Of a stretch of DNA of 64,000 bases, positions 1 through 64,000 are shown piece after piece. The notes below the pieces were generated by a model. That model searched no databases and was not told the DNA's origin. It worked only from the letters and a program-made list of their open reading frames with translations. The first letter of the stretch is position 1, and the number at the start of each line of letters is the position of its first letter. This DNA is from Methylotenera sp. (lineage in GTDB: Bacteria; Pseudomonadota; Gammaproteobacteria; Burkholderiales; Methylophilaceae), in NCBI RefSeq assembly GCF_030653755.1, contig NZ_JAURYU010000015.1:1-64000 (forward strand). Direction: 5' to 3'. Position numbers and translations under genes: made by a program.

Positions 1-1
1 A

Positions 2-808
2 CTGATTACTGACTCAGTCAACAAAACCGCAGAAGGCACCAAACAAGTAGAAAACGCTGGCGCCACCATGCAAGAAATCGTGACTTCGGTTCAACGCGTC
101 ACCGACATCATGGGTGAAATTGCAGCAGCCTCAGTTGAACAAAGTGCTGGTATCGACCAAGTGAATAATGCAATCACCAGCATGGACGAAGTGACGCAAC
201 AAAATGCCGCCCTAGTTGAAGAAGCCGCAGCGGCTGCCGAATCACTAGTTGATCAAGCAGTAGGGTTGATGGATACCGTCAGTGCTTTTAAGTTGAGTAG
301 TAGTGGGTCAAGTGTACAAACCAGACCAAACTTAAGAACAATTGCACAGCCTTCGCGTATTGTAGGCACGACATCAGCTCCTAAGCTAACCCATGATTTT
401 TCATTCGATGAGGCAAAGCATGCACATATAAAATGGAAAACTCGTTTGGTTGATTATATTGCAGGCCGTTCAAAAGAGCATTTGGAGGTAGAAAAAGTTT
501 GCCGTGATGATCAATGTCCATTAGGTAGTTGGATATATGGTAGAGCACAAAAGCATGCGCACACACCTGAATATAAAGAACTTAAAACTGCACATGCTGA
601 GTTTCACGAGAGCGTCGGGCATATAGTACGTTGCGTGCATGACCAAAGGCAAACAGAAGCTAAGCAACTACTTGGTGGTGAGTTCTCAAAGACTTCAAAA
701 CGAACAATCAATGCGATTGACGCGATTGAGACTGCTGTGCAAGCACGCTTGACAGCGCCATCTAAGGCAATAAGCAGTAAACCTGATGACGATTGGGCGG
801 AGTTTTAA
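2..808 (+). CDS. Methyl-accepting chemotaxis protein, 3' part, with C-terminal CZB zinc-binding domain
   Basis: The reading frame is open from base 2, so this is the 3' end of a chemoreceptor whose start lies outside the window. Codons before the first ATG (68) continue the alignment with the signalling domain of the receptor at 4145, so 68 is not the start. The first 75 or so residues are the end of the cytoplasmic signalling hairpin with its run of alanine and glutamate methylation-helix residues. A CZB (chemoreceptor zinc-binding) domain follows; counted from the ATG at 68, H120, C150, H176 and H180 have the spacing of the family's 3His-1Cys zinc site. The protein ends in DWAEF, which fits the W-x-x-F tether that CheR and CheB bind in other receptors. 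CZB domains are linked to zinc, pH or oxidant sensing; the ligand here is unknown. Confidence 0.93.
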   Translation: MITDSVNKTAEGTKQVENAGATMQEIVTSVQRVTDIMGEIAAASVEQSAGIDQVNNAITSMDEVTQQNAALVEEAAAAAESLVDQAVGLMDTVSAFKLSSSGSSVQTRPNLRTIAQPSRIVGTTSAPKLTHDFSFDEAKHAHIKWKTRLVDYIAGRSKEHLEVEKVCRDDQCPLGSWIYGRAQKHAHTPEYKELKTAHAEFHESVGHIVRCVHDQRQTEAKQLLGGEFSKTSKRTINAIDAIETAVQARLTAPSKAISSKPDDDWAEF

Positions 809-904
809 AGCACTCGTACAAATTGAAATTAGATGCGTATTTAGTAAGTTAATAACACTTTTAGCATTATTTAATTTGCCTAAAGTGCGAGAAAGAGTAA
901 AGCC

Positions 905-3900
905 ATGAAAATCAACATGCCAGTGACACAGCATGAATTAGCGCTTAATAGCACCCATCAAATCGTTTCTAAAACAGATTTGAAAGGAAGAATCACGTTT
1001 GTTAACAGGGATTTTGTTGAAATTAGTGGTTTTGCTGAGGATGAATTAATTGGACAAAGTCATAATATTGTTCGTCATCCAGATATGCCACCAGAGGCAT
1101 TTCAAGACTTATGGAGTACAGTTAAATCTGGTAAGCCATGGATAGGAATCGTTAAAAATCGTTGTAAAAATGGCGATTACTACTGGGTGGAGGCTGTTGT
1201 TTCTCCTGTAAAAGAAAGTGGTGTCTTGTCTGGTTTTATTTCAGTGCGTAAAAAAGCTTCTCCTGAACAAATTAAGGGGGCGCTTAACTATCACAGTTAC
1301 CTAAAAGAGCATCATAGTTGGTTAGAAGGCCTGATGACCAAAGTTAATAACTTTAGACGTAATTTCTCGCTAAAATCGAGAATTATTTCTATTTTTCTTG
1401 CTGTAGCCTTTACTTGCTTGGGTTTGGGCATTAATGGTTTGTATGGTATTCAATACAGTAATGATCGGTTGTCAACAGTTTACAACGACCGAGTAGTGCC
1501 CCTTCAGCAACTAAAAGTTGTTGCCGATATGTATGCAGTTAATATTGTTGATACCTCTCATAAGCTAAGGAATGGCAATATTAGTTGGAAGCAAGCGCAG
1601 CAAAATGTAGATGATGCAATTAACGCAGTTGATAAAAATTGGCAGGCATATACACAAACTTATTTAGTTGATGAGGAGGTAAGGCTTATCTCAGAAGCTA
1701 AACCACTCATTGTGCAAGCCAATCAAGCCACAGCTAAGTTAAAAGAAATTATAAGCACCCAAGATGAGGCATTGATTGCTGCTTTTACTATCAATGAGTT
1801 GTATCCATCTATTGAACCACTATCTGAAAAAATTAGCGAACTGACCTCATTGCAACTGGATATTGCTGCTAAAGAGTTTAGTTTGGCGCAGGAGAATTAT
1901 GATTTTAAACGTAATTTGAATATTTTTTTTATCTTGTTTGGTCTATTAATAACAGGTTTCCTAGGTCGGCAACTCTACTGTGCCATCATGCCACGTATTC
2001 GTATGGCAGTTGATTACTTAATGGCAAGTGCGCAAGGTGAAGATCATGATTCAGTATTGAGGACAGGCCATCGAGATGAAATGACGGATGTAATGGATGC
2101 GTACAGAGCATTAAAAACACGTATAGACTTTGACTATACAGATACCTTAGCAGGAGTAGATCGCATCAAATCTGCATTGGACAATGCATCTATTCCAGTT
2201 ACTGTCGGAAATGAAATCAATAAGCTAATTTACATGAACAAAGCTGGATTTGCACTTTGGGAAAAAATGAGTGCAAATATTGTGAAATTACATCCTAATT
2301 TTTCAGTAGAGAAAATGATTGGAGGCACTTTAGGCAAATATATTGAGAATGAAGTGGATCGTGCATCTTATGTTGAGGAGCTTAAAGGAAGTAAGGTACT
2401 TGAGACTACAATGGCTGGACGACATTTAAGACTTACTTTTAACCCTGTACATAATGCAGACGGTCATTATCTTGGACGCATGATTCAATGGGATGATCGA
2501 ACAGAAGAGTTGATCGCTGAACAAAGTATTGCGCGTTTAATCGAGCAGACGGTTGCAGGTGATCTTACAAATAGAATCAACGCAACACAGTACCCCGATG
2601 GCTTTCTTAAGGATATCAGTATTGGTATGAATAAACTCTTAGAGGCAGTCATTGGGCCTCTGAATATGGCAGCAAGTTATGTAGATAATCTTTCAAAAGG
2701 AGTGATTCCTGCAGAGATTACAAATGACTACAGTGGTGATTTTAATATCATTAAAAGCAATCTTAATGCTTGTGGATTAGCGATTAAGGCATTAGTTGCA
2801 GATGGAAATTTACTAGCAAAGGCTGCTGGAGCTGGGGACTTAAATGCACGTGCAGATGCATCTAAACATCTAGGGGAGTATCGTAAAGTAATCGAAGGGC
2901 TTAACGCTACGCTTGATGCAATTATTGAGCCTTTAAATATGGCCGCTAATAGCGTAGAGGATATTGCCCGTGGTGACATTCCTCAGCCAATTACAAATCA
3001 CTATAACGGTGATTTTAATAAAATTAAAGATAACTTGAATACTTGCTTTTCTGCTATCAGCGCTTTAGTTGCAGATACCAAAATGCTTTCTGATGCGGCT
3101 GGGGAAGGTAATGTGTCAGTGAGAGCTGATGCGGACCAACATTCTGGAGATTTTCGAAAAATTGTTGAGGGTGTAAATAATACACTTGAGATGATTGTTG
3201 GCCCAATAGCCACTGTTAAAATGTCGATTGAGACCATTAATACAGCTGCAAAAGAAATTGCACAAGGTAATTCTGATCTATCACGTCGAACAGAAGATCA
3301 AGCCGCCTCACTAGAAAAAACAGCGGCAAGCATGGAAGAGCTTTCTTCAACAGTGAAGCAAAATGCCGACAATGCCAAACAAGCCAATCAGCTTGCTACA
3401 GCAGCCTCTGATGTAGCGGTTAGAGGTGGGGTGGTTGTTTCTGAAGTAGTCACGACTATGGCTAATATTAACGAAAGTGCTAAGAAAATTGAAGACATTA
3501 TTAGTGTGATTGATGGCATTGCTTTTCAAACTAATATTTTAGCGTTAAATGCAGCGGTTGAGGCAGCAAGAGCAGGAGAGCAAGGCCGCGGATTTGCCGT
3601 TGTAGCAGGTGAAGTGCGTAACTTGGCACAACGCTCAGCCTCTGCTGCCAAAGAGATTAAGATGCTTATCACTGAGTCAGTTACTAATACAAATGTCGGG
3701 ACAGTGCAGGTAGAAAAAGCTGGTAATACAATGCATGAAATTGTTACATCAGTTAAGCGAGTAACAGATATAATTGCTGAAATATCTGCTGCATCACAAG
3801 AACAAAGTGTTGGTATAGAGCAGGTAAATGAAGCCATCATGAAGATGGACGATGTGACACAGCAAAATACAGCACTAGTAGAAGAAGCGGCTGCAGCTGC

Positions 3901-3988
3901 AGAGTCTCTAATGGATCAGGCCGACGAGTTAATGAACGCAGTTAGTGTATTCCAGTTAGGTACGCTTACATCACGTAATGTGTCTTAG
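905..3988 (+). CDS. Aer-like PAS chemoreceptor (methyl-accepting chemotaxis protein)
   Basis: A 1027-residue receptor. Residues about 25-115 form an Aer-type PAS domain ([27 protein letters not shown]), which in Aer binds FAD and senses redox state. A membrane segment lies at about 160-182 and a second at about 338-362, enclosing a helical region that is probably periplasmic. A HAMP segment, a second PAS-like module (about 418-540) and at least two HAMP-like repeats (the PLNMAA...G.IP..I...Y.GDFN pattern) follow. The signalling domain fills about 777-1015, with the conserved hairpin tip around [20 protein letters not shown]. It ends early, after [12 protein letters not shown], without the W-x-x-F CheR tether of its neighbours; a decayed version of that tail lies just downstream. 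Energy or redox taxis is the likely role by family. Confidence 0.93.
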
Positions 3989-4006
3989 GTACTCTAGTAA
4001 TGTATT

Positions 4007-4080
4007 AATATCGCTTCACTATCCCTGTTAAAGTGAGTGTAAAAACTAGCGTGGATGATGGCGATTGGGAAGGTTTTAAA
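4007..4080 (+). pseudogene. Detached, out-of-frame chemoreceptor tail (lost CheR/CheB tether)
   Basis: The DNA here closely matches the last coding bases of the receptor at 4145 (its 6706-6781). Read from 4024 it gives P-V-K-V-S-V-K-T-S-V-D-D-G-D-W-E-G-F, the same linker and W-x-x-F end. It lies after the TAG at 3986-3988 and in another frame than the 905 receptor. Single-base losses relative to the intact copy occur near 4015-4025 and in the GAAG(A)GTTTTAA end. I read this as a once-coding tail cut off by a stop and frameshifts, not as a gene. Confidence 0.75.
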
Positions 4081-4144
4081 AATGTAGTTGTGTTTAAAAG
4101 ATTCACTGGTAAAAATATTTTGCAAGTTTTATAGAGGAAGTTTT

Positions 4145-6781
4145 ATGTTTAAGAATATGCATGTTGCAACTAAACTCTGGTTTGGCTTTATCGCTATATT
4201 AGTATTAATGGCCTTATTGATCATGATTGGTGTTAATAAAGTTAATTCTATTAATAGTAATTTGACAGAAATCAGTGATGTGAACAGCGTTAAGCAGCGT
4301 TATGCAATTAACTTTCGAGGCAGTGTTCATGATCGTGCAATTTCATTACGTGATGTGACATTAGTGCAAGATGAGGCTGTTTTAAGCACGGTGCTATCTG
4401 ATATTGATCGCTTATCTCAAAACTATGTTGATTCAGCTAAGCCATTAGATGAAATGTTTGCTAGTGGTACGGAGGTTTCTGATGATGAGCGTGCGATACT
4501 TGCTAGTATTAAAGAAACTGAAGCTAAAACACTCCCGCTCATTAAAGAAGTTATTTCTCGCAAGCAAGTGGGTGATGAAGAAGGCGCTAAATTAATCTTA
4601 ATGAGCGAGGCTAGACCATTGTTCGTTGAGTGGTTAGCTAGAATTAATCAATTAATTGATTTAGAAGAGTCAAAAAATAAAGAAGTTACCGTTGAAGTAA
4701 GAAGTTCTGCTAAAAACTTTCAACAAACAATGTTCTTATTATTTGCGGTTGCGTTACTAATTGGTATTACTTTTGCGACACTTATTACAAGAAATATTAC
4801 TCGTCGAATCGCTGTTGCTACCGATGTGGCTGAGAATATCAAAAATGGCAACATGGATGTACAAATTGATGCAAGTTCAAAAGATGAAATTGGCACAATG
4901 CTCCTGCAAATGCAGTCAATGTCTGATACGCTGAAAACGTTGTCTGTAGAAATTGTAGATATGGCAATTGCACAAGATAAGGGTGATACAGACGCGTTGT
5001 TACATGTAAGCAAATTTCAAGGTGCTTATAAGCAAATGGCAGAGCGTATTAATGCATTAGTTTCTTCTAATGTAGAGATTAGCAATCAATCAATGGCAGT
5101 GATTAAAGAGTTCGGTCAAGGAAATTTTGATGCGCCATTAAAACCATTTCCTGGTAAAAAATCTTCAATTAATACTACAATTGAGCAGGTAAGAAGTAAT
5201 ATCAAGACCTTCATCGCTGAAATGCAGCATATGTCTGTGCAGCATGATTTAGGTGAAACTGATGTAGTGATAGATACCTCCAAATTTAAAGGTGCTTACC
5301 TGCAAATGTCTCAAGGTGTAAATGCGATGGTAGGTTCACATTTGCAAGAGAAGTCTGAGATGATTCAGATAATGCGTGCTTTGGGTGATGGTGACTTTAA
5401 TGCGCAAGTGAAACAGTATCCAGGTAAGAAAGAAGAAATCAACAAAAGCATTGAGCGTTTAGAGGGTAAGCTAAAAGGGATAGTAGATTCAGTAAAATGG
5501 GTGACGAATGAACATGCACAAGGCAATATTGATATGAATCTGCATGCGCACTTGTTCAAAGGTGGATTTTCTGAGCTAGCGATGGCGGTCAATGCGATTG
5601 TTGCAGGACAGCTTGAATTAACAGAAAAAGCCCTTGCTTGTGTTAAAGCCTTTGGTGAAGGTGACTTTGATGCACCACTGGAGCAATTCCCAGGCAAAAA
5701 AGTATTTGTGAACGAAGCGATTGAACAAGTACGTACTAATTTAAAAACCCTGAACGAAGATGCCCAATTGCTAGCGGACGCAGCCCATGATGGCCGAGTT
5801 ACTGTACGTGCAGATGCTGGTAGGCACCAAGGTGACTATCGTAAGATTGTGAATGGCATGAATGAAACACTAGAAATGATTGTTGCACCGATTGTGACAG
5901 TTCAGCAATCAGTAGAAACGATAAACACGGCAGCACGAGAGATTGCACAAGGTAATGCTGATTTGTCACGACGTACCGAAGAGCAGGCAGCCTCACTCGA
6001 AAAAACAGCCGCCAGCATGGAAGAGTTATCCTCTACCGTGAAGCAAAATGCCGACAATGCTAAACAAGCCAACCAACTAGCAACAGCCGCTTCAGGCGTT
6101 GCTGTCAAAGGCGGTGTAGCCGTGTCAGCAGTCGTCAGCACCATGGCTCAAATTAACGAAAGCGCCAAGAAAATTGAAGACATCATTAGCGTGATTGACG
6201 GCATTGCTTTCCAAACCAATATCTTAGCGTTGAACGCAGCAGTTGAAGCGGCAAGAGCAGGTGAGCAAGGTCGCGGCTTTGCAGTGGTGGCAGGAGAAGT
6301 GCGTAACCTAGCACAACGCTCAGCCTCAGCTGCCAAAGAAATTAAAGAACTGATCACAAACTCAGTCAACAAAACAGCAGAAGGCACCAAACAAGTCGAA
6401 ATGGCTGGTGAAACGATGCAAGAGATCGTCAGCTCAGTCAAACGCGTATCAGACATTATTGGAGAAATCTCAGCAGCTTCACAAGAGCAAAGTGCTGGTA
6501 TTGAGCAAGTGAACGAAGCCATTATGAAGATGGATGATGTCACACAGCAAAATACAGCCTTAGTAGAAGAAGCGGCGGCAGCGGCGGAATCGATGATGGA
6601 GCAAGCAGATGAGCTAATGAATGCTATTAGTGTGTTCCAGTTAGGGACGCATAATGAAAGTAAAGCATCGCGTAATGCGCCAAAAATAGTTGCGAGTAGG
6701 GTTACGAATATCGCTAGACCAACCCCTGCTAAAGTGAGTGTGAAAACTAGCGCGGATGATAGCGATTGGGAAGAGTTTTAA
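4145..6781 (+). CDS. Methyl-accepting chemotaxis protein with poly-HAMP region
   Basis: The ATG at 4145 is preferred over the longer frame from TTG 4088, because TAGAGGAAG stands just before it and [15 protein letters not shown] is a normal receptor start. The protein has 878 residues: TM1 at about 11-30, a periplasmic four-helix-type domain, TM2 at about 193-215, and HAMP. An unusually long chain of HAMP-like units follows (about 218-575), in which the pattern GxFDAPL..FPGKK recurs three to four times. The signalling domain (about 592-832) is nearly identical to those of its neighbours. It ends in DWEEF, fitting the W-x-x-F tether for CheR/CheB. Chains of HAMP domains usually relay and tune signals between membrane and hairpin tip. 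The ligand is not predictable. Confidence 0.93.
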
Positions 6782-6872
6782 AAAGTGATTTTATTCATCG
6801 GTGTGCCTAATGGTTTACAATAGAGGGTAATCGTTGGCAAACAGCTAACTTTGAAAGATTAGGTAAGGTGGT

Positions 6873-6926
6873 GAGTGTAGCGTTATCCACCATATGTAAG
6901 TAATAATTGGCAGTAACGCTACACTC
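6873..6926. repeat. Perfect 13-bp inverted repeat upstream of the Fae-like gene
   Basis: GAGTGTAGCGTTA (6873-6885) is matched by its exact reverse complement TAACGCTACACTC (6914-6926), with a 28-base spacer. No T-run follows, so a simple terminator is unlikely. It lies 63 bases before the start of the Fae-like gene and could be an operator for a dimeric regulator or an mRNA hairpin separating receptor and Fae transcription. Confidence 0.6.
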
Positions 6927-6988
6927 GACTGCTAAGTGTAACAAAGAAGTTAATTTTGAAATTTATTTAGAAGTTCTAGGAGACTGAA

Positions 6989-7555
6989 ATGGCTGTTATT
7001 GATCGTGTATTAATTGGTGAGGCATTAGTAATTGAAGATCGTCCAGATGGTAGTGGTTTAGATCTTAAAAATGTAGCTCACATTGACCTTATCATGGGCC
7101 CACGTGGTAGCGCTGCAGAAGATGCATTTTGTCGTACACTAACGGATCAAAAAGAGGGTGTAAATGGCTTGTTAGCTATTGTTGCTCCTAATATGATGGT
7201 AAAACCAAACACAGTAATGTTTAACAAAGTGACTTTGAAAAACACTAAACAATCACTACAAATGTTTGGCCCAGCACAACGCGGTGTTGCGATGGCTGTA
7301 ATGGATTGTGTAGCTGATGGCACAATTCCGGTTGAAGAAGCTGATGATGTATTTATTTCTGTAGGCGTGTTTATTGACCAAACTGCAGATATGGATGACC
7401 GTATCCAAGATTGGAACTACCGTGCTACTAAACAAGCGATTAAAAGCGCGATTGCACGTGAGCCAAAAGCTGCTGATTTGTTGAAAGTTTATAAAGAATC
7501 TGCACATCCTTTTGCTGCAAAAGAAGGCAACAGAAGATCAACAGATAAGGCGTAG
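6989..7555 (+). CDS. fae: Formaldehyde-activating enzyme (Fae) family protein
   Basis: A 188-residue protein with the Fae signatures: RVLIGEALV at the start, VAHIDLIMGPRGS with the conserved histidine, LLAIVAPN, KPNTVMFNKV, QMFGPAQ.GVAMAV, and HPFAA near the end. Fae condenses formaldehyde with tetrahydromethanopterin in methylotrophs. Differences from the canonical enzyme as I remember it are a longer loop before the AHIDL motif, R in place of H after GPAQ, DQ in place of HW after GVFI, and a short polar C-terminal extension. It may therefore be a divergent paralogue (Fae2/Fae3-like) and not the main catabolic enzyme. TAGGAG at 6976-6981 is a good ribosome site. It stands alone between receptors and cheR, with gaps of about 200 and 350 bases, inside a chemotaxis cluster. 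Family assignment is firm; present-day function is open. Confidence 0.93.
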   Translation: MAVIDRVLIGEALVIEDRPDGSGLDLKNVAHIDLIMGPRGSAAEDAFCRTLTDQKEGVNGLLAIVAPNMMVKPNTVMFNKVTLKNTKQSLQMFGPAQRGVAMAVMDCVADGTIPVEEADDVFISVGVFIDQTADMDDRIQDWNYRATKQAIKSAIAREPKAADLLKVYKESAHPFAAKEGNRRSTDKA

Positions 7556-7909
7556 TAGTAATAGATGTGATATGGAGCAATGTTTTAAGATGAAAGTGTC
7601 GGGTAAAGCCAGTTTTAATTAGTTTGTCGATATTTGCATCTTGCATTGCTACCTTGTCATATTGCACAAGTAATTAGATAGAATAATAGATTTATCGTGA
7701 AATTAATCACTAATTTAAAGTGGTTAAGTTTCTTATAGATATATTCAGTATGTTGATATTGCCCATAAGTAATAAAAAGTTTAAGTAAGTAGTTAATAGC
7801 AACATAATTAAAAATAATAAAATGAAGAGTGCCCAAAGCATATTGCTAAAGTGCTTAGTACCAAACTGGTACAGTAAGTGACTTACAATAATTACGTGGT
7901 GAATATTTA
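7556..7909. other. 354-base AT-rich spacer before cheR, no gene seen
   Basis: No convincing reading frame on either strand. A short interrupted palindrome, GTACC-AAACT-GGTAC, lies at about 7859-7873, some 40 bases before the cheR start. It could be part of a regulator site; nothing else stands out. Confidence 0.5.
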
Positions 7910-8794
7910 ATGTTTAAAAAAGAGCAGCATGATGAGGGGCGAGAGTTTAATTTTACTGCTCAAGATTTTGCTAGAGTACGTCACTTAATCTACCGTCATG
8001 CTGGTATCTCACTATCAGAAGCTAAGTCTGATATGGTATATAGCCGTATTGGCAGAAGACTTCGTGTTTTAGGTGCTACATCTTTTAAACAGTATCTAGA
8101 TAACCTAGAAAACAAAAACGATCCTGCCGAATGGGAGGCGTTTACTAATGCGCTTACAACAAATTTAACGTCTTTTTTTCGTGAAGAGCATCACTTTCCT
8201 ATCCTTGCAGATCATCTGCATTCATTAAAAAAACCTATCCGTATATGGTGTTCCGCAGCATCTACTGGAGAAGAGCCATACACAATTGCAATGACAGCGT
8301 GTGAAGCTTTTGGGAGTTTAAATCCTCCAGTCGAAATTATCGCTACTGATATTGATACCAATGTATTGATAACTGCGTCACGTGGAGTTTATCCTTATGA
8401 ACGAGTCAGTAAACTTTCGGATGCAAGACGCAAGCGCTTTTTTTTAAAAGGCTCAGGGCCTAATGAGGGTTCTGTTGCGGTTAGAAAAGAGCTGAAAGAG
8501 ATGATTACTTTTAGACAGCTTAATCTGTTAGAAGAGAACTGGGCATTGCAAGAGCCATTTGATGCAATATTTTGTAGAAATGTAATGATTTATTTTGATA
8601 AACCTACACAGTCAAAGATATTGAGCCGATTTGTGCCGTTAATGAAGTCTCATGCATTGCTATTTGCCGGTCACTCAGAAAACTTCCTTTATGTGTCAGA
8701 TGCTTTTAATTTACGAGGTAAGACGGTTTATACCCTAGGTGATAATAATCATATAAAACGCACAAATAATGCGGTTAAAGAGAGATCATCATGA
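7910..8794 (+). CDS. cheR: CheR chemoreceptor glutamate methyltransferase
   Basis: A 294-residue protein of usual CheR length. The N-terminal all-helical domain contains IYRHAGISLSEAKSDMVYSR; the methyltransferase domain has FFREEHHF, the SAM-binding loop SAASTGEEPYTIAM, the acidic ATDID motif and FDAIFCRNVMIYF. CheR methylates glutamates on the receptor hairpin, raising kinase activity and giving adaptation. Two receptors in the cluster end in a W-x-x-F tether that CheR could bind. The stop overlaps the cheD start (ATGA), so the two are co-transcribed and probably translationally coupled. Confidence 0.97.
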   Translation: MFKKEQHDEGREFNFTAQDFARVRHLIYRHAGISLSEAKSDMVYSRIGRRLRVLGATSFKQYLDNLENKNDPAEWEAFTNALTTNLTSFFREEHHFPILADHLHSLKKPIRIWCSAASTGEEPYTIAMTACEAFGSLNPPVEIIATDIDTNVLITASRGVYPYERVSKLSDARRKRFFLKGSGPNEGSVAVRKELKEMITFRQLNLLEENWALQEPFDAIFCRNVMIYFDKPTQSKILSRFVPLMKSHALLFAGHSENFLYVSDAFNLRGKTVYTLGDNNHIKRTNNAVKERSS

Positions 8795-9399
8795 GTATGT
8801 TGGAAGAGGAAGTTTCAACGACTTTATATTTTGATAGAACCTTTGATTGTGAGGCAGCTAAGATAGCGCCTGGTGAGTATTATTTTACTGATAAAGATAT
8901 GGTCATTGTGACAGTACTGGGGTCGTGTGTGTCGGCATGTATACGAGATAGTAAAACAGGCATAGGTGGTATGAACCACTTTATGTTGCCTGATAGTGCT
9001 GCTGCAGATAAAGATAGTCCGATTTCGGAGTCTATGCGATACGGTACCTATGCCATGGAGGTTTTAATTAATCAACTGTTGCGCAATGGAGCGCGACGTG
9101 AAAATTTAGAAGCGAAAATATTTGGTGGAGGTAACGTTTTAAAAAGCTTTACTACGACCAACGTTGGTGATCGTAACGCTATTTTTGTAAGAAAATACTT
9201 GAGTGCAGAGGGAATTCGCATTATAGGTGAGGATTTGTTAGATATATATCCAAGAAAAGTGTATTACTTTCCTAAAACAGGCCGTGTTTTAGTGAAAAAA
9301 CTCAAACAAATGCATAATGACACATTGTTTAAACGTGAAGAAATTTACGCGAGCAAGCTTAAAACGACGGATGTCGGTGGTGCAATTGATTTGTTTTAA
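8791..9399 (+). CDS. cheD: CheD chemoreceptor glutamine deamidase
   Basis: A 202-residue protein starting in an ATGA overlap with cheR. It shows the CheD active-site region: LGSCVSACI with the catalytic cysteine, GGMNHFMLP with the histidine, and EAKIFGGGNVL. CheD converts receptor glutamines to glutamates and so prepares methylation sites. The length is typical. cheB begins 40 bases after its end, completing a methyltransferase-deamidase-methylesterase set. Confidence 0.97.
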   Translation: MSMLEEEVSTTLYFDRTFDCEAAKIAPGEYYFTDKDMVIVTVLGSCVSACIRDSKTGIGGMNHFMLPDSAAADKDSPISESMRYGTYAMEVLINQLLRNGARRENLEAKIFGGGNVLKSFTTTNVGDRNAIFVRKYLSAEGIRIIGEDLLDIYPRKVYYFPKTGRVLVKKLKQMHNDTLFKREEIYASKLKTTDVGGAIDLF

Positions 9400-9439
9400 C
9401 TATTAAATTGAATAAGCAACAAGACGCGAGAGTAAGCAA

Positions 9440-10510
9440 ATGAAAATTAAAGTACTTGTTATTGACGATTCAGCACTGATTCGTAGTTTACTTACTGAGA
9501 TTATTAACGACCAAAAAGACATGATGGTTGTAGGCGCTGCACCAGATCCATTGATTGCACGTGAGATGATTAAGCAATTAAATCCAGATGTGCTAACGCT
9601 TGATGTTGAAATGCCTAAGATGGATGGATTAGACTTCTTAGAAAAACTGATGCGTTTACGCCCAATGCCTGTAGTTATGGTGTCAACACTGACAGAAAAA
9701 GGATCAGAAATCACTATGCGCGCATTAGAGTTAGGCGCAACAGATTTTGTGACTAAACCGAAAATGTCAATCACAGAGGGGATGCTTGAGTACACTGAGC
9801 AAATTACGGATAAAATTCGGGCTGCGTCTCAAGCTAAAGTTTCGTCACCTAGTCGCCATGCAGTTGCGGCAAACTCTGAAAATCGCCCAGCTCAATTACG
9901 TAATCCATTGATTAGTAGTGAAAAATTATTGATTGTTGGTGCCTCTACAGGTGGCACTGAAGCAATTAAGTCATTTTTGCTACAAATGCCCTCAGATTGT
10001 CCTGGTATATTGATAACTCAGCATATGCCGGCAGGCTTTACAAAATCTTTTGCAAATAGACTAAACTCTTTATGTCAAATATCCGTTAAAGAAGCTGAAG
10101 GCGGTGAACGTATTTTACCTGGGCATGCTTATATTGCGCCAGGTGATAAGCATTTGTTGTTAGCAAGAAGTGGTGCAAATTATGTAACAGAGTTGAGTGA
10201 TGCACCTCCTGTCAATCGTCACAAGCCTTCAGTAGATGTGTTGTTTGATTCAGCCGCATTACATGCAGGTAAAAATGCTATTGGTGTAATTTTGACGGGA
10301 ATGGGTAAAGATGGTGCAGTAGGCATGGCTCAAATGAAGAAAGCAGGTTCATATAACTTTGCTCAGAATGAGGAAAGTTGTGTTGTGTATGGCATGCCCA
10401 AAGAGGCAGTAGTCCATGGTGGGGTTGATGAGGTGGCACATCTAAATGACTTGCCAAAATTAGTACTTAATCATCTAGTAGCAAATAACACCAGAGCACT
10501 ACGTGTTTAA
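9440..10510 (+). CDS. cheB: CheB protein-glutamate methylesterase response regulator
   Basis: A 356-residue two-domain protein. The receiver domain has [12 protein letters not shown] and the phosphoacceptor in [11 protein letters not shown]. The C-terminal methylesterase domain carries the serine motif [10 protein letters not shown], the histidine in TQHMPAGFT and the aspartate in [11 protein letters not shown]. CheB removes methyl groups from receptors when phosphorylated by CheA, opposing CheR. No ORF follows for about 200 bases, so cheY may have its own promoter. Confidence 0.97.
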
Positions 10511-10710
10511 AGCTTTGCAGATTACTGACGTCTAACTATGTTTTTGTAGACCTGAGCCTGAGTCTTCTAGTTAATAGAGCAGGTTTCAAAATAAGACAGT
10601 ACAATATATAAAAAATTATAGAATTTATTCATTTTGTTAATATGTAGGTTTAAATTTGGAATACTTTAAACTTGGAACACAATGAGTAGTTAATGTTAAT
10701 GGAGTGGAGC

Positions 10711-11109
10711 ATGGCAAATACAAATACTAAATTTCTTGTTGTGGATGATTTTTCTACGATGCGTAGAATTGTTCGCAACTTGCTTAAAGAGCTAGGCTAT
10801 ACCAATGTGGATGAAGCTGAGGATGGTGTTGCAGCATTGAGCAAACTGAAAGGCGGTGGTTTTGAGTTTGTTGTATCAGATTGGAATATGCCTAATATGG
10901 ATGGCTTAACCTTGCTGCAAAATATTCGTGCAGATGCTGAATTATCTAAACTCCCTGTACTGATGGTAACCGCTGAAGCGAAAAAGGAAAATATTATTGC
11001 GGCAGCGCAGGCTGGCGCCAATGGTTACGTAGTAAAGCCTTTTACAGCTGCGACGCTTGATGAAAAGCTGTCAAAAATATTTGAGAAGCTTGAGAAAGCG
11101 GGAGCTTAA
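10711..11109 (+). CDS. cheY: CheY chemotaxis response regulator
   Basis: A single receiver domain of 132 residues. I start it at ATG 10711 (MANTNTKF) and not at the in-frame ATG 10693, because GGAGTGGAG at 10701-10709 is a well-placed ribosome site and the shorter form matches CheY length. [16 protein letters not shown], the phosphoacceptor in [21 protein letters not shown] and VVKPF are all present. Phospho-CheY binds the flagellar switch. cheZ follows after 2 bases, so the pair forms one operon. Confidence 0.97.
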
Positions 11110-11111
11110 TT

Positions 11112-11801
11112 ATGACCAGCGAAGGCACACACCAACAAGCTGTCAACGTTGATTCTTCAGTTGGGATGTCATCAAGTGATGAAATTCTTAACCGTGTAGG
11201 CCACGTAACGAGAACCTTGCATGATAGTTTAAGTGGGTTAGGCTTAGACAAGATATTAGAGCAAGTTGCGCAAGATATTCCAGATGCACGTGATCGTTTG
11301 GCTTATGTAGCACGTATGACGGAGCAGGCTGCGGAGCGTGTTTTAAATGCAACTGACGTAGCAATTCCGTTACAAGAAGAGCTTGCGTCTGGTGCAACCA
11401 TACTGCAAGAGCGCTGGAAAACCGTAATGAGTGAACCATCGTTAAAGAGCGAATATAATTTGGCTGCAAATGAGACGCTAACTTATTTAACAATGGCAGG
11501 AAAAAATACAGCTGAAACCAAAGCCTTATTGATGGATATCATGATGGCGCAGGACTTTCAGGATTTGACTGGACAGGTAATTAAAAAAATCACTGGCTTA
11601 GCCCAAGATTTGGAAAAGCAGTTGGTACAGTTGTTAATTGACTTTTCACCAGCAATTCCTAAGAAAGACTCGGAAGCAAACAAAGCAGAAGCTGGTAATA
11701 GTTTATCGCTATTGAATGGACCACAAATTGACCCTGATGCTGTGGATGTTGTTGCTAGCCAAGAGCAAGTTGATGATTTATTAGATAGTTTAGGGTTCTA
11801 G
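11112..11801 (+). CDS. cheZ: CheZ phospho-CheY phosphatase
   Basis: A 229-residue mostly helical protein. The catalytic region MMAQDFQDLTGQVIKKI carries the glutamine that attacks phospho-CheY in the family, and the C-terminus VDDLLDSLGF is the typical CheY-binding amphipathic tail. CheZ terminates the swimming signal. It is the last gene of the chemotaxis cluster and is followed by an inverted repeat. Confidence 0.96.
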   Translation: MTSEGTHQQAVNVDSSVGMSSSDEILNRVGHVTRTLHDSLSGLGLDKILEQVAQDIPDARDRLAYVARMTEQAAERVLNATDVAIPLQEELASGATILQERWKTVMSEPSLKSEYNLAANETLTYLTMAGKNTAETKALLMDIMMAQDFQDLTGQVIKKITGLAQDLEKQLVQLLIDFSPAIPKKDSEANKAEAGNSLSLLNGPQIDPDAVDVVASQEQVDDLLDSLGF

Positions 11802-11818
11802 TAACTAACACTAAAAAT

Positions 11819-11860
11819 AAGCATCCGTTAAAAACGTCTTGCCACTATTAATGGATGCTT
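11819..11860 (+). terminator. Hairpin after cheZ
   Basis: AAGCATCCGTTA (11819-11830) pairs with TAATGGATGCTT (11849-11860) over 12 positions with one G-U pair and an 18-base loop. Only a weak T-rich stretch follows, so termination may be partial. Its position 17 bases after the cheZ stop suits the end of the chemotaxis transcript. Confidence 0.5.
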
Positions 11861-12068
11861 GTTAATCGTTACCTTCTACTTTAGTTTGATTACGGATTAG
11901 ACGCCCATATCAAGCTCTGTAAACTCTCTTTTACAAGTGAGTTGTTAGATCAGATTGAGAGCAGTTCAGTTTATACTAATATCTTGGCATGTTAGGGAGT
12001 TTTATTCTCTCTATTAACACCTCTAAAGCTAACCTCAAATTACCTGCGACTGCAATTACAAATGTTAA

Positions 12069-12614
12069 TTAATTTGCTGACACTTCTATGCTTTTTAAGT
12101 CATCAATGATTTGTTGAGAGTGATTTGAAACATCCACGTTGTTATAGATTTTGATTATTTTGGAATCTGGATCAATCAAAAATGTGTAGCGTTTTGCTAT
12201 TTTAGTGAAGATTAGATTGGTAAGCGCGTGGTAAGCATTTGCTACATTACCATCAGTATCAGCGAGTAAAGTGAATGGTAGATGATATTTCTCGGAAAAC
12301 TTCTGATGAGAGGCTTCTGAATCAACGCTAACTCCAATCACCTTAGCATTCAATTGTTCTAATTTAGATAAATCATCTCTAAAGTGACAAGCCTCTTTGG
12401 TGCAGCCTGGCGTATCATTTTTAGGGTAAAAATAGAGTACTACATATTTCCCTTTATAATCAGATAGAGTATGTTCGCGACTTTTAGTGTCTTTTAATTT
12501 GAAATCAGGGGCATTTTCACCAATATTCAGACTCGGGTGCATAGATGAAAAATGGCGGTAGCCTAAAAATGCAACGATTATGATCGCTACATAGAATAAA
12601 ACTTTAATTAACAT
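12069..12614 (-). CDS. Membrane-anchored peroxiredoxin, Bcp/PrxQ type
   Basis: A 181-residue protein. Residues 1-20 (MLIKVLFYVAIIIVAFLGY) are a membrane anchor or uncleaved signal, so the enzyme probably acts on the periplasmic face. The peroxiredoxin domain has APDFKLKD, FYPKNDTPGCTKEAC with the peroxidatic cysteine and a second cysteine five residues on, typical of atypical two-Cys PrxQ, and FLIDP. It reduces hydrogen peroxide and organic peroxides using thiol donors. Cytoplasmic Bcp lacks the anchor, so this is a secreted-type member of the family. It stands alone, convergent with the chemotaxis cluster. Confidence 0.9.
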   Translation of the reverse strand: MLIKVLFYVAIIIVAFLGYRHFSSMHPSLNIGENAPDFKLKDTKSREHTLSDYKGKYVVLYFYPKNDTPGCTKEACHFRDDLSKLEQLNAKVIGVSVDSEASHQKFSEKYHLPFTLLADTDGNVANAYHALTNLIFTKIAKRYTFLIDPDSKIIKIYNNVDVSNHSQQIIDDLKSIEVSAN

Positions 12615-12730
12615 ACAATAACTCTCGTTTGATTTTGTTCGATAATGTATAAATCTACCAGAATGTAGACATTATTTGTTTTTTCAGTCATAACAAACGT
12701 ATGACATTATTACATTTAATCACGTAATGT

Positions 12731-12758
12731 TTTATTTAGCACATCTAGGCTTTATAAT
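12731..12758 (+). promoter_or_regulatory. Probable sigma-70 promoter of tRNA-Arg
   Basis: A perfect TATAAT lies at 12753-12758, 16 bases before the first base of the tRNA. A weak -35 candidate (TTTATT, 12731-12736) is 16 bases upstream. The -10 match and its distance to the RNA start support the call; the -35 is poor. Confidence 0.55.
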
Positions 12759-12774
12759 GCTGCACTAAATATTT

Positions 12775-12850
12775 GCCCCCGTAGCTCAGTGGATAGAGCA
12801 TCCCCCTCCTAAGGGGAGGGTCACACGTTCGATTCGTGTCGGGGGCACCA
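12775..12850 (+). tRNA. tRNA-Arg(CCT)
   Basis: A 76-base cloverleaf with encoded CCA. The acceptor stem GCCCCCG (12775-12781) pairs with CGGGGGC (12840-12846); discriminator A, then CCA. The anticodon stem TCCCC/GGGGA encloses the loop CTCCTAA, giving anticodon CCT (12808-12810), which reads AGG. The T-arm has the usual GTTCGATTC. Confidence 0.97.
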
Positions 12851-13020
12851 TGATCAAATCTGGCTTATTGGTGTTGTGGTCACTTGCTATTCAGCGCTTT
12901 AACTTGCAATCTTTGCTTAACAATTTTCGCTTAAATAGTGCAATAGATTGGTTTGAACGTATTTTATTAACGCATTTTATGTAAAGAGCTTGGCAGCTGA
13001 TTACTCACAAACCAATAACA

Positions 13021-14619
13021 ATGACACCAATATTACTCCAAAGATTAGCTTTAGCCCTATTTTCATTATTGGCTGTTTTTATTCTGGTCACGTTTAAGCA
13101 GTACGGGATTAGCAATGACGAGCAAGTGCAACATGTCTATGGGCAATTATTGCTCAATTTTTATAGCACGGGTTTTGCAGATCAGGCCGCTTTTACTTAC
13201 AAAAATCTATATTTGTACGGCGGACTATTTGATTTAATAGCCGCCATTCTAGAAAAAATTCTACCACTTTGGGTATGGGATATTCGCCATTTGCTTTCAG
13301 CCTTGTTTGGTTTGGCTGGAATCGTGGCTGTTTATAAAATCACCAATGAACTTGCTGGGTTACGTGCTGCTTTTCTAGCTGCATTTTTACTGACCATTAC
13401 AGGCGCTTGGACTGGTGCGATGTTTACGCATACCAAGGATGTGTCTTTTGCATCTTGTATGGTGTGGGCGCTGTATTACACGTTGCTGATGTCTAAACAA
13501 TTACCTCGTATTCCTTACGTCTTGAGCTTGAAGCTTGGTGTTGCTGTGGGGATGGCGTTGGGCTTGAGGATTGGCGGTGCATTTGCCGTTATTTATTTGC
13601 TTTTAATGGTTTTTGTAGCAGGCTTATTAAATACTAAAGATTTGAAACAGCAATTGAATTTTTATTGGCAGTGTTTTTTAAGCTTAATACCTGCAGGGGC
13701 TGTGGCTTTTTGCTTAATGGCTATTTTCTGGCCATGGTCTGTGATGGGGGCTGATCACATTTTAATTGCTGTAAAGTCTTTCTCTCACTTCGCCTTTAAT
13801 ATGAACACTATAGTGAATGGCGAGTTTGTTAGTATTGGTGACGTACCACGTACTTACTTGTTTCAATATATGGGAATTAGATTGCCTGAGGTTTTTCTGC
13901 TCGGCTTGCTGAGCATTGTCTTAATTTTAGCGATGAGATTTAAACAGTTGAAGTTGGTCAATCAATTACCTGAAATTACAATTGCTATCGCTTTATTTAC
14001 GCCTTTGATTTTTGTGATTTTAGATCGTCCTGCACTTTATAATGGGGTAAGGCATTTTACTTTTGTGATTCCTACTTTAGCAATTGTAGCTGGTGTTGGT
14101 TTATCTAAAATGACTGATGTTCTAGCTGGCTATCTGAAATGGCGTGTATTTTTTGCAACCATATGTGTTTTATTGAGCATTAATACCATTTATGCACTAG
14201 TCGCTCTGCACCCTTATCAATACTTGTACTACAATCATTTTGCAGGGGTAGATTTTAAGGATGCACAACACGATTGGGAAGGTGATTATTGGTCCAGCAG
14301 TTTGATTGATGCGACGAAGATTTTGAAGCGACATGTTAATGCTCAGCCAATATCGAAGAATAAAGTTAATCCATATTTAGTCGCAGTTTGCGCCGAGGCT
14401 TTTCAAGGACAAGCATATTTAGACGAAAGATTTAAAGTGACAGAAGACTGGGTGGCCGCAGATTTCTTTATTTCTAGTACCAATATGAATTGCGATCAAG
14501 TGTTACAGGGTAAGATGGTTGGAGTTGTTGAGCGTCTAGGTACTCCGCTTGCTGTGGTTAAAGATCGTAGAGCGTTAATTGGTGAAGCGCGTAGACCGCA
14601 TCAAGCACCACGAGATTAA
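13021..14619 (+). CDS. Polytopic membrane glycosyltransferase, GT39/ArnT-like
   Basis: A 532-residue protein with about ten to twelve hydrophobic segments. The acidic N-terminal loop after TM1 (YGISNDEQVQHVYG) resembles the catalytic loop of GT-C enzymes of the PMT/ArnT type, which take sugar from a polyprenyl phosphate carrier on the outer face of the inner membrane. A soluble C-terminal part of about 120 residues follows. The next genes encode a GtrB-like sugar loader and a GtrA-like flippase, three bases and a 4-base overlap away, so this is likely the final transferase of that set. The acceptor is unknown. Confidence 0.8.
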   Translation: MTPILLQRLALALFSLLAVFILVTFKQYGISNDEQVQHVYGQLLLNFYSTGFADQAAFTYKNLYLYGGLFDLIAAILEKILPLWVWDIRHLLSALFGLAGIVAVYKITNELAGLRAAFLAAFLLTITGAWTGAMFTHTKDVSFASCMVWALYYTLLMSKQLPRIPYVLSLKLGVAVGMALGLRIGGAFAVIYLLLMVFVAGLLNTKDLKQQLNFYWQCFLSLIPAGAVAFCLMAIFWPWSVMGADHILIAVKSFSHFAFNMNTIVNGEFVSIGDVPRTYLFQYMGIRLPEVFLLGLLSIVLILAMRFKQLKLVNQLPEITIAIALFTPLIFVILDRPALYNGVRHFTFVIPTLAIVAGVGLSKMTDVLAGYLKWRVFFATICVLLSINTIYALVALHPYQYLYYNHFAGVDFKDAQHDWEGDYWSSSLIDATKILKRHVNAQPISKNKVNPYLVAVCAEAFQGQAYLDERFKVTEDWVAADFFISSTNMNCDQVLQGKMVGVVERLGTPLAVVKDRRALIGEARRPHQAPRD

Positions 14620-14622
14620 TAT

Positions 14623-15633
14623 ATGAATAAAAACATTTTTCCAAGGTTAGATACTGAAGCACAGATTAGTGTGATAGTACCCGCCTTTAATGAAGAAGCT
14701 GCGATTATTAGCACCATTCATACTATAGCCGAGCGACTCAAGCAGTTAAGTTCAACCTGGGAAATCGTTGTGATTGATGATGGTAGTCATGATCAAACTG
14801 CTAATGTCGTGCGCAATCTGCCTGAAAGCTTGCAAACGACATTGGTGCGTTTTTCACGTAACTTTGGTAAGGAGTATGCAATTACCGCTGGGTTGGAGTA
14901 TGCAACTGGTAATGTGGTGATTTGTATGGATGCCGATGGTCAGCACTCATCTGACTTATTGGCACAAATGTTGGAGAAATGGCGTCAAGGTTATGATATG
15001 GTCTATGCATATCGACAAGACCGTGCCGTAGAGTCAAGATTCAAGCGCTGGGGTTCACGTATTTTTTATCGAGCGATTAGCTTGGGTGGACAGATTCATA
15101 TTCCACGAGATGCTGGGGATTTCCGTTTGATGGATAGACAAGTGGTGAATGCATTGCTTTCACTGCCAGAGCGTAACCGTTTCATGAAGGGTATTTATGC
15201 ATGGGTTGGCTATCATTCGATTGGTATACCATTCACGCCATTACCACGCTCTCATGGTGAGAGTGCGTTCTCAAAGTTAAAGTTAATTCAGCTGGCTTGG
15301 ACGGGTGTGACTAGTTTCTCAGTCATGCCCTTGCGCCTAGCTAGTGCAGTAGGTGCTTTGCTGGCGTTGCTGTCTTTTAGCTATGGTATGTATGTGGTGA
15401 TTGATCATATGTTTTTTAATGAATCAGTCCCAGGCTGGCCAACTATTATCGCTAGCATGATGTTTTTTGCTGGCGTGCAATTACTGTTTATTGGTATCTT
15501 AGGTGAGTATCTGTCTCGAATTTATGACGAGGTGAAAGGGCGCCCACCTTATATTGTGGCGGAGGTACTTAAGCCCACTGAAGTAGTTAAGCAAAAAGTA
15601 CTCAAGCCACAAGTTATGCTGCATCAGCAATGA
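14623..15633 (+). CDS. GtrB/DPM1-like polyprenyl-phosphate glycosyltransferase
   Basis: A 336-residue GT2 protein. SVIVPAFNEEAAI, the VIDDGSHD motif, MDADGQH and the FSRNFGKE stretch are typical of bactoprenol and dolichol phosphate sugar transferases. Two C-terminal membrane helices (about 240-262 and 275-298) anchor it. It would load a sugar from a nucleotide donor onto undecaprenyl phosphate in the cytoplasm. It starts 3 bases after the GT39-like gene and overlaps the gtrA-like gene by 4 bases. Confidence 0.92.
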   Translation: MNKNIFPRLDTEAQISVIVPAFNEEAAIISTIHTIAERLKQLSSTWEIVVIDDGSHDQTANVVRNLPESLQTTLVRFSRNFGKEYAITAGLEYATGNVVICMDADGQHSSDLLAQMLEKWRQGYDMVYAYRQDRAVESRFKRWGSRIFYRAISLGGQIHIPRDAGDFRLMDRQVVNALLSLPERNRFMKGIYAWVGYHSIGIPFTPLPRSHGESAFSKLKLIQLAWTGVTSFSVMPLRLASAVGALLALLSFSYGMYVVIDHMFFNESVPGWPTIIASMMFFAGVQLLFIGILGEYLSRIYDEVKGRPPYIVAEVLKPTEVVKQKVLKPQVMLHQQ

Positions 15634-16022
15634 CACCCAAGCATCGACATTCAGTTTCTTGGTTTGTTGTAATAGGCGCACTAGCCGCTGGTGTGCATTA
15701 TGTGGTTGCGGTCAGCTTAGAGTTAACGCATGTGCTAAATCCAATTTACGCAAATACTGCAGGCTTTGTTTTTGCTTTTCCAGTGAGCTATTTTGGGCAT
15801 CGTAAATTAAGCTTTTCTGGACAGGATTCGTCTAATAAGCATGCATTTCCACGCTTCTTTATTGTGGCTTTAGCTGGTTTTTTAGCCAATCAATTGTTGG
15901 TGAGTAATGCCATTTATTTTACAAGTATTCCATTTTGGTTGGTGCTTGGTGTCGTGATGGTGATTGTTGCGGTCTCAACTTATTTCTTGAGTCGATACTG
16001 GGCATTTAAGGGGATGAGGTAA
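15630..16022 (+). CDS. GtrA family membrane protein (putative lipid-sugar flippase)
   Basis: A 130-residue protein with four membrane segments and the family features WFVVIGALAAGVHY, NTAGFVFAFPVSYFGHRKLSF and YFLSRYWAFKG. GtrA proteins are thought to move undecaprenyl-phosphate-linked sugars across the inner membrane. It begins in an ATGA overlap with the GtrB-like gene, and its stop overlaps the next start (TAATG). Confidence 0.93.
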   Translation: MTPKHRHSVSWFVVIGALAAGVHYVVAVSLELTHVLNPIYANTAGFVFAFPVSYFGHRKLSFSGQDSSNKHAFPRFFIVALAGFLANQLLVSNAIYFTSIPFWLVLGVVMVIVAVSTYFLSRYWAFKGMR

Positions 16023-16867
16023 TGAAACTTATCATTTGTGCGGATGATTTTGCCCAAAGCCCTGAGATTGATGCAGCTATTGTTCGACTAATAGAAAACA
16101 ATAGGCTTAGCGCGACGTCTTGCATGGTGAATAGCCCGTATTGGGCGTCATCTGCAAAATTATTAACTGCCGAGATTCGGCAAAAAGCGCATATTGGACT
16201 ACATCTTGACTTTACTCAGTTCGGGTATCGCTATCCACATTTTGTATTGACGTTGCTCAGCTTGTTACGTTGTTTGCCAAAGTTAGCCATTCAACAAAGT
16301 ATTGAGCATCAACTGAACCAATTTGAAGTTGAGCTTGGCACTAAGCCTGATTATGTGGATGGACATCAGCATGTGCATCAACTTCCACAGATTCGTCAGA
16401 TATTATTATCTGTATTAAAGCGGCGTTACGATAAGCATTTGCCATGGATAAGAGTTGCTAGGCCAAATGCTGCAAGTGGTATTAAAGGCTTTATTATTAA
16501 AATGCTTGGTGCAAATGCACTAGCACGAGACGCTAAGCGTATGGGTTTTATATGCAGTACTTCACTTTTGGGTGTTTATAACTTTAGTGGAAATATGCAA
16601 GATTATCAAATACGTTTAATCGAATGGGTAGCTCAGGCCAAACAGAGCGTTGGCACATCGGTACTGATGTGTCATCCTGCCGTCGAAGTGCTATCAAATA
16701 AAGTCATCAATGACCAAGTGCTAGATGAGAAATTATCAGGTAAAGAAGTGTTAGCCAAACAAACAAAAGATCCTATTTACTCAGCCAGACTTAATGAGTT
16801 TAGCGTACTGAATAGCGAGTCTTTTAATGCTATTTTTAGTGAAATTAAAATCGTACGCGAGCCCTAA
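16022..16867 (+). CDS. ChbG/HpnK-family deacetylase
   Basis: A 281-residue YdjC-fold protein. ICADDFAQSPEIDAAI carries the metal-binding aspartates, HIGLHLDFTQ and DGHQHVHQLP the metal-binding histidines, and LMCHPA the C-terminal motif. ChbG removes an acetyl group from chito-oligosaccharides; HpnK is associated with hopanoid synthesis. Being translationally coupled to a lipid-sugar transfer operon suggests it deacetylates the transferred sugar or glycolipid, as in other surface-sugar pathways. Substrate is inference. Confidence 0.88.
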   Translation: MKLIICADDFAQSPEIDAAIVRLIENNRLSATSCMVNSPYWASSAKLLTAEIRQKAHIGLHLDFTQFGYRYPHFVLTLLSLLRCLPKLAIQQSIEHQLNQFEVELGTKPDYVDGHQHVHQLPQIRQILLSVLKRRYDKHLPWIRVARPNAASGIKGFIIKMLGANALARDAKRMGFICSTSLLGVYNFSGNMQDYQIRLIEWVAQAKQSVGTSVLMCHPAVEVLSNKVINDQVLDEKLSGKEVLAKQTKDPIYSARLNEFSVLNSESFNAIFSEIKIVREP

Positions 16868-16949
16868 GCTTAGTTGTATTTGTTAGGGCAAATGAATGGT
16901 AAATTCAGTTGCAGGTTGATGTCTATTTTCGTTAGAAAAGTTAACGATA

Positions 16950-17423
16950 TTACATCGTGGCTGCTGGTTTGTCGGATTTGTTTGATTTCGTGCTAGTTTG
17001 TATAACGCAGTATTCTTTACCATAAGTACCAACGTTTGAATCAATTTCATAATAGTGGTTGGTGTAGGCGAATTTCCCAGCTTTATTTTTTAGTATAGTT
17101 GCAACGCCTGTACTAAATTCTGATGAACTAAGCTCTGTCATGCTTAATGTAAAAGCTACTTTGTTTAAATTGGCGACAGCTTTGCCTTTATAGGCAAAAG
17201 AGTTTTCGGTTTCTACATGAAAATCATAAATGCCGATGCTGCCTCTGCTAGCAGCGCGATTTAGCGTGAGTATTGCTTGTACTTGGTAGTTGCCTACTTT
17301 GTTGTTGTTGCCTTTGCATATGTAGGTGCCACTGTAATTTGCACCAACAAAGTTTGATTTTGCCTCTGCAATTTGAACAGAACTAACCGTAAGTAGTAAA
17401 GAAGCGATAATCGTACGTTTCAT
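16950..17423 (-). CDS. Small secreted protein, paralogue of the gene at 31566
   Basis: I start at the ATG at 17423 (MKRTIIASLLLTVSSVQIAEA, a normal signal peptide) and not at the TTG at 17447; neither has a strong ribosome site. The mature part of about 135 residues resembles the protein at 31566: both share SG.Y.C.G, YDFHV/YDFKL, a glycine-rich GK/GH.A.A stretch, GVA.../GIA... and a C-terminal E.C.IQ. Two conserved cysteines probably form a disulfide in the periplasm. I do not recognise a named family. It is a single gene divergent from the GH17 locus. Confidence 0.7.
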   Translation of the reverse strand: MKRTIIASLLLTVSSVQIAEAKSNFVGANYSGTYICKGNNNKVGNYQVQAILTLNRAASRGSIGIYDFHVETENSFAYKGKAVANLNKVAFTLSMTELSSSEFSTGVATILKNKAGKFAYTNHYYEIDSNVGTYGKEYCVIQTSTKSNKSDKPAATM

Positions 17424-17597
17424 GATGGATATATTAAGGTGTTTCAAAAAAGAGTATTGTAACTTGAGGCTCCTAATGTATGAAGCTAAGTTTTTATATT
17501 TTTATACCTTAATATTTTGTTTTGTTTCGATGCTTGCATTATGATGAGCGCCTGAATCAACTTATCGTCGATTATTAAACCTATTACATCTGAATCT

Positions 17598-19193
17598 ATG
17601 TCTGAATTTATGCAAATTTCCCAAGTTAAGGCATTGTCTACAAAACTAAACTGGCGTTTTAGTCTATTCAATATTGTTTTATTAATAGGTTTAATCATCT
17701 GGCTTTGGCAGGAAACTAAACCAGTTAGCGTAATACAGCCACAACTATCGGCTGATGGCAAATTACAATGCGTTTCTTACTCTCCTTACTATCATCCTGG
17801 GCAAACACCGCTTAACCAGAACAGCTTTATAGAGCCAGCACAGATTGACCATGATCTTGCTGTGCTTTCAAAACAATTTAATTGTGTGCGTGTTTATTCT
17901 GTTTCTCAGGGGCTTGGCTATGTGCCAGAGGCGGCCTCTAAGTTAGGGATGCAGGTTTACTTAGGGGCTTGGATCGGTTGGGTAGGGGTAAATAATGATA
18001 AAGAGCTTGATTTAGCGATTAGTATTGCAAACAAATATCCGAAGACTGTCAAAGCGTTAATCGTGGGTAATGAGGTTTTATTACGTGGTGAGCAATCAGA
18101 GGCTGCGATGCAGGGATATTTGTTAAAAGCGCAACAGTTGACAGAAGTGCCTGTGACTTATGCCGATGTTTGGGAGTTTTGGCGTAAGCATCCTAAACTT
18201 GAGTCTAATGTAGATTTTGTCACTGTGCATGTTCTTCCATATTGGGAAGATGACCCACAGCCAATTAGTCAGGCAAATCAGCATGTGTTGAATGTGATGA
18301 GCCTGCTTAAAGAGACGTTTCAAAAACCAATTTTAATTGGTGAAACAGGCTGGCCATCTATTGGTAGGCAGCGGCAGGTCTCTGAGCCAAGTTTGATTAA
18401 CCAAGCAACTTATCTACGTGGTTTTTTACAACTTGCACATGATAACGGTTGGCAGTACAACTTGATTGAGGCGATTGACCAACCATGGAAGCGTGACCTT
18501 GAAGGCACTGTAGGTGGATATTGGGGTATCTATGACACAGCGTTAACACCTAAGTTTGCATTTGCTGGTGATATTCAGCCACGAAATGATGTTGGCATGA
18601 TCGTGCTAGCAGGCTTGCTAGGCTTTGCTTTGTTTTTAGGGTTGGTATTTTACTTTCAACTAGGTCTAGGGTATGTAACGCTAGGTTTGTCTGCTGCAGG
18701 TACAGTGTTTGGGATATCCGTTTGGCTGCAAACCCAGTATTTACTCAGTGCTTGTCGAAACATCTTAGAATGGACAACTTTAGGTGGTTTAGCCTTAGCT
18801 GGCTGGGTAATGGTGATTGGTTTGGTGTTATGGGTATGCCAAACTAATAAGCGCTATTTGCTCATATTAAAAACCTGTGCTTTGATATTGGTATGTGCAG
18901 CAATTAGTGCGACGGTTTTGTTAATCGTTGATGGTAGGTACCGAGATTTCCCTATTAGTTTGTTTGCATTGCCTGTACTTCAGTTATCATTTGCTTCTAT
19001 TTTTCTAGGGCTAGACATTAAGCCACAACGCGTGCTAGCCCATGTGTTGTGCGTAGCACTAGTGGTTACAACTTTGTGCAGTATTTATTTAGAAGCTCAC
19101 AATATCACCGCTTATTATTGGTTGGTGCTTTGTGGCTTATTTGTGGTCGCTTTATGGCCTAAGCATCAAACTTCAACTCATTCATCACTTTAA
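17598..19193 (+). CDS. GH17-domain membrane protein (beta-1,3-glucan-type glycosidase or transglycosylase)
   Basis: A 531-residue protein. A membrane helix at about 23-38 is followed by a periplasmic GH17 domain with the likely acid/base E159 in VGNEVLL and nucleophile E249 in GETGWPS. A C-terminal block of about 190 residues holds roughly seven to eight membrane helices. GH17 enzymes cleave or re-join beta-1,3-glucans. The next gene repeats the GH17 domain fused to a glucan synthase, so this protein is probably a partner in making or remodelling periplasmic glucan. An alternative start is ATG 17610. Confidence 0.85.
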   Translation: MSEFMQISQVKALSTKLNWRFSLFNIVLLIGLIIWLWQETKPVSVIQPQLSADGKLQCVSYSPYYHPGQTPLNQNSFIEPAQIDHDLAVLSKQFNCVRVYSVSQGLGYVPEAASKLGMQVYLGAWIGWVGVNNDKELDLAISIANKYPKTVKALIVGNEVLLRGEQSEAAMQGYLLKAQQLTEVPVTYADVWEFWRKHPKLESNVDFVTVHVLPYWEDDPQPISQANQHVLNVMSLLKETFQKPILIGETGWPSIGRQRQVSEPSLINQATYLRGFLQLAHDNGWQYNLIEAIDQPWKRDLEGTVGGYWGIYDTALTPKFAFAGDIQPRNDVGMIVLAGLLGFALFLGLVFYFQLGLGYVTLGLSAAGTVFGISVWLQTQYLLSACRNILEWTTLGGLALAGWVMVIGLVLWVCQTNKRYLLILKTCALILVCAAISATVLLIVDGRYRDFPISLFALPVLQLSFASIFLGLDIKPQRVLAHVLCVALVVTTLCSIYLEAHNITAYYWLVLCGLFVVALWPKHQTSTHSSL

Positions 19194-19217
19194 GATAAAA
19201 ACTTTCACATTAACTTT

Positions 19218-21788
19218 ATGATTAATCAAATTAAACGCTATTTGAACCCATTTGTTTTTGCAGTGTTAGTGGCTTTAATTCACTTCGGCATCTGGCATAT
19301 TTCTAATCGCGCTCTGCCATTAATCAATGCACCAGATATTGTGAACGGTTTTGCTTTTAGCGGTTTTCAAAAAGATCAAAGCCCGCTTAAAAAAGACTAT
19401 CCAAGTACCGCTGAGTTGGAAAAAGATTTGCAATTGCTTAAGCCGTTAACTAAGCGTATTCGTATTTATGGTGCACTTGAAAACAGTGAAGTGACGGCAC
19501 TTGCATCAAATTTAGGGTTTTATGTGACTGCGGGCGCATGGATTGGCAGCGATGCTGTTGCTAATCATCGTGAAGTGGATGCGCTAAAAGCAAAAATTAA
19601 ATATTACCCAAGCATTGAGCGTGCAATTGTGGGTAACGAAGTCTTACTAAGAAGTGACCTGACCGCCGAAGCGTTGATTGCTTATATAGAGGATGTTCGT
19701 AAAACAACAAAACTGCCCCTATCAACGGCAGAGCCTTGGCATGTGTGGTTAAAAAATCCAGAGCTTGTGAAGCATGTTGACTTTATTGCGGTGCATTTAC
19801 TTCCTTATCATGAAGGTGTTCCTGTAGAAGCTGCAGTAGATTACTCACTTCAGCGATATCAAGAATTAATGAATGCTTATCCTAGAAAAAAAATCGTCAT
19901 TACTGAAATTGGTTGGCCTAGTAATGGACCAACTTTAGGGGCTGCGGTTGCTTCAGCTGTGAATCAAGCACTTTTTGTGAGAGAGTTCTTAGCTAAAACT
20001 GCGCATAAGAATTATGACTATTATCTGATGGAAGCATTTGACCAACCTTGGAAAAAGGAACTTGAAGGTTGGGCAGGGGCTTATTGGGGAATGTTTAATG
20101 CTGAGCGTAATGAAAAGTACTCACTGCAAGGCGCGGTACCTAAAGATGAACGCTGGAAAGCGAAGGCGCTATGGGCTAGCTTGTTAGGGCTTTTGCCAAT
20201 ATTCTTTATTGCTTATCGATTTAGGCATTGGGGCTTAGGTGCTCGGAGTTCAATGGCAGTATTGCTTCAGGCTTGTATCACGACCTTGGTCGTTGCATGG
20301 AATTTGCCTGGGGATTATTACTATACGATGAAAGATTTTATCGTATTAGTATTATTGCTGATGGGGATGGGGTTAACCTCTGCAGTATTAATGATTTACG
20401 CAGTTGAGTTTAGTGAAGTGATGTTTAAGAAAGGCTGGAATCGCGCATTTAAGCGAGCTAAGCCTCTGCCAGCTGAACAAGAGTTGTTTGTTTCTGTGCA
20501 TTTAGCCTGTTATAACGAGCCGCCCGAAATGGTGATTACTACCATTGAAAGCTTGGCTAAGCTTAACTACACCAATTTTGAGGTGATTGTTGTTGATAAC
20601 AACACCAAAGATGAAGCTAAATGGAAGCCGTTAGAAGCTTATATGGCAAAAATGCCAGAGAATTTTAAATTCTTTCATTTACCACAATGGCCTGGCTTCA
20701 AAGCTGGTGCTTTAAATTTTGCATTAGACCAAACAAACCCTAATGCACAGGTGGTGGGCGTGGTCGATGCCGATTATGAAGTCACACCAGATTGGCTTTC
20801 TGATTTAGTGCCGCATTTCTTAGAGCAGAACGTGGCGGTAGTACAAGCACCTCAGGCACATAGAGATTGGGAGCATAGTTTCTTCCGTAGTATGGGCAAC
20901 TGGGAGTTTGAAGGGTTCTTCCGTATCGGCATGCACCATCGCCATGAGCGTAATGCATTGATTCAACATGGCACCATGACATTGGTTCGATATCAGGCGC
21001 TCATGGAGAGCGGAAAGTGGTCTGAGTGGTGTATTTGTGAGGATACCGAGCTAGGGTTACGTTTGCTAGAAGATGGCTATGAGCTACGGTATATCGATGA
21101 TACTTTTGGACGAGGTTTAACCCCCGCTGATTTTAAAGCACTTAAGTCGCAACGTTTCCGTTGGGCGTTTGGTGCAATGCAGATTCTTAAGCGCCACATA
21201 CCTAAGCTACTGGGTAATTCAACATTAACGTTCGGACAGCGATACCATTTTTTAACTGGCTGGTTTGGCTGGCTGGGTGAGGCATTGCAACTAGGTTTTA
21301 CGATAGGTTCAATTGGGTGGTCAGTTGCAATGCTCTTGTTCCCAAAAGATGCAAGCTTGCCAGTCTCTATTATGATTACGACGATTATTTGCTTCTTGGT
21401 AATTAAAGCAATTATGGGTCCGATGCTGTATTTGAAAACGATGAATTGTAAATGGATTGATATTTTTGGCGCATCGGTTGCAAGTCTCGGTCTTTCGCAT
21501 GCGATTGCAAAAGGTATCCTCAGTGGGCTAATCAAAAAAGATGGTGTGTTTAAAGTCACAGCAAAAGGCAAAGGGCTTAATAAAACCAATTGGTATGATT
21601 GGATTGGCCCGATTCAAGAAGAGCTGTTTTTACTGTGCGCATTAACGTTGTGTAGCATTGCCATGCTAGCTACCCGTGGTATCAGTAATCTTGATGCGCA
21701 AATATGGGTGGCGATGTTGAGTTTGCAATCCTTACCTTATATAAGTGCTGTTGCTTGCCAAATGATCAGTAAAAAAGAAAATGGGTAA
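19218..21788 (+). CDS. GH17-GT2 fusion, NdvB/NdvC-like beta-glucan synthase
   Basis: An 856-residue protein. TM1 at about 11-28 precedes a GH17 domain with both catalytic glutamates (E141 in VGNEVLL, E230 in TEIGWPS). Membrane helices then lead to a processive GT2 domain with VVDADYEV (near 516), the CEDTELGLRL acceptor motif and QRFRW at 645-649, as in cellulose and curdlan synthases, and further membrane helices. The fusion resembles rhizobial NdvB/NdvC, which make beta-1,3/1,6 periplasmic glucans. The GT part would polymerise from UDP-glucose and extrude; the GH17 part would trim, branch or cyclise. Confidence 0.9.
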   Translation: MINQIKRYLNPFVFAVLVALIHFGIWHISNRALPLINAPDIVNGFAFSGFQKDQSPLKKDYPSTAELEKDLQLLKPLTKRIRIYGALENSEVTALASNLGFYVTAGAWIGSDAVANHREVDALKAKIKYYPSIERAIVGNEVLLRSDLTAEALIAYIEDVRKTTKLPLSTAEPWHVWLKNPELVKHVDFIAVHLLPYHEGVPVEAAVDYSLQRYQELMNAYPRKKIVITEIGWPSNGPTLGAAVASAVNQALFVREFLAKTAHKNYDYYLMEAFDQPWKKELEGWAGAYWGMFNAERNEKYSLQGAVPKDERWKAKALWASLLGLLPIFFIAYRFRHWGLGARSSMAVLLQACITTLVVAWNLPGDYYYTMKDFIVLVLLLMGMGLTSAVLMIYAVEFSEVMFKKGWNRAFKRAKPLPAEQELFVSVHLACYNEPPEMVITTIESLAKLNYTNFEVIVVDNNTKDEAKWKPLEAYMAKMPENFKFFHLPQWPGFKAGALNFALDQTNPNAQVVGVVDADYEVTPDWLSDLVPHFLEQNVAVVQAPQAHRDWEHSFFRSMGNWEFEGFFRIGMHHRHERNALIQHGTMTLVRYQALMESGKWSEWCICEDTELGLRLLEDGYELRYIDDTFGRGLTPADFKALKSQRFRWAFGAMQILKRHIPKLLGNSTLTFGQRYHFLTGWFGWLGEALQLGFTIGSIGWSVAMLLFPKDASLPVSIMITTIICFLVIKAIMGPMLYLKTMNCKWIDIFGASVASLGLSHAIAKGILSGLIKKDGVFKVTAKGKGLNKTNWYDWIGPIQEELFLLCALTLCSIAMLATRGISNLDAQIWVAMLSLQSLPYISAVACQMISKKENG

Positions 21789-23331
21789 GGGTGACTTAAT
21801 ATCTGCCGATACACATAATCCGTATTGGTCAAATTCGCATCATCGTCATTTCATACGTGGAGTAGTTCGTTTTTTAATCTACCTATGTGCATTTTTTCTG
21901 GCAGCGATTGCATATTGGATTGCCGATAACTTTGGTGAACCCTCGCTGGAGCAATTGCTCTACCATGCGCAATTTGGTATGGGAGGCCTGATTGATACGG
22001 ATGCCGCTGTCATTAAAAGCTTTATCGCTTGGTGTATTGCTTTACCTATATTAGGGGCGCTACTGTTGGTATTGATTGAGTACTCAATCGCCCTGTTTTT
22101 AACGCATGGGTCTACGCACTGGTTAACTAAACCAGCCCGACTAGCCAATATTCATTTTATAAAAGTATTTTATTGGTTTATTGGCCATAGAGCACCTTTG
22201 TATGCACTGACTGCCGCTGCGATATATTTTGGGATTCAGTTCTCAGTCACCATTTTTGTGCATAATCTATTTGGTAAAGATTATTTCGCAGCGCACTACC
22301 TTAACCCAACAACTGTAAAAATAGAGGCTGTACAACCTAAAAATTTAGTGTTGATCTATGTAGAGAGTTTAGAAAACGCTTATAAAGAACCTAAACTATT
22401 TGGTAAAAATTTATTAAGTAGTCTAGATCATTTAAAAGGATTAAGTTTTACGCATTATAAAAAAGCACCAGGCACATGGTGGACAATTGCTGGCATTACA
22501 GCAACGCAATGCGCAGTGCCACTAAAAAGCGTCAGTTTGTATGACGGTAATGATCAAGGGGAGAAAATGAAGTCTTTTCTGCCTAATGCAGTTTGCCTAG
22601 GTGATATTTTGCACGAAGCTGGTTATCACAATGTGTATATGGGCGGTGATGCACTTGGCTTTGCAGGTAAAGGTATGTTCTTTAAAGACCATCATTATGA
22701 CGAAATTTATGGTCGCGATGAGTTGAAAGGTAACTTGACTGATGCTGAGTTAAATTACTGGGGTTTGTACGATGACCAACTGTTCGCGGCAGCCAAAGCC
22801 AAGTTAATAGAGCTACATCATAAAAAACAACCATTTAACTTAACGATGACCACAATAGACACGCACGGCCCAGACGGACACTTTTCTAAATATTGTAAGT
22901 CATTAGGCGTTAAGACTTTTGAAAGCATCGTAGAGTGCACATCTAATCAGGTTGCAAATTTTGTTAAATTCATCAAGAAAAGTGGTTATCTAAAAGACAC
23001 TCAAGTGGTCATTCTTGGTGATCATTTAGCGATGGAAAACCCGGTGAGTAAAAAGTTAGACCGTGTAAAAGAGCGTCTTATTTTTAATCAATTTGTCTCA
23101 AATAGCCATTTTGAGAGGAATCGTAACCATATTTTGCCTTTTGATATGTTTCCTACCATTCTGGATTTTATCGGTTTTAAAGTGCAAGGCGGAAAACTAG
23201 GGTTAGGCTATACCGCTTTTTCTAAAGAAATTGATCTATCATTATTGCCTAATGATGAAGAAATGAATCAAGATTTACTTAATCAATCAGACATGTATTT
23301 AGATCTTTGGAAGCATAAATCGGCACTTTAA
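21781..23331 (+). CDS. Phosphoglycerol transferase, OpgB/LtaS-like sulfatase fold
   Basis: A 516-residue protein with four N-terminal membrane helices (to about residue 160) and a periplasmic alkaline-phosphatase-type domain. NLVLIYVESLENAY carries the metal ligand, APGTWWTIAG the threonine nucleophile, and TTIDTHGPDGH and ILGDHLAM further metal ligands. OpgB (MdoB) moves phosphoglycerol from phosphatidylglycerol to periplasmic glucans. It overlaps the glucan synthase gene by 8 bases, strong support for decorating that product. Confidence 0.9.
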   Translation: MGKGDLISADTHNPYWSNSHHRHFIRGVVRFLIYLCAFFLAAIAYWIADNFGEPSLEQLLYHAQFGMGGLIDTDAAVIKSFIAWCIALPILGALLLVLIEYSIALFLTHGSTHWLTKPARLANIHFIKVFYWFIGHRAPLYALTAAAIYFGIQFSVTIFVHNLFGKDYFAAHYLNPTTVKIEAVQPKNLVLIYVESLENAYKEPKLFGKNLLSSLDHLKGLSFTHYKKAPGTWWTIAGITATQCAVPLKSVSLYDGNDQGEKMKSFLPNAVCLGDILHEAGYHNVYMGGDALGFAGKGMFFKDHHYDEIYGRDELKGNLTDAELNYWGLYDDQLFAAAKAKLIELHHKKQPFNLTMTTIDTHGPDGHFSKYCKSLGVKTFESIVECTSNQVANFVKFIKKSGYLKDTQVVILGDHLAMENPVSKKLDRVKERLIFNQFVSNSHFERNRNHILPFDMFPTILDFIGFKVQGGKLGLGYTAFSKEIDLSLLPNDEEMNQDLLNQSDMYLDLWKHKSAL

Positions 23332-23487
23332 GCTTACGGTAACGATGATGGCTATTTAATGGCTAGGGCGAAGTTTAGTAAAGTCTTTAGGGTGTTTGTT
23401 AGTGAAGCTAACCACAAGTCATGGGTTAAGTGTTGAGCTTTAGATTGATTTTATGTAATAGATGAAGCAATTTGGAATGGTTGTGAT

Positions 23488-25176
23488 ATGACACTTAGAA
23501 CAAGATTTTTATTGCTGATGACCTTAATTTTCATTGGCTTTATTTTTATTACTTGGACTTTGTCTGGCAGTTTGATGAATAAACTAAACCAGCAATGGGG
23601 CGAGCAATTTGCCCAGCGTCAGGTGATGTTTGACAAGTACCGCACTTTAGCGCCACTTATTCGTGAGATTGCCCTCGCCAGACAGATGGCGGCAGAGCCT
23701 GCCATTATTGAAATGGCACTACATGAGAGTAATCCAGAAATACAGAAGCGCGGGATTGCCGCAATGGAGAAGTATCGCTTCAACTTTCGAGATCATAGCT
23801 ATTTTGCAGCCTTTGCAAAAAGTGGTCATTATTATTTTAATGATGCTAAAAATCAATATGCATCTAAACAATTGCGTTATGTTCTATCGCCAACCGCGGC
23901 AAAAGATAGATGGTTCTATGCCACCTTGGTCAGTGGTAGTAAATATCAGGTCAATTTGGACCCGGATATTCACCTTAACGTCACTAAAGCATGGATTAAC
24001 GTATTAATCACAAAAGGCAATCAGACCCTTGGCGTTATTGGGACTGGGATTGACCTGTCTGATTTGATCAAAGAAACCGTTAGTATTGCTCAGCATGGTG
24101 TGGAAAATCTGTTTATTGATAAAAGCATGGCGATTCAATTAAATAGCGACCCTGAGCTAATTGATTACATGACTATTGCCAAAGATATCGGCCAGCGCAT
24201 TAAGATAGATAAGTTGTTAAAGAATCCTGACGATATTGAACAATTAAGACAAGTGATGCTTGCTTTAGAAAACAATCCATCTAAGGTTACAACGCTTAAG
24301 GTCGATTATAAAGGCAGTCAATATTTGATGGGGGTAGCGTTTTTGCCCGAAATCGGCTGGTATGACCTAACTTTGATGAGCGATCAGAGCTTGAACTTGC
24401 ATGATGACCTTATAAAAGGTCACGTGTGGTTTGGTCTTGCACTATTGTTGGCGTTAATAATATTAGGTTGGGCGTTGCATAGTTGGATATTTAATCCTAT
24501 ATCAGCATTGCGCGCTTCAACTAACAAAATTGGTAATGGTGACTTTGAAATTGATCCGCCTTTAACTGGTGCTGGCGAAATAGCGCATTTATCACGCTCA
24601 TTTGAGCATATGGCACGCTTTGTGATTGATACTAATCATGAGCTAGAGCAGAAAGTTCGCGAGCGTACGGAGGAGTTACATCACTTATCAGAGATGGATC
24701 CACTCACAGGATTATTGAACCGTCGTGGCATGATGGATCGATTTGAAACGGAGTTCTCTCGACAGGTGCGTCAAGGCGGTTCAATGGGCTTGTTATTGCT
24801 TGATTTAGACTTATTTAAAAGCGTGAATGATACTTTTGGTCATGCGGCAGGCGATTTAGCACTTTGTGAAGTGGCTAAGGTATTGCAGTCTTCAAAACGT
24901 GGCTACGATTATGTGGCGAGATGGGGTGGGGAAGAGTTTTTGATGCTTATGCCTGATTGTTCGCAAGATGATCTTATGACGATTGCTGAGCGTATCCGTT
25001 TAGAGGTTGCCTCAATTACGATGCAGTCAGGCGGAGATGTATTTCACTTAACCGTAAGTATCGGTGTGCATCGCCCACATATTCCAGAAACTTTAGATAC
25101 GATGCTCCAGAAAGTTGATAGAGCTTTATATACAGCTAAAGATGATGGTAGAAACTGTGTGCGACTAGCAGCATAA
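23488..25176 (+). CDS. Diguanylate cyclase: periplasmic sensor, HAMP, GGDEF
   Basis: A 562-residue protein. TM1 (about 5-27) and TM2 (about 308-332) enclose a periplasmic sensor of roughly 280 residues that looks like a Cache domain. HAMP and a short coiled linker follow, then a GGDEF domain with DPLTGLLNRRGM and an intact active site GGEEF in ARWGGEEFLML. It would make cyclic di-GMP in response to an external signal. It is a single gene with about 150 bases on each side free of neighbours. Confidence 0.92.
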   Translation: MTLRTRFLLLMTLIFIGFIFITWTLSGSLMNKLNQQWGEQFAQRQVMFDKYRTLAPLIREIALARQMAAEPAIIEMALHESNPEIQKRGIAAMEKYRFNFRDHSYFAAFAKSGHYYFNDAKNQYASKQLRYVLSPTAAKDRWFYATLVSGSKYQVNLDPDIHLNVTKAWINVLITKGNQTLGVIGTGIDLSDLIKETVSIAQHGVENLFIDKSMAIQLNSDPELIDYMTIAKDIGQRIKIDKLLKNPDDIEQLRQVMLALENNPSKVTTLKVDYKGSQYLMGVAFLPEIGWYDLTLMSDQSLNLHDDLIKGHVWFGLALLLALIILGWALHSWIFNPISALRASTNKIGNGDFEIDPPLTGAGEIAHLSRSFEHMARFVIDTNHELEQKVRERTEELHHLSEMDPLTGLLNRRGMMDRFETEFSRQVRQGGSMGLLLLDLDLFKSVNDTFGHAAGDLALCEVAKVLQSSKRGYDYVARWGGEEFLMLMPDCSQDDLMTIAERIRLEVASITMQSGGDVFHLTVSIGVHRPHIPETLDTMLQKVDRALYTAKDDGRNCVRLAA

Positions 25177-25216
25177 CTCGCTTAATCCAAGTCACTTCAT
25201 GATTTTACTTAGCCAG

Positions 25217-25228
25217 TGTTCATGAACA
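25217..25228. repeat. 12-base perfect palindrome upstream of pqqA
   Basis: TGTTCATGAACA reads the same on both strands and lies 94 bases before the pqqA start. It could be half of, or all of, a regulator site. No other support. Confidence 0.35.
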
Positions 25229-25321
25229 ACAATAGGGCTGAAAGTCTGCGTTGGTGCATAATTAACTCATACGAACAAGACAGCCGTCAGTTCTAGAAAA
25301 GTTATACTTTGGAGAATTATT

Positions 25322-25393
25322 ATGTGGACAACACCAGCAGTGACAGAAATGCGTTTTGGCTTTGAAGTGACAATGTACGTAATGAACAAATAA
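25322..25393 (+). CDS. pqqA: PqqA, precursor peptide of pyrroloquinoline quinone
   Basis: A 23-residue peptide starting MWTTPAVTEM and ending MYVMNK, with the invariant E15 and Y19 in the E-x-x-x-Y spacing that is cross-linked to form PQQ. GGAG about 10 bases before the ATG serves as ribosome site. pqqB, C, D and E are not nearby; the gene is flanked by a cyclase gene and the convergent uup, and is closed by a strong terminator. It is therefore a free-standing pqqA, perhaps one of several copies, supplying peptide in excess for the distant Pqq enzymes. A PQQ-type dehydrogenase is encoded at 57453. Confidence 0.95.
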   Translation: MWTTPAVTEMRFGFEVTMYVMNK

Positions 25394-25410
25394 TTTTGTT
25401 TCACGTAATA

Positions 25411-25443
25411 AAAAAACCAGCTAAGTTTTAGCTGGTTTTTTTA
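25411..25443. terminator. Strong rho-independent terminator after pqqA
   Basis: AAAAAACCAGCT (25411-25422) pairs with AGCTGGTTTTTT (25430-25441) around a 7-base loop. The T-run serves pqqA on the + strand and the A-run serves uup on the - strand, so it probably works both ways. Confidence 0.9.
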
Positions 25444-25478
25444 TTTAGATTTAACGGTCTTTCTAGTTTAATTAGCCA

Positions 25479-27386
25479 TTAAGCTAGGCGTTTATCAAGC
25501 GTTTCCCAGCGTAACATCTTAGCTTCAATCTCTGCATCAATTTCAGTTAAACGTGTTTGCAGTGTTTTAACCTTGTCAGGGTCTTGCACGTAGATGTTAG
25601 CATCAGCCAGTGTTAAATTGATGCTGGTTTGTTCTGCTTCCAGTTTTTCAATCAATGCTGGCATTTCATCTAGTTCTTTTTGTTCTTTGAAGCTTAGTTT
25701 ATTAGTAGTGTTTTTAGGCGCAACTTCTTTTGCAACTGGTTTGCTCGATTGTGCTTTAGCTAGTGCAGCTTTATCGGCTTCACGTTTGGCAGTAAAACGC
25801 TGCCAATCATCATAACCACCACCAAACTCTGTTAATACGCCATTACCTTCAAAGGCAATCACTTGAGTTACGGTGTTTTCTAAGAACGCACGGTCATGGC
25901 TGACCAAAAATAGTGTGCCATTGAAGTCTTGTAATAGATTTTCCAGTAGCTCTAGCGTGTCGATATCTAGGTCGTTAGTTGGCTCATCTAGTACGAGTAT
26001 ATTGGCAGGGCGCGCAAACAAACGTGCTAATAACAATCGGTTACGTTCGCCACCTGAAAGTGATTTGACAGGTGAACGTGAGCGTTGTGGCGGAAATAAG
26101 AAGTCTTCCAAATAACTAATAACGTGTTTACGCTCTTCACCAATTTGCACAAAATCAGAGCCTGGGCTGATGGTGTCAGCTAATGTGGCTTCTTCATTGA
26201 GCTGTTCGCGCATTTGGTCAAAATACGCGACACTTTGTTTGCTGCCACGCTCAATACTGCCACTATCAGGCTCAATGTCTGCCAGTATTAGTTTAAGTAG
26301 GGTGGTTTTGCCAATACCGTTCGGGCCTAGCAAGCCAATTTTATCGCCACGTAAAATACGTGTGCTGAAGTCTTTAATCAACACTTTATCGCCATAGGCT
26401 TTGCTAACGTTTTCTAGCTCAGCAATCAGTTTGCCACTGCGTTCGCCTACATCCACATTTAGTTTTACATTACCTTGACGTTCGCGGCGTGCGGCACGCT
26501 CTAATCTAAGAGATTCAAGCCTACGTACTCGGCCTTCATTACGTGTGCGCCGTGCTTTAATGCCTTGGCGAATCCACACCTCTTCTTGTGCGAGTATTTT
26601 GTCAAACTTAGCCGCGTGTGTTTCTTCAACGGCTAGAAGCTCTTCTTTTTTAATTTGGTAAGCGGTAAAGTTACCGATAAAGTCTGTGAGCTTGCCGCGG
26701 TCTAGCTCAGTGATGCGAGTCGCTAGTTTGTCTAGAAAGCGTCTGTCATGGGTAATAAATAGCACGCTGCCATTAAAGCCTAGCAATAAATCCTCTAACC
26801 ATTCAATGGCGCTTAAATCTAAATGGTTGGTAGGCTCGTCAAGCAGCAAGACTTCTGGTTCGGCTACTAGCGCACGACCCAAAGCCACACGTTTACGCCA
26901 GCCACCTGAAAGTGTGCTGATAAGTGCATCTGCATCTAAGTTTAAGCGGCTCAATACAGCCTCAACACGCGATTGTGCCGCCCAGCCATTTTGTGCATCT
27001 AAATCATGCTGTAGTTCCTGCATATGGGTCATGAGCGCTTCAATGTCTGCATCTGGCATGCCCATATCATGGGTCACCTGATGATAATCAACGAGGATTT
27101 GTTGTAAGTTGCCTAATCCTTCTGCCACTGCCTCAAACACGGTGTGGGTGGCTACCAGTTCTGGTTCTTGTTGCACATACACTACTCGAGCATTAGGCGC
27201 GCGCCATACTGTGCCATCGTCTAGTTTAATGGTGCCAGCAATGGCTTTTAATAAACTTGATTTACCTGCACCGTTGCGGCCAATTAAACCTACGCGTTCT
27301 CCTGCGTCTAGCTGAAAGGCAGCGTGGTCGAGCAGGGCGTGGTGACCAAAGGCGAGGCTGGCGTTATCGAGGGTGATGTATGGCAT
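25479..27386 (-). CDS. uup: ABC-F family ATPase Uup
   Basis: A 635-residue soluble protein with two ABC modules: Walker A GRNGAGKSS and GPNGIGKTT, signatures LSGGWRKRVALG and LSGGERNRLLLA, and Walker B segments ending in DEPTNHLD and DEPTNDLD. The C-terminal coiled coil (about 560-635) is typical of Uup. ABC-F proteins act on the ribosome; Uup also affects transposon excision and Holliday junction processing. It lies 60 bases after rep in the same direction. Confidence 0.95.
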   Translation of the reverse strand: MPYITLDNASLAFGHHALLDHAAFQLDAGERVGLIGRNGAGKSSLLKAIAGTIKLDDGTVWRAPNARVVYVQQEPELVATHTVFEAVAEGLGNLQQILVDYHQVTHDMGMPDADIEALMTHMQELQHDLDAQNGWAAQSRVEAVLSRLNLDADALISTLSGGWRKRVALGRALVAEPEVLLLDEPTNHLDLSAIEWLEDLLLGFNGSVLFITHDRRFLDKLATRITELDRGKLTDFIGNFTAYQIKKEELLAVEETHAAKFDKILAQEEVWIRQGIKARRTRNEGRVRRLESLRLERAARRERQGNVKLNVDVGERSGKLIAELENVSKAYGDKVLIKDFSTRILRGDKIGLLGPNGIGKTTLLKLILADIEPDSGSIERGSKQSVAYFDQMREQLNEEATLADTISPGSDFVQIGEERKHVISYLEDFLFPPQRSRSPVKSLSGGERNRLLLARLFARPANILVLDEPTNDLDIDTLELLENLLQDFNGTLFLVSHDRAFLENTVTQVIAFEGNGVLTEFGGGYDDWQRFTAKREADKAALAKAQSSKPVAKEVAPKNTTNKLSFKEQKELDEMPALIEKLEAEQTSINLTLADANIYVQDPDKVKTLQTRLTEIDAEIEAKMLRWETLDKRLA

Positions 27387-27445
27387 GTGTGACTTTCAAA
27401 TTATTACTAATGTATTTTAACTGCTTGTATATGAGATACAAAATG

Positions 27446-29464
27446 CTATTGTTTATTGAGCATGGCTCTAATGTTTGCCATTTTTGATTTACCAAAATCT
27501 TTACTGGCTTCTGGGTCTTTATTAAATGGGTTACCAAAGTGACGTACATCGTCTTTAGGAATCTCAGCAATAAAGCGGCTAGGTTCGCACATTTCCATTT
27601 CACCTGCGCGCTTGCGTTTTTTACACCATGAAATATTCAGTGACTTTTGCGCACGCGTAATGCCAACATACATTAAGCGGCGCTCTTCTTCAATTTTGTC
27701 GTTATCAATCGATTCGCGGTGAGGGAGAATCCCTTCCTCTACACCAATGAGAAATACGTGGCCAAATTCCAAGCCTTTAGAGGCGTGTAACGTGGAGAGT
27801 TTCACTGCATCAGGCTCACCGTTTTCACGGCCTTCTAACATGCTCATGAGTGACACCATTTGCGTGAGTTCTAGTAGGTTTTTACCTTCTTTTTCATTAC
27901 CATACTCGGTGCTTGGCTCACCTTTTTTAGAGAGCCAGCCAGTAAAGTCGAGCACGTTAGACCATTTAACTTCAGCAGCGCGTGGTTCTTCAGAGTCGTA
28001 TAAAAATGCTTCGTATTGTATGGTCGCTAATAAATCATTTAGCACTTCATTGGCAGGGTCACGTACGGCACGGTCTTGCAGTTTGTTGATGTACTGGCAA
28101 AAGTTGAGTAAATCTTCTAGCTGTTTATTGCCAATCTCATTTTGAAAGCCGCCTTCAAAAGCGGCAGCAAATAATGAGATTTTATGTGCGCTGGCATATT
28201 CACCTAGGCGTTCAAGCGTGGTATTGCCAATGCCCTTTTTAGGCGTGGTTGCTGCACGGATAAACGCAGGGTCATCATCTTCGTTGGCAATGAGTCTTAA
28301 ATAGCTGATGAGGTCTTTAATTTCTGCTTTATCAAAGAAAGATTGCCCGCCTGATACGGTGTAGGGGATTTTCTGATTACGCAAATGCTGCTCAAAGATA
28401 CGTGCTTGATGGTTACCGCGATAAAGAATCGCATAATCTTTATAGTAAGTGCGGTTTTCAAACTTATGGGCTTGCAGCTTCATGACCACGCTTTCAGCTT
28501 CATGCTCTTCGCTCATGGCTGCGGTCACTTGAATCATTTCACCTGTGCCAAGCTCGCTCCAGAGTTTTTTTTCAAATAGCTTAGGGTTATTTGCAATCAC
28601 TTGGTTAGCAGCGCGTAAGATACGTACGGTAGAGCGGTAATTTTGCTCAAGTTTAATCACTTTAAGCTTACTAAAGTCTGTGGTGAGTTGGCGTAGATTT
28701 TCAACATCCGCGCCGCGCCAGCCGTAAATCGCTTGGTCATCATCGCCCACAGCGGTAAATTGTCCACGTAAGCCTGTGAGCATTTTCACCAGTTTGTATT
28801 GGCAGGCGTTGGTATCTTGGTATTCATCAATCAATAGATATTGCAACTTACGTTGCCATTTGTTCAGCGCTTCTTCGTGTTGTTCAAATAGCTCTACAGG
28901 CAGCTTAATTAAATCATCGAAGTCTACGGCTTGATACGCTTTTAAGGTTTGCTGATAAATCTGGTAAACCTTGGCCGCGGCATGGGTGAGCTCTTCGTCA
29001 GCCTGTGCTTTCGCTTGGTCTGGGTTAATAAAAGCGTTTTTCCAGCTAGAAATCTGCCATTGCGTTTTACGTAATAACTGCTTATCAGTGGTGGCGAGTA
29101 CATCCGCTAAAATTTTAAAGCTATCTGACGAATCTAAAATTGAGAACTGTGGCTTATAGCCAAGCAATACAGCCTCTGCGCGCAACATCTGCAACCCTAG
29201 CGAGTGAAATGTGGCAATGGTAAGGCCTTTGATGTTGGTGCCTTGCATCAGCTTGCCAACGCGCTCTTGCATTTCTAATGCGGCTTTGTTGGTAAACGTA
29301 ATCGCGGCAATTTCTTTTGGCGCATAGCCCGCTTCGTTAATCAGATAGCTGATTTTTTGGGTAATCACACGGGTTTTTCCGCTACCAGCACCTGCTAAAA
29401 CAAGTAGCGGGCCGTCCAAATATTTTACCGCCTCACGCTGAGGCGTATTCATTGAATTTAACAT
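27446..29464 (-). CDS. rep: ATP-dependent DNA helicase Rep
   Basis: A 672-residue superfamily 1 helicase. It has the Q-motif LNTPQREAV-like start (MNTPQREAV), Walker A AGAGSGKT, DEYQDTN, GDDDQAIYGWRGA, QNYRS, TLHASKGLEF and VGITRAQKSL. Length and motifs fit Rep, the 3'-5' helicase that helps restart and clear replication forks; UvrD is the alternative but is usually longer. It starts 10 bases after the ylqF-like gene. Confidence 0.95.
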   Translation of the reverse strand: MLNSMNTPQREAVKYLDGPLLVLAGAGSGKTRVITQKISYLINEAGYAPKEIAAITFTNKAALEMQERVGKLMQGTNIKGLTIATFHSLGLQMLRAEAVLLGYKPQFSILDSSDSFKILADVLATTDKQLLRKTQWQISSWKNAFINPDQAKAQADEELTHAAAKVYQIYQQTLKAYQAVDFDDLIKLPVELFEQHEEALNKWQRKLQYLLIDEYQDTNACQYKLVKMLTGLRGQFTAVGDDDQAIYGWRGADVENLRQLTTDFSKLKVIKLEQNYRSTVRILRAANQVIANNPKLFEKKLWSELGTGEMIQVTAAMSEEHEAESVVMKLQAHKFENRTYYKDYAILYRGNHQARIFEQHLRNQKIPYTVSGGQSFFDKAEIKDLISYLRLIANEDDDPAFIRAATTPKKGIGNTTLERLGEYASAHKISLFAAAFEGGFQNEIGNKQLEDLLNFCQYINKLQDRAVRDPANEVLNDLLATIQYEAFLYDSEEPRAAEVKWSNVLDFTGWLSKKGEPSTEYGNEKEGKNLLELTQMVSLMSMLEGRENGEPDAVKLSTLHASKGLEFGHVFLIGVEEGILPHRESIDNDKIEEERRLMYVGITRAQKSLNISWCKKRKRAGEMEMCEPSRFIAEIPKDDVRHFGNPFNKDPEASKDFGKSKMANIRAMLNKQ

Positions 29465-29473
29465 GACAAATTA

Positions 29474-30427
29474 CTATTGATTTGAGTCAGATGCTTCGTC
29501 TTTTTCCGAGGCTTGATCTGAGGCTTGTTCTGAGATATTGGTTGGGTTGGTTTGTGTACTTAACACCATTGCAGCTCTTGATGATGGCGTTTCTAAACTC
29601 ACGCGACCAATGGCACCACTGCGATAATCAGTTAAAAAGGCAACTGCGGTTTTTTCCATATCCCACAGGCCATCATGGCGTTTGTAAGACCTGCGTTTTG
29701 CAATCGCCTCAAGTAGATCAACACCATCCATTTGTGTTACATCTAGTTTCATTGCGTCTAGTTTATAACGTGCATTCACTAGCGCAGGGTAGCTCTTTAA
29801 TAGGTTGTCGGCTAAAAATGTAGCAACATCTTCATCAATCACCGCATTTCTACCAATCGCATGGCTGGCGGCCAGCATGTAGCCATCAGACTCATAAGCG
29901 ATTCTAGGCCACATCATGCCTGGCGTATCGGTAATGCTCATGGTGTCGTCTAAGTCAAAACGTTGCTGGCTTTTAGTCACGGCAGGCTCATCACCTACTT
30001 TTGCCACACGGCGATTGAGCAGGGCATTCATTAGCGTAGATTTCCCCACGTTAGGAATACCCATAATCAACATACGCAATGGTTTTAAATGGGTACCGCG
30101 GTGAGGTGTGATTTTTTTGCAGATAGCCGGAATCTTTTTTGCATCGCCTGCTTTTTTACAAGAAAGTGCCACCGCTTTAGTATTAGGCTGCGCGTTAAAA
30201 TAATTTAACCATGCTTGTGTCGCGGCAGGGTCTGCTAAATCGGCCTTATTTAAAATCTTAAGTTGTGGGCGTTGACGAAACAAACGCATTTCATCAATCA
30301 TCGGGTTATGGCTAGCGGCGGGTACCCGTGCATCTAACACCTCAATCACCATGTCGGTAAACTCCATGGTCTCTTCGGCTTTTTTACGCGCTTGGGTCAT
30401 GTGACCTGGGTACCATTGAATTGCCAT
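29474..30427 (-). CDS. ylqF: YlqF/RbgA-family ribosome biogenesis GTPase
   Basis: A 317-residue circularly permuted GTPase. The order is G4 (LNKADL), G5, then G1 (MGIPNVGKSTLMN) and G3 (DTPGMMWP), after the N-terminal WYPGHMTQARKK typical of the family. RbgA/YlqF acts in late assembly of the large ribosomal subunit. The last 35 residues are a polar, acidic tail. It is the first gene of the ylqF-rep(-uup) run. Confidence 0.94.
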   Translation of the reverse strand: MAIQWYPGHMTQARKKAEETMEFTDMVIEVLDARVPAASHNPMIDEMRLFRQRPQLKILNKADLADPAATQAWLNYFNAQPNTKAVALSCKKAGDAKKIPAICKKITPHRGTHLKPLRMLIMGIPNVGKSTLMNALLNRRVAKVGDEPAVTKSQQRFDLDDTMSITDTPGMMWPRIAYESDGYMLAASHAIGRNAVIDEDVATFLADNLLKSYPALVNARYKLDAMKLDVTQMDGVDLLEAIAKRRSYKRHDGLWDMEKTAVAFLTDYRSGAIGRVSLETPSSRAAMVLSTQTNPTNISEQASDQASEKDEASDSNQ

Positions 30428-30620
30428 CTATTTCATATCCTTAATAATGCTGACTTTGCTGCCTATCATTTAGCAACAAAAGTGTAGTGTCTCTAGCTTT
30501 TGGTTAAATCATCCCTAGATGATAAAAAAATTGTGCTATTAACTAATTTCGTTATTTTAGCATTGACGGCTTCAATTCAAGTTTTTATCTGAGATTTTCC
30601 GTGGATTATTTAAGCTTGTA

Positions 30621-30640
30621 TGGTGTGATTGAGCACACCA
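30621..30640. repeat. Short perfect hairpin between ylqF and the methyltransferase gene
   Basis: TGGTGTG and CACACCA frame a 6-base loop; a T-rich stretch follows on the + strand. It sits in the divergent promoter region, about 75 bases before the methyltransferase start, so an operator is as likely as an attenuator. Confidence 0.4.
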
Positions 30641-30713
30641 AATTTTGCATTATTTGATTTTTTCACAACATTTCCAACGCTTTTCAAGGCACATATTCCT
30701 GTAAAATAACGGT

Positions 30714-31550
30714 ATGCAAAATATTCCAGAAATAAAACCTAACCAATCTATTGAGCTACTTAAAGCGCTGCATATCCTCACGCGCGACGGCAAGCTTAAC
30801 CAAGATAGTCGCCGTAAACTTAAGCAAGTTTATCACTTGGTCAATTTTATTGAGCCTTTGTTCAACGATGTTTTAGCGCATAACCCTAACCCTGTTTTGG
30901 TGGATCATGGTGCGGGCAAGTCTTACCTTGGTTTTATTCTGTATGACTTACTACTTAAGCAATTAGCGGCTGGCGAAGTGATCGGCATTGAAACGCGAGC
31001 AGAATTAGTGGCTAAATCCAAAGAGCTCGCGCAACAGCTTAATTTTGCACGGATGCGCTTTGAACATTTAACGGTAGAAGACTCTATCAGCTCAAACGTG
31101 ATTCCAGAAAAAGTGGGTATTGTGACCGCTTTACATGCATGCAACACCGCAACCGATGATGCGATTCAATTTGCACTCAAAAAACAGGCAAAATATATGG
31201 TGTTAGTGCCATGTTGTCAGGCAGAAGTAGCCGAAGTATTACGGCAACATAAAAATGAAAGCTTTGGTAAAACAGCGTTAAGTGAAATCTGGCGCCACCC
31301 CATACATACGCGCGAGTTTGGTAGCCAAATTACCAACGTGTTACGTTGTTTGCAGTTAGAAGCCGCAGGCTACAGCGTCACAGTGACAGAGCTGGTAGGG
31401 TGGGAGCACTCCATGAAAAATGAGTTAATCATTGCCAAATACACTGGTCAGCCTCGTAAAAATGCAGCAGAGCGCATTACGAATATATTGCATGAATTGA
31501 ACTTAGAAACCATGCAATCCAGATTTTTAGCACAGCCATCTTCTACATAA
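30714..31550 (+). CDS. Class I SAM-dependent methyltransferase (Methyltransf_32 type)
   Basis: A 278-residue protein. VLVDHGAGKSYLGFIL is the SAM-binding loop, GIETRAELV the acidic motif, and LHACNTATDDAI with LVPCCQAEV matches the Methyltransf_32 family found in bacteria and in GSTCD-like eukaryotic proteins. The CCQ motif suggests an RNA or protein substrate but this is unproven. It is followed after 15 bases by a small secreted protein gene. Confidence 0.82.
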   Translation: MQNIPEIKPNQSIELLKALHILTRDGKLNQDSRRKLKQVYHLVNFIEPLFNDVLAHNPNPVLVDHGAGKSYLGFILYDLLLKQLAAGEVIGIETRAELVAKSKELAQQLNFARMRFEHLTVEDSISSNVIPEKVGIVTALHACNTATDDAIQFALKKQAKYMVLVPCCQAEVAEVLRQHKNESFGKTALSEIWRHPIHTREFGSQITNVLRCLQLEAAGYSVTVTELVGWEHSMKNELIIAKYTGQPRKNAAERITNILHELNLETMQSRFLAQPSST

Positions 31551-31565
31551 TCATCGGGCGTAAAT

Positions 31566-31982
31566 ATGAAGTTTTTCACCTATATATTATTGAGTTTTAT
31601 TAGCTTTAGTAGCCAAGCTGAAACATTAAACACACCAGACTTTAGTGGCGTGTACAACTGCGTAGGCGATGATGCACATGAGGGCAAATATACAGGCACA
31701 GTCACGATGCGCTTAAAACCAGAACACAGCAAAGCAAGCTATGCCAGTTATGACTTTAAGCTAAAAGTCCCTGAATACGGCATCTACTTAGGCCATGCTG
31801 CGGCAAATGGTCATCATGTTGCTATGCACTTTGCATTACAAGACCAAACCACTAAAGACTACGGCACAGGCATTGCCGAAATGAAGAAAAATGCAAAAGG
31901 CCAGTGGAGCTTTCATAAGTTCTATTTTGAGCCTGAGTTTAAAGGTGGCAACACAGGGGTGGAAGACTGCACCATTCAATAA
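31566..31982 (+). CDS. Small secreted protein, paralogue of the gene at 16950
   Basis: A 138-residue protein with a signal peptide (MKFFTYILLSFISFSSQAE). The mature part shares SG.Y.C.G, YDF(H/K), Y.G.A.A and a final E.C.IQ with the protein at 16950, including both cysteines. No named family is recognised. It lies 15 bases after the methyltransferase gene and is probably transcribed with it. Confidence 0.8.
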   Translation: MKFFTYILLSFISFSSQAETLNTPDFSGVYNCVGDDAHEGKYTGTVTMRLKPEHSKASYASYDFKLKVPEYGIYLGHAAANGHHVAMHFALQDQTTKDYGTGIAEMKKNAKGQWSFHKFYFEPEFKGGNTGVEDCTIQ

Positions 31983-32040
31983 TTGCTAAAGCGCTTTGGG
32001 AAAACACAAAACCCCCAATAACCGCTATAATAAACGCTCT

Positions 32041-32116
32041 GGGAGATTAGCTCAGCTGGTAGAGCAGCGGACTCTTAATCCGTTTGTCGCGAGTTCGATC
32101 CTCGCATCTCCTACCA
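32041..32116 (+). tRNA. tRNA-Lys(CTT)
   Basis: A 76-base cloverleaf with encoded CCA. The acceptor GGGAGAT pairs with ATCTCCT (first pair G-U). The anticodon loop CTCTTAA gives CTT (32073-32075), reading AAG. A TATAAT box at 32026-32031 lies just upstream; no good -35 is seen. Confidence 0.96.
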
Positions 32117-32117
32117 A

Positions 32118-32160
32118 TTAAATCAAAGGCTTGTGCTTATGTGCAGGCATTTTGATTTAA
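32118..32160 (+). terminator. Long hairpin directly after tRNA-Lys
   Basis: TTAAATCAAA (32118-32127) is the exact reverse complement of TTTGATTTAA (32151-32160). The enclosed bases also pair, GCUUGUGC with GUGCAGGC around UUAU, using G-U pairs and one bulge. The whole stem is about 18 pairs. There is no T-run, so this could be a processing or termination structure of the tRNA transcript. Confidence 0.55.
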
Positions 32161-32176
32161 CTACCCTCTAGCATGA

Positions 32177-32205
32177 GACAAACGGATTAAGAGTCCGCTG
32201 CTCTA
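32177..32205 (-). repeat. 29-base inverted copy of the tRNA-Lys anticodon-arm region
   Basis: These 29 bases are the exact reverse complement of tRNA-Lys bases 32060-32088 (D-arm end, anticodon arm, variable loop). Matching stops abruptly on both sides. Together with the hairpin between them, the two copies make a large nested inverted repeat. Confidence 0.9.
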
Positions 32206-32403
32206 TCTCAAAATTTGCGCACTTTACTCTGCAAAATACGTATAACTCATTAACAAAACTAGCGCTTATCTATATATTAGAATAGTTTATTTTTTTAATG
32301 CATTGATTTTATTGGTAAATTAATACTTAAATTATTGTCGTAAGTATCGCTAATAGTTGGCACGTTATTTGATTTATTATCTTGGTATATTACTAAAGGA
32401 TTA

Positions 32404-33066
32404 ATGATGAGTATTGTGACTAAAAAACTATTTGGCTTGATGTTGATAGGTTTGTTATTTTCTAACGTTACATTTGCAGGTATGAATGAAGATGTTGTTC
32501 AATTACAAAAGTCTTGGGAAAAACTTAAATATCAAACTCCAAGCTCCCAGCAGGAAAAAGGTTTTGAGGCGTTGTTAGCACAATCTAAAGAAGTAACTGC
32601 GCAATATCCCGATAAAGCTGAGCCTTTGGTTTGGCAAGGGATTATTGAAGCAACATTTGCTGGTGTAAGAAACGGCATTAGCGGCCAATTAGCAGCTTTA
32701 TCTTTAGTGAAGAATGCAAAAAAGAGTTTTGATGCGGCAATTAACATTAACCCGACCGCTTTAAACGGTTCTAGTTATACCAGTTTGGGCTCCTTGTATT
32801 ACCAAGTACCGTCTTGGCCAATTTCGTTTGGAGATAATCAAAAAGCGAAAGAGTACCTTACTAAAGGGCTGGAGCTAAACCCTGAGGGCATTGATGCTAA
32901 TTACTTTTATGGTGATTATCTTTATAAAACTGGTGATGCTTCAAAAGCTGAAGCTGTATTGAAAAAAGCATTGCAGGCTCATCCTAGAGAGGGGCGTGAA
33001 GTGTCTGATGAAGGGCGTAAAAAAGAAATTGACGATTTACTCCAAAAAATTGCAGAAGAAAAGTAA
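32404..33066 (+). CDS. Secreted TPR-repeat protein of unknown function
   Basis: A 220-residue protein; the ATG at 32407 is an equal alternative, and AAAGGATTA supplies a ribosome site. A signal peptide (about 1-25, cleaved after TFA) is followed by helical repeats: SKEVTAQYPDKAEPLVWQG, AKKSFDAAININPTAL, AKEYLTKGLELNPEG and AEAVLKKALQAHP are TPR-like. It is probably a periplasmic adaptor. No partner is evident. Confidence 0.8.
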   Translation: MMSIVTKKLFGLMLIGLLFSNVTFAGMNEDVVQLQKSWEKLKYQTPSSQQEKGFEALLAQSKEVTAQYPDKAEPLVWQGIIEATFAGVRNGISGQLAALSLVKNAKKSFDAAININPTALNGSSYTSLGSLYYQVPSWPISFGDNQKAKEYLTKGLELNPEGIDANYFYGDYLYKTGDASKAEAVLKKALQAHPREGREVSDEGRKKEIDDLLQKIAEEK

Positions 33067-33114
33067 TTTCAAATACGGTTGATTATAGTGTGTTTGAAAT
33101 TAAAGCTTCAGATG

Positions 33115-33148
33115 TCTAGCTAGGCTGGATTAATCCAGCCTAGCTAGA
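33115..33148. repeat. 34-base perfect palindrome
   Basis: A fully self-complementary sequence with 17-base arms, centre at 33131/33132 (GGATTAATCC). In RNA it would fold to a 15-pair stem with a UUAA loop. It lies 49 bases after the TPR gene stop; there is no T-run, so terminator function is uncertain. Confidence 0.75.
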
Positions 33149-33211
33149 TGTAGAGGTGTCAAAAATTTACGCCTAAGGTAAAGGTAACAAGCTAGTATTA
33201 GAAAATATCTT

Positions 33212-34819
33212 ATGTGTTTAATCACTTTTAATCAGAGACTATTACATGACATTTGTTCGATTTTAGTATCTAATCCAAGGAGATGTTTCTGCCATATATC
33301 AGGCATATATAATGAAGTTAGGGATGAAGGTTTGAATAAACAAATCATTCAAGCCACTTTAGTGGCATTTATGTTGGTGCTAACCACTGCGCTAGGTCAA
33401 AAATTCTCGGGTATATTGAGTTTAACTGGCATAGCAATGCTGTATTTGCTAATTGTGGTTGCCGTGGCTTACTCTCAATCATTTCTTACTGCATGCCTTA
33501 CAGGGTTGGCAGCTTTTTTCCTGATTAATTATTTTTTCACATCCCCGCGTTTTACTTTTCAAGTTGCTCACATTGAGTCTATTGCCAGCTTGGTTAGCTT
33601 TTTATTGGTGTCACTTGTGATTACCTCTTTAGTGAAAAAACTTAAATTCCAAACTGGCGAGTCTATGACTGCATATAAGCGTGCAGACTTTGCAAGGCGT
33701 TTAGCAGAGCATTTGGCGATTGCAGATGATATGAATACGCTTTTTCAAGACAGTTGCCATCTTTTAAGTATTGAGTTTGGAACAAAAATTTTGATTGGAA
33801 GTCTTGATGATGAAAGTAAATTTGTCATCCATTTAGATTCGGGTGAGATTGATTTGCCTGAGCCTAATGCAATGAGGTGGGTGGCTGACAATGGTAAGCC
33901 AATTGGTCCTTATACTGGTAATTGGGAGGCCTCTAAATGGTGGGTAATTCCATTTAACAGATTGCCAAGTAAAGACCCTGTTTTAATTGTGAGCAATGTT
34001 AGCGCAGAGTCTAGTTTAAATACATTCAATACCATTAAATATTCGGTTGATCAGGTTGCGATGGCTTATCAGCGACTCAAGAGCTTAGAGCGGGCAAAAA
34101 AAGCAGAGCTTATTGCATACGAGGAAGCTATTCAAAATGCATTGCTTGCGTCAATAGCACATGATATGAGGACGCCACTCACTTCTATTTTAGGAGCAGC
34201 AACAGCTTTAGGCCAAAAGAACGTCAAGTTAAGTGAAAGTCAGAACGCGCACTTGACAGCCCTGATTGCGTCTCAGGCACAGCATTTGGCAACGACTACT
34301 GAAAATATACTTTCATTAATACGCCTTGAATCAAGTACTTCAAACACCATTCCAATGGCGCTAGAATCCCCAGAGGAAATTATTGGGATAGTGTTGAAGT
34401 TATATAAAGATCGTGGTGATGATTTAAACTTTAATGTGACTATCAATGAGCAAGAGTTATTGATATATGCAAATGCTAATCTGTTGATTCAGGCATTAAT
34501 TAATCTTATCGATAATGCGAAATTATCAAATCTATCTTCAAATATTCAAGATGCTATCCAAATTGAGGTTTGTAAAATAGACAATCGTATTAATATCAGC
34601 ATTTTGGATCATGGTGAGGGGTTTAGTGATGATTTTAATATCACTAAAATAAAGAAGTTCTCGTCAACGCGTAGTAAAGGGTTTGGATTAGGCTTGCCTA
34701 TCGTTCAAGCGATTGCCAATGCGCATCATGCAGATTTAATCATTAGTAACCGCGCCACTTGTGGCGCGCGTGTTACATTGAGTTTTGCCATACCAGTGAT
34801 TGATACAACGCATGCTTGA
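33212..34819 (+). CDS. KdpD-like sensor histidine kinase lacking the N-terminal KdpD/USP domains
   Basis: A 535-residue kinase. Four membrane helices of DUF4118 type (about 45-145), as in KdpD, are followed by a GAF-like region, the phosphoacceptor in SIAHDMRTPLTSIL, the N box NLIDNAKLS, and GFGLGLPI in the ATPase domain. Full KdpD has about 890 residues with an ATP-binding and a USP domain before the helices; both are missing. The first 40 residues are poorly conserved-looking, and TTG 33332 (LNKQIIQATLV) is a plausible later start. It overlaps the response regulator gene and lies upstream of kup. Confidence 0.85.
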   Translation: MCLITFNQRLLHDICSILVSNPRRCFCHISGIYNEVRDEGLNKQIIQATLVAFMLVLTTALGQKFSGILSLTGIAMLYLLIVVAVAYSQSFLTACLTGLAAFFLINYFFTSPRFTFQVAHIESIASLVSFLLVSLVITSLVKKLKFQTGESMTAYKRADFARRLAEHLAIADDMNTLFQDSCHLLSIEFGTKILIGSLDDESKFVIHLDSGEIDLPEPNAMRWVADNGKPIGPYTGNWEASKWWVIPFNRLPSKDPVLIVSNVSAESSLNTFNTIKYSVDQVAMAYQRLKSLERAKKAELIAYEEAIQNALLASIAHDMRTPLTSILGAATALGQKNVKLSESQNAHLTALIASQAQHLATTTENILSLIRLESSTSNTIPMALESPEEIIGIVLKLYKDRGDDLNFNVTINEQELLIYANANLLIQALINLIDNAKLSNLSSNIQDAIQIEVCKIDNRINISILDHGEGFSDDFNITKIKKFSSTRSKGFGLGLPIVQAIANAHHADLIISNRATCGARVTLSFAIPVIDTTHA

Positions 34820-35501
34820 TAAAGAATTAATATTAATTATAGAAGATGACTTGCAAATCAGTGAGTTTTTGCAATTTAGCTTGGATGCTCATGGCTTTAA
34901 AACAAGTCTTACCTCTCTTCTTAGTGATGCAATTCATTCATTTCAACGTCAAAAGCCTAAACTTATTTTATTGGATCTAAACCTTCCTGATGGTGATGGC
35001 TTAAGCTTTATTCAACATGTACGGTTAAGTTCTGATATACCAATCATTGTTTTATCCGCACGCCAATCTGAAGAGGAGAAGGTGGATTGCTTTAACGCGG
35101 GTGCTGATGATTATCTTGCAAAACCTTTTGGCGTTAATGAACTTATCGCTCGGATTAGGACGTCTCTAAAGCGAGTTTCAATGATGTATTTACGAGATGA
35201 TATTTTCAAAGTAGACGGTTTGGAAATTGATCTATCAAACGCAAGTGTTTACCTGAACTCACAACAATTACATCTCACCCCCATCGAATTTAAGCTTTTA
35301 TTGTTACTCGCTAAAAGACCTGGTAAAGCATTTACACACCGTCAGTTATTAGCAGAAGTTTGGGGGCTTGAGTATGTAGATGAAGTGCACTACCTACGGA
35401 TACATATGGGGAGGCTTCGCGCTCGTTTGGAAGAAAATCCAGCTTCACCTAGATACATTCTTACAGAAGTAGGTGTCGGTTATAGATTAGCAGCCTCTTA
35501 A
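34812..35501 (+). CDS. KdpE-like OmpR-family response regulator
   Basis: I start at ATG 34812, which overlaps the kinase stop by 8 bases, in place of TTG 34800. The 229-residue protein has a receiver domain (IIEDDLQISEFL, phosphoacceptor in LLDLNLPDGDG, LAKPFGV) and a winged-helix output domain (LTPIEFKLLLLL, HYLRIHMGRLRARLE, GVGYRLA) closest in feel to KdpE. It is the cognate regulator of the KdpD-like kinase; kup, 74 bases downstream, is the obvious candidate target. Confidence 0.9.
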   Translation: MLDKELILIIEDDLQISEFLQFSLDAHGFKTSLTSLLSDAIHSFQRQKPKLILLDLNLPDGDGLSFIQHVRLSSDIPIIVLSARQSEEEKVDCFNAGADDYLAKPFGVNELIARIRTSLKRVSMMYLRDDIFKVDGLEIDLSNASVYLNSQQLHLTPIEFKLLLLLAKRPGKAFTHRQLLAEVWGLEYVDEVHYLRIHMGRLRARLEENPASPRYILTEVGVGYRLAAS

Positions 35502-35575
35502 ATATTCATTGTTTGTTTATGCGATTGATATGTTCTCAATGATGTAATGGCATTTTTAATGATCATGGCATCACG

Positions 35576-37447
35576 ATGACAACGCAATCTAAAAGTATTA
35601 GCGCACTCACACTAGGCGCTATTGGTGTAGTTTACGGGGATATTGGCACCAGCCCACTTTACACCATTAAAGAAATATTCGGAGAGTCTACAGGTATAGC
35701 GCTGACACAATCAAACATAGTTGGTGCAATTTCTGCCGTTATTTGGGCATTAATGTTCATTGTTACCTTGAAATACATCATATTGGTACTTCGCGCAGAT
35801 AATAGGGGTGAGGGTGGCGTCATGGCGCTGCTGGCATTAGCTACGTCTTCAGCAAAAAACAAGGTAAGCAGCAAGGCTTTTATGTTGGGACTAGGCGTTC
35901 TGGGGGCTGCGTTGTTTTATGGCGACAGTATATTGACACCAGCAATTTCAGTGCTATCAGCAGTAGAGGGGTTGGAAATTGTTGCACCTGGGTTATCTCA
36001 TTATGTTTTGCCAGTTTCAATTACGATTCTGATTGCTTTGTTTTTATTTCAGAAACATGGAACGGAAATGGTGGGTAAATTTTTTGGGCCAATTGTTATT
36101 TTATGGTTTGTTGTTCTTGGAAGTATCGGTGTTTCAAACATTATTGATAATCCACAGATACTTCATGCGATTAATCCAATTCATGCTTACGAATTTTTAA
36201 CTTCACGTGGTGCAGGTATTTTCTTGGCAATTGGTACTGTTGTGCTTGCTGTGACTGGTGCAGAGGCTCTGTATGCCGACATGGGGCATTTCGGGAGGCC
36301 TGCAATTCGTATCGCTTGGGTGGGGCTTGTGTTCCCAGGTTTGGCACTTAACTACCTAGGTCAAGGGGCACTATTGCTTACAACACCATCTGCGGTGAGT
36401 AATCCGTTCTATTTATCATTCCCTAGTGAGCTGCTTATTCCAGCAGTGATTCTTTCCACGCTTGCTACTATCATTGCATCACAAGCTGTTATTTCGGGTG
36501 CATACTCTATTACAAGGCAAGCCATACAGCTTGGGTTTCTTCCTAGGATGAGAATTCTTCATACTTCTGCAACGGAGTCCGGTCAGATATATGTGCCAGC
36601 GATTAACTGGGGATTATTGGTTGCTGTCATTCTTACGGTGATATTCTTCCAGAACTCATCTGCAATTGCTGCAGCGTATGGCATTGCTGTGACAGGGACG
36701 ATGTTAATTACATCAATATTGACATATTTTGTCGTGCGAAATATTTGGAAATATCCTCTATGGCTTGCAGCTGGTGCCACAAGTCTATTTATTGCACTTG
36801 ATGTGATGTTACTTGCTTCGTGCTCAGTGAAGTTCTTTAAAGGCGGTTGGTTTCCAATTGCCCTTGCAGTCATCATGGTGGTCATTATGTGGACTTGGAA
36901 ACAAGGAAGAGCAATCCTTTTAAGCAATATTCATAATAATGATCCTAAACTAGATGATTTTATTAAAAGTATTGCTGGCAGCGATATAGCCCGTGTTGAA
37001 AGAACGGCAGTATATCTCTCTGCTAATGTAGATAGTGTGCCACAAGCGCTGATGCATAACCTAAAGCATAATCAGGTACTACATCAAACAAACTTAATTA
37101 TTACGGTAGAGTTTACAGATGAGCCTAATGTATCAATGGAACAAAGGTTAGAAATTAAAACATTAGAGGCTGGTTTTTGGCAAATTAAACTATATTTTGG
37201 GTTTATGGATACACCTGATGTACCGAAAGCTTTATTGGATATTCATATTCCTAATGTATCGATTGATGCATTCACGACGTCTTATTTTCTTAGTCGAGAA
37301 ACTATTATTTCTGGGCACGGTGGAGCGATGGCGAAATGGCGTGATGATCTTTTTGTATTCATGTCTCGCAACTCTGGAAGCGCAGTCAATTTCTTTAATA
37401 TCCCTAGCAACAGTGTTATTGAACTAGGATCAAGAGTGCATATTTAA
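35576..37447 (+). CDS. kup: Kup potassium uptake protein
   Basis: A 623-residue transporter. It begins SALTLGAIGVVYGDIGTSPLYT, the hallmark of Kup/HAK/KT, and has about twelve membrane helices (to about 455) and a cytoplasmic C-terminal domain. It imports potassium with protons at low affinity. Placement behind a KdpDE-like pair suggests regulation by potassium or turgor. Confidence 0.96.
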   Translation: MTTQSKSISALTLGAIGVVYGDIGTSPLYTIKEIFGESTGIALTQSNIVGAISAVIWALMFIVTLKYIILVLRADNRGEGGVMALLALATSSAKNKVSSKAFMLGLGVLGAALFYGDSILTPAISVLSAVEGLEIVAPGLSHYVLPVSITILIALFLFQKHGTEMVGKFFGPIVILWFVVLGSIGVSNIIDNPQILHAINPIHAYEFLTSRGAGIFLAIGTVVLAVTGAEALYADMGHFGRPAIRIAWVGLVFPGLALNYLGQGALLLTTPSAVSNPFYLSFPSELLIPAVILSTLATIIASQAVISGAYSITRQAIQLGFLPRMRILHTSATESGQIYVPAINWGLLVAVILTVIFFQNSSAIAAAYGIAVTGTMLITSILTYFVVRNIWKYPLWLAAGATSLFIALDVMLLASCSVKFFKGGWFPIALAVIMVVIMWTWKQGRAILLSNIHNNDPKLDDFIKSIAGSDIARVERTAVYLSANVDSVPQALMHNLKHNQVLHQTNLIITVEFTDEPNVSMEQRLEIKTLEAGFWQIKLYFGFMDTPDVPKALLDIHIPNVSIDAFTTSYFLSRETIISGHGGAMAKWRDDLFVFMSRNSGSAVNFFNIPSNSVIELGSRVHI

Positions 37448-37480
37448 GATGAAAATAAGTTTAACAATTGATTGGATGTA

Positions 37481-37708
37481 ATGATGAGTGATAAACCAGA
37501 CGTTACTGAATCTGAAGTTAGTTGCTTAGAAATGATTCGCAATGGCAAATATCTGAATGTTGCAGGAGCATCCAATGAAGTGGAGGCCTTAGTAGCAAAA
37601 GGATATGTTTATAAAAGTGCCTTAGTTGGCATGCCACTGATGCAAAGCCATTATGATTATGTATTATCGATTCCAGGTTTGATTGTTTTAAGAGAATATA
37701 AACCTTAA
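37481..37708 (+). CDS. Small protein of unknown function downstream of kup
   Basis: A protein of about 75 residues. The ATG at 37481 (or 37484) is preferred to TTG 37472. There is no signal or membrane segment. VSCLEMIRNGKYLNV and EALVAKGYV look like a short helical, winged-helix-like fold, but no family is recognised. It lies 33 bases after kup and ends well before a terminator, so it may be co-transcribed. Confidence 0.6.
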   Translation: MMSDKPDVTESEVSCLEMIRNGKYLNVAGASNEVEALVAKGYVYKSALVGMPLMQSHYDYVLSIPGLIVLREYKP

Positions 37709-37839
37709 TTCGTGATGGTCATCATTGCTTTAATATCTTTTGAATTTGATTGGTCATGATTTGGTTGCTTGCCAGGATATGTCTATTCAGTATCTGCTAA
37801 TTACACAATGTGCATTTGATATGCTCTGTTAGGGATGTA

Positions 37840-37870
37840 AAAAAACGACCGAATTTGCGGTCGTTTTTTT
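37840..37870. terminator. Bidirectional rho-independent terminator
   Basis: AAAAAACGACCG (37840-37851) pairs with CGGTCGTTTTTT (37858-37869) around AATTTG; T-runs exist on both strands. It separates the kup-side transcript from the convergent hupB gene. Confidence 0.92.
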
Positions 37871-37960
37871 TCGAGACTTTTCAGCGGTTTAAGCCTTGCT
37901 AGGGTGCGCTACAACAATTTGTTTTGCACCGCTGGTAAGGCTAGTTGCTGAAGTTAACTA

Positions 37961-38233
37961 TTAGTTAACTTTGTCTTTAAGTGTTTTGCCTGCTTTAAAT
38001 ACAGGAGCGTTGCGTGCAGCGATTTCGATAGTTGCGCCTGTTGATGGGTTACGACCTGTACGAGCAGCTTTTTTAGTCACTTGGAATGTACCAAAACCTA
38101 CAAGGGCAACATTGTCGCCAGCTTTTAATGTCTCACCAACAGTGCTGATGATCGCGTCTAAAACACGGTTTGCATCAGCTTGAGTTACACCAGCTTCAGC
38201 AGCTACTTTTGCTACTAATTCAGATTTGTTCAT
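37961..38233 (-). CDS. hupB: DNA-binding protein HU-beta
   Basis: A 90-residue histone-like protein. [33 protein letters not shown] and the beta-arm sequence [15 protein letters not shown] are typical of HU. It binds and bends DNA as a dimer in the nucleoid. Single gene, closed by the terminator above. Confidence 0.97.
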
Positions 38234-38451
38234 ATAAATATCCTAATATGGTTAAGAAATCATCTCCAGTCCTTATTCTGCAAGGGATGGAGAGGGGTTA
38301 CATCCTAGCATTAATTTATATTCGTCGGTTTATTGCTTTGTAAATAAAACTAAAAAATTAGCGTAAAACGGTGGATTTGACATGTTATTTGTACTTTTTA
38401 TGCATCAGTAATAGTAGGGCGTCAATTTTTTTTGGAAATTGATGTAGGTAG

Positions 38452-39357
38452 TTACTCTAAATCCCAGTAGGGTTCAGTGCCAAAACGATCGATAAGGAAG
38501 TCAATCAAGACGCGAATTTTCAATGGTAAATTGCGCTTAGGAAGATATAGGGCATATACATGTTGATGCACAGGGATGTATTCTGACAACACCGACTTTA
38601 GTCGCTTGGCTTGAATGTCTTTACCAATAATAAACGTGGGTAGTAGTGCTAATCCAAAACCACCTAAGACCACTTGGGATAAAGCTTCATCGTCGTTGAT
38701 GCGTAACCTACCCGAGACAGGCACAGAAACTTCTCCACCTGGACCATTAAACCGCCATAAGCCTTTGTCGCCAGAGTGGATATAGTCTAGGCAGTTGTGG
38801 TTAACAAGATCTTGCGGAAGAATGGGGGTGCCAAACTCTTCAAAATAATCTGGTGTAGCACATAGTTTGCGACGGATAGGGGCTAGTTTTCTAGCAACTA
38901 AGGCCTGCGGCAAGTCCTTAGTGACACTGATAACTACGTCATAACCTTCTTCAGTTAAATCCACCACCCGATCTGTAATGGTCATATCAATATCTAGCTC
39001 TGGATAATGACGAAGAAAATCGCCAATTGCTGGTGCGATATGTAGCGTTCCGAACGCAACTGATGCAGCCACTTTAAGTACGCCGCGCGGTTGTGCGTTC
39101 AGGCTATCAATCATTTTATGCGCTTGATCAGCCTCATAACTAATACGTGTACAGTAATCAAAAAAAGCAGTGCCTACTTCAGTTAGGCTTAAATGTCTGG
39201 TGCTGCGATTAAGCAGGCTGGCACCAAGTGCATGCTCTAGCTTTGCAACAGCTTTGCTCACAGACGATCTTGAAACGCCAAGTTTTCTAGCCGCAGCTGA
39301 GAAGCTTTGTTCATTAACGACGTGTGCAAAAATAATCATTAAGTTTAAATCATACAT
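38452..39357 (-). CDS. LysR-family transcriptional regulator
   Basis: A 301-residue protein. The N-terminal winged helix (FAHVVNEQSFSAAARKLGVSRSSVSKAVAKLE) and the substrate-binding domain match the CrgA/YafC-like LysR branch (RSTRHLSLTEVG). It is divergent from rnk across about 120 bases, but no clear operator is seen and its target is unknown. Confidence 0.93.
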   Translation of the reverse strand: MYDLNLMIIFAHVVNEQSFSAAARKLGVSRSSVSKAVAKLEHALGASLLNRSTRHLSLTEVGTAFFDYCTRISYEADQAHKMIDSLNAQPRGVLKVAASVAFGTLHIAPAIGDFLRHYPELDIDMTITDRVVDLTEEGYDVVISVTKDLPQALVARKLAPIRRKLCATPDYFEEFGTPILPQDLVNHNCLDYIHSGDKGLWRFNGPGGEVSVPVSGRLRINDDEALSQVVLGGFGLALLPTFIIGKDIQAKRLKSVLSEYIPVHQHVYALYLPKRNLPLKIRVLIDFLIDRFGTEPYWDLE

Positions 39358-39475
39358 TGTCTAATTGTAGCCCTGTAAGAAACAATTATGTTCAATTGAA
39401 TGGACTAATTTAATTGATTAGTAAAGATTAATATTGAGCCTTGCCAATAGACGTGGCGTATTAATTTTGTATGTA

Positions 39476-39850
39476 ATGGATATCACGATGGAACTAGAGA
39501 ATTTAATTATTTCAGATAAGGATTTTGTTCGATTATCTAGATTAGATAATCAAGGTTTGTTGGGCTATGAGTTGAGTAGGGCTGTTGTAATGCCAGAGGA
39601 GCAAGTGCCATCAACTGTTGTAAGAATGAACACCCGCGTGGTTTATTTGGATGAAAGTAATGGTGTTAGTCGAGAGGTTGAGTTGGTATTTCCTGAAGAC
39701 GTTGATTTAGATCGTGGAAAAATCTCAGTACTGTCGCCAGTAGGTTCAGCACTATTAGGGTTGGAGGAGGGGCAAACGATTGATTGGTCATTTCCGAATG
39801 ATCCTTCTCGACGCCTGAGAGTAATGAGTGTAGCTAAAGTGAGTACTTAG
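39476..39850 (+). CDS. rnk: Rnk, regulator of nucleoside diphosphate kinase (GreA/GreB-like)
   Basis: The family core starts at ISDKDFVRL, so the TTG frame start at 39434 adds unlikely residues; I use ATG 39476 (39488 is also possible). The roughly 124-residue protein has a short N-terminal part and a Gre-type C-terminal domain (VYLDESNGVSREVELVFPEDVD, ISVLSPVGSALLGLEEGQTIDW). Rnk binds RNA polymerase and influences NTP pools. A small membrane protein gene follows 11 bases later. Confidence 0.9.
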   Translation: MDITMELENLIISDKDFVRLSRLDNQGLLGYELSRAVVMPEEQVPSTVVRMNTRVVYLDESNGVSREVELVFPEDVDLDRGKISVLSPVGSALLGLEEGQTIDWSFPNDPSRRLRVMSVAKVST

Positions 39851-39861
39851 GAGAATTAATC

Positions 39862-40242
39862 ATGAAAAAAGCATTAAATAATGCGGCAATATTTGTGATG
39901 ACTTATATTGTTTTTATGTTGCCGACCTATTTTTTACCATATTTACGCACCAGTTCGTCTGCGTTTTATGGGTTTGAAGGTGCAGCAAGTGCTAATGCGT
40001 TTAACTATCCATTTTTTATACACTTAGCTTGTATGATTATTTTATGTTGGATATGTTACGTAAGAGGCGCAATGATAGGTAAGAGTTGGTTATTCTTTTT
40101 GCCTATGGTGGCGTTTGCTTTTGAATTTATTTCTAAGCTAAGTGCTATTCCATATGTACCGTCGATGTATCACGTGCTAGCGATTGTCGTGGGTGCTACG
40201 TCAGCTAATGTTTTAGTATCGACGGACAAGCTGACCACTTAA
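39862..40242 (+). CDS. Small membrane protein of unknown function
   Basis: A 126-residue protein with about four hydrophobic segments (about 8-28, 50-66, 75-95, 103-118). GGAGA 9 bases upstream supports the start. It is probably in one transcript with rnk. No family recognised. Confidence 0.75.
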   Translation: MKKALNNAAIFVMTYIVFMLPTYFLPYLRTSSSAFYGFEGAASANAFNYPFFIHLACMIILCWICYVRGAMIGKSWLFFLPMVAFAFEFISKLSAIPYVPSMYHVLAIVVGATSANVLVSTDKLTT

Positions 40243-40288
40243 CTGGTCATTGAAAGTTGGGCAGCGCAATTTTAAGTGCCACGCTTCA

Positions 40289-40340
40289 ATAAACTGCGTT
40301 CAATTTAATGTTCTAGTTAATAAAGTTGAGCGCGGTTTAT
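40289..40340. terminator. Hairpin between convergent genes
   Basis: ATAAACTGCGTTCAA (40289-40303) pairs with TTGAGCGCGGTTTAT (40326-40340) over 15 positions with two G-U pairs; the loop is 22 bases. It lies between the ends of two convergent transcripts. A T-run is lacking. Confidence 0.45.
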
Positions 40341-40393
40341 GTTTGTTCATTCCTATATATGAGCACCAGCATTTGAAAGCCGCATTGTTTTTA

Positions 40394-42253
40394 TTAAGCG
40401 GATTCGTACATGCTCTTTAATTTTGTTTCAAACTCTTTCACTGGTAAAGGTTGGCTGAATAAATAGCCCTGACAAAGATTGCATTGATGTTTTTCTAAAA
40501 AGGCACGTTGACTCTCTAATTCAACGCCCTCTGCAATTACTTCTATCCCCAAGTTGTTTGCCATACCAATAATGGTTTGTACCACCACCGCGTCTCTGTC
40601 GTTCATACTCATATTGCGTATAAAAGACTGGTCTATTTTTAACTGATCCAGCGGTAGCTTTGTTAAGTAGGAAAGTGATGAGAACCCTGTACCAAAGTCA
40701 TCCATAGAGAAGCGTACCCCGATATCTCTAAGTGCATGCATTTTAATAATTGCTTCTTCAACGTTATCTAATACAAGACTTTCAGTAAGCTCCAATTTAA
40801 GTTGGCTAGTTTTAATGGCATACCGACCTAACATCTCGCTAACTTGATATACAAAATTAGGATCATGAAACTGACACGCACTAACATTGACAGCTATTTG
40901 TAAGTCACACGTAATCGGGTCGTTTTCCCATGCTTTAATTTGTCTGCATGCCGCTTCCATTACCCATTGGCCTATGGGAATGATTTGACCAGTTTCTTCA
41001 GTGAGCGGAATAAATTGTAATGGCGGCACTAATCCTTTTTGAGGATGTTGCCAACGGATTAGTGCCTCCGCACCGTGAACCTTGCCATGGTGATCCACCT
41101 GCATCTGATAGTAGAGCCTGAATTGATTGTCTTTGATTGCTAGTCGTAAGTCATTTTCTAATGCGGTTCGTGCTTCTAAAGCTGCTTGCATGGTAGGGTC
41201 GTAAAAACGTAGTGTGTTGCGCCCTGCATTTTTCGCTTGGTACATCGCGATATCTGCTCGTTTTAGTAACTCATCTACAGTGATTGCTTGGTTGCGAAAT
41301 AGACAAATACCAATACTAGCGGAATTATGGTGTAAATTACTGTCTAGATAATAGGGAAGGTTAATGACTGAAATAATTTTGTCTGACACAGCCTCCGCTT
41401 GAATTGCTGCTTGCGATGGGTCCTCACTCAGCTCTTGTAATATGACAACAAACTCGTCTCCACCTAACCTTGCTAAGGTGTCACTTTCACGCATGCAAGT
41501 TTTTAGTCGCTTTGCGACTTCGATTAGCAATAGATCTCCAATGCTGTGGCCCTTAGTGTCGTTTAGGGTTTTAAAGTGATCTAAGTCGATAAATAGCAGC
41601 GCACCATGATTTTGATGTCTAGCGCTCGCAGCTAGCGTATGTTGCAAGCGGTCAATTAAAAGTAGTCTGTTGGGTAAGTTTGTGAGTAAGTCATAGTAAG
41701 CCAGATGTTGGATTTTATCTTCCGCTTCTTTTCTTCTGGCAATGTCTTGTTGTAAAACTTGATTTGCTTCTTCTAATTGAAGCGTTTTTTCTTCTAGTTT
41801 ACGTATCAGTATTACACTGTAGTCTTTGAGCGTGTCGTTATCATCATTATCATTCGCAATCGACGGTTCTGGGACAGTTGCTACACCTTTAGAAAGCACT
41901 TCTTTAAAGCGTGCAATAAAATCTTCTGGTTCAGAGGGTTTTAAAATAAAGGCATCGGCACCAAGATCTAGCGCCAGCTTTTCATCCTCAGGTTCTGTGT
42001 AAGTTGCTGTGTAAACAATGAACGGAATTGATTTAAGTCTTGCGTCGCTCTTCCAATGCCGCAGAAGCGTATAGCCATCCATGACTGGCATGAGTAAATC
42101 AGAGACGATAAGTTGAGGCGGATGCTGACGTGCTTTGGTTAAAGCCTCCGCACCATGGCGCGCAGACTCTACAAGGTAACCGTTACCTGTTAAAAGCGCT
42201 TGCAGGTAGTAAAGGTTCTCTTCCTTGTCATCAACAATTAAAACATGCGTCAT
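40394..42253 (-). CDS. Response regulator with GGDEF and EAL domains
   Basis: I start at the ATG at 42253, not 42274, because GGGAGA stands 3-4 bases before it. The 619-residue protein has a receiver domain (LIVDDKEENLYYL, phosphoacceptor in VSDLLMPVMDG), a coiled linker (about 150-185), GGDEF with an intact site in ARLGGDEFVVI, and EAL with GAEALIRW, DDFGTGFSSLSYL and AEGVE. Both cyclic di-GMP synthesis and breakdown motifs look intact. It is the output of the kinase-receiver operon above it. Confidence 0.94.
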   Translation of the reverse strand: MTHVLIVDDKEENLYYLQALLTGNGYLVESARHGAEALTKARQHPPQLIVSDLLMPVMDGYTLLRHWKSDARLKSIPFIVYTATYTEPEDEKLALDLGADAFILKPSEPEDFIARFKEVLSKGVATVPEPSIANDNDDNDTLKDYSVILIRKLEEKTLQLEEANQVLQQDIARRKEAEDKIQHLAYYDLLTNLPNRLLLIDRLQHTLAASARHQNHGALLFIDLDHFKTLNDTKGHSIGDLLLIEVAKRLKTCMRESDTLARLGGDEFVVILQELSEDPSQAAIQAEAVSDKIISVINLPYYLDSNLHHNSASIGICLFRNQAITVDELLKRADIAMYQAKNAGRNTLRFYDPTMQAALEARTALENDLRLAIKDNQFRLYYQMQVDHHGKVHGAEALIRWQHPQKGLVPPLQFIPLTEETGQIIPIGQWVMEAACRQIKAWENDPITCDLQIAVNVSACQFHDPNFVYQVSEMLGRYAIKTSQLKLELTESLVLDNVEEAIIKMHALRDIGVRFSMDDFGTGFSSLSYLTKLPLDQLKIDQSFIRNMSMNDRDAVVVQTIIGMANNLGIEVIAEGVELESQRAFLEKHQCNLCQGYLFSQPLPVKEFETKLKSMYESA

Positions 42254-42256
42254 AAA

Positions 42257-42262
42257 TCTCCC
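42257..42262 (-). promoter_or_regulatory. Ribosome binding site deciding the start at 42253
   Basis: GGGAGA on the - strand, three bases before ATG 42253. The in-frame ATG at 42274 lies upstream of this site and has no comparable one. Confidence 0.65.
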
Positions 42263-42273
42263 TGACTCGCTCA

Positions 42274-42642
42274 TTAAGACCGTAGGTAAGTTGATATTTC
42301 TGTCACAAAAGTTTCTGGATTAATCGGCTTTTCAATATAACCAGTACAGCCAGCCGCTATGCATTTTTCACGGTCTCCAACCATAGCGTATGAAGTGACA
42401 GCAATAATAGGTATAGGTTTCAGTACATCTATTTCCCGCAAGGCTTTAGCGACATCGTAACCATCCATCATCGGTAGTTGAATATCCAGCAGAATTAAGT
42501 CTGGTAATATTTTTTTTGCTGTATCAATTCCTATTGCGCCATCTGGTGCTGTGACTACATTAAAACCATGCGTTTCTAAAAGAAACGTTGTTAAATAACT
42601 ATTTTGTTCATTATCTTCAATGAGTAGGATTGTTTTTTTCAT
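42274..42642 (-). CDS. Single-domain response regulator
   Basis: A 122-residue receiver (LLIEDNEQNSYLTTFL, phosphoacceptor in LLDIQLPMMDGY, VTSYAM, IEKPINPETF) without output domain. It lies 14 bases after the histidine kinase and 20 before the GGDEF-EAL gene. It may shuttle phosphate or act as a sink between them, in the manner of DivK-type proteins. Confidence 0.93.
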   Translation of the reverse strand: MKKTILLIEDNEQNSYLTTFLLETHGFNVVTAPDGAIGIDTAKKILPDLILLDIQLPMMDGYDVAKALREIDVLKPIPIIAVTSYAMVGDREKCIAAGCTGYIEKPINPETFVTEISTYLRS

Positions 42643-42656
42643 GATTTCATTACACC

Positions 42657-45188
42657 TTATTTGATAGTACCTTGCAACGGTAATAAAAGAATGAACTCAC
42701 TTCCTTTTGACCACTCACTTACTGCAAAAATTTGTCCACCCATTAGCTCCAGTAAGCGTCTGCAGATAGCTAAACCCAGTCCTGTACCATCATGCGCACG
42801 CGAAAGACCACTATCTATTTGACGGAACGGCTGGAACAATAGGTCTAAGTCTTCAGGTTTTATACCTATACCTGTGTCAGCGATGCTGACTTTTAAAAAT
42901 GGTGCAGCAGGGGTGTTAAACGATGGTTTAAAATCTTTAAGCAGTTCTGCGGTGATACTTACACTTCCTTTTTCGGTGAATTTTATCGCGTTGTTAATTA
43001 GGTTGATTAATATCTGTTCTAAGCGTCTGCGGTCAGTATTGATTACACTTAAATCCTTACCAATTGATGTGTGAAATAGCAGTCCTTTTTTCTCTATCAC
43101 TGGTCTTAAAGCGCTCACAACTCTGTCAATTAATGCAACAAGGTCAAATGACTCAGAGCTCACTTCTAATTGACCAGCCTCTATTTTGGAAATATCGAGC
43201 ACATCATTAATTAACTCTAGTAAATGCTTTGCGCTGCCTTTCACCATGCCAAGTTGCTTTGATTGTTCGCTATTCAATGGCCCAGCCATGCCTTGTAAAA
43301 TAATGCCAGTAAATCCGATAATTGAGTTCAATGGCGTTCTAAGTTCATGTGACATGGTTGCTAAAAATGCCGATTTAATTTTATCCGCAGCCTCAGCTCT
43401 CACTAGCGCTTTTTGCAGCTCTTGGGTTCGCTCTTCTACGCGTTTTTCTAAGCTGGCATTTAGCTCTCTAATTTCTTTTTCAGCTTGTAATCTCTCAGTG
43501 ATATCATTACCAATACTAAGTATCTCTAATACCTGACCTTGAGCGTCGAGTACTACTTTGTTTGTCCATGATATCCATACGCTTTCACCATTTCTGCGTA
43601 TATTTTCATTAACGTTCTGTTCAAATACTTTTGTATCTAAACATATCTGTTGCATGAGGTTCTGTAGGTCTCGGCCTGCACTATCTGTGGTTGGTACAAT
43701 GGTGCCAATGACATGTTTGCCAATAATTTCCTCAAAAGAATACCCGAAAAAATGCTGCCCAAATGAGTTTAGAAAAGTAATGTAGCCTTGTGAGTTCCAG
43801 CGCAAGATAATACTGTTAGCAGACTCAACAAGCTCACGATATTTTTGCTCACTTTCATCTAGTTTAGACTCGGCATTTTTTCGTTCACTGATGTCAATGC
43901 CCATACCAACTAAGCAGTGTGTACCTTTGAAATTGACGTTTCTACCTGTGAATAAGTAAGGGGTTTTTCTTCCATCTTTAGATAGTAAATCAGCTTCAAT
44001 GAATGCCTGTCCATGTGTAAAAACTTCTGATATTTTCTCAGCGAGCGCTGGCTTTTCTTCATTGGCAAAAAAGTCCAATGGGTGCATTTTTGCAATTTCT
44101 TTGTTTGAATAACCAGAAACCGTTTGAAAGTTATTGTTCCAACGCAGAAATCGCCCTTCATGATTATAAAAGTAAAGAATACCAGGCATGCTTTCTATCA
44201 TCATGTCTGAAAATAAGGATTCATTTTCAGCGATGCTTTCAGCTTCTTTACGCTTTTCTTCGCGCTCCAGATTCTCCAAAGAAAAAGAAATATTGCCAGC
44301 AGTTTCTGACAGTAACGCGATTTCTTTATCATGAAAAAACATGGCTTGGTCTGTATAAACGCTAAGCGTACCGCAGATTTTATCTTTCACTTGAATTGGA
44401 AAAACCGCCGATGCTCTAAAACCCAGGCTCACCAAATTATCTCGCCAAGTATGAGCAGGCTCTTTCTGCAGGTCATTGCAAATGTAAGGTTCACCTGAGT
44501 GAAACATTAGGTTGTTTAGCCCTATATTTTCATTCCTATTGTCTGAGTAAACATTAACACTCTTTAATATATTATTTTTGTCGCCCCAAGATGCTACTGG
44601 ATTAAGTTGATTGGTTTTATTGTCGTTCCAGCCAATCCAAGCCATATGAAATCCGCCTTCATCTACAAGTATCCGACATACTTTTATAAATAGCTCTTCT
44701 CGTGTAGGGAGCCAAATAATGGCTTGATTAACTTTAGTTAACGCGGCGTAGAGACGGGAAAGCTGCGATATTTCACGTTGCTGTTCTTTAAGGACCGTGA
44801 TATCGCGAATTACACCAAGGAGGTTGCCATCTGGCATAGTCGTCGCAATAATTTCTGCGCTGAAAATAGAGCCGTCTTTACGCTTTAATAGCCACTCGCG
44901 CGCGTAGTCAGATTTTGTTTTAATGGCATCTAGTGCAGGTTGAATATGTTGCACTTCACTTTGCACAATAATATCGGATGCGTGCATACCTACGAGTTCA
45001 TCACGGGTATATCCGAGCATATTGCAAACGCTTGGATTAGCATCTAAATAGTTGCTTTGAGCGTCTGCAATCAGAATGCCGTCGGGCGCATACTCAAAGA
45101 GAGCTCGATATCTTGCTTCGCCAGCTTGACGCGTAGGGTCTTTACCTGCAGCTGTGGTTGATTGATTCTTAACATCAAGTTTTGTCAA
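42657..45188 (-). CDS. Multi-PAS/GAF sensor histidine kinase
   Basis: An 843-residue soluble kinase without membrane segments. PAS 1 is at about 22-135 (ALFEYAPDGILIADA), GAF at about 150-315 (GFHMAWIGW), PAS 2 at about 325-440, PAS 3 at about 445-565, then a coiled coil and HisKA with the phosphoacceptor near 612 (ATMSHELRTPLNSI) and HATPase (NLINNAIKF, GTGLGLAICRRL). The start is a TTG at 45188, since no ATG precedes the first PAS domain. It likely controls the two downstream regulators and so cyclic di-GMP. Confidence 0.94.
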   Translation of the reverse strand: MTKLDVKNQSTTAAGKDPTRQAGEARYRALFEYAPDGILIADAQSNYLDANPSVCNMLGYTRDELVGMHASDIIVQSEVQHIQPALDAIKTKSDYAREWLLKRKDGSIFSAEIIATTMPDGNLLGVIRDITVLKEQQREISQLSRLYAALTKVNQAIIWLPTREELFIKVCRILVDEGGFHMAWIGWNDNKTNQLNPVASWGDKNNILKSVNVYSDNRNENIGLNNLMFHSGEPYICNDLQKEPAHTWRDNLVSLGFRASAVFPIQVKDKICGTLSVYTDQAMFFHDKEIALLSETAGNISFSLENLEREEKRKEAESIAENESLFSDMMIESMPGILYFYNHEGRFLRWNNNFQTVSGYSNKEIAKMHPLDFFANEEKPALAEKISEVFTHGQAFIEADLLSKDGRKTPYLFTGRNVNFKGTHCLVGMGIDISERKNAESKLDESEQKYRELVESANSIILRWNSQGYITFLNSFGQHFFGYSFEEIIGKHVIGTIVPTTDSAGRDLQNLMQQICLDTKVFEQNVNENIRRNGESVWISWTNKVVLDAQGQVLEILSIGNDITERLQAEKEIRELNASLEKRVEERTQELQKALVRAEAADKIKSAFLATMSHELRTPLNSIIGFTGIILQGMAGPLNSEQSKQLGMVKGSAKHLLELINDVLDISKIEAGQLEVSSESFDLVALIDRVVSALRPVIEKKGLLFHTSIGKDLSVINTDRRRLEQILINLINNAIKFTEKGSVSITAELLKDFKPSFNTPAAPFLKVSIADTGIGIKPEDLDLLFQPFRQIDSGLSRAHDGTGLGLAICRRLLELMGGQIFAVSEWSKGSEFILLLPLQGTIK

Positions 45189-45346
45189 GATAGCCCATTC
45201 TCTAGGATTTTTTGTGCTTCAATTTTCTACTTTTTAAGTAAATAATATTGTGTACGCTTACTAATTTACACTCAATTTTATTTAAGCGAAATATAAAAAC
45301 TGAAATATCTGAGGCTTATTTTCAGTGTAATTTTTATTCACCAAAT

Positions 45347-45383
45347 ATCTCTTACAATTAACTATAAGCTCATTGTAAGAGAT
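45347..45383. repeat. 12-bp inverted repeat
   Basis: ATCTCTTACAAT (45347-45358) and ATTGTAAGAGAT (45372-45383) are exact reverse complements with a 13-base spacer, a good shape for a dimeric regulator site. Confidence 0.6.
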
Positions 45384-45443
45384 TAGCGAACCATTGGTGA
45401 TGGATTAGCTCAAATTGGTTAGCGCTAAATCATAAATAATTAA

Positions 45444-45500
45444 TTGGCACTTAAATTGTGCAATATAATCCAAATATACATTTGGCACTTTATTTGGTGC
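45444..45500 (+). repeat. Tandem TTGGCACTT repeats, sigma-54-like
   Basis: TTGGCACTTAAATTGTGC (45444) recurs as TTGGCACTTTATTTGGTGC (45482), 38 bases on. Each has GG-N10-GT or GG-N10-GG, near the GG-N10-GC of sigma-54 promoters but lacking the last C. They may be weak sigma-54 elements or repeated operator sites. Confidence 0.45.
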
Positions 45501-45694
45501 TTTTGTGTATACTTTAATATAGGTTGAGTAAGACAATGCTTTTGAATTTTGATTGTAATTAAGGCTGCCATGCCTGTAAATTTTGGTGCTTTAAGAAAGA
45601 AGACTTCTGTTCTTAAATACTGAGGCTTATTATTACCACTAATCTAAATTACAGAAAGCAGATTTTACTGCCGCCGATAGTTGCGTCAATCATA

Positions 45695-46804
45695 TTGTTG
45701 ATTGCAATGTCATGGGTGTTTTTTAGCGCACAAAGTTTGATGGCTCTAATTAATCGCAAAGTTGAAATTGCCGATACACGTTATGAAATTGTCAAGCTGA
45801 TGAATACAATTGTAGAAGCTGAAACAGGACTCAGAGGTTACCTACTGACAGGTAGCGTTCAATTTCTTGAGCCATATAATCGCTCAGCAAAAGAAACTTC
45901 TTTATTATTCTCTCAAATAAAAAGCCTCGAAAAAGATTTCCCTGGTTTTAAATCTTCGCTTGCAACCTTAGATACGCTAATCAAAGAGAAATTTAGCATC
46001 ATAGAATCAACCCTTCAAGTCCAACTCGCTGCTGGCTCATATTCTCCACACTTAAGGCTTTCTAATGATGCCAGCAAAGCTTTAATAGAAAAGATTCGAG
46101 TAGAAATAGATCAGTTGGATAAGGTGATGCAGTCCGAAGCAGCGCTAGTTGATGTAGAGCTAAGCCTTACTATTAATAGCTTAAAGTTGGGTTCGCTAAT
46201 TGTTGTCTTATTGATTATCACCATACTATTAATTAACTATAGGAGAACCATCTGGCTATTTGAGCATGCGTCATCTAGCCAAGAGTTAGCTGAGGAGTTT
46301 GGCTACCTTGCGATGCATGATGCACTGACACATTTACCCAACAGACGAAATTTTGAGCAGTATCTTAAAAAGTCAATTTCACAAGCTAATCGACACTCGC
46401 AAAAAGTTGGTCTGTTGTATATGGACTTGGATGGGTTTAAGTTAATTAACGACCAATATGGACATCATGTTGGTGATGATGCTTTGGTTAGCGCAGTTGC
46501 TATGATCAATGGCGTACTTCGAGATTTTGATTTTCTTGCAAGAGTAGGTGGTGATGAGTTTGCACTTGTGGTGCAAAACTTTAATAACGCAAATGAACTG
46601 TTAATACTGGCAAATCGAATTATTCAAGCACTTAAAACGCCAGTGATGACGATCGGTAAAGACGATGTATTGATGGGCGTTAGTATTGGTATCGCTACTT
46701 ACCCTGACCAAGTAAAGAATATTAAGGCGCTAATTACAGCCGCAGATGAAGCCATGTATAAAGCAAAAGCGACAGGTAAAAATCAAGCTTTTTTTCATGC
46801 TTAA
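45695..46804 (+). CDS. Diguanylate cyclase with CHASE3 sensor
   Basis: A cyclase of at least 369 residues. TM1, a periplasmic CHASE3 domain (EAETGLRGYLLTGSVQFLEPY), TM2 (about 160-185) and GGDEF with DALTHLPNRRNF and an intact GGDEF site (ARVGGDEFALVV). TTG 45695 falls inside the first membrane helix: the frame upstream reads YRKQILLPPIVASII, completing it. The true start may be the CTG at 45620 or another non-ATG codon. It is divergent from the kinase operon. Confidence 0.9.
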   Translation: MLIAMSWVFFSAQSLMALINRKVEIADTRYEIVKLMNTIVEAETGLRGYLLTGSVQFLEPYNRSAKETSLLFSQIKSLEKDFPGFKSSLATLDTLIKEKFSIIESTLQVQLAAGSYSPHLRLSNDASKALIEKIRVEIDQLDKVMQSEAALVDVELSLTINSLKLGSLIVVLLIITILLINYRRTIWLFEHASSSQELAEEFGYLAMHDALTHLPNRRNFEQYLKKSISQANRHSQKVGLLYMDLDGFKLINDQYGHHVGDDALVSAVAMINGVLRDFDFLARVGGDEFALVVQNFNNANELLILANRIIQALKTPVMTIGKDDVLMGVSIGIATYPDQVKNIKALITAADEAMYKAKATGKNQAFFHA

Positions 46805-47085
46805 TAGCTGAAAATATAATTGGCTGAAGCTTTTTTATTGGCGACAAATTAAGCTAATGTCCACATAATGATGCTCGAGTGTTGTGTTAACTATTAGCAA
46901 ACGATGCTGTTAGGTACGGAATTTTCCTATCACCATGGGCACGTAAAACTTGAGAAATCATAACCTGATAACCGTTAAGCCAATTAGACTGGGCAGCTTA
47001 GGCTCAAGGGGCTAGTGTGTTTCATTTACTGTTTATTTATTCGTGTTTAAAGTAGCTGGATGATTTTTAGTTTTGAAAGTATGTA

Positions 47086-47322
47086 ATGAATATAAAAGTA
47101 CCTAAACGTCACTCCCATGTCGTATTTGCATTTTTTATGGCGGGTATCATGGCGGTTTTAATGTCTGCAATCATCGTGGCAGTAAGTAGTGGTGTTAATG
47201 ATGGCTATTTACAGCGAGTAATTCATGCATACACGCTTGCAATGCCTTCCGCATTTGTTTGCGTACTTTTTGTAAGGCCTATCGTGGTTAAATTAGTTTC
47301 GTTAGTGGTTGCGACGGATTAG
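47086..47322 (+). CDS. DUF2798 family small membrane protein
   Basis: A 78-residue protein with two membrane helices (about 9-32 and 45-72) and the family pattern FAFFMAGIMAVLMSAI...PSAFVCVLFVRPIVVKLV. Function unknown. Single gene with its own terminator. Confidence 0.85.
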   Translation: MNIKVPKRHSHVVFAFFMAGIMAVLMSAIIVAVSSGVNDGYLQRVIHAYTLAMPSAFVCVLFVRPIVVKLVSLVVATD

Positions 47323-47359
47323 CAAACAATTTAATAAATAATGGCTAGCTTAATTGCTA

Positions 47360-47400
47360 AAAATAAATACCACGACTAATTTGGTCGTGGTATTTATTTT
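47360..47400. terminator. Strong rho-independent terminator
   Basis: A 17-base arm at 47360-47376 is the exact reverse complement of 47384-47400 (core ACCACGAC/GTCGTGGT), loop of 7, with T-rich 3' arm. It closes the DUF2798 gene. Confidence 0.9.
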
Positions 47401-47437
47401 ATGAAACAAGCTTAGTGTTACGTGTAGATTAGCTGAG

Positions 47438-47858
47438 TTATTTTAATCTTTTTTTCAACTCCTCCGCTGCTTGCGTCATGGCAGATCGTGCAGCAGTTAG
47501 TTGGCTTAAAACGTTAAGGCGTTGCCAATAGTGGAGAGGCGTAAATATTCTGGCGTTGTAATACATCTGTTGTGTTGTTATTCCAAAACCATTTCATCAT
47601 GCCTGTGGTTAAAAAGTGACCGGCGTCGAACTCATCGTAAGAGGCATTTTCAAAGTTTGCATTCGTCACTGGCCAAAATAATAGTTGGTTACGAATGCTA
47701 GGTGTACCTTTATTTTTAGCCATCAAGGCAACTACTGCTGCCATGTTTCCACCCACACTGTTGCCAGCCACAGCCAAACATTTTCCATCTACATTAATTT
47801 CTGCACCGTTTTCAGATACCCATTTGGTTGTAGCATAGGCTTCATATTTAAGTAAAGT
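47438..47858 (-). pseudogene. Decayed alpha/beta-hydrolase (acetyl-esterase type)
   Basis: Reading from 47858 down, EAYATTKWVSENGAEINVDGK and AVAGNSVGGNMAAVVALMAK match the nucleophile-elbow region of hydrolase-fold-3 esterases. The N-terminal part with the HGGG motif is missing: a TAA at 47861-47859 precedes it. After ASPLLATP the frame stops (47514), and the family's usual C-terminal helix (VLSQLTAARSAMTQAAEELKKRL, ending at 47438) continues in another frame; about 50 residues with the Asp and His of the triad are gone. I read it as a gene with both truncation and an internal deletion. Confidence 0.85.
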
Positions 47859-47980
47859 TTAATCCATAAATACTAAAAGCGATGTTACTTCTGACGGCTG
47901 TAAAAAAAAGCATACAAACAGGAACATATTAGATTTATTAATTGTCATTGTATGTAATTATTTAAAGTAGAGGTAATGAT

Positions 47981-48133
47981 ATGAGTGATAACCAAACTGT
48001 TGAGAAGCAGCTTGCAACTTTGAGTGAGAAGTTATCCCAAATTAATCACAATATGCTGAAAGTCTTTTGGATTGTTGCAATCTTTGCATTATTGTATTTT
48101 GGCCTAATGATTTATATGCTTTTTTTAAGATAA
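47981..48133 (+). CDS. 50-residue single-helix membrane protein
   Basis: A short frame (MSDNQTVEKQL to the TAA at 48131) with AGAGG eight bases before the ATG. Residues 1-25 are polar and helical; about 27-48 (KVFWIVAIFALLYFGLMIYML) are one membrane helix. It sits 14 bases before a protease gene. No family recognised; the ribosome site and tight spacing suggest it is real. Confidence 0.7.
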   Translation: MSDNQTVEKQLATLSEKLSQINHNMLKVFWIVAIFALLYFGLMIYMLFLR

Positions 48134-48147
48134 GTGAATCAGCTATC

Positions 48148-49176
48148 ATGAATAAATTTGGTGTGTTATTTCTTTTGATGGCGAGCACGTCTTACGCCGA
48201 GCATATACCAGCGCCCACAGATGAGTTTTTATACCAACTTAAACAGTCATTAGTCAAAGTAGTGACTACCACCAAGTCTGGTGGTCACGGTTTTGGCACC
48301 GGTGTGGCAATCAGTAAAGATCATGTGGTGACCAATTGCCATGTGCTGACAAATGCAAATGGTATCAGCATTAGTAAATGGGGCGTGGAATATGCCCCTT
48401 TATCGTTGCAGGCAGATTGGAAGCACGATTTATGTATTTTAAAGTTTGAGTGGGCAGATCTTAATCCTGTTGCAATGTCTGACAACGATAGTCTGCAATA
48501 CGAACAGCCTGTGATTTCTATTTCAATGCCAACAGATTCTCCAGCACCTTATGTTGCATTGAGTAACATTAAAGCTTTATATCCGATGGATGATGCAGAG
48601 GTAGTCAGAACGGAAGCAGCGTTTTCTATAGGAGCTAGTGGAAGCCCCATTTTTGACTATGCAGGTAAACTGATAGGTATTAGTACGTTTAAAAGCCCTG
48701 GGCGTAAGGCTTATTACTACAATATGCCAGTGAAGTGGATTAAAGCGTTATTGACGCATGAATCCACAGACATAAATGCATTACACGACTTACCATTTTG
48801 GGATGCCCCCGAAGATAAGCGCCCATTTTTTATGCGTATTGTGATGCCTTTTCAAAACAACCGATGGCTTGATGTACAAAAAGTAGCCATGGATTGGGTT
48901 GGTGATGAGCCACAAAATGCAGAAGCATGGTACTACTTAGGTACTTCATTCCAACATTTAGGAGATATGGCAAATGCCATACAAAACTACAAAAAGGCGC
49001 TTTCATTTCACCAGTTACACCCAGCAAGCCTGAGTGCGTTAGCCCTGATTGCTCAATCGCAGGGCGATACATTAGCGCTTAGTAAGATTAAATCTCAAGT
49101 AAAAGGTATTAGCCATGAGGCGTTAGAAGGATTAAACGACATACTAAGTGCCAATCAACCTTCTGCTAATCATTAA
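48148..49176 (+). CDS. Secreted trypsin-like serine protease with TPRs
   Basis: Start at ATG 48148 (MNKFGVLFLLMASTSYAE, a signal peptide) in place of the longer frame at 48067, which runs through the upstream small gene. The 342-residue protein has a chymotrypsin-fold domain with H in TNCHVLT, D in KHDLCILK and S in GASGSPIF, then C-terminal TPRs (NAEAWYYLGTSFQHLGD, NAIQNYKKALSF). It lacks a PDZ domain, unlike DegP. Likely periplasmic. Confidence 0.88.
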   Translation: MNKFGVLFLLMASTSYAEHIPAPTDEFLYQLKQSLVKVVTTTKSGGHGFGTGVAISKDHVVTNCHVLTNANGISISKWGVEYAPLSLQADWKHDLCILKFEWADLNPVAMSDNDSLQYEQPVISISMPTDSPAPYVALSNIKALYPMDDAEVVRTEAAFSIGASGSPIFDYAGKLIGISTFKSPGRKAYYYNMPVKWIKALLTHESTDINALHDLPFWDAPEDKRPFFMRIVMPFQNNRWLDVQKVAMDWVGDEPQNAEAWYYLGTSFQHLGDMANAIQNYKKALSFHQLHPASLSALALIAQSQGDTLALSKIKSQVKGISHEALEGLNDILSANQPSANH

Positions 49177-49179
49177 TAT

Positions 49180-49629
49180 ATGTCATCAAAAGTAATGAAA
49201 AAATATTTTAAATACGTCTTGCTAGCAGTCCCGTTACTCTTAGTATTATTTTATTGCTTCGTTGATGGAAATAAATTATCTTCAAGAAACCATCCCAGCG
49301 AGATTTCTAGCAAATTAGTACTGTCAATTAACAACTGTCAGGGGATAGCAGCCAAATCTGTAGCCCATTTGAATGCGTTTTTAGAATTTCAAAAGCTTGA
49401 GATTGAGGGGCGAAAAATGCATGTTTTTCAACAGTGTATGAATGACCAAGGCTATATGGAAAATCCTGAGTGGGTCAAGTTTGCTGAGCCCATTTCTCAA
49501 AAAGAGGCTGAAACTTCAGATGTTTCATTGAATGAAGCATATGAAAAATTTAGGCGCACACAGATGGTGCTAATTAAGGTGCCTCATCATCACCCCTTGT
49601 ATTGGAAGATATCTAGGGAAAGCAAATGA
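49180..49629 (+). CDS. Membrane-anchored protein of unknown function
   Basis: A 149-residue protein, 3 bases after the protease gene. A membrane helix at about 11-28 (YVLLAVPLLLVLFYCF) is followed by a polar, probably periplasmic domain with two cysteines (NNCQG and QQCMND). ATG 49195 is an alternative start. No family recognised; likely part of the protease unit. Confidence 0.72.
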   Translation: MSSKVMKKYFKYVLLAVPLLLVLFYCFVDGNKLSSRNHPSEISSKLVLSINNCQGIAAKSVAHLNAFLEFQKLEIEGRKMHVFQQCMNDQGYMENPEWVKFAEPISQKEAETSDVSLNEAYEKFRRTQMVLIKVPHHHPLYWKISRESK

Positions 49630-49678
49630 CAATTGAATATAGGCAAATTACGTATTTATTCGGTTGATAGTTTGTTTC

Positions 49679-49705
49679 TACCTGTGTGGATTCATCACAC
49701 AGGTA
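49679..49705. terminator. Hairpin at the SulP stop codon
   Basis: TACCTGTGTG (49679-49688) and CACACAGGTA (49696-49705) are exact reverse complements, loop of 7. It overlaps the last codons of the SulP gene and lies between convergent genes. No T-run. Confidence 0.5.
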
Positions 49706-51320
49706 CGTTAAGCATTTGAATATGACTAATGATATTCTCTTCCCCCAGTTTTTGCGTAATACCGGCGCGTTGCATTTTTTCTAAGATATTAGGTCTTACC
49801 TGACAAAGTATCAGGCGAGTATGGTTAAGTTCGCATTTCTTCATGAGGTCCCAAAAGGTTTGCAGGCCAGTCGCATCAATAATCGGCACATTATCCATAC
49901 GCAATACCAAGATATCTGCATGTGTATGTGCGGTTTCTAGCGCAGTCATTAAACGCTCTGTTACACCAAAGAAAAAAGGGCCTTCCATGGTGAAGATAGC
50001 CACGTTATTTGGCAATATTAGGCTTTTATTGCCAGTTTCCTGAATCAGTTCTTCAATACTCTGCTGTTTGATGCTGACCGCTTCGCTCATGCGTTTCATA
50101 AACAAAAGTGCGGCCAACATTACCCCAATATTTACTGCAAGAACTAAGTCAGTCAATATAGTCAGTAGAAAAGTAATGATAAGCACTACCACATCTGCTT
50201 TAGGTGCGGTGCGTACCATGTGTGAGAAACGGTGCATTTCACTCATGTTATAAGCGACAATAAATAATATTGCAGATAACGTACACAATGGAATGTGTGC
50301 TGCCAAAGGTGCAAACACCAGCACAATGACGATTAAGGTGATGGTGTGAACAATGCCCGCTAATGGGCCTGTCGCCCCGTTTCGGATGTTGGTTGCCGTT
50401 CTAGCAATCGCACCAGTCGAAGCAAAACCGCCAAACAAAGGTGAGAAAATATTGGCAACCCCTTGCCCAATAAGCTCTTGGTTTGAATCATGTTTAGTAT
50501 TGGTCATGCTATCCGCGACAACAGCAGAAAGTAGTGATTCAATTGCGCCAAGTAAGGCAATGGTAAAAGCTGGGCCAATGAGTTGTAATACTTGTGAAAA
50601 GCGAATTGGTAAAAATTCAAACTCAGGTAAGCTTTGCGGTATGCCGCCAAATGCCGAGCCAATGGTGGCTACCCCTTTAAAGCTAAAACTTGCCTGAATC
50701 GCTGTTACCACAACCATGGCTATTAAAGGGGAGGGAATACGCTTAAATACTCTCGGCGAGTAAATCACTAATAGCAGGGTTAATAGCGCCAGTAATGTCG
50801 TTTGAAGATTCAGGCTAGGAAATGCTACTATTAAATCCCAAACTTTCTCATGAAAATGCGCTGCGCCTAACGTTGGGTTTAAGCCAAAAAAGTCTTTCCA
50901 TTGACCTACCCAGATAATAATAGCGATACCGCTAGTAAAGCCGACAATCACAGGGTCTGGAATATATTTAATTACCGCGCCAAACCGCACCAATCCCATG
51001 ATTAGCAATATAAATCCAGCCATGAGCGTGGCCATTTGCAAACCAGCAATGCCAAATTCTGCGGTGATACCAGCAAGAATGACAATAAACGCCCCAGTAG
51101 GCCCTGAGATTTGTAAACGGCTGCCGCCTAGTAGTGAGCTAATGCCGCCAGCGACTATCGCAGTATAGATACCTTGTTCAGGTTTTGCGCCAGAGGCAAT
51201 GGCAAATGCCATGGCTAGAGGAAGTGCCACAATCCCTACAATAATACCCGCCAGTAGATTATTAGCCCAATGTGGTTTTTTAAATAAACCAGCGCGTTTG
51301 GCTTCTAGGTAGGCGATCAT
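49695..51320 (-). CDS. SulP family anion transporter with STAS domain
   Basis: A 541-residue protein with 10-14 membrane helices and SulP motifs (ALPLAMAFAIASGAKPEQGIYTAIVAG, SGPTGAFIVIL, GFTSGIAIII), then a C-terminal STAS domain (LRMDNVPIIDATGL). Family members move sulfate, bicarbonate or dicarboxylates; the substrate cannot be told from sequence. Confidence 0.92.
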   Translation of the reverse strand: MIAYLEAKRAGLFKKPHWANNLLAGIIVGIVALPLAMAFAIASGAKPEQGIYTAIVAGGISSLLGGSRLQISGPTGAFIVILAGITAEFGIAGLQMATLMAGFILLIMGLVRFGAVIKYIPDPVIVGFTSGIAIIIWVGQWKDFFGLNPTLGAAHFHEKVWDLIVAFPSLNLQTTLLALLTLLLVIYSPRVFKRIPSPLIAMVVVTAIQASFSFKGVATIGSAFGGIPQSLPEFEFLPIRFSQVLQLIGPAFTIALLGAIESLLSAVVADSMTNTKHDSNQELIGQGVANIFSPLFGGFASTGAIARTATNIRNGATGPLAGIVHTITLIVIVLVFAPLAAHIPLCTLSAILFIVAYNMSEMHRFSHMVRTAPKADVVVLIITFLLTILTDLVLAVNIGVMLAALLFMKRMSEAVSIKQQSIEELIQETGNKSLILPNNVAIFTMEGPFFFGVTERLMTALETAHTHADILVLRMDNVPIIDATGLQTFWDLMKKCELNHTRLILCQVRPNILEKMQRAGITQKLGEENIISHIQMLNVPV

Positions 51321-51405
51321 TTTTTATGAGAGACGTATGGATAATGGTAATTGATAGTAGCACGCTGCATATGGTTATTTCAAATGGCCAAGCGCATCAA
51401 TCATT

Positions 51406-51556
51406 TTAAGGAAATGCGGAATAAGTGCCTGCGCGAGCAAATTGCTGCGTTGCGCGGTACTCGAAACCTTGCTGTATACCGCATACTATCTCGGCTTCTG
51501 CGTTCCGTGCGCCTTGCACTTTATCTCGCTCAGCGACTTATTCCGCGTTTCCTTAA
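51406..51556. repeat. 151-bp near-palindromic intergenic element
   Basis: The outer 21 bases (51406-51426, starting TTAAGGAAATGCGG) pair with 51536-51556 with a single G-U mismatch, and pairing continues with gaps for about 15 more positions. The inside is richer in GC than its surroundings (TGCGCGAGC, TTCCGTGCGCC). It resembles a dispersed REP- or MITE-like element. A 69-residue open frame inside it is not a believable gene. Confidence 0.75.
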
Positions 51557-51608
51557 ATAATAGATTATTGATGCTTTTGCATGATTCACTCAAGCAGATG
51601 GGCGCGGC

Positions 51609-54600
51609 ATGATAAAATTTGCGACTATGAATGTGAGTAAACCTGATAATTTAATTCCTGCTAACTTTGATCAAGCGCTACAAAGCTGCATGCTGGTAGA
51701 TCGGCATGCTTTACGGCGTAAAGTGCAGGAGATCAAAGTATTGCAAAAAGCGGCGGATGAGAAGTCCTTAGCAAGAGCGCAACGCATGGTGAATGAAGTA
51801 GTGCAAAAGATGCATGCTTCACAGCAAAAGTATCAACAACGGCTCACACATCTACCCAAGCCAGAATACCCACCAGAACTGCCAGTCAGCGGTAAACGTG
51901 ATGAAATCTCTCAAGCTATTAGCAAGCACCAAGTAGTCATTGTATGTGGTGAAACTGGTTCTGGTAAAACCACGCAGTTACCTAAAATTTGTTTAGCGCT
52001 TGGCCGTGGTGTCTCAGGGTTGATTGGGCATACGCAACCAAGGCGTATTGCGGCAAGGTCCGTTGCCAGCCGTATTGCACAAGAGCTGAAAACGCCGTTA
52101 GGTGAGGCTGTTGGTTATAAGGTGCGGTTCAACGATAAATTGTCCGAGTCCAGCTATGTTAAGTTGATGACCGATGGTATTTTGCTCGCAGAAACGCAAG
52201 GTGATAAGTTTCTCAATGCTTATGACACGATTATTATTGATGAGGCGCATGAACGTAGCCTGAATATTGATTTTCTACTTGGCTATCTTAAACAGTTGTT
52301 GCCAAAACGTCCTGATTTAAAAATCATTGTTACGTCTGCAACCATTGACGCGGATCGATTCTCACAGCATTTTAATGGCGCCCCTGTGATTGAGGTGTCT
52401 GGTCGTACTTTCCCCGTAGAGATTCGTTATCGCCCACTAGGTGCCGCAGGTTTCCGTGCTAAGGAAATTGCCGAAGCAGAAAATGCTCAGTTTGATTTAG
52501 ATGATGACACCATCTTTGGCATTGCACGCAAAGCCAAAACAGAAGCGCGTTGGCTAGAAGAAGATGACGAGGAAGAGGCGATTGAAGAGGCCATTTTAGA
52601 TGCTGCCGATGATTTGCTACGTCAAGGTGATGGCGATATTTTAGTGTTTTTACCAGGTGAGCGAGAAATTCGTGATGTTGCTGACCATTTGCGCAAATAC
52701 CAAGGGCGTTCTGCGAAGCTAAAGCATATCGAGGTATTACCTTTATTTGCACGCCTGAGTATTGAAGATCAGCAAAAGATTTTCAAAAGCCATAGTAGTC
52801 GGCGTATTGTGCTAGCGACCAACGTAGCAGAAACATCACTGACAGTGCCTGGTATTAAGTATGTCATTGATGCTGGCTTGGCGCGCGTGAATCGATACAG
52901 TACCCGTGCAAAAGTTGAGCAGTTACAGATTGAAAAGATTAGTCAGGCTGCCGCCAAGCAACGTGCTGGGCGTTGTGGTCGTGTTTCAAACGGTATTTGT
53001 GTTAGGTTGTATTCCGAGCAGGATTTTAACGGACGCCCAGCGTTTACCGAGCCCGAAATCTTACGCAGTTCACTAGCCGCTGTGATTTTACGCATGGCGG
53101 CATTACGCTTGGGGGATGTCACAGAGTTTCCGTTTATTGAAGCTCCATCATCACGCTTAATTGCCGATGGGTACTTGTTGTTGCAAGAGCTTGGCGCGGT
53201 AGATGCACGTCGCCAGATTACTGAAACTGGCTTGCAACTAGCTAAGCTACCGCTAGATCCGCGAGTAGGACGGATGATTCTTGCTGCTAAGCGTGAGCAT
53301 TGCTTAAAAGAAATCTTGATTATTGCTAGTGTGCTCAGCATACAAGACCCGCGCGAACGCCCAATGGATAAGCGCGAAGCAGCTGATAATGCACATGCTA
53401 AGTTTGCAGGTGAGGGCTCAGACTTTATGAGCTACCTGAAGTTATGGGATTTCTTTGATAGTGCGCTTAAAACCAAGAAATCTAATAAAGACTTGCTCAA
53501 TCAATGCCACACTAATTTTTTATCTTTCTTACGTTTGAAAGAATGGCGAGAGTTACATGGACAACTGTTAGATATTGTCTTAGAGATGGAATTTAAGCTG
53601 AATGAAAAAGAGGCTAACTTTGAGCAGATTCACAAAGCCCTGTTGGCTGGCTTACTAGGTAATATTGGGTTTAAAGATGGTGATAGCGATTCATACGCGG
53701 GCGCGCGTGGTATTCGCTTCCACGTAGCGCCTGGCTCCACGCTTAAAAAGACACGTCCAAAATGGGTGATGGCGGCAGAACTAGTGGATACCACCAAGTT
53801 ATATGCGCGATGTGTCGCTAAACTTGAACCAGACTGGATTGAACCGCTAGCCAGAGGCCTAACAGAAAGCCATTATTCAGACCCGCGTTGGGACAGGAAA
53901 ATGGGCATGGTCAACGCTTGGGAGCGTGTGAGCTTATATGGGCTGACGATTATTCCAAAACGCCGCGTACATTACGGCCCCATTAACCCTGCTGAGTCCC
54001 GTGAGATATTTATACGCGAGGCGCTTGCAAATGGCGAGTTTGATACCAAAGCTGCCTTTTTTACGGCTAATGAACGCTTGATAGCAGAAGTTGAAGAGCT
54101 GGAGCATAAAGCGCGCCGACAAGACGTGTTGGTGGACGAGCATAAACTTTTTGCATTCTATGATGCCAAAGTACCAGCGGATATTTTTAATGCTGCAAGT
54201 TTTGAAAAATGGCGTGCAGATGCTGAAAAAATATCTCCAAGACTGCTGTATCTCACGCGCGATGATTTAATGCGGCATGGGGCAGATGCAATTACGGCTG
54301 TGCAGTTTCCTGAAAAAATCATGTTAGATGGTGTTGAAACTACCTTGAAATATCGCTTTGAGCCAGGTCATGTATTAGATGGTGTGACCGCTACCGTGCC
54401 ACTTGCATTGCTCAACCAACTGAACCCAATTCAAACCGAGTGGCTAGTGCCTGGGATGCTGCGTGAGAAAATTACTTATTTGATTAAAGCCTTACCTAAA
54501 ACATTCCGTCGTGTATGCGTTCCGGTACCAGAATTTGTCACGGGTTTTTTAGATGATGTGAATGATCAGTTTTCACAGCCTATCCTTGAAACCTTAGCGG

Positions 54601-55667
54601 CCTATATCCAACGCAAAACAACGCTAAAAGTTGGCAAAGAGGATTGGACGCTTAGTGACATACCGCCGCACCATTTAATGAATTTTAGCGTGTTAGATGA
54701 TGATGGAAGGGAGCTTGCAATGGGGCGCGATTGGAATGCGCTTAAAAAGCAGCTAGGGTCTGCGGCACAACTTACCTTTAGAAATACGTCACCAGACATT
54801 GAAAAAACAGGGCTAAAACAATGGGATTTTGGCGACCTACCACAGACGCTTAGTTTTGAGCGAGACGGCTTAAAAGTCACTGGATATCCAGCGCTTGAAG
54901 ATGCTAATTACAGTATTGCCGTTAAGCTATTTGATACTGAACGTGAGGCTGAGTTGAGCCATCGTAAGGGCGTATGCCGCTTGATGCGTTTTGAGCTAAA
55001 AGAGCAAATGAAGCAGTTGGAGAAAAGCCTACCAAACTTTAATCAATATGCGCTCACCCTACGTAATGTAATGTCAGCTGATGACCTGCGAGAAGATATG
55101 ATTTTGGCAATTGCAGACCGTGCATTTATTGGTGAAGATGATTTGCCACGCACTAATGCCGATTTTATGGTGTTGAAACAACGTGCCAGAACACGCTTGC
55201 CAGCAGTGACACAGGCCGTCGCACGACAAGCGCAGGCCATTGCTACAGAGTATCAGTTGCTTGTACAAAAGCAGGGTCAAATGGCTGCAACCGTTAATCG
55301 CCTAAAGCGAGATTTAGAACAGCAAATTGGATTGTTAGTCTACAAAGGATGTTTTAGCCAAACGCCTTGGGAGCAGTTGCAGCATGTCCCACGTTATTTA
55401 AAAGCGCTAAGACTTCGGATAGAGAAGCATCCAGCAAACCCTGACCGTGATGGTAAAAACGCGGCTAGTGTTGGCTTGTTCTGGCAAAAGTGGCAAGACA
55501 AAGTCAATGCGCTGAACGCGGCCCATTTGGATATTCCACAAAGCTTACAGGATTTTAGATGGCTGATTGAAGAATTGCGCGTATCCTTATTTGCGCAGGA
55601 ACTTAAAACACCGTTTCCTGTGTCCTTAAAGCGCCTTGAGAAAACATGGGCAGACCTTCGCCTGTAA
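51609..55667 (+). CDS. hrpA: ATP-dependent RNA helicase HrpA
   Basis: A 1352-residue DEAH-box helicase. Walker A GETGSGKTTQLP, TQPRRIAARSVA, DEAH in IIIDEAHERS, SAT in VTSATIDA, ATNVAETSLTVPG and QRAGRCGR are present, followed by the HA2, OB-fold and long C-terminal DUF3418 regions. HrpA helps rescue stalled, collided ribosomes. An internal acidic insertion (EEDDEEEAIEEAI, near 320) is notable but known in the family. ATG 51627 is another possible start. Confidence 0.96.
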   Translation: MIKFATMNVSKPDNLIPANFDQALQSCMLVDRHALRRKVQEIKVLQKAADEKSLARAQRMVNEVVQKMHASQQKYQQRLTHLPKPEYPPELPVSGKRDEISQAISKHQVVIVCGETGSGKTTQLPKICLALGRGVSGLIGHTQPRRIAARSVASRIAQELKTPLGEAVGYKVRFNDKLSESSYVKLMTDGILLAETQGDKFLNAYDTIIIDEAHERSLNIDFLLGYLKQLLPKRPDLKIIVTSATIDADRFSQHFNGAPVIEVSGRTFPVEIRYRPLGAAGFRAKEIAEAENAQFDLDDDTIFGIARKAKTEARWLEEDDEEEAIEEAILDAADDLLRQGDGDILVFLPGEREIRDVADHLRKYQGRSAKLKHIEVLPLFARLSIEDQQKIFKSHSSRRIVLATNVAETSLTVPGIKYVIDAGLARVNRYSTRAKVEQLQIEKISQAAAKQRAGRCGRVSNGICVRLYSEQDFNGRPAFTEPEILRSSLAAVILRMAALRLGDVTEFPFIEAPSSRLIADGYLLLQELGAVDARRQITETGLQLAKLPLDPRVGRMILAAKREHCLKEILIIASVLSIQDPRERPMDKREAADNAHAKFAGEGSDFMSYLKLWDFFDSALKTKKSNKDLLNQCHTNFLSFLRLKEWRELHGQLLDIVLEMEFKLNEKEANFEQIHKALLAGLLGNIGFKDGDSDSYAGARGIRFHVAPGSTLKKTRPKWVMAAELVDTTKLYARCVAKLEPDWIEPLARGLTESHYSDPRWDRKMGMVNAWERVSLYGLTIIPKRRVHYGPINPAESREIFIREALANGEFDTKAAFFTANERLIAEVEELEHKARRQDVLVDEHKLFAFYDAKVPADIFNAASFEKWRADAEKISPRLLYLTRDDLMRHGADAITAVQFPEKIMLDGVETTLKYRFEPGHVLDGVTATVPLALLNQLNPIQTEWLVPGMLREKITYLIKALPKTFRRVCVPVPEFVTGFLDDVNDQFSQPILETLAAYIQRKTTLKVGKEDWTLSDIPPHHLMNFSVLDDDGRELAMGRDWNALKKQLGSAAQLTFRNTSPDIEKTGLKQWDFGDLPQTLSFERDGLKVTGYPALEDANYSIAVKLFDTEREAELSHRKGVCRLMRFELKEQMKQLEKSLPNFNQYALTLRNVMSADDLREDMILAIADRAFIGEDDLPRTNADFMVLKQRARTRLPAVTQAVARQAQAIATEYQLLVQKQGQMAATVNRLKRDLEQQIGLLVYKGCFSQTPWEQLQHVPRYLKALRLRIEKHPANPDRDGKNAASVGLFWQKWQDKVNALNAAHLDIPQSLQDFRWLIEELRVSLFAQELKTPFPVSLKRLEKTWADLRL

Positions 55668-56593
55668 ACGTTATGCAGTCTAATCAAGTGAATATTAACC
55701 AGAGTAATGAGCAAAACTTTGATGAGTTTTTAGCGCAGGCATATCGTCTGCGTAGCGTTAATGATAAATCTATCAGCGTTAATATTAGCCGCAACACCAT
55801 CATTGCGATTGTCCTTTCGCTATTGATTCATGCGATTTTTTTCTTTTTTGCACCAAATGTTAAATTTGATGAGCCGCCAGCAAGCCCACCGACCACCATT
55901 GAAGTGAGCTTGGCGCAACCAAAAGCTAAGCCAATGGTTGAACCATTGCCACAGCCGATGCCTGAACTGGAGAAAGAAAAGCCCATTGTGAAACCGATTA
56001 AGCAGCCTAAGGTGATAGCAAAGGTAGCAAAACCACTCAGTAAGCCAGAGTTCATGGTGCCAGAACCTACCCCTGTGCCTAAGCCGCCAACTCAAGAGCC
56101 CGTATTAGACCCAGCAAAATTTCCTGATATGGCGTCCTACATGAAAGCAGTGCAAGCTAGTAGAAAAGGTGCAGAATATGACGCGGCGAGACAAAATGCT
56201 GAGGCTATCGCCAGTCAACGTGGGCCAAGTGAAGAGCAACTCAGAGATGAGCGCATTAAAAATAACTTTAAAAGCGGGACTAATGGTATTTTTGAGATTA
56301 CGAGCAAAAGTTCTCGCCACGCCACTTTTGTATTTAAGGGGTGGACGAATGACTACAGTAACGCTAGGCTTCAATACTTTGAAGTTGAAGCTAGCACTGG
56401 TCAAGATATTCGGTTGTCAATAATAAAACGCATGATTGCACTTATCCGTGAACATTATCAGGGCGATTTTACTTGGGAATCACATCGTCTTGGTCGCTCA
56501 GTAACGCAATCTGCAAGACTAGAAGATAACGCTGGCCTTGAAGACTTCTTAATGATGGAATTTTTTGGTAGTAATTACCGAAATACCCAGTAA
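55646..56593 (+). CDS. TonB-like proline-rich membrane protein
   Basis: A 315-residue protein overlapping the hrpA end by 22 bases (ATG 55673 is the other candidate start). A cytoplasmic N-terminus of about 50 residues precedes one helix (about 51-68, IAIVLSLLIHAIFFFFAP). A long periplasmic Pro/Lys/Glu-rich stretch follows (about 75-150) and a C-terminal globular domain. The SLLIHA helix and P/K region resemble TonB/TolA, but the C-terminal domain is not clearly TonB and no exbBD lies nearby. Function unproven. Confidence 0.75.
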   Translation: MGRPSPVNVMQSNQVNINQSNEQNFDEFLAQAYRLRSVNDKSISVNISRNTIIAIVLSLLIHAIFFFFAPNVKFDEPPASPPTTIEVSLAQPKAKPMVEPLPQPMPELEKEKPIVKPIKQPKVIAKVAKPLSKPEFMVPEPTPVPKPPTQEPVLDPAKFPDMASYMKAVQASRKGAEYDAARQNAEAIASQRGPSEEQLRDERIKNNFKSGTNGIFEITSKSSRHATFVFKGWTNDYSNARLQYFEVEASTGQDIRLSIIKRMIALIREHYQGDFTWESHRLGRSVTQSARLEDNAGLEDFLMMEFFGSNYRNTQ

Positions 56594-56605
56594 TTCTTAG
56601 CCTAT

Positions 56606-57244
56606 TTATTGATCGTTTCTTGCCTGATTAGCGTTGCTTATTTCACAACTACTATTTTGCTTTTCTTCGTTAAGTGCACGACGGTATTGTTCTAATCTTT
56701 CCTGATAATTCTCGGCATCACCATATTCTATAAAACGCGAATAGCGTGAGTGGGAACCTAATACTTTTCTTGCGTGTTTGATCGGACAGAAATATTGTTC
56801 TGTACGCGCTACAATCTCGCTGATGTAAGCAATCATACCAGTGCCGTATGCGCAGTAGGTGCAGTGAAATTTTTCTATAAAATTGAGGTATTGCAGTTGT
56901 TGACGGTCATAGATGATGTAATCTGCTCTGCGCACTTTTTTAATACCGTATATAGGAAAGCAGGTCAGTTGGTAAAACGTGATGAAAATATCAGTAATCA
57001 CCAGCGGGATAATCATCGCGTATATGATAGGTCCCGTAATCAGATTTTGTGGTCGATTAGTGACCAGCCATGTAAAGAAGTTTCTTTTAAGTCGCTTGTG
57101 TGTCTCTTTCATGGACTTTTCAAACTCAACACGCTTGCCTTTAATCTGAAAAAATATCGTGGACTGTTGCTCATTCAGGGCAGTGCGTAAATCATCTTCT
57201 AGTTCGGTAATTTGGTTCAGCAGCTCTTGAATACGATCATTCAT
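56606..57244 (-). CDS. Conserved membrane protein with Cys/His cluster
   Basis: A 212-residue protein. AAGGAG is placed well before the ATG. An N-terminal coiled coil (about 1-50), two membrane helices (about 62-110), then FHCTYCAYGTGMIAY and YFCPIKHARK, a CxxC plus later C and H that could bind metal. I have seen similar proteins as conserved hypotheticals in Proteobacteria, but know no function. Confidence 0.78.
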   Translation of the reverse strand: MNDRIQELLNQITELEDDLRTALNEQQSTIFFQIKGKRVEFEKSMKETHKRLKRNFFTWLVTNRPQNLITGPIIYAMIIPLVITDIFITFYQLTCFPIYGIKKVRRADYIIYDRQQLQYLNFIEKFHCTYCAYGTGMIAYISEIVARTEQYFCPIKHARKVLGSHSRYSRFIEYGDAENYQERLEQYRRALNEEKQNSSCEISNANQARNDQ

Positions 57245-57452
57245 GCAAACTCCTTGATTAATGTGTTAATTGCATGGTCTAAGTCAATGAGATGTACTGT
57301 AAGCCTAAGCTATACGCCATTAGTATAGCGTTATATTAACTAATTGTTTTGTGGCTTAGATTAATTTTAGTCGTTAATTGGCAAAAGGTATACACATCTG
57401 TATACTTTTAAATAAATGTTATGCAGTGATGACAAATATAAGGATGCTAGTG

Positions 57453-59264
57453 ATGTATAAGTACTTGAACTTTCAGCAGTTAAAATCTATTAGCGGGTAT
57501 GTGATGCTGGTTGGCGCTATCGCTACAACCGCTGCCTGTTCAGGGTTAAGCAAACACTCAACTTCTACTGGTCATCACGATTGGCCTGTTTATGGTGGAG
57601 ATTATACAAATCAGCGTTTATCGCCACTCACACAAATCAATACGAGTAATGTTAAGAATTTATCACTAGCATGGGAATTTAAAACAGGTGTTTCTGCCAG
57701 CTTTCAGGCCACGCCAATTGTCAAAAGTGGTGTGATGTATGTCTCCTTGCCTTTTAACCATGTCGCAGCGCTTGATGCAAAAACAGGCAAAGAGATTTGG
57801 CGTTATCAACATGCACGTAAAGCTGATTGGAAAATGTGTTGCGGTCCAGCTAATCGTGGTGTGGCAGTCAGTGACGGTATAGTGTTTATTGGTACTGTAG
57901 ATGCTAGGTTAATTGCTTTAGATGCTAAATCTGGCGCAAAACTATGGGATATTAATGTCGCTGAAGATACCGCTTTAACTGAAAGTACAGGTTTGTTAAG
58001 TAAGGCGGATGCTAAAAGTAAAAAAGAAATTTATGGTGGTACAGGCATTGGCATAGCGATGGCTCCAGTTGTTTATCGGGGTAAAGTGATTGTTGGTGTG
58101 ACTGGGGTTGGTTATGGCTTGCATATTGATCAACCAAGGATAGATGCACCCCTTGGAGCAGTGGTCGGTGTAAGTGGTCAATATGGCCGCCCAGGTTTTT
58201 TAGCTGCATATGATGTTAAAAATGGTGCAAAAGTATGGCAGTTTGACACGATACCATCGCAAGGGTGGGAGGGCATGTTTACTGAAACAACCTCAGACGG
58301 TTTGGTACTAAATCGTGATATTGCGGCAGAAAAAGAGAGTTTAAAAACACGTCAGGATGCTTGGAAGTATGGCGGTGGTTCTGCTTGGACTACCCCAGCC
58401 ATTGATACCAAAACCAATACTTTATTTTTTGGCACGGGCAACCCCTCACCACAAATGAACGACGTTTCACGTCCAGGTGATAATTTATACACAGTGTCTT
58501 TGGTTGCTTTAAATACTGAAACTGGCAAAATTAAATGGCATTACCAACAAGTGCCCCATGATGTTTGGGGCTACGATGTGGCAAGTCCGCCAGTATTATT
58601 TGATTATGTGAAAGACGGTAAAACAATACCCGCAGTAGGACAAGCTGGTAAAACAGGCTGGTACTATATCAATGATCGAGAAACAGGTGCGCTTCTAAAA
58701 AAATCAGAAGCTTTTGTACCGCAGCATAATTTATTTGCTAAAGCCACAAAAGAAGGCACCGTATTGTACCCAGGTATTTTAGGCGGTTCTAATTGGAGCC
58801 CAAGTGCATTAGATGAGATCAGCCAAACAAGTTTTGTTGCAGGGATTCATGCGCCGATTAAATATACATTGGTGGATGAGCCAGCAAAAGGTAATTTACC
58901 TGCTGTTCAGTATGTGTCATCAGAGCCAACTAAAGATGCGCGTTGGGGAGTGTTGTCTGCCATTAACTTAACGACTGGTAAAATGCGTTGGCAGGTAAAA
59001 ACAGAACAGCCGCTGATGGGCGGGGTTTTAGCTACCCGCGGCGAATTGGTGTTTATGGGTGAGGGTAGTGGTCATTTCAATGCCTACAACAGCAAAACTG
59101 GTCAATTAATCTGGCAGACAAAGGTGACGGCTGGTGTTAATGCACCGCCTATTAGTTATGAAATTGATGGCGTACAATATGTGGCAGTGGCTGCTGGCGG
59201 CAATGCTATTTTTGGCTTTCCATCTGGCGATCAAATTCTTGTTTACACGCTCCCAATCAAATAG
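57453..59264 (+). CDS. PQQ-dependent (quinoprotein) alcohol-type dehydrogenase, lipoprotein
   Basis: Start at ATG 57453, with AAGGA about 9 bases before it; the longer frame from 57378 adds an unlikely leader. The 603-residue protein has a lipobox (TTAACSG), then a beta-propeller with W-motif repeats (GTGNPSPQ, AAGGNAIFGFP). The vicinal disulfide pair C129-C130 (KMCCGPANRG) seen in PQQ dehydrogenases is present. At the usual catalytic W-D-x-D site it has W372-G-Y-D375. It oxidises an alcohol or similar in the periplasm and passes electrons to a cytochrome. Substrate unknown; it is not MxaF or XoxF by overall features. Confidence 0.9.
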   Translation: MYKYLNFQQLKSISGYVMLVGAIATTAACSGLSKHSTSTGHHDWPVYGGDYTNQRLSPLTQINTSNVKNLSLAWEFKTGVSASFQATPIVKSGVMYVSLPFNHVAALDAKTGKEIWRYQHARKADWKMCCGPANRGVAVSDGIVFIGTVDARLIALDAKSGAKLWDINVAEDTALTESTGLLSKADAKSKKEIYGGTGIGIAMAPVVYRGKVIVGVTGVGYGLHIDQPRIDAPLGAVVGVSGQYGRPGFLAAYDVKNGAKVWQFDTIPSQGWEGMFTETTSDGLVLNRDIAAEKESLKTRQDAWKYGGGSAWTTPAIDTKTNTLFFGTGNPSPQMNDVSRPGDNLYTVSLVALNTETGKIKWHYQQVPHDVWGYDVASPPVLFDYVKDGKTIPAVGQAGKTGWYYINDRETGALLKKSEAFVPQHNLFAKATKEGTVLYPGILGGSNWSPSALDEISQTSFVAGIHAPIKYTLVDEPAKGNLPAVQYVSSEPTKDARWGVLSAINLTTGKMRWQVKTEQPLMGGVLATRGELVFMGEGSGHFNAYNSKTGQLIWQTKVTAGVNAPPISYEIDGVQYVAVAAGGNAIFGFPSGDQILVYTLPIK

Positions 59265-59272
59265 GATATTGA

Positions 59273-59914
59273 ATGGTCAGAGGATTTTTGCTTAGTATCA
59301 TCGTAGTATTATTTTCCGCATGTGATTCAGGGCATCAATTTACTACACTCCCTGCTAATGCAAGCGTTGTAGTGTTAGGGGATAGTCTGACCTACGGTAC
59401 AGGTGCTGGGGATGGCGAAGATTACGTGAGTCTTTTGACTGCAGATACTGGCTGGAATATTATAAATGCTGGTGTTCCTGGCAATACATCAGCTGATGGC
59501 TTAAGTCGGCTAGATGCCTTGTTAGCATCGCATGACGACGGTATTCAGAAAATTGATTTATTGATTGTAGAGTTAGGCGGTAATGACTTTCTGAAACATG
59601 TACCTGAAACAGAGACCGTGCGAAATTTGAATGCGATATTAGCGCAAAGTAAGGTACGTAATATTCAGACTGTATTAATCGCAATTCCAAAGTTTAGCCC
59701 GATTGGTGCCGCGTTTGGTAATTTGCAGGATCATCCCTTGTATGAAAAGCTAGCGGATGAAACAGAAACTCCCCTGATTGAAGGTGTGTTTTCTGCTGTA
59801 TTAGCAAAAAATAGCTTAAAGGCAGACCCAATACATCCGAACGCAAATGGTTACCGTATTGTTGCAGCTGACCTAAAAAGTGCCTTATCTGACTTTGGCT
59901 TTCTGAAAAATTAG
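59273..59914 (+). CDS. GDSL-family esterase, lipoprotein
   Basis: A 213-residue SGNH hydrolase of TesA/arylesterase type: VVLGDSLTYGTGA with the catalytic serine, the GVPGNTS glycine, GGND, and DPIHPNANGY with Asp and His. A lipobox (LFSACDS) replaces the usual cleaved signal. It lies 8 bases after the dehydrogenase gene, so the two are probably co-transcribed; it could release the alcohol that the dehydrogenase oxidises. Confidence 0.92.
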   Translation: MVRGFLLSIIVVLFSACDSGHQFTTLPANASVVVLGDSLTYGTGAGDGEDYVSLLTADTGWNIINAGVPGNTSADGLSRLDALLASHDDGIQKIDLLIVELGGNDFLKHVPETETVRNLNAILAQSKVRNIQTVLIAIPKFSPIGAAFGNLQDHPLYEKLADETETPLIEGVFSAVLAKNSLKADPIHPNANGYRIVAADLKSALSDFGFLKN

Positions 59915-59927
59915 TGGTTCAAATACA

Positions 59928-60191
59928 CTATTTTTTATGCGTAATTTTTAGATAAAGCACTACGCATGCGAGCATGAAAGTGATGCTGTTGGCTACAATA
60001 ATAGGCCAGCTCACTATCATGATGCCATAGATTAACCAACCAAACACACCTAAACTAAACAGGCTGTACATGGGCAAAGAAACGCCTGATAAATCTCTCG
60101 TTTTCCAAGAGTGAAGCGCTTGTGGCACAAATGCAAATGTTGTTAAAAATGCTGAAAAATAACCAACTAAATCTGTCATATCTAACTTCAC
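59928..60191 (-). CDS. SemiSWEET (PQ-loop) transporter
   Basis: An 87-residue protein with three membrane helices and the PQ motif in [13 protein letters not shown] followed by [19 protein letters not shown]. SemiSWEETs dimerise and let sugars cross the membrane. It overlaps the DUF808 gene by 4 bases. Confidence 0.92.
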
Positions 60192-61120
60192 TTCGCTTTA
60201 ATGATCTTGAATAGTTTTTTAATGCCAAGCATCACCATCAGGGTAGCAATCCCAGCAACAACGCCAAATAGGCCATCTAATAGCGTTGGCATAATAGCTT
60301 GCAAAAATCCGTTACTTATTCCATTGCTTATGTGTTGAATTGCATGTTGCACCATCGCAATACCATGTACCAAAATTGCACCGCCTACTAAGAACATCGC
60401 AGCGGTACCGACTACTGATAAAGTTTTCATCATATGCGGCGCAAACCATAGAATACCAAAACCAAGCTTACGTTTTAAGGTGGCTAGTAAGCTTTTGCCT
60501 TTGCAACTGACCAAATATAAGCCGCCATCGTCAAGTTTCACAATCCCTGCAACAAGGCCATAAACGCCCACCGTCATCACTGCGGCAATGCCTGTCAGCA
60601 CTAAAATTTGTTGTATGAATGCTGCCGTGGCGACTGTGCCTAATGTGATGACGATAATTTCGGCAGAGAGCACAAAGTCTGTGCGAATAGCCCCTTTGAT
60701 TTTTTCTTTTTCTAAAACTTCTAACGTTTTGCTTTCATCCTGACCAATCAAATTTTTAGGGTCGTGATGTACTAGCTCATCAGCATGCACGAACTTATGA
60801 AACAGTTTTTCAACGCCCTCAAAACATAAAAACAGCCCACCTAACATAAGCAGTGGCGTGACTAACCAGCTAGCTAAGCCACTAATCACTAATGCCAATG
60901 GCACTAGAATAATTTTGTTAATTGCAGAACCTTTTGCGACTGCCCAAACAACAGGTAGCTCTCTATCTGCATTTACACCAGATACTTGCTGAGCATTGAG
61001 CGCAAGATCATCCCCCAATACGCCTGCTGTTTTTTTAGCCGCGACTTTAGTCATGACAGATACATCATCTAAAATAGTTGCTATATCATCAATAAGCGTT
61101 AAAAGACTTGCACCAGCCAT
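60188..61120 (-). CDS. DUF808 family membrane protein (YedI-like)
   Basis: A 310-residue protein with about six to eight membrane helices and the family start [20 protein letters not shown]. Function unknown. It is upstream of, and overlaps, the SemiSWEET gene, and is divergent from copA. Confidence 0.93.
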
Positions 61121-61233
61121 GATTGCTCGTTTCTAAACAAAAGTTATCTAAATAAAACTAGATAGGTTTAATTACAATGACGAGGATTATAATGGATTAC
61201 CATCACAATCATCTTTATCGATATTAAAAAATC

Positions 61234-63456
61234 ATGACTAATCAAGTAAGTAATGAATGGACTTTAGCGATTAAGGGCATGACCTGCGCATCTTGTGCTG
61301 GTCGCGTTGAAAAGGCGCTACTGAATGTGTCTGGTGTAGTGACTGCTGAGATTAATCTTGCTTTAGAAACCGCACAGGTTTCTGGTATAGGTAAGGTGAC
61401 GACACAGCAGCTCGTTGATGCGGTAGTTGCTGCTGGCTATCAAGCTCAGTCGTTAAGTGCAGAACATGATAGCACTGAACACCTTACTGAGTCTTACAGG
61501 CAGAATCAATGGTGGCCAAGTGCGCTTGCTGCAATATTGTCCTTGCCACTAGTAATTGCAATGATTGTACAGTGGTTGGGTTGGCAGGGTCAGCTTTCTG
61601 GGTGGTTGCAATGGGCCTTAGCGACACCTGTGCAGTTTTGGTTAGGCTGGCGTTTTTATAAAGCAGGCTGGCATGCGCTTAAAGCTGGTGCTGGCAATAT
61701 GGATTTGCTGGTTGCGATTGGCACCTCTGCGGCTTACGGCTTGAGCGTGTATTTATTGTTTAGCCCATCTCATGGTGCAGGTGCGCATCATTTGTATTTT
61801 GAATCCTCCACGATAGTGATTACCTTAGTGTTGTTTGGAAAGTGGTTAGAAGGACGTGCAAAGTCACAAACGACAGAAGCAATACGCGCACTCAATACAT
61901 TAAGGTCTGAGTTTGCTACTGTTGTAAAAAATGGACAGCCTGAACAAGTCTCTATTGCGTTGGTAAAAGTGGGTGATTTAGTTTTAGTGAAGCCTGGTGA
62001 GCGTATTGCAGTTGATGGAACAGTGCAGAGTGGAGATAGCCAAGTGGATGAGTCCTTAATTACTGGTGAGAGCCTACCAGTGTCAAAAAAAGTAGGGGAT
62101 AAAGTGACTGGTGGCGCCATGAATGGCGAGGGTCTTTTAACTATTACTACCAATGCCGTAGGTGCTGAAACTGTACTGGCGCGTATTGTGCGCTTGGTCG
62201 AGTCCGCACAAGCGAAAAAAGCGCCAATTCAACGATTGGTGGATAAAGTCAGCACAGTTTTTGTGCCAGTGGTGCTTGTGATTGCAGCACTTACTTTGAT
62301 TGTTTGGGGTTTATTCAACGGAAACTGGGAGGCTGCTATTATTAATGCGGTCACGGTTTTAGTAATTGCTTGCCCATGTGCGCTGGGTTTAGCAACGCCA
62401 ACTGCCATTATGGTTGGCACAGGCGTTGCTGCCCAACATGGCATTTTAATTAAAGATGCCGAGGCACTAGAACTTGCGCATGCCATTAAGACCGTTGCGT
62501 TTGATAAAACAGGAACTTTAACTGAAGGGCATCCTAAGTTAATTAACATGCAGTCAACTACCAAAGAAGTCAGTGCTCAGGACACAGAGCAACTACTCAT
62601 GTTAGCCGCAACTTTACAGGCAGGGAGCGAACATCCATTGGCAAAAGCCGTGACTAATGCTGCTAACGCTAAAGGTTTGCAATTACAAATAGTGCAAGAT
62701 TTACAGGCACTGGCTGGTCGAGGTGTGGTGGGCGAAGTAGGGGGGCAGAAGTTTTATTTTGGAAGCACGCGCCTGATGAATGATTTAAAGGTGAATCTTT
62801 CATCTTTCAAAGAAGATGCGTTAGCGCTAGAGCAAAAAGGGTACAGTATTTCATGGTTAGCACAAACTAGAGCGCTTGAAAACTTTGCACCCAAGCTATT
62901 AGGCTTATTTGCATTTGGTGATGCAATTAAGGCCACTGCTAATAAAGCGATTGCGGATTTAGAACAGTTAGGCATAATAACTGTATTGATATCAGGTGAT
63001 AATCAAGGTAGCGCCTCCCGCGTTGCTAGCCAATTAGGGATTTCACAGTTTTATGCGCAAGTATTACCAGATGAAAAAGCATCTATCGTGACACAGTTAA
63101 AACAAGATGGGCTGGTTGCTATGGTGGGTGATGGCTTGAATGATGCTCCAGCGCTGGCTGTTGCTGATGTGGGGATTGCAATGTCTAGCGGTACCGATGT
63201 TGCCATGTATACATCGGGCATTACATTAATGCGAGGCGACCCTGCTTTAGTTGCTCATGCAATCGATATATCTAAACGTACTTACCAAAAAATTAGACAA
63301 AATTTATTTTGGGCATTTATTTATAACGTCGTGGGTATTCCGCTGGCGGCTATGGGGATGTTAAGCCCTGTGTTGGCGGGAGCTGCAATGGCATTAAGTA
63401 GCGTCAGTGTGATTTCTAATGCGTTATTACTTAAGTTATGGCGCCCTATAAAATAG
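61234..63456 (+). CDS. copA: Copper-exporting P-type ATPase CopA
   Basis: A 740-residue P1B ATPase. One N-terminal metal-binding domain ([15 protein letters not shown]), eight membrane helices with the [12 protein letters not shown] ion site (near 380), TGES actuator motif, phosphorylation site DKTGTLTEG (near 425), SEHPLAKAV and [10 protein letters not shown]. It exports Cu(I) from the cytoplasm. A CueR-type regulator or operator is not obvious in the 113 bases upstream. Confidence 0.95.
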
Positions 63457-63586
63457 TAGCGCAGTTATCGGGGTATTTATTATGTTGAATAGGATTTATT
63501 GGCCAGACTGCATTTTTCCAGATTTTTCTAGATGCTAATGAACACATCACTTTAGCTAACATACTACTTAAGTTAAGTTGGAATTT

Positions 63587-64000
63587 TTACTTTGCAAGAC
63601 TTTGATTTAATTTCTTTAATTGCTGATCAACAAAGCTTGAAAGCTCTGGGCTGAGCGAGTCTGTTTGTTGGGCTTTAATAAACGCTTGCTGCGCGTGTTC
63701 AAGCCTATCTGCTGCTTGTAAAGCAATACCTAAGCCCACCAGCGTGGTTGTTTTCACACTTCCAGCATTTGTTTCAAGCGATACTGCTTTCATGTAATGG
63801 GTAATGGCCTCTTCATGCCTGCCACTACGCTGTAATAATGTGGCTAAAAAAGCTTGATAGGCTGCATGGTTAGGCGCATATTGCAGCCCATGTTCTAAAG
63901 TGCTTAATGCAGTTGCTTGATCTCCAGCACTAATTTGCAAGCGCGCTAGTGCTATACGAAACTCATTCTGTTCAGGACTAATTTGTAAGCCTGCATTTAG
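63587..64000 (-). CDS. TPR protein, MshN-like, 3' part
   Basis: The frame stays open to the window edge (LNAGLQISPEQNEFRIALARL upstream of the TTG at 63940), so the gene begins outside. TPRs with GLQYAPNHAAYQAFLATLLQRSGRHEEAITHYMKAV and the end GLGIALQAADRLEHAQQAF...LSPELSSFVDQQLKKL resemble the C-terminal part of MshN, a protein of MSHA pilus biogenesis. Only the 3' end can be judged. Confidence 0.75.
   Translation of the reverse strand, partial: LNAGLQISPEQNEFRIALARLQISAGDQATALSTLEHGLQYAPNHAAYQAFLATLLQRSGRHEEAITHYMKAVSLETNAGSVKTTTLVGLGIALQAADRLEHAQQAFIKAQQTDSLSPELSSFVDQQLKKLNQSLAK

Follow-up and report, generated by a model that had tools for sequence, protein, structure and literature searches.

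Why does a gene for a formaldehyde-activating enzyme (Fae), an enzyme of C1 metabolism, lie among the genes of bacterial chemotaxis? The question is raised by a stretch of Methylotenera sp. DNA of 64,000 nucleotides (hereafter, the window), for which an initial annotation proposed that the Fae homologue acts as a formaldehyde or C1 sensor, or as a buffer, that feeds receptor signalling. Both the linkage of fae to che genes and the idea of sensing have already been published, in papers of 2013 and 2014 that cite one of 2011. In one passage, mmol_1253 of M. mobilis JLW8 is described as a fae within a sensing/chemotaxis cluster, with credit to Lapidus 2011, and an earlier proposal is repeated that Fae enzymes may serve in sensing, signalling or regulation (PMC3728764). 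Another reports that new Methylophilaceae carry one fae in a conserved chemotaxis cluster, as Methylotenera does (PMC4109929). Lapidus 2011 and Kalyuzhnaya 2008 are named here as cited within these two papers (PMC3728764; PMC4109929), in whose passages the linkage is accompanied by no more than a broad proposal that Fae may sense.

The features around fae are as follows, in window coordinates.

68 to 808, plus strand: 3′ part of a chemoreceptor gene, truncated at the contig start, with a CZB domain (Pfam) and the C-terminus DDDWAEF
905 to 3988, plus strand: chemoreceptor gene with PAS, 4HB, HAMP and MCP signal domains (Pfam)
4088 to 6781, plus strand: chemoreceptor gene with a 4HB, several HAMP and an MCP signal domain (Pfam) and the C-terminus DWEEF
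6867 to 6933, plus strand: strong hairpin in the receptor-fae gap, built on a perfect inverted repeat of 13 nt (6873-6885/6914-6926) that further pairs extend (z -4.4)
6989 to 7555, plus strand: fae, formaldehyde-activating enzyme homologue of 188 aa with an ATG start (PF08714, 207 bits; TIGR03126, 197.5 bits; catalytic-site residues kept)
7523 to 7552, plus strand: final 10 codons of fae (EGNRRSTDKA), a short remnant of the C-terminal tail typical of the che-linked clade, as judged against 103 Fae copies whose end could be recognised
7910 to 8794, plus strand: cheR (PF01739)
8791 to 9399, plus strand: cheD (PF03975)
9440 to 10510, plus strand: cheB (PF01339)
10693 to 11109, plus strand: cheY (PF00072, PRK10610)
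11112 to 11801, plus strand: cheZ (PF04344)
12069 to 12614, minus strand: peroxiredoxin gene (AhpC/TSA; Pfam)

Open reading frames, Pfam and NCBIfam bear out the arrangement from which the initial annotation started: fae is complete, is flanked by MCP genes and by cheR-cheD-cheB-cheY-cheZ, and shares the plus strand with all of them. A gap of 207 bp separates it from the gene upstream and one of 354 bp from the gene downstream. The DWEEF end of the nearest receptor is what we take to be a CheR-docking-type pentapeptide. The hairpin stops 55 bases 5′ of the fae start; the same gap holds a hairpin with z -5.7 in locus L005 and -2.9 in L008, and one of its pairs has changed on both sides between the window and L005 and is broken in L008. 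An Rfam scan of positions 1-14000 had as its sole match a tRNA gene 3′ of the che cluster (12775-12847), leaving the hairpin unmatched, and a scan around fae returned no terminator and one promoter, against 4.7 in shuffled sequences. A flagellar-type CheA was not found in the window's genome (G000), where the best match was a 1696-aa protein at 36%; FliM is present. As the window's contig (C35) starts inside a receptor gene, an assembly gap is the likely reason. In the close relative G060, CheA lies approximately 10 kb upstream of fae.

By every sequence test applied, the window protein looks like an ordinary H4MPT-pathway enzyme. Its two profile scores exceed their cut-offs (27 bits for Pfam PF08714 and 118 bits for NCBIfam TIGR03126, one_C_fae), and unlinked Fae orthologues of the family are 76-87% identical to it. 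The positions that we take to be the catalytic His and the H4MPT-binding residues (H21, D23, L52, K70, T72 and Q87 in 1y5y chain numbering) are intact in all 39 linked Fae copies, the window's included; these 39 linked loci comprise the window and 38 others among the best 80 named loci. For the fold, the orthologue L031 stands in for the window protein: its AlphaFold model (mean pLDDT 72.9) has the Fae fold, with 1y60/1y5y as its best structural matches. The enzyme is presumably active. The marker gene mch, the only one of the H4MPT pathway that was sought, was found in all 30 linked genomes of a sample of 120 (defined below) and lies at G000:C19:89647-90579 in the window's genome. Codon bias is stronger on average in fae than in its neighbours (mean ENC 42.4 versus 47.3-50.5 over the 39 loci with exact starts, a smaller contrast than the 40.7 versus 47.7-50.1 given by 14 selected loci whose starts were set roughly); the Fae value is the lowest of its locus in 24 loci and not the lowest in the other 15.

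The window's genome encodes four Fae homologues, the window gene among them. Two distant ones lack the catalytic His (Glu in L003, Met in L004) and may be of the Fae2/Fae3 type; under that working definition, no catalytic His, the type was rejected for the window protein, in which the His is present. The fourth, L001, is 58% identical to the window protein and retains the His, with Asp where others have Thr. Five further copies (L105, L106, L107, L108 and L109) belong to the same His-bearing subtype with Asp at the ligand-position Thr, which has a C-terminal extension of its own after HPLAAHDY. A family search of 11 linked genomes found 34 Fae homologues, of which 30 were read. In six of these genomes the linked copy is the sole His-bearing homologue read (one G130 homologue was unread), and in the remaining five a second, Asp-for-Thr subtype is present. 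In M. mobilis JLW8, according to a passage of an earlier study, the che-cluster fae is transcribed far less than another fae, mmol_2056 (PMC3728764); thus, the copy in the window's species may not be its main enzyme.

How widely is the linkage kept? Across 187 family genomes, with thresholds of E 1e-97 for Fae and E 1e-90 for CheD and with linkage defined as a distance within 3 kb, Fae lies no more than 3 kb from CheD in 48 of the 66 genomes with CheD. The window's genus accounts for 22 linked genomes out of 23, and in its lone unlinked member (G181) the contig starts 739 bases away from CheD; the genus that includes M. methylotrophus (g19) is linked in 22/22 (G075 and L044 have the same coordinates there), and four genomes elsewhere (G111, G083, G061 and G007) share the arrangement. 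In this conserved position beside the che genes, Fae behaves as a chemotaxis component does. The initial annotation had named a lack of conserved linkage in related genomes as an outcome that would speak against it; the linkage is conserved, so that objection falls. An earlier sample of 120 family genomes, with looser thresholds of 1e-65 (Fae) and 1e-50 (CheD), contained 30 linked genomes, all with both genes on the same strand and a Fae-CheD gap of 999-1266 bp, 21 genomes with Fae and CheD more than 3 kb apart, often on separate contigs, 19 with Fae but no CheD, and one, G022, with CheD but no Fae.

Fae lies near mch in 16 of the 21 genomes in which Fae and CheD both occur apart, and in the 120-genome sample as a whole unlinked Fae is within 25 kb of mch in 26 of 40 genomes, mostly at 2-7 kb. 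In the fae cluster of L045, Pfam identifies mch and an hps-type gene together with a methylene-H4MPT dehydrogenase domain; by sequence clusters, much of it is common to L053, L072, L099 and L100. Conversely, che operons without fae occur in L090, L101 and L102, in the order cheA-cheW-receptors-cheR-cheD-cheB-cheY-cheZ (cheW being named from order and size only, and cheA supported for G022).

The upstream side of fae is more variable than its junction with cheR. The nearest gene upstream is a receptor in 30 of the 39 linked loci, and in three (L008, L019 and L030) the contig ends too early for an assignment. L026 has a GGDEF/EAL gene directly upstream. In the five loci of the M. versatilis kind (L016, L018, L020, L022 and L023), an argininosuccinate synthase-cluster gene precedes fae-cheR (by Pfam for L016 and L018, by sequence cluster for the other three), and no receptor was found within 10 kb. 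Thus, fae stays with cheR even where the receptors have moved from upstream. In L016, a CHASE4/PAS/GGDEF/EAL gene follows cheZ. In ten Methylophilus loci, the receptor-fae gap is 51-57 bp and the distance from fae to the predicted cheR start 38-69 bp; these tight gaps make common transcription, and so joint expression of fae with the che genes, plausible in Methylophilus.

Fae and the che genes do occur without each other. Four genomes of the clade (G006, G117, G177 and G179) lack both CheD and FliM, and all four retain Fae; in the same search, FliM was found in 4/4 che-bearing genomes. A further genome, G180, also gave no CheD match and was left out of this count, its contig ending soon after cheR. 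A flagellar-sized CheA was not found in the four either, three of them having a long protein of 1,468-1,723 aa, and this is weak evidence because the window's own FliM-bearing genome gave the same result. On the other side, G022 has a che operon, FliM and mch, and its only Fae is a more distant homologue. The two are therefore not inherited and lost together in the manner of a chemotaxis component and its system. At 1e-65, no close relative of the window Fae was found in G022, G059, G077, G095, G106 or G116, all of which have mch; for G095, no Fae homologue at all was found.

When 87 Fae cores, trimmed of their tails, are placed on a tree, a single clade of 42 rows (support 100/97) takes in all 37 linked ones. 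The other five members are L011 (cut by a contig end), L077 (from G117), L043, L059 and L085 (from G006). Strict monophyly of the 37 linked sequences was rejected by an AU test (p 2e-8); we write of one clade of 42 because the named set of 37 omitted these five nested rows. No che genes lie at fae in L085, L043 and L059, and in all three a relative of the window's peroxiredoxin (cluster c37) directly adjoins fae; in L077 the che genes are absent and a receptor fragment adjoins it. The Fae tree alone would allow the group of G006, L059 and L043 to have split off either before or after fae moved. On the mch tree, G006 belongs to the window's genus (100/100), and this placement, together with the common peroxiredoxin neighbour, makes it the better reading that in this group the che genes were deleted and fae was left behind. 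The mch tree also has the linked G007 among unlinked genera, and G022 and G038 among linked genomes; a single move followed by vertical descent is accordingly not certain, and the AU test on that tree (p 2e-8) is no verdict on G006 by itself. In the che-gene tree, unlinked operons as one group were not rejected at 0.05 (p 0.055). Tree reconstruction gives at least two changes for the linkage and three for the RRxxD tail.

That tail is the second peculiarity of the linked copies, which extend past the usual ...HPFAAK end. Its pattern is NRRxxD followed usually by one or two A-[ILV]-x-x-M-[KRQ]-x-R-like motifs. RRxxD occurs in 36 of 37 linked versus 2 of 43 unlinked deduplicated rows (five rows were of undetermined linkage, and two without a recognisable end were left out), and in 26 of the 39 linked copies the extension reaches at least 28 residues, each with at least one of the motifs. 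The core has a pooled pN/pS of 0.07 and the tail one of 0.44; over 121 of 325 pairs (core pS 0.1-0.6), tail dN/dS has a median of 0.24 and exceeds 1 in two pairs. These values indicate purifying selection on the tail and are to be read as an estimate, as the pairs share parts of their history, tail pS (0.63) approaches saturation and the tail alignment is gapped. In 7/7 genomes searched, a tail query of 49 residues had no match other than Fae, within the limited reach of so short a query. Structure models of L031 and L044 are helical in the tail at a pLDDT of about 50-73. The xWxxF motif, which we take to be a known Che-docking motif, was not found in the Fae tails of the copies compared.

The tail is by no means uniform among che-linked copies. 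In the window it is a stub of approximately 10 residues (EGNRRSTDKA), so any docking would be weakened or lost in the window's species; across that species and its che-keeping relatives it measures 10-13 residues. It is absent from the linked L017, whereas L072 combines an RRxxD stub with a fae in the H4MPT cluster. Three of the four che-less clade members lack it, all three being one lineage, and the fourth, G117 (L077), has lost che and kept a stub. The tree offers two independent contrasts, of which one is concordant and the other shows no difference, and this makes the pairing of tail loss with che loss no more than suggestive. The receptor directly before fae/cheR often ends in VSNG rather than in the WxxF-type pentapeptide of other cluster receptors (e.g., L031:7335-9872, L044:7841-9943 and L090:10883-13450, the last from an operon without fae). 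This C-terminus was considered as a partner of the tail, a -G end, in most cases VSNG, occurring in 18/19 long-tailed and 2/9 short-tailed deduplicated loci; it was set aside because here too there are two independent contrasts, one of them concordant, and because the fae-free L090 has a VSNG receptor.

We consider it probable that the protein is a catalytically competent H4MPT Fae whose gene moved singly into a che operon, has mostly been inherited there, and carries a tail kept by selection. In the ancestor of the Methylotenera/Methylophilus group, fae would have left the H4MPT gene cluster as a single gene, landed beside cheR in a pre-existing che operon and mostly stayed there since, with the enzyme keeping its usual chemistry; the tail may dock it to some partner, possibly the chemotaxis machinery. 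The direction of the move is suggested by the unlinked orthologues near mch and by the fae-free che operons of L090, L101 and L102, which count for relocation. Against this reading, cheR adjacency in 48 genomes and the tight Methylophilus gaps hint at shared expression, and a selected tail that hardly occurs outside the linked clade hints that the protein does more than catalyse. The retention of fae beside cheR in the five loci without upstream receptors, the low M. mobilis transcript relative to mmol_2056 (PMC3728764), the 15 loci in which Fae does not have the lowest ENC, the placement of G007, the tail-less L017 and the L072 stub fit the reading poorly as well.

Of the other readings, pure co-regulation is a credible one to which we give somewhat less than even weight. 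Formaldehyde handling and motility would simply be expressed together, with the tail serving stability or an H4MPT-pathway partner, as the Methylophilus spacing and the fae-cheR junction in the five loci without upstream receptors suggest. In sediment, moreover, the M. versatilis 301 copy is reported to rise about 10-fold and the sensing/chemotaxis cluster is listed as over-expressed (PMC3728764). The M. mobilis copy, however, shows no such response in the same account (PMC3728764), and the window's gaps of 207 and 354 bp, the strong hairpin upstream and the differing average codon bias of fae and che genes also weigh against it. A chance gene order that has no function and persists through inertia would agree with the confinement of linked sequences to one clade and with che and fae each being found alone, but is rather unlikely: in none of the 48 linked genomes does Fae lie more than 3 kb from CheD, although the receptor side changes, and it was in this clade that a selected tail arose. 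We regard as most improbable a stronger version of the initial proposal, that the protein has given up metabolism to become a dedicated formaldehyde sensor. Its position among che genes, the second His-bearing Fae (L001) of the window's genome and the low M. mobilis transcript relative to mmol_2056 (PMC3728764) would suit such a sensor, but the catalytic positions are intact, the linked copy is the sole catalytic-type homologue read in 6/11 linked genomes, and Fae is retained where che is absent. A sensor or buffer dedicated to receptor signalling found no support, given an active-type sequence that is kept in 4/4 genomes without CheD and FliM, and given that in 21 of the 120 genomes Fae and CheD lie apart, 16 of them with Fae near mch. 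What stands of the sensor idea is the conserved linkage, and with it a possible secondary role of Fae in taxis to which the clade-specific tail is the best lead.

Such a secondary role would make Fae an H4MPT-pathway enzyme of dual function: docked by its tail to a receptor or Che protein, it would let the motor respond to formaldehyde or to H4MPT loading. The distribution of RRxxD, the estimated selection on the tail, its restriction to Fae in the seven genomes searched with the short query, its loss in three of four che-less members (a single lineage), its helical models and the retention of fae beside cheR where receptors are not all point this way. We nevertheless think it unlikely, as the contrasts number two and only one is concordant, the tail is 10-13 residues in the che-keeping window species and relatives and absent in L017, the che-less G117 keeps a stub, the tails lack xWxxF, and the N-terminal part of the adjacent receptor is variable (24-59% when compared with that of L031, the closest relatives of L031 aside). 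In addition, Methylobacterium aquaticum without fae1, fae2 and hgd is reported to retain formaldehyde taxis (PMC10613068). More doubtful still is a specific form of this idea, in which, for Methylophilus and long-tailed Methylotenera, one or two docking helices per Fae subunit would hold the enzyme at a chemoreceptor or Che protein, formaldehyde activation would itself become the taxis signal, and the window's lineage would have shortened this tether to a stub. If true, it would mean a central metabolic enzyme wired into the chemotaxis array. To return to the reading that we prefer, the comparison separates a fairly settled part, a housekeeping-type enzyme that occurs also without chemotaxis, from two less settled points, the selected tail of the che-linked clade and the persistence of the fae-cheR junction while its surroundings change. 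The tail offers a testable handle on whether a formaldehyde enzyme also aids food-finding.

Among known systems, MtpA, the formaldehyde-taxis receptor of M. aquaticum 22A, also ties formaldehyde to chemotaxis; however, MtpA is a receptor and the window Fae an enzyme, and formaldehyde taxis in M. aquaticum needs neither fae1 nor fae2, according to the passages concerned (PMC10613068). The Fae2/Fae3 homologues share a Pfam family with the window Fae, and the window's genome has two distant homologues at other sites. M. mobilis JLW8, with mmol_1253, and other Lake Washington Methylophilaceae have the same kind of gene and cluster, from which the window gene is not known to differ, and the tail goes unmentioned in the passages that describe them (PMC3728764; PMC4109929); no report of a Fae tail was found in the open-access literature searched. 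The closest parallel to the protein itself is Fae of Methylorubrum extorquens AM1 (1y5y/1y60), which belongs to the same family and has the same catalytic and ligand positions, the L031 model showing 52% identity to it and a TM-score of 0.75-0.80 by target length. Nine extra residues before the catalytic His set the linked copies apart from the M. extorquens enzyme and are common to unlinked Methylophilaceae Fae (e.g., L045 and L050), whereas the C-terminal tail and the place of the gene beside cheR distinguish the linked clade.
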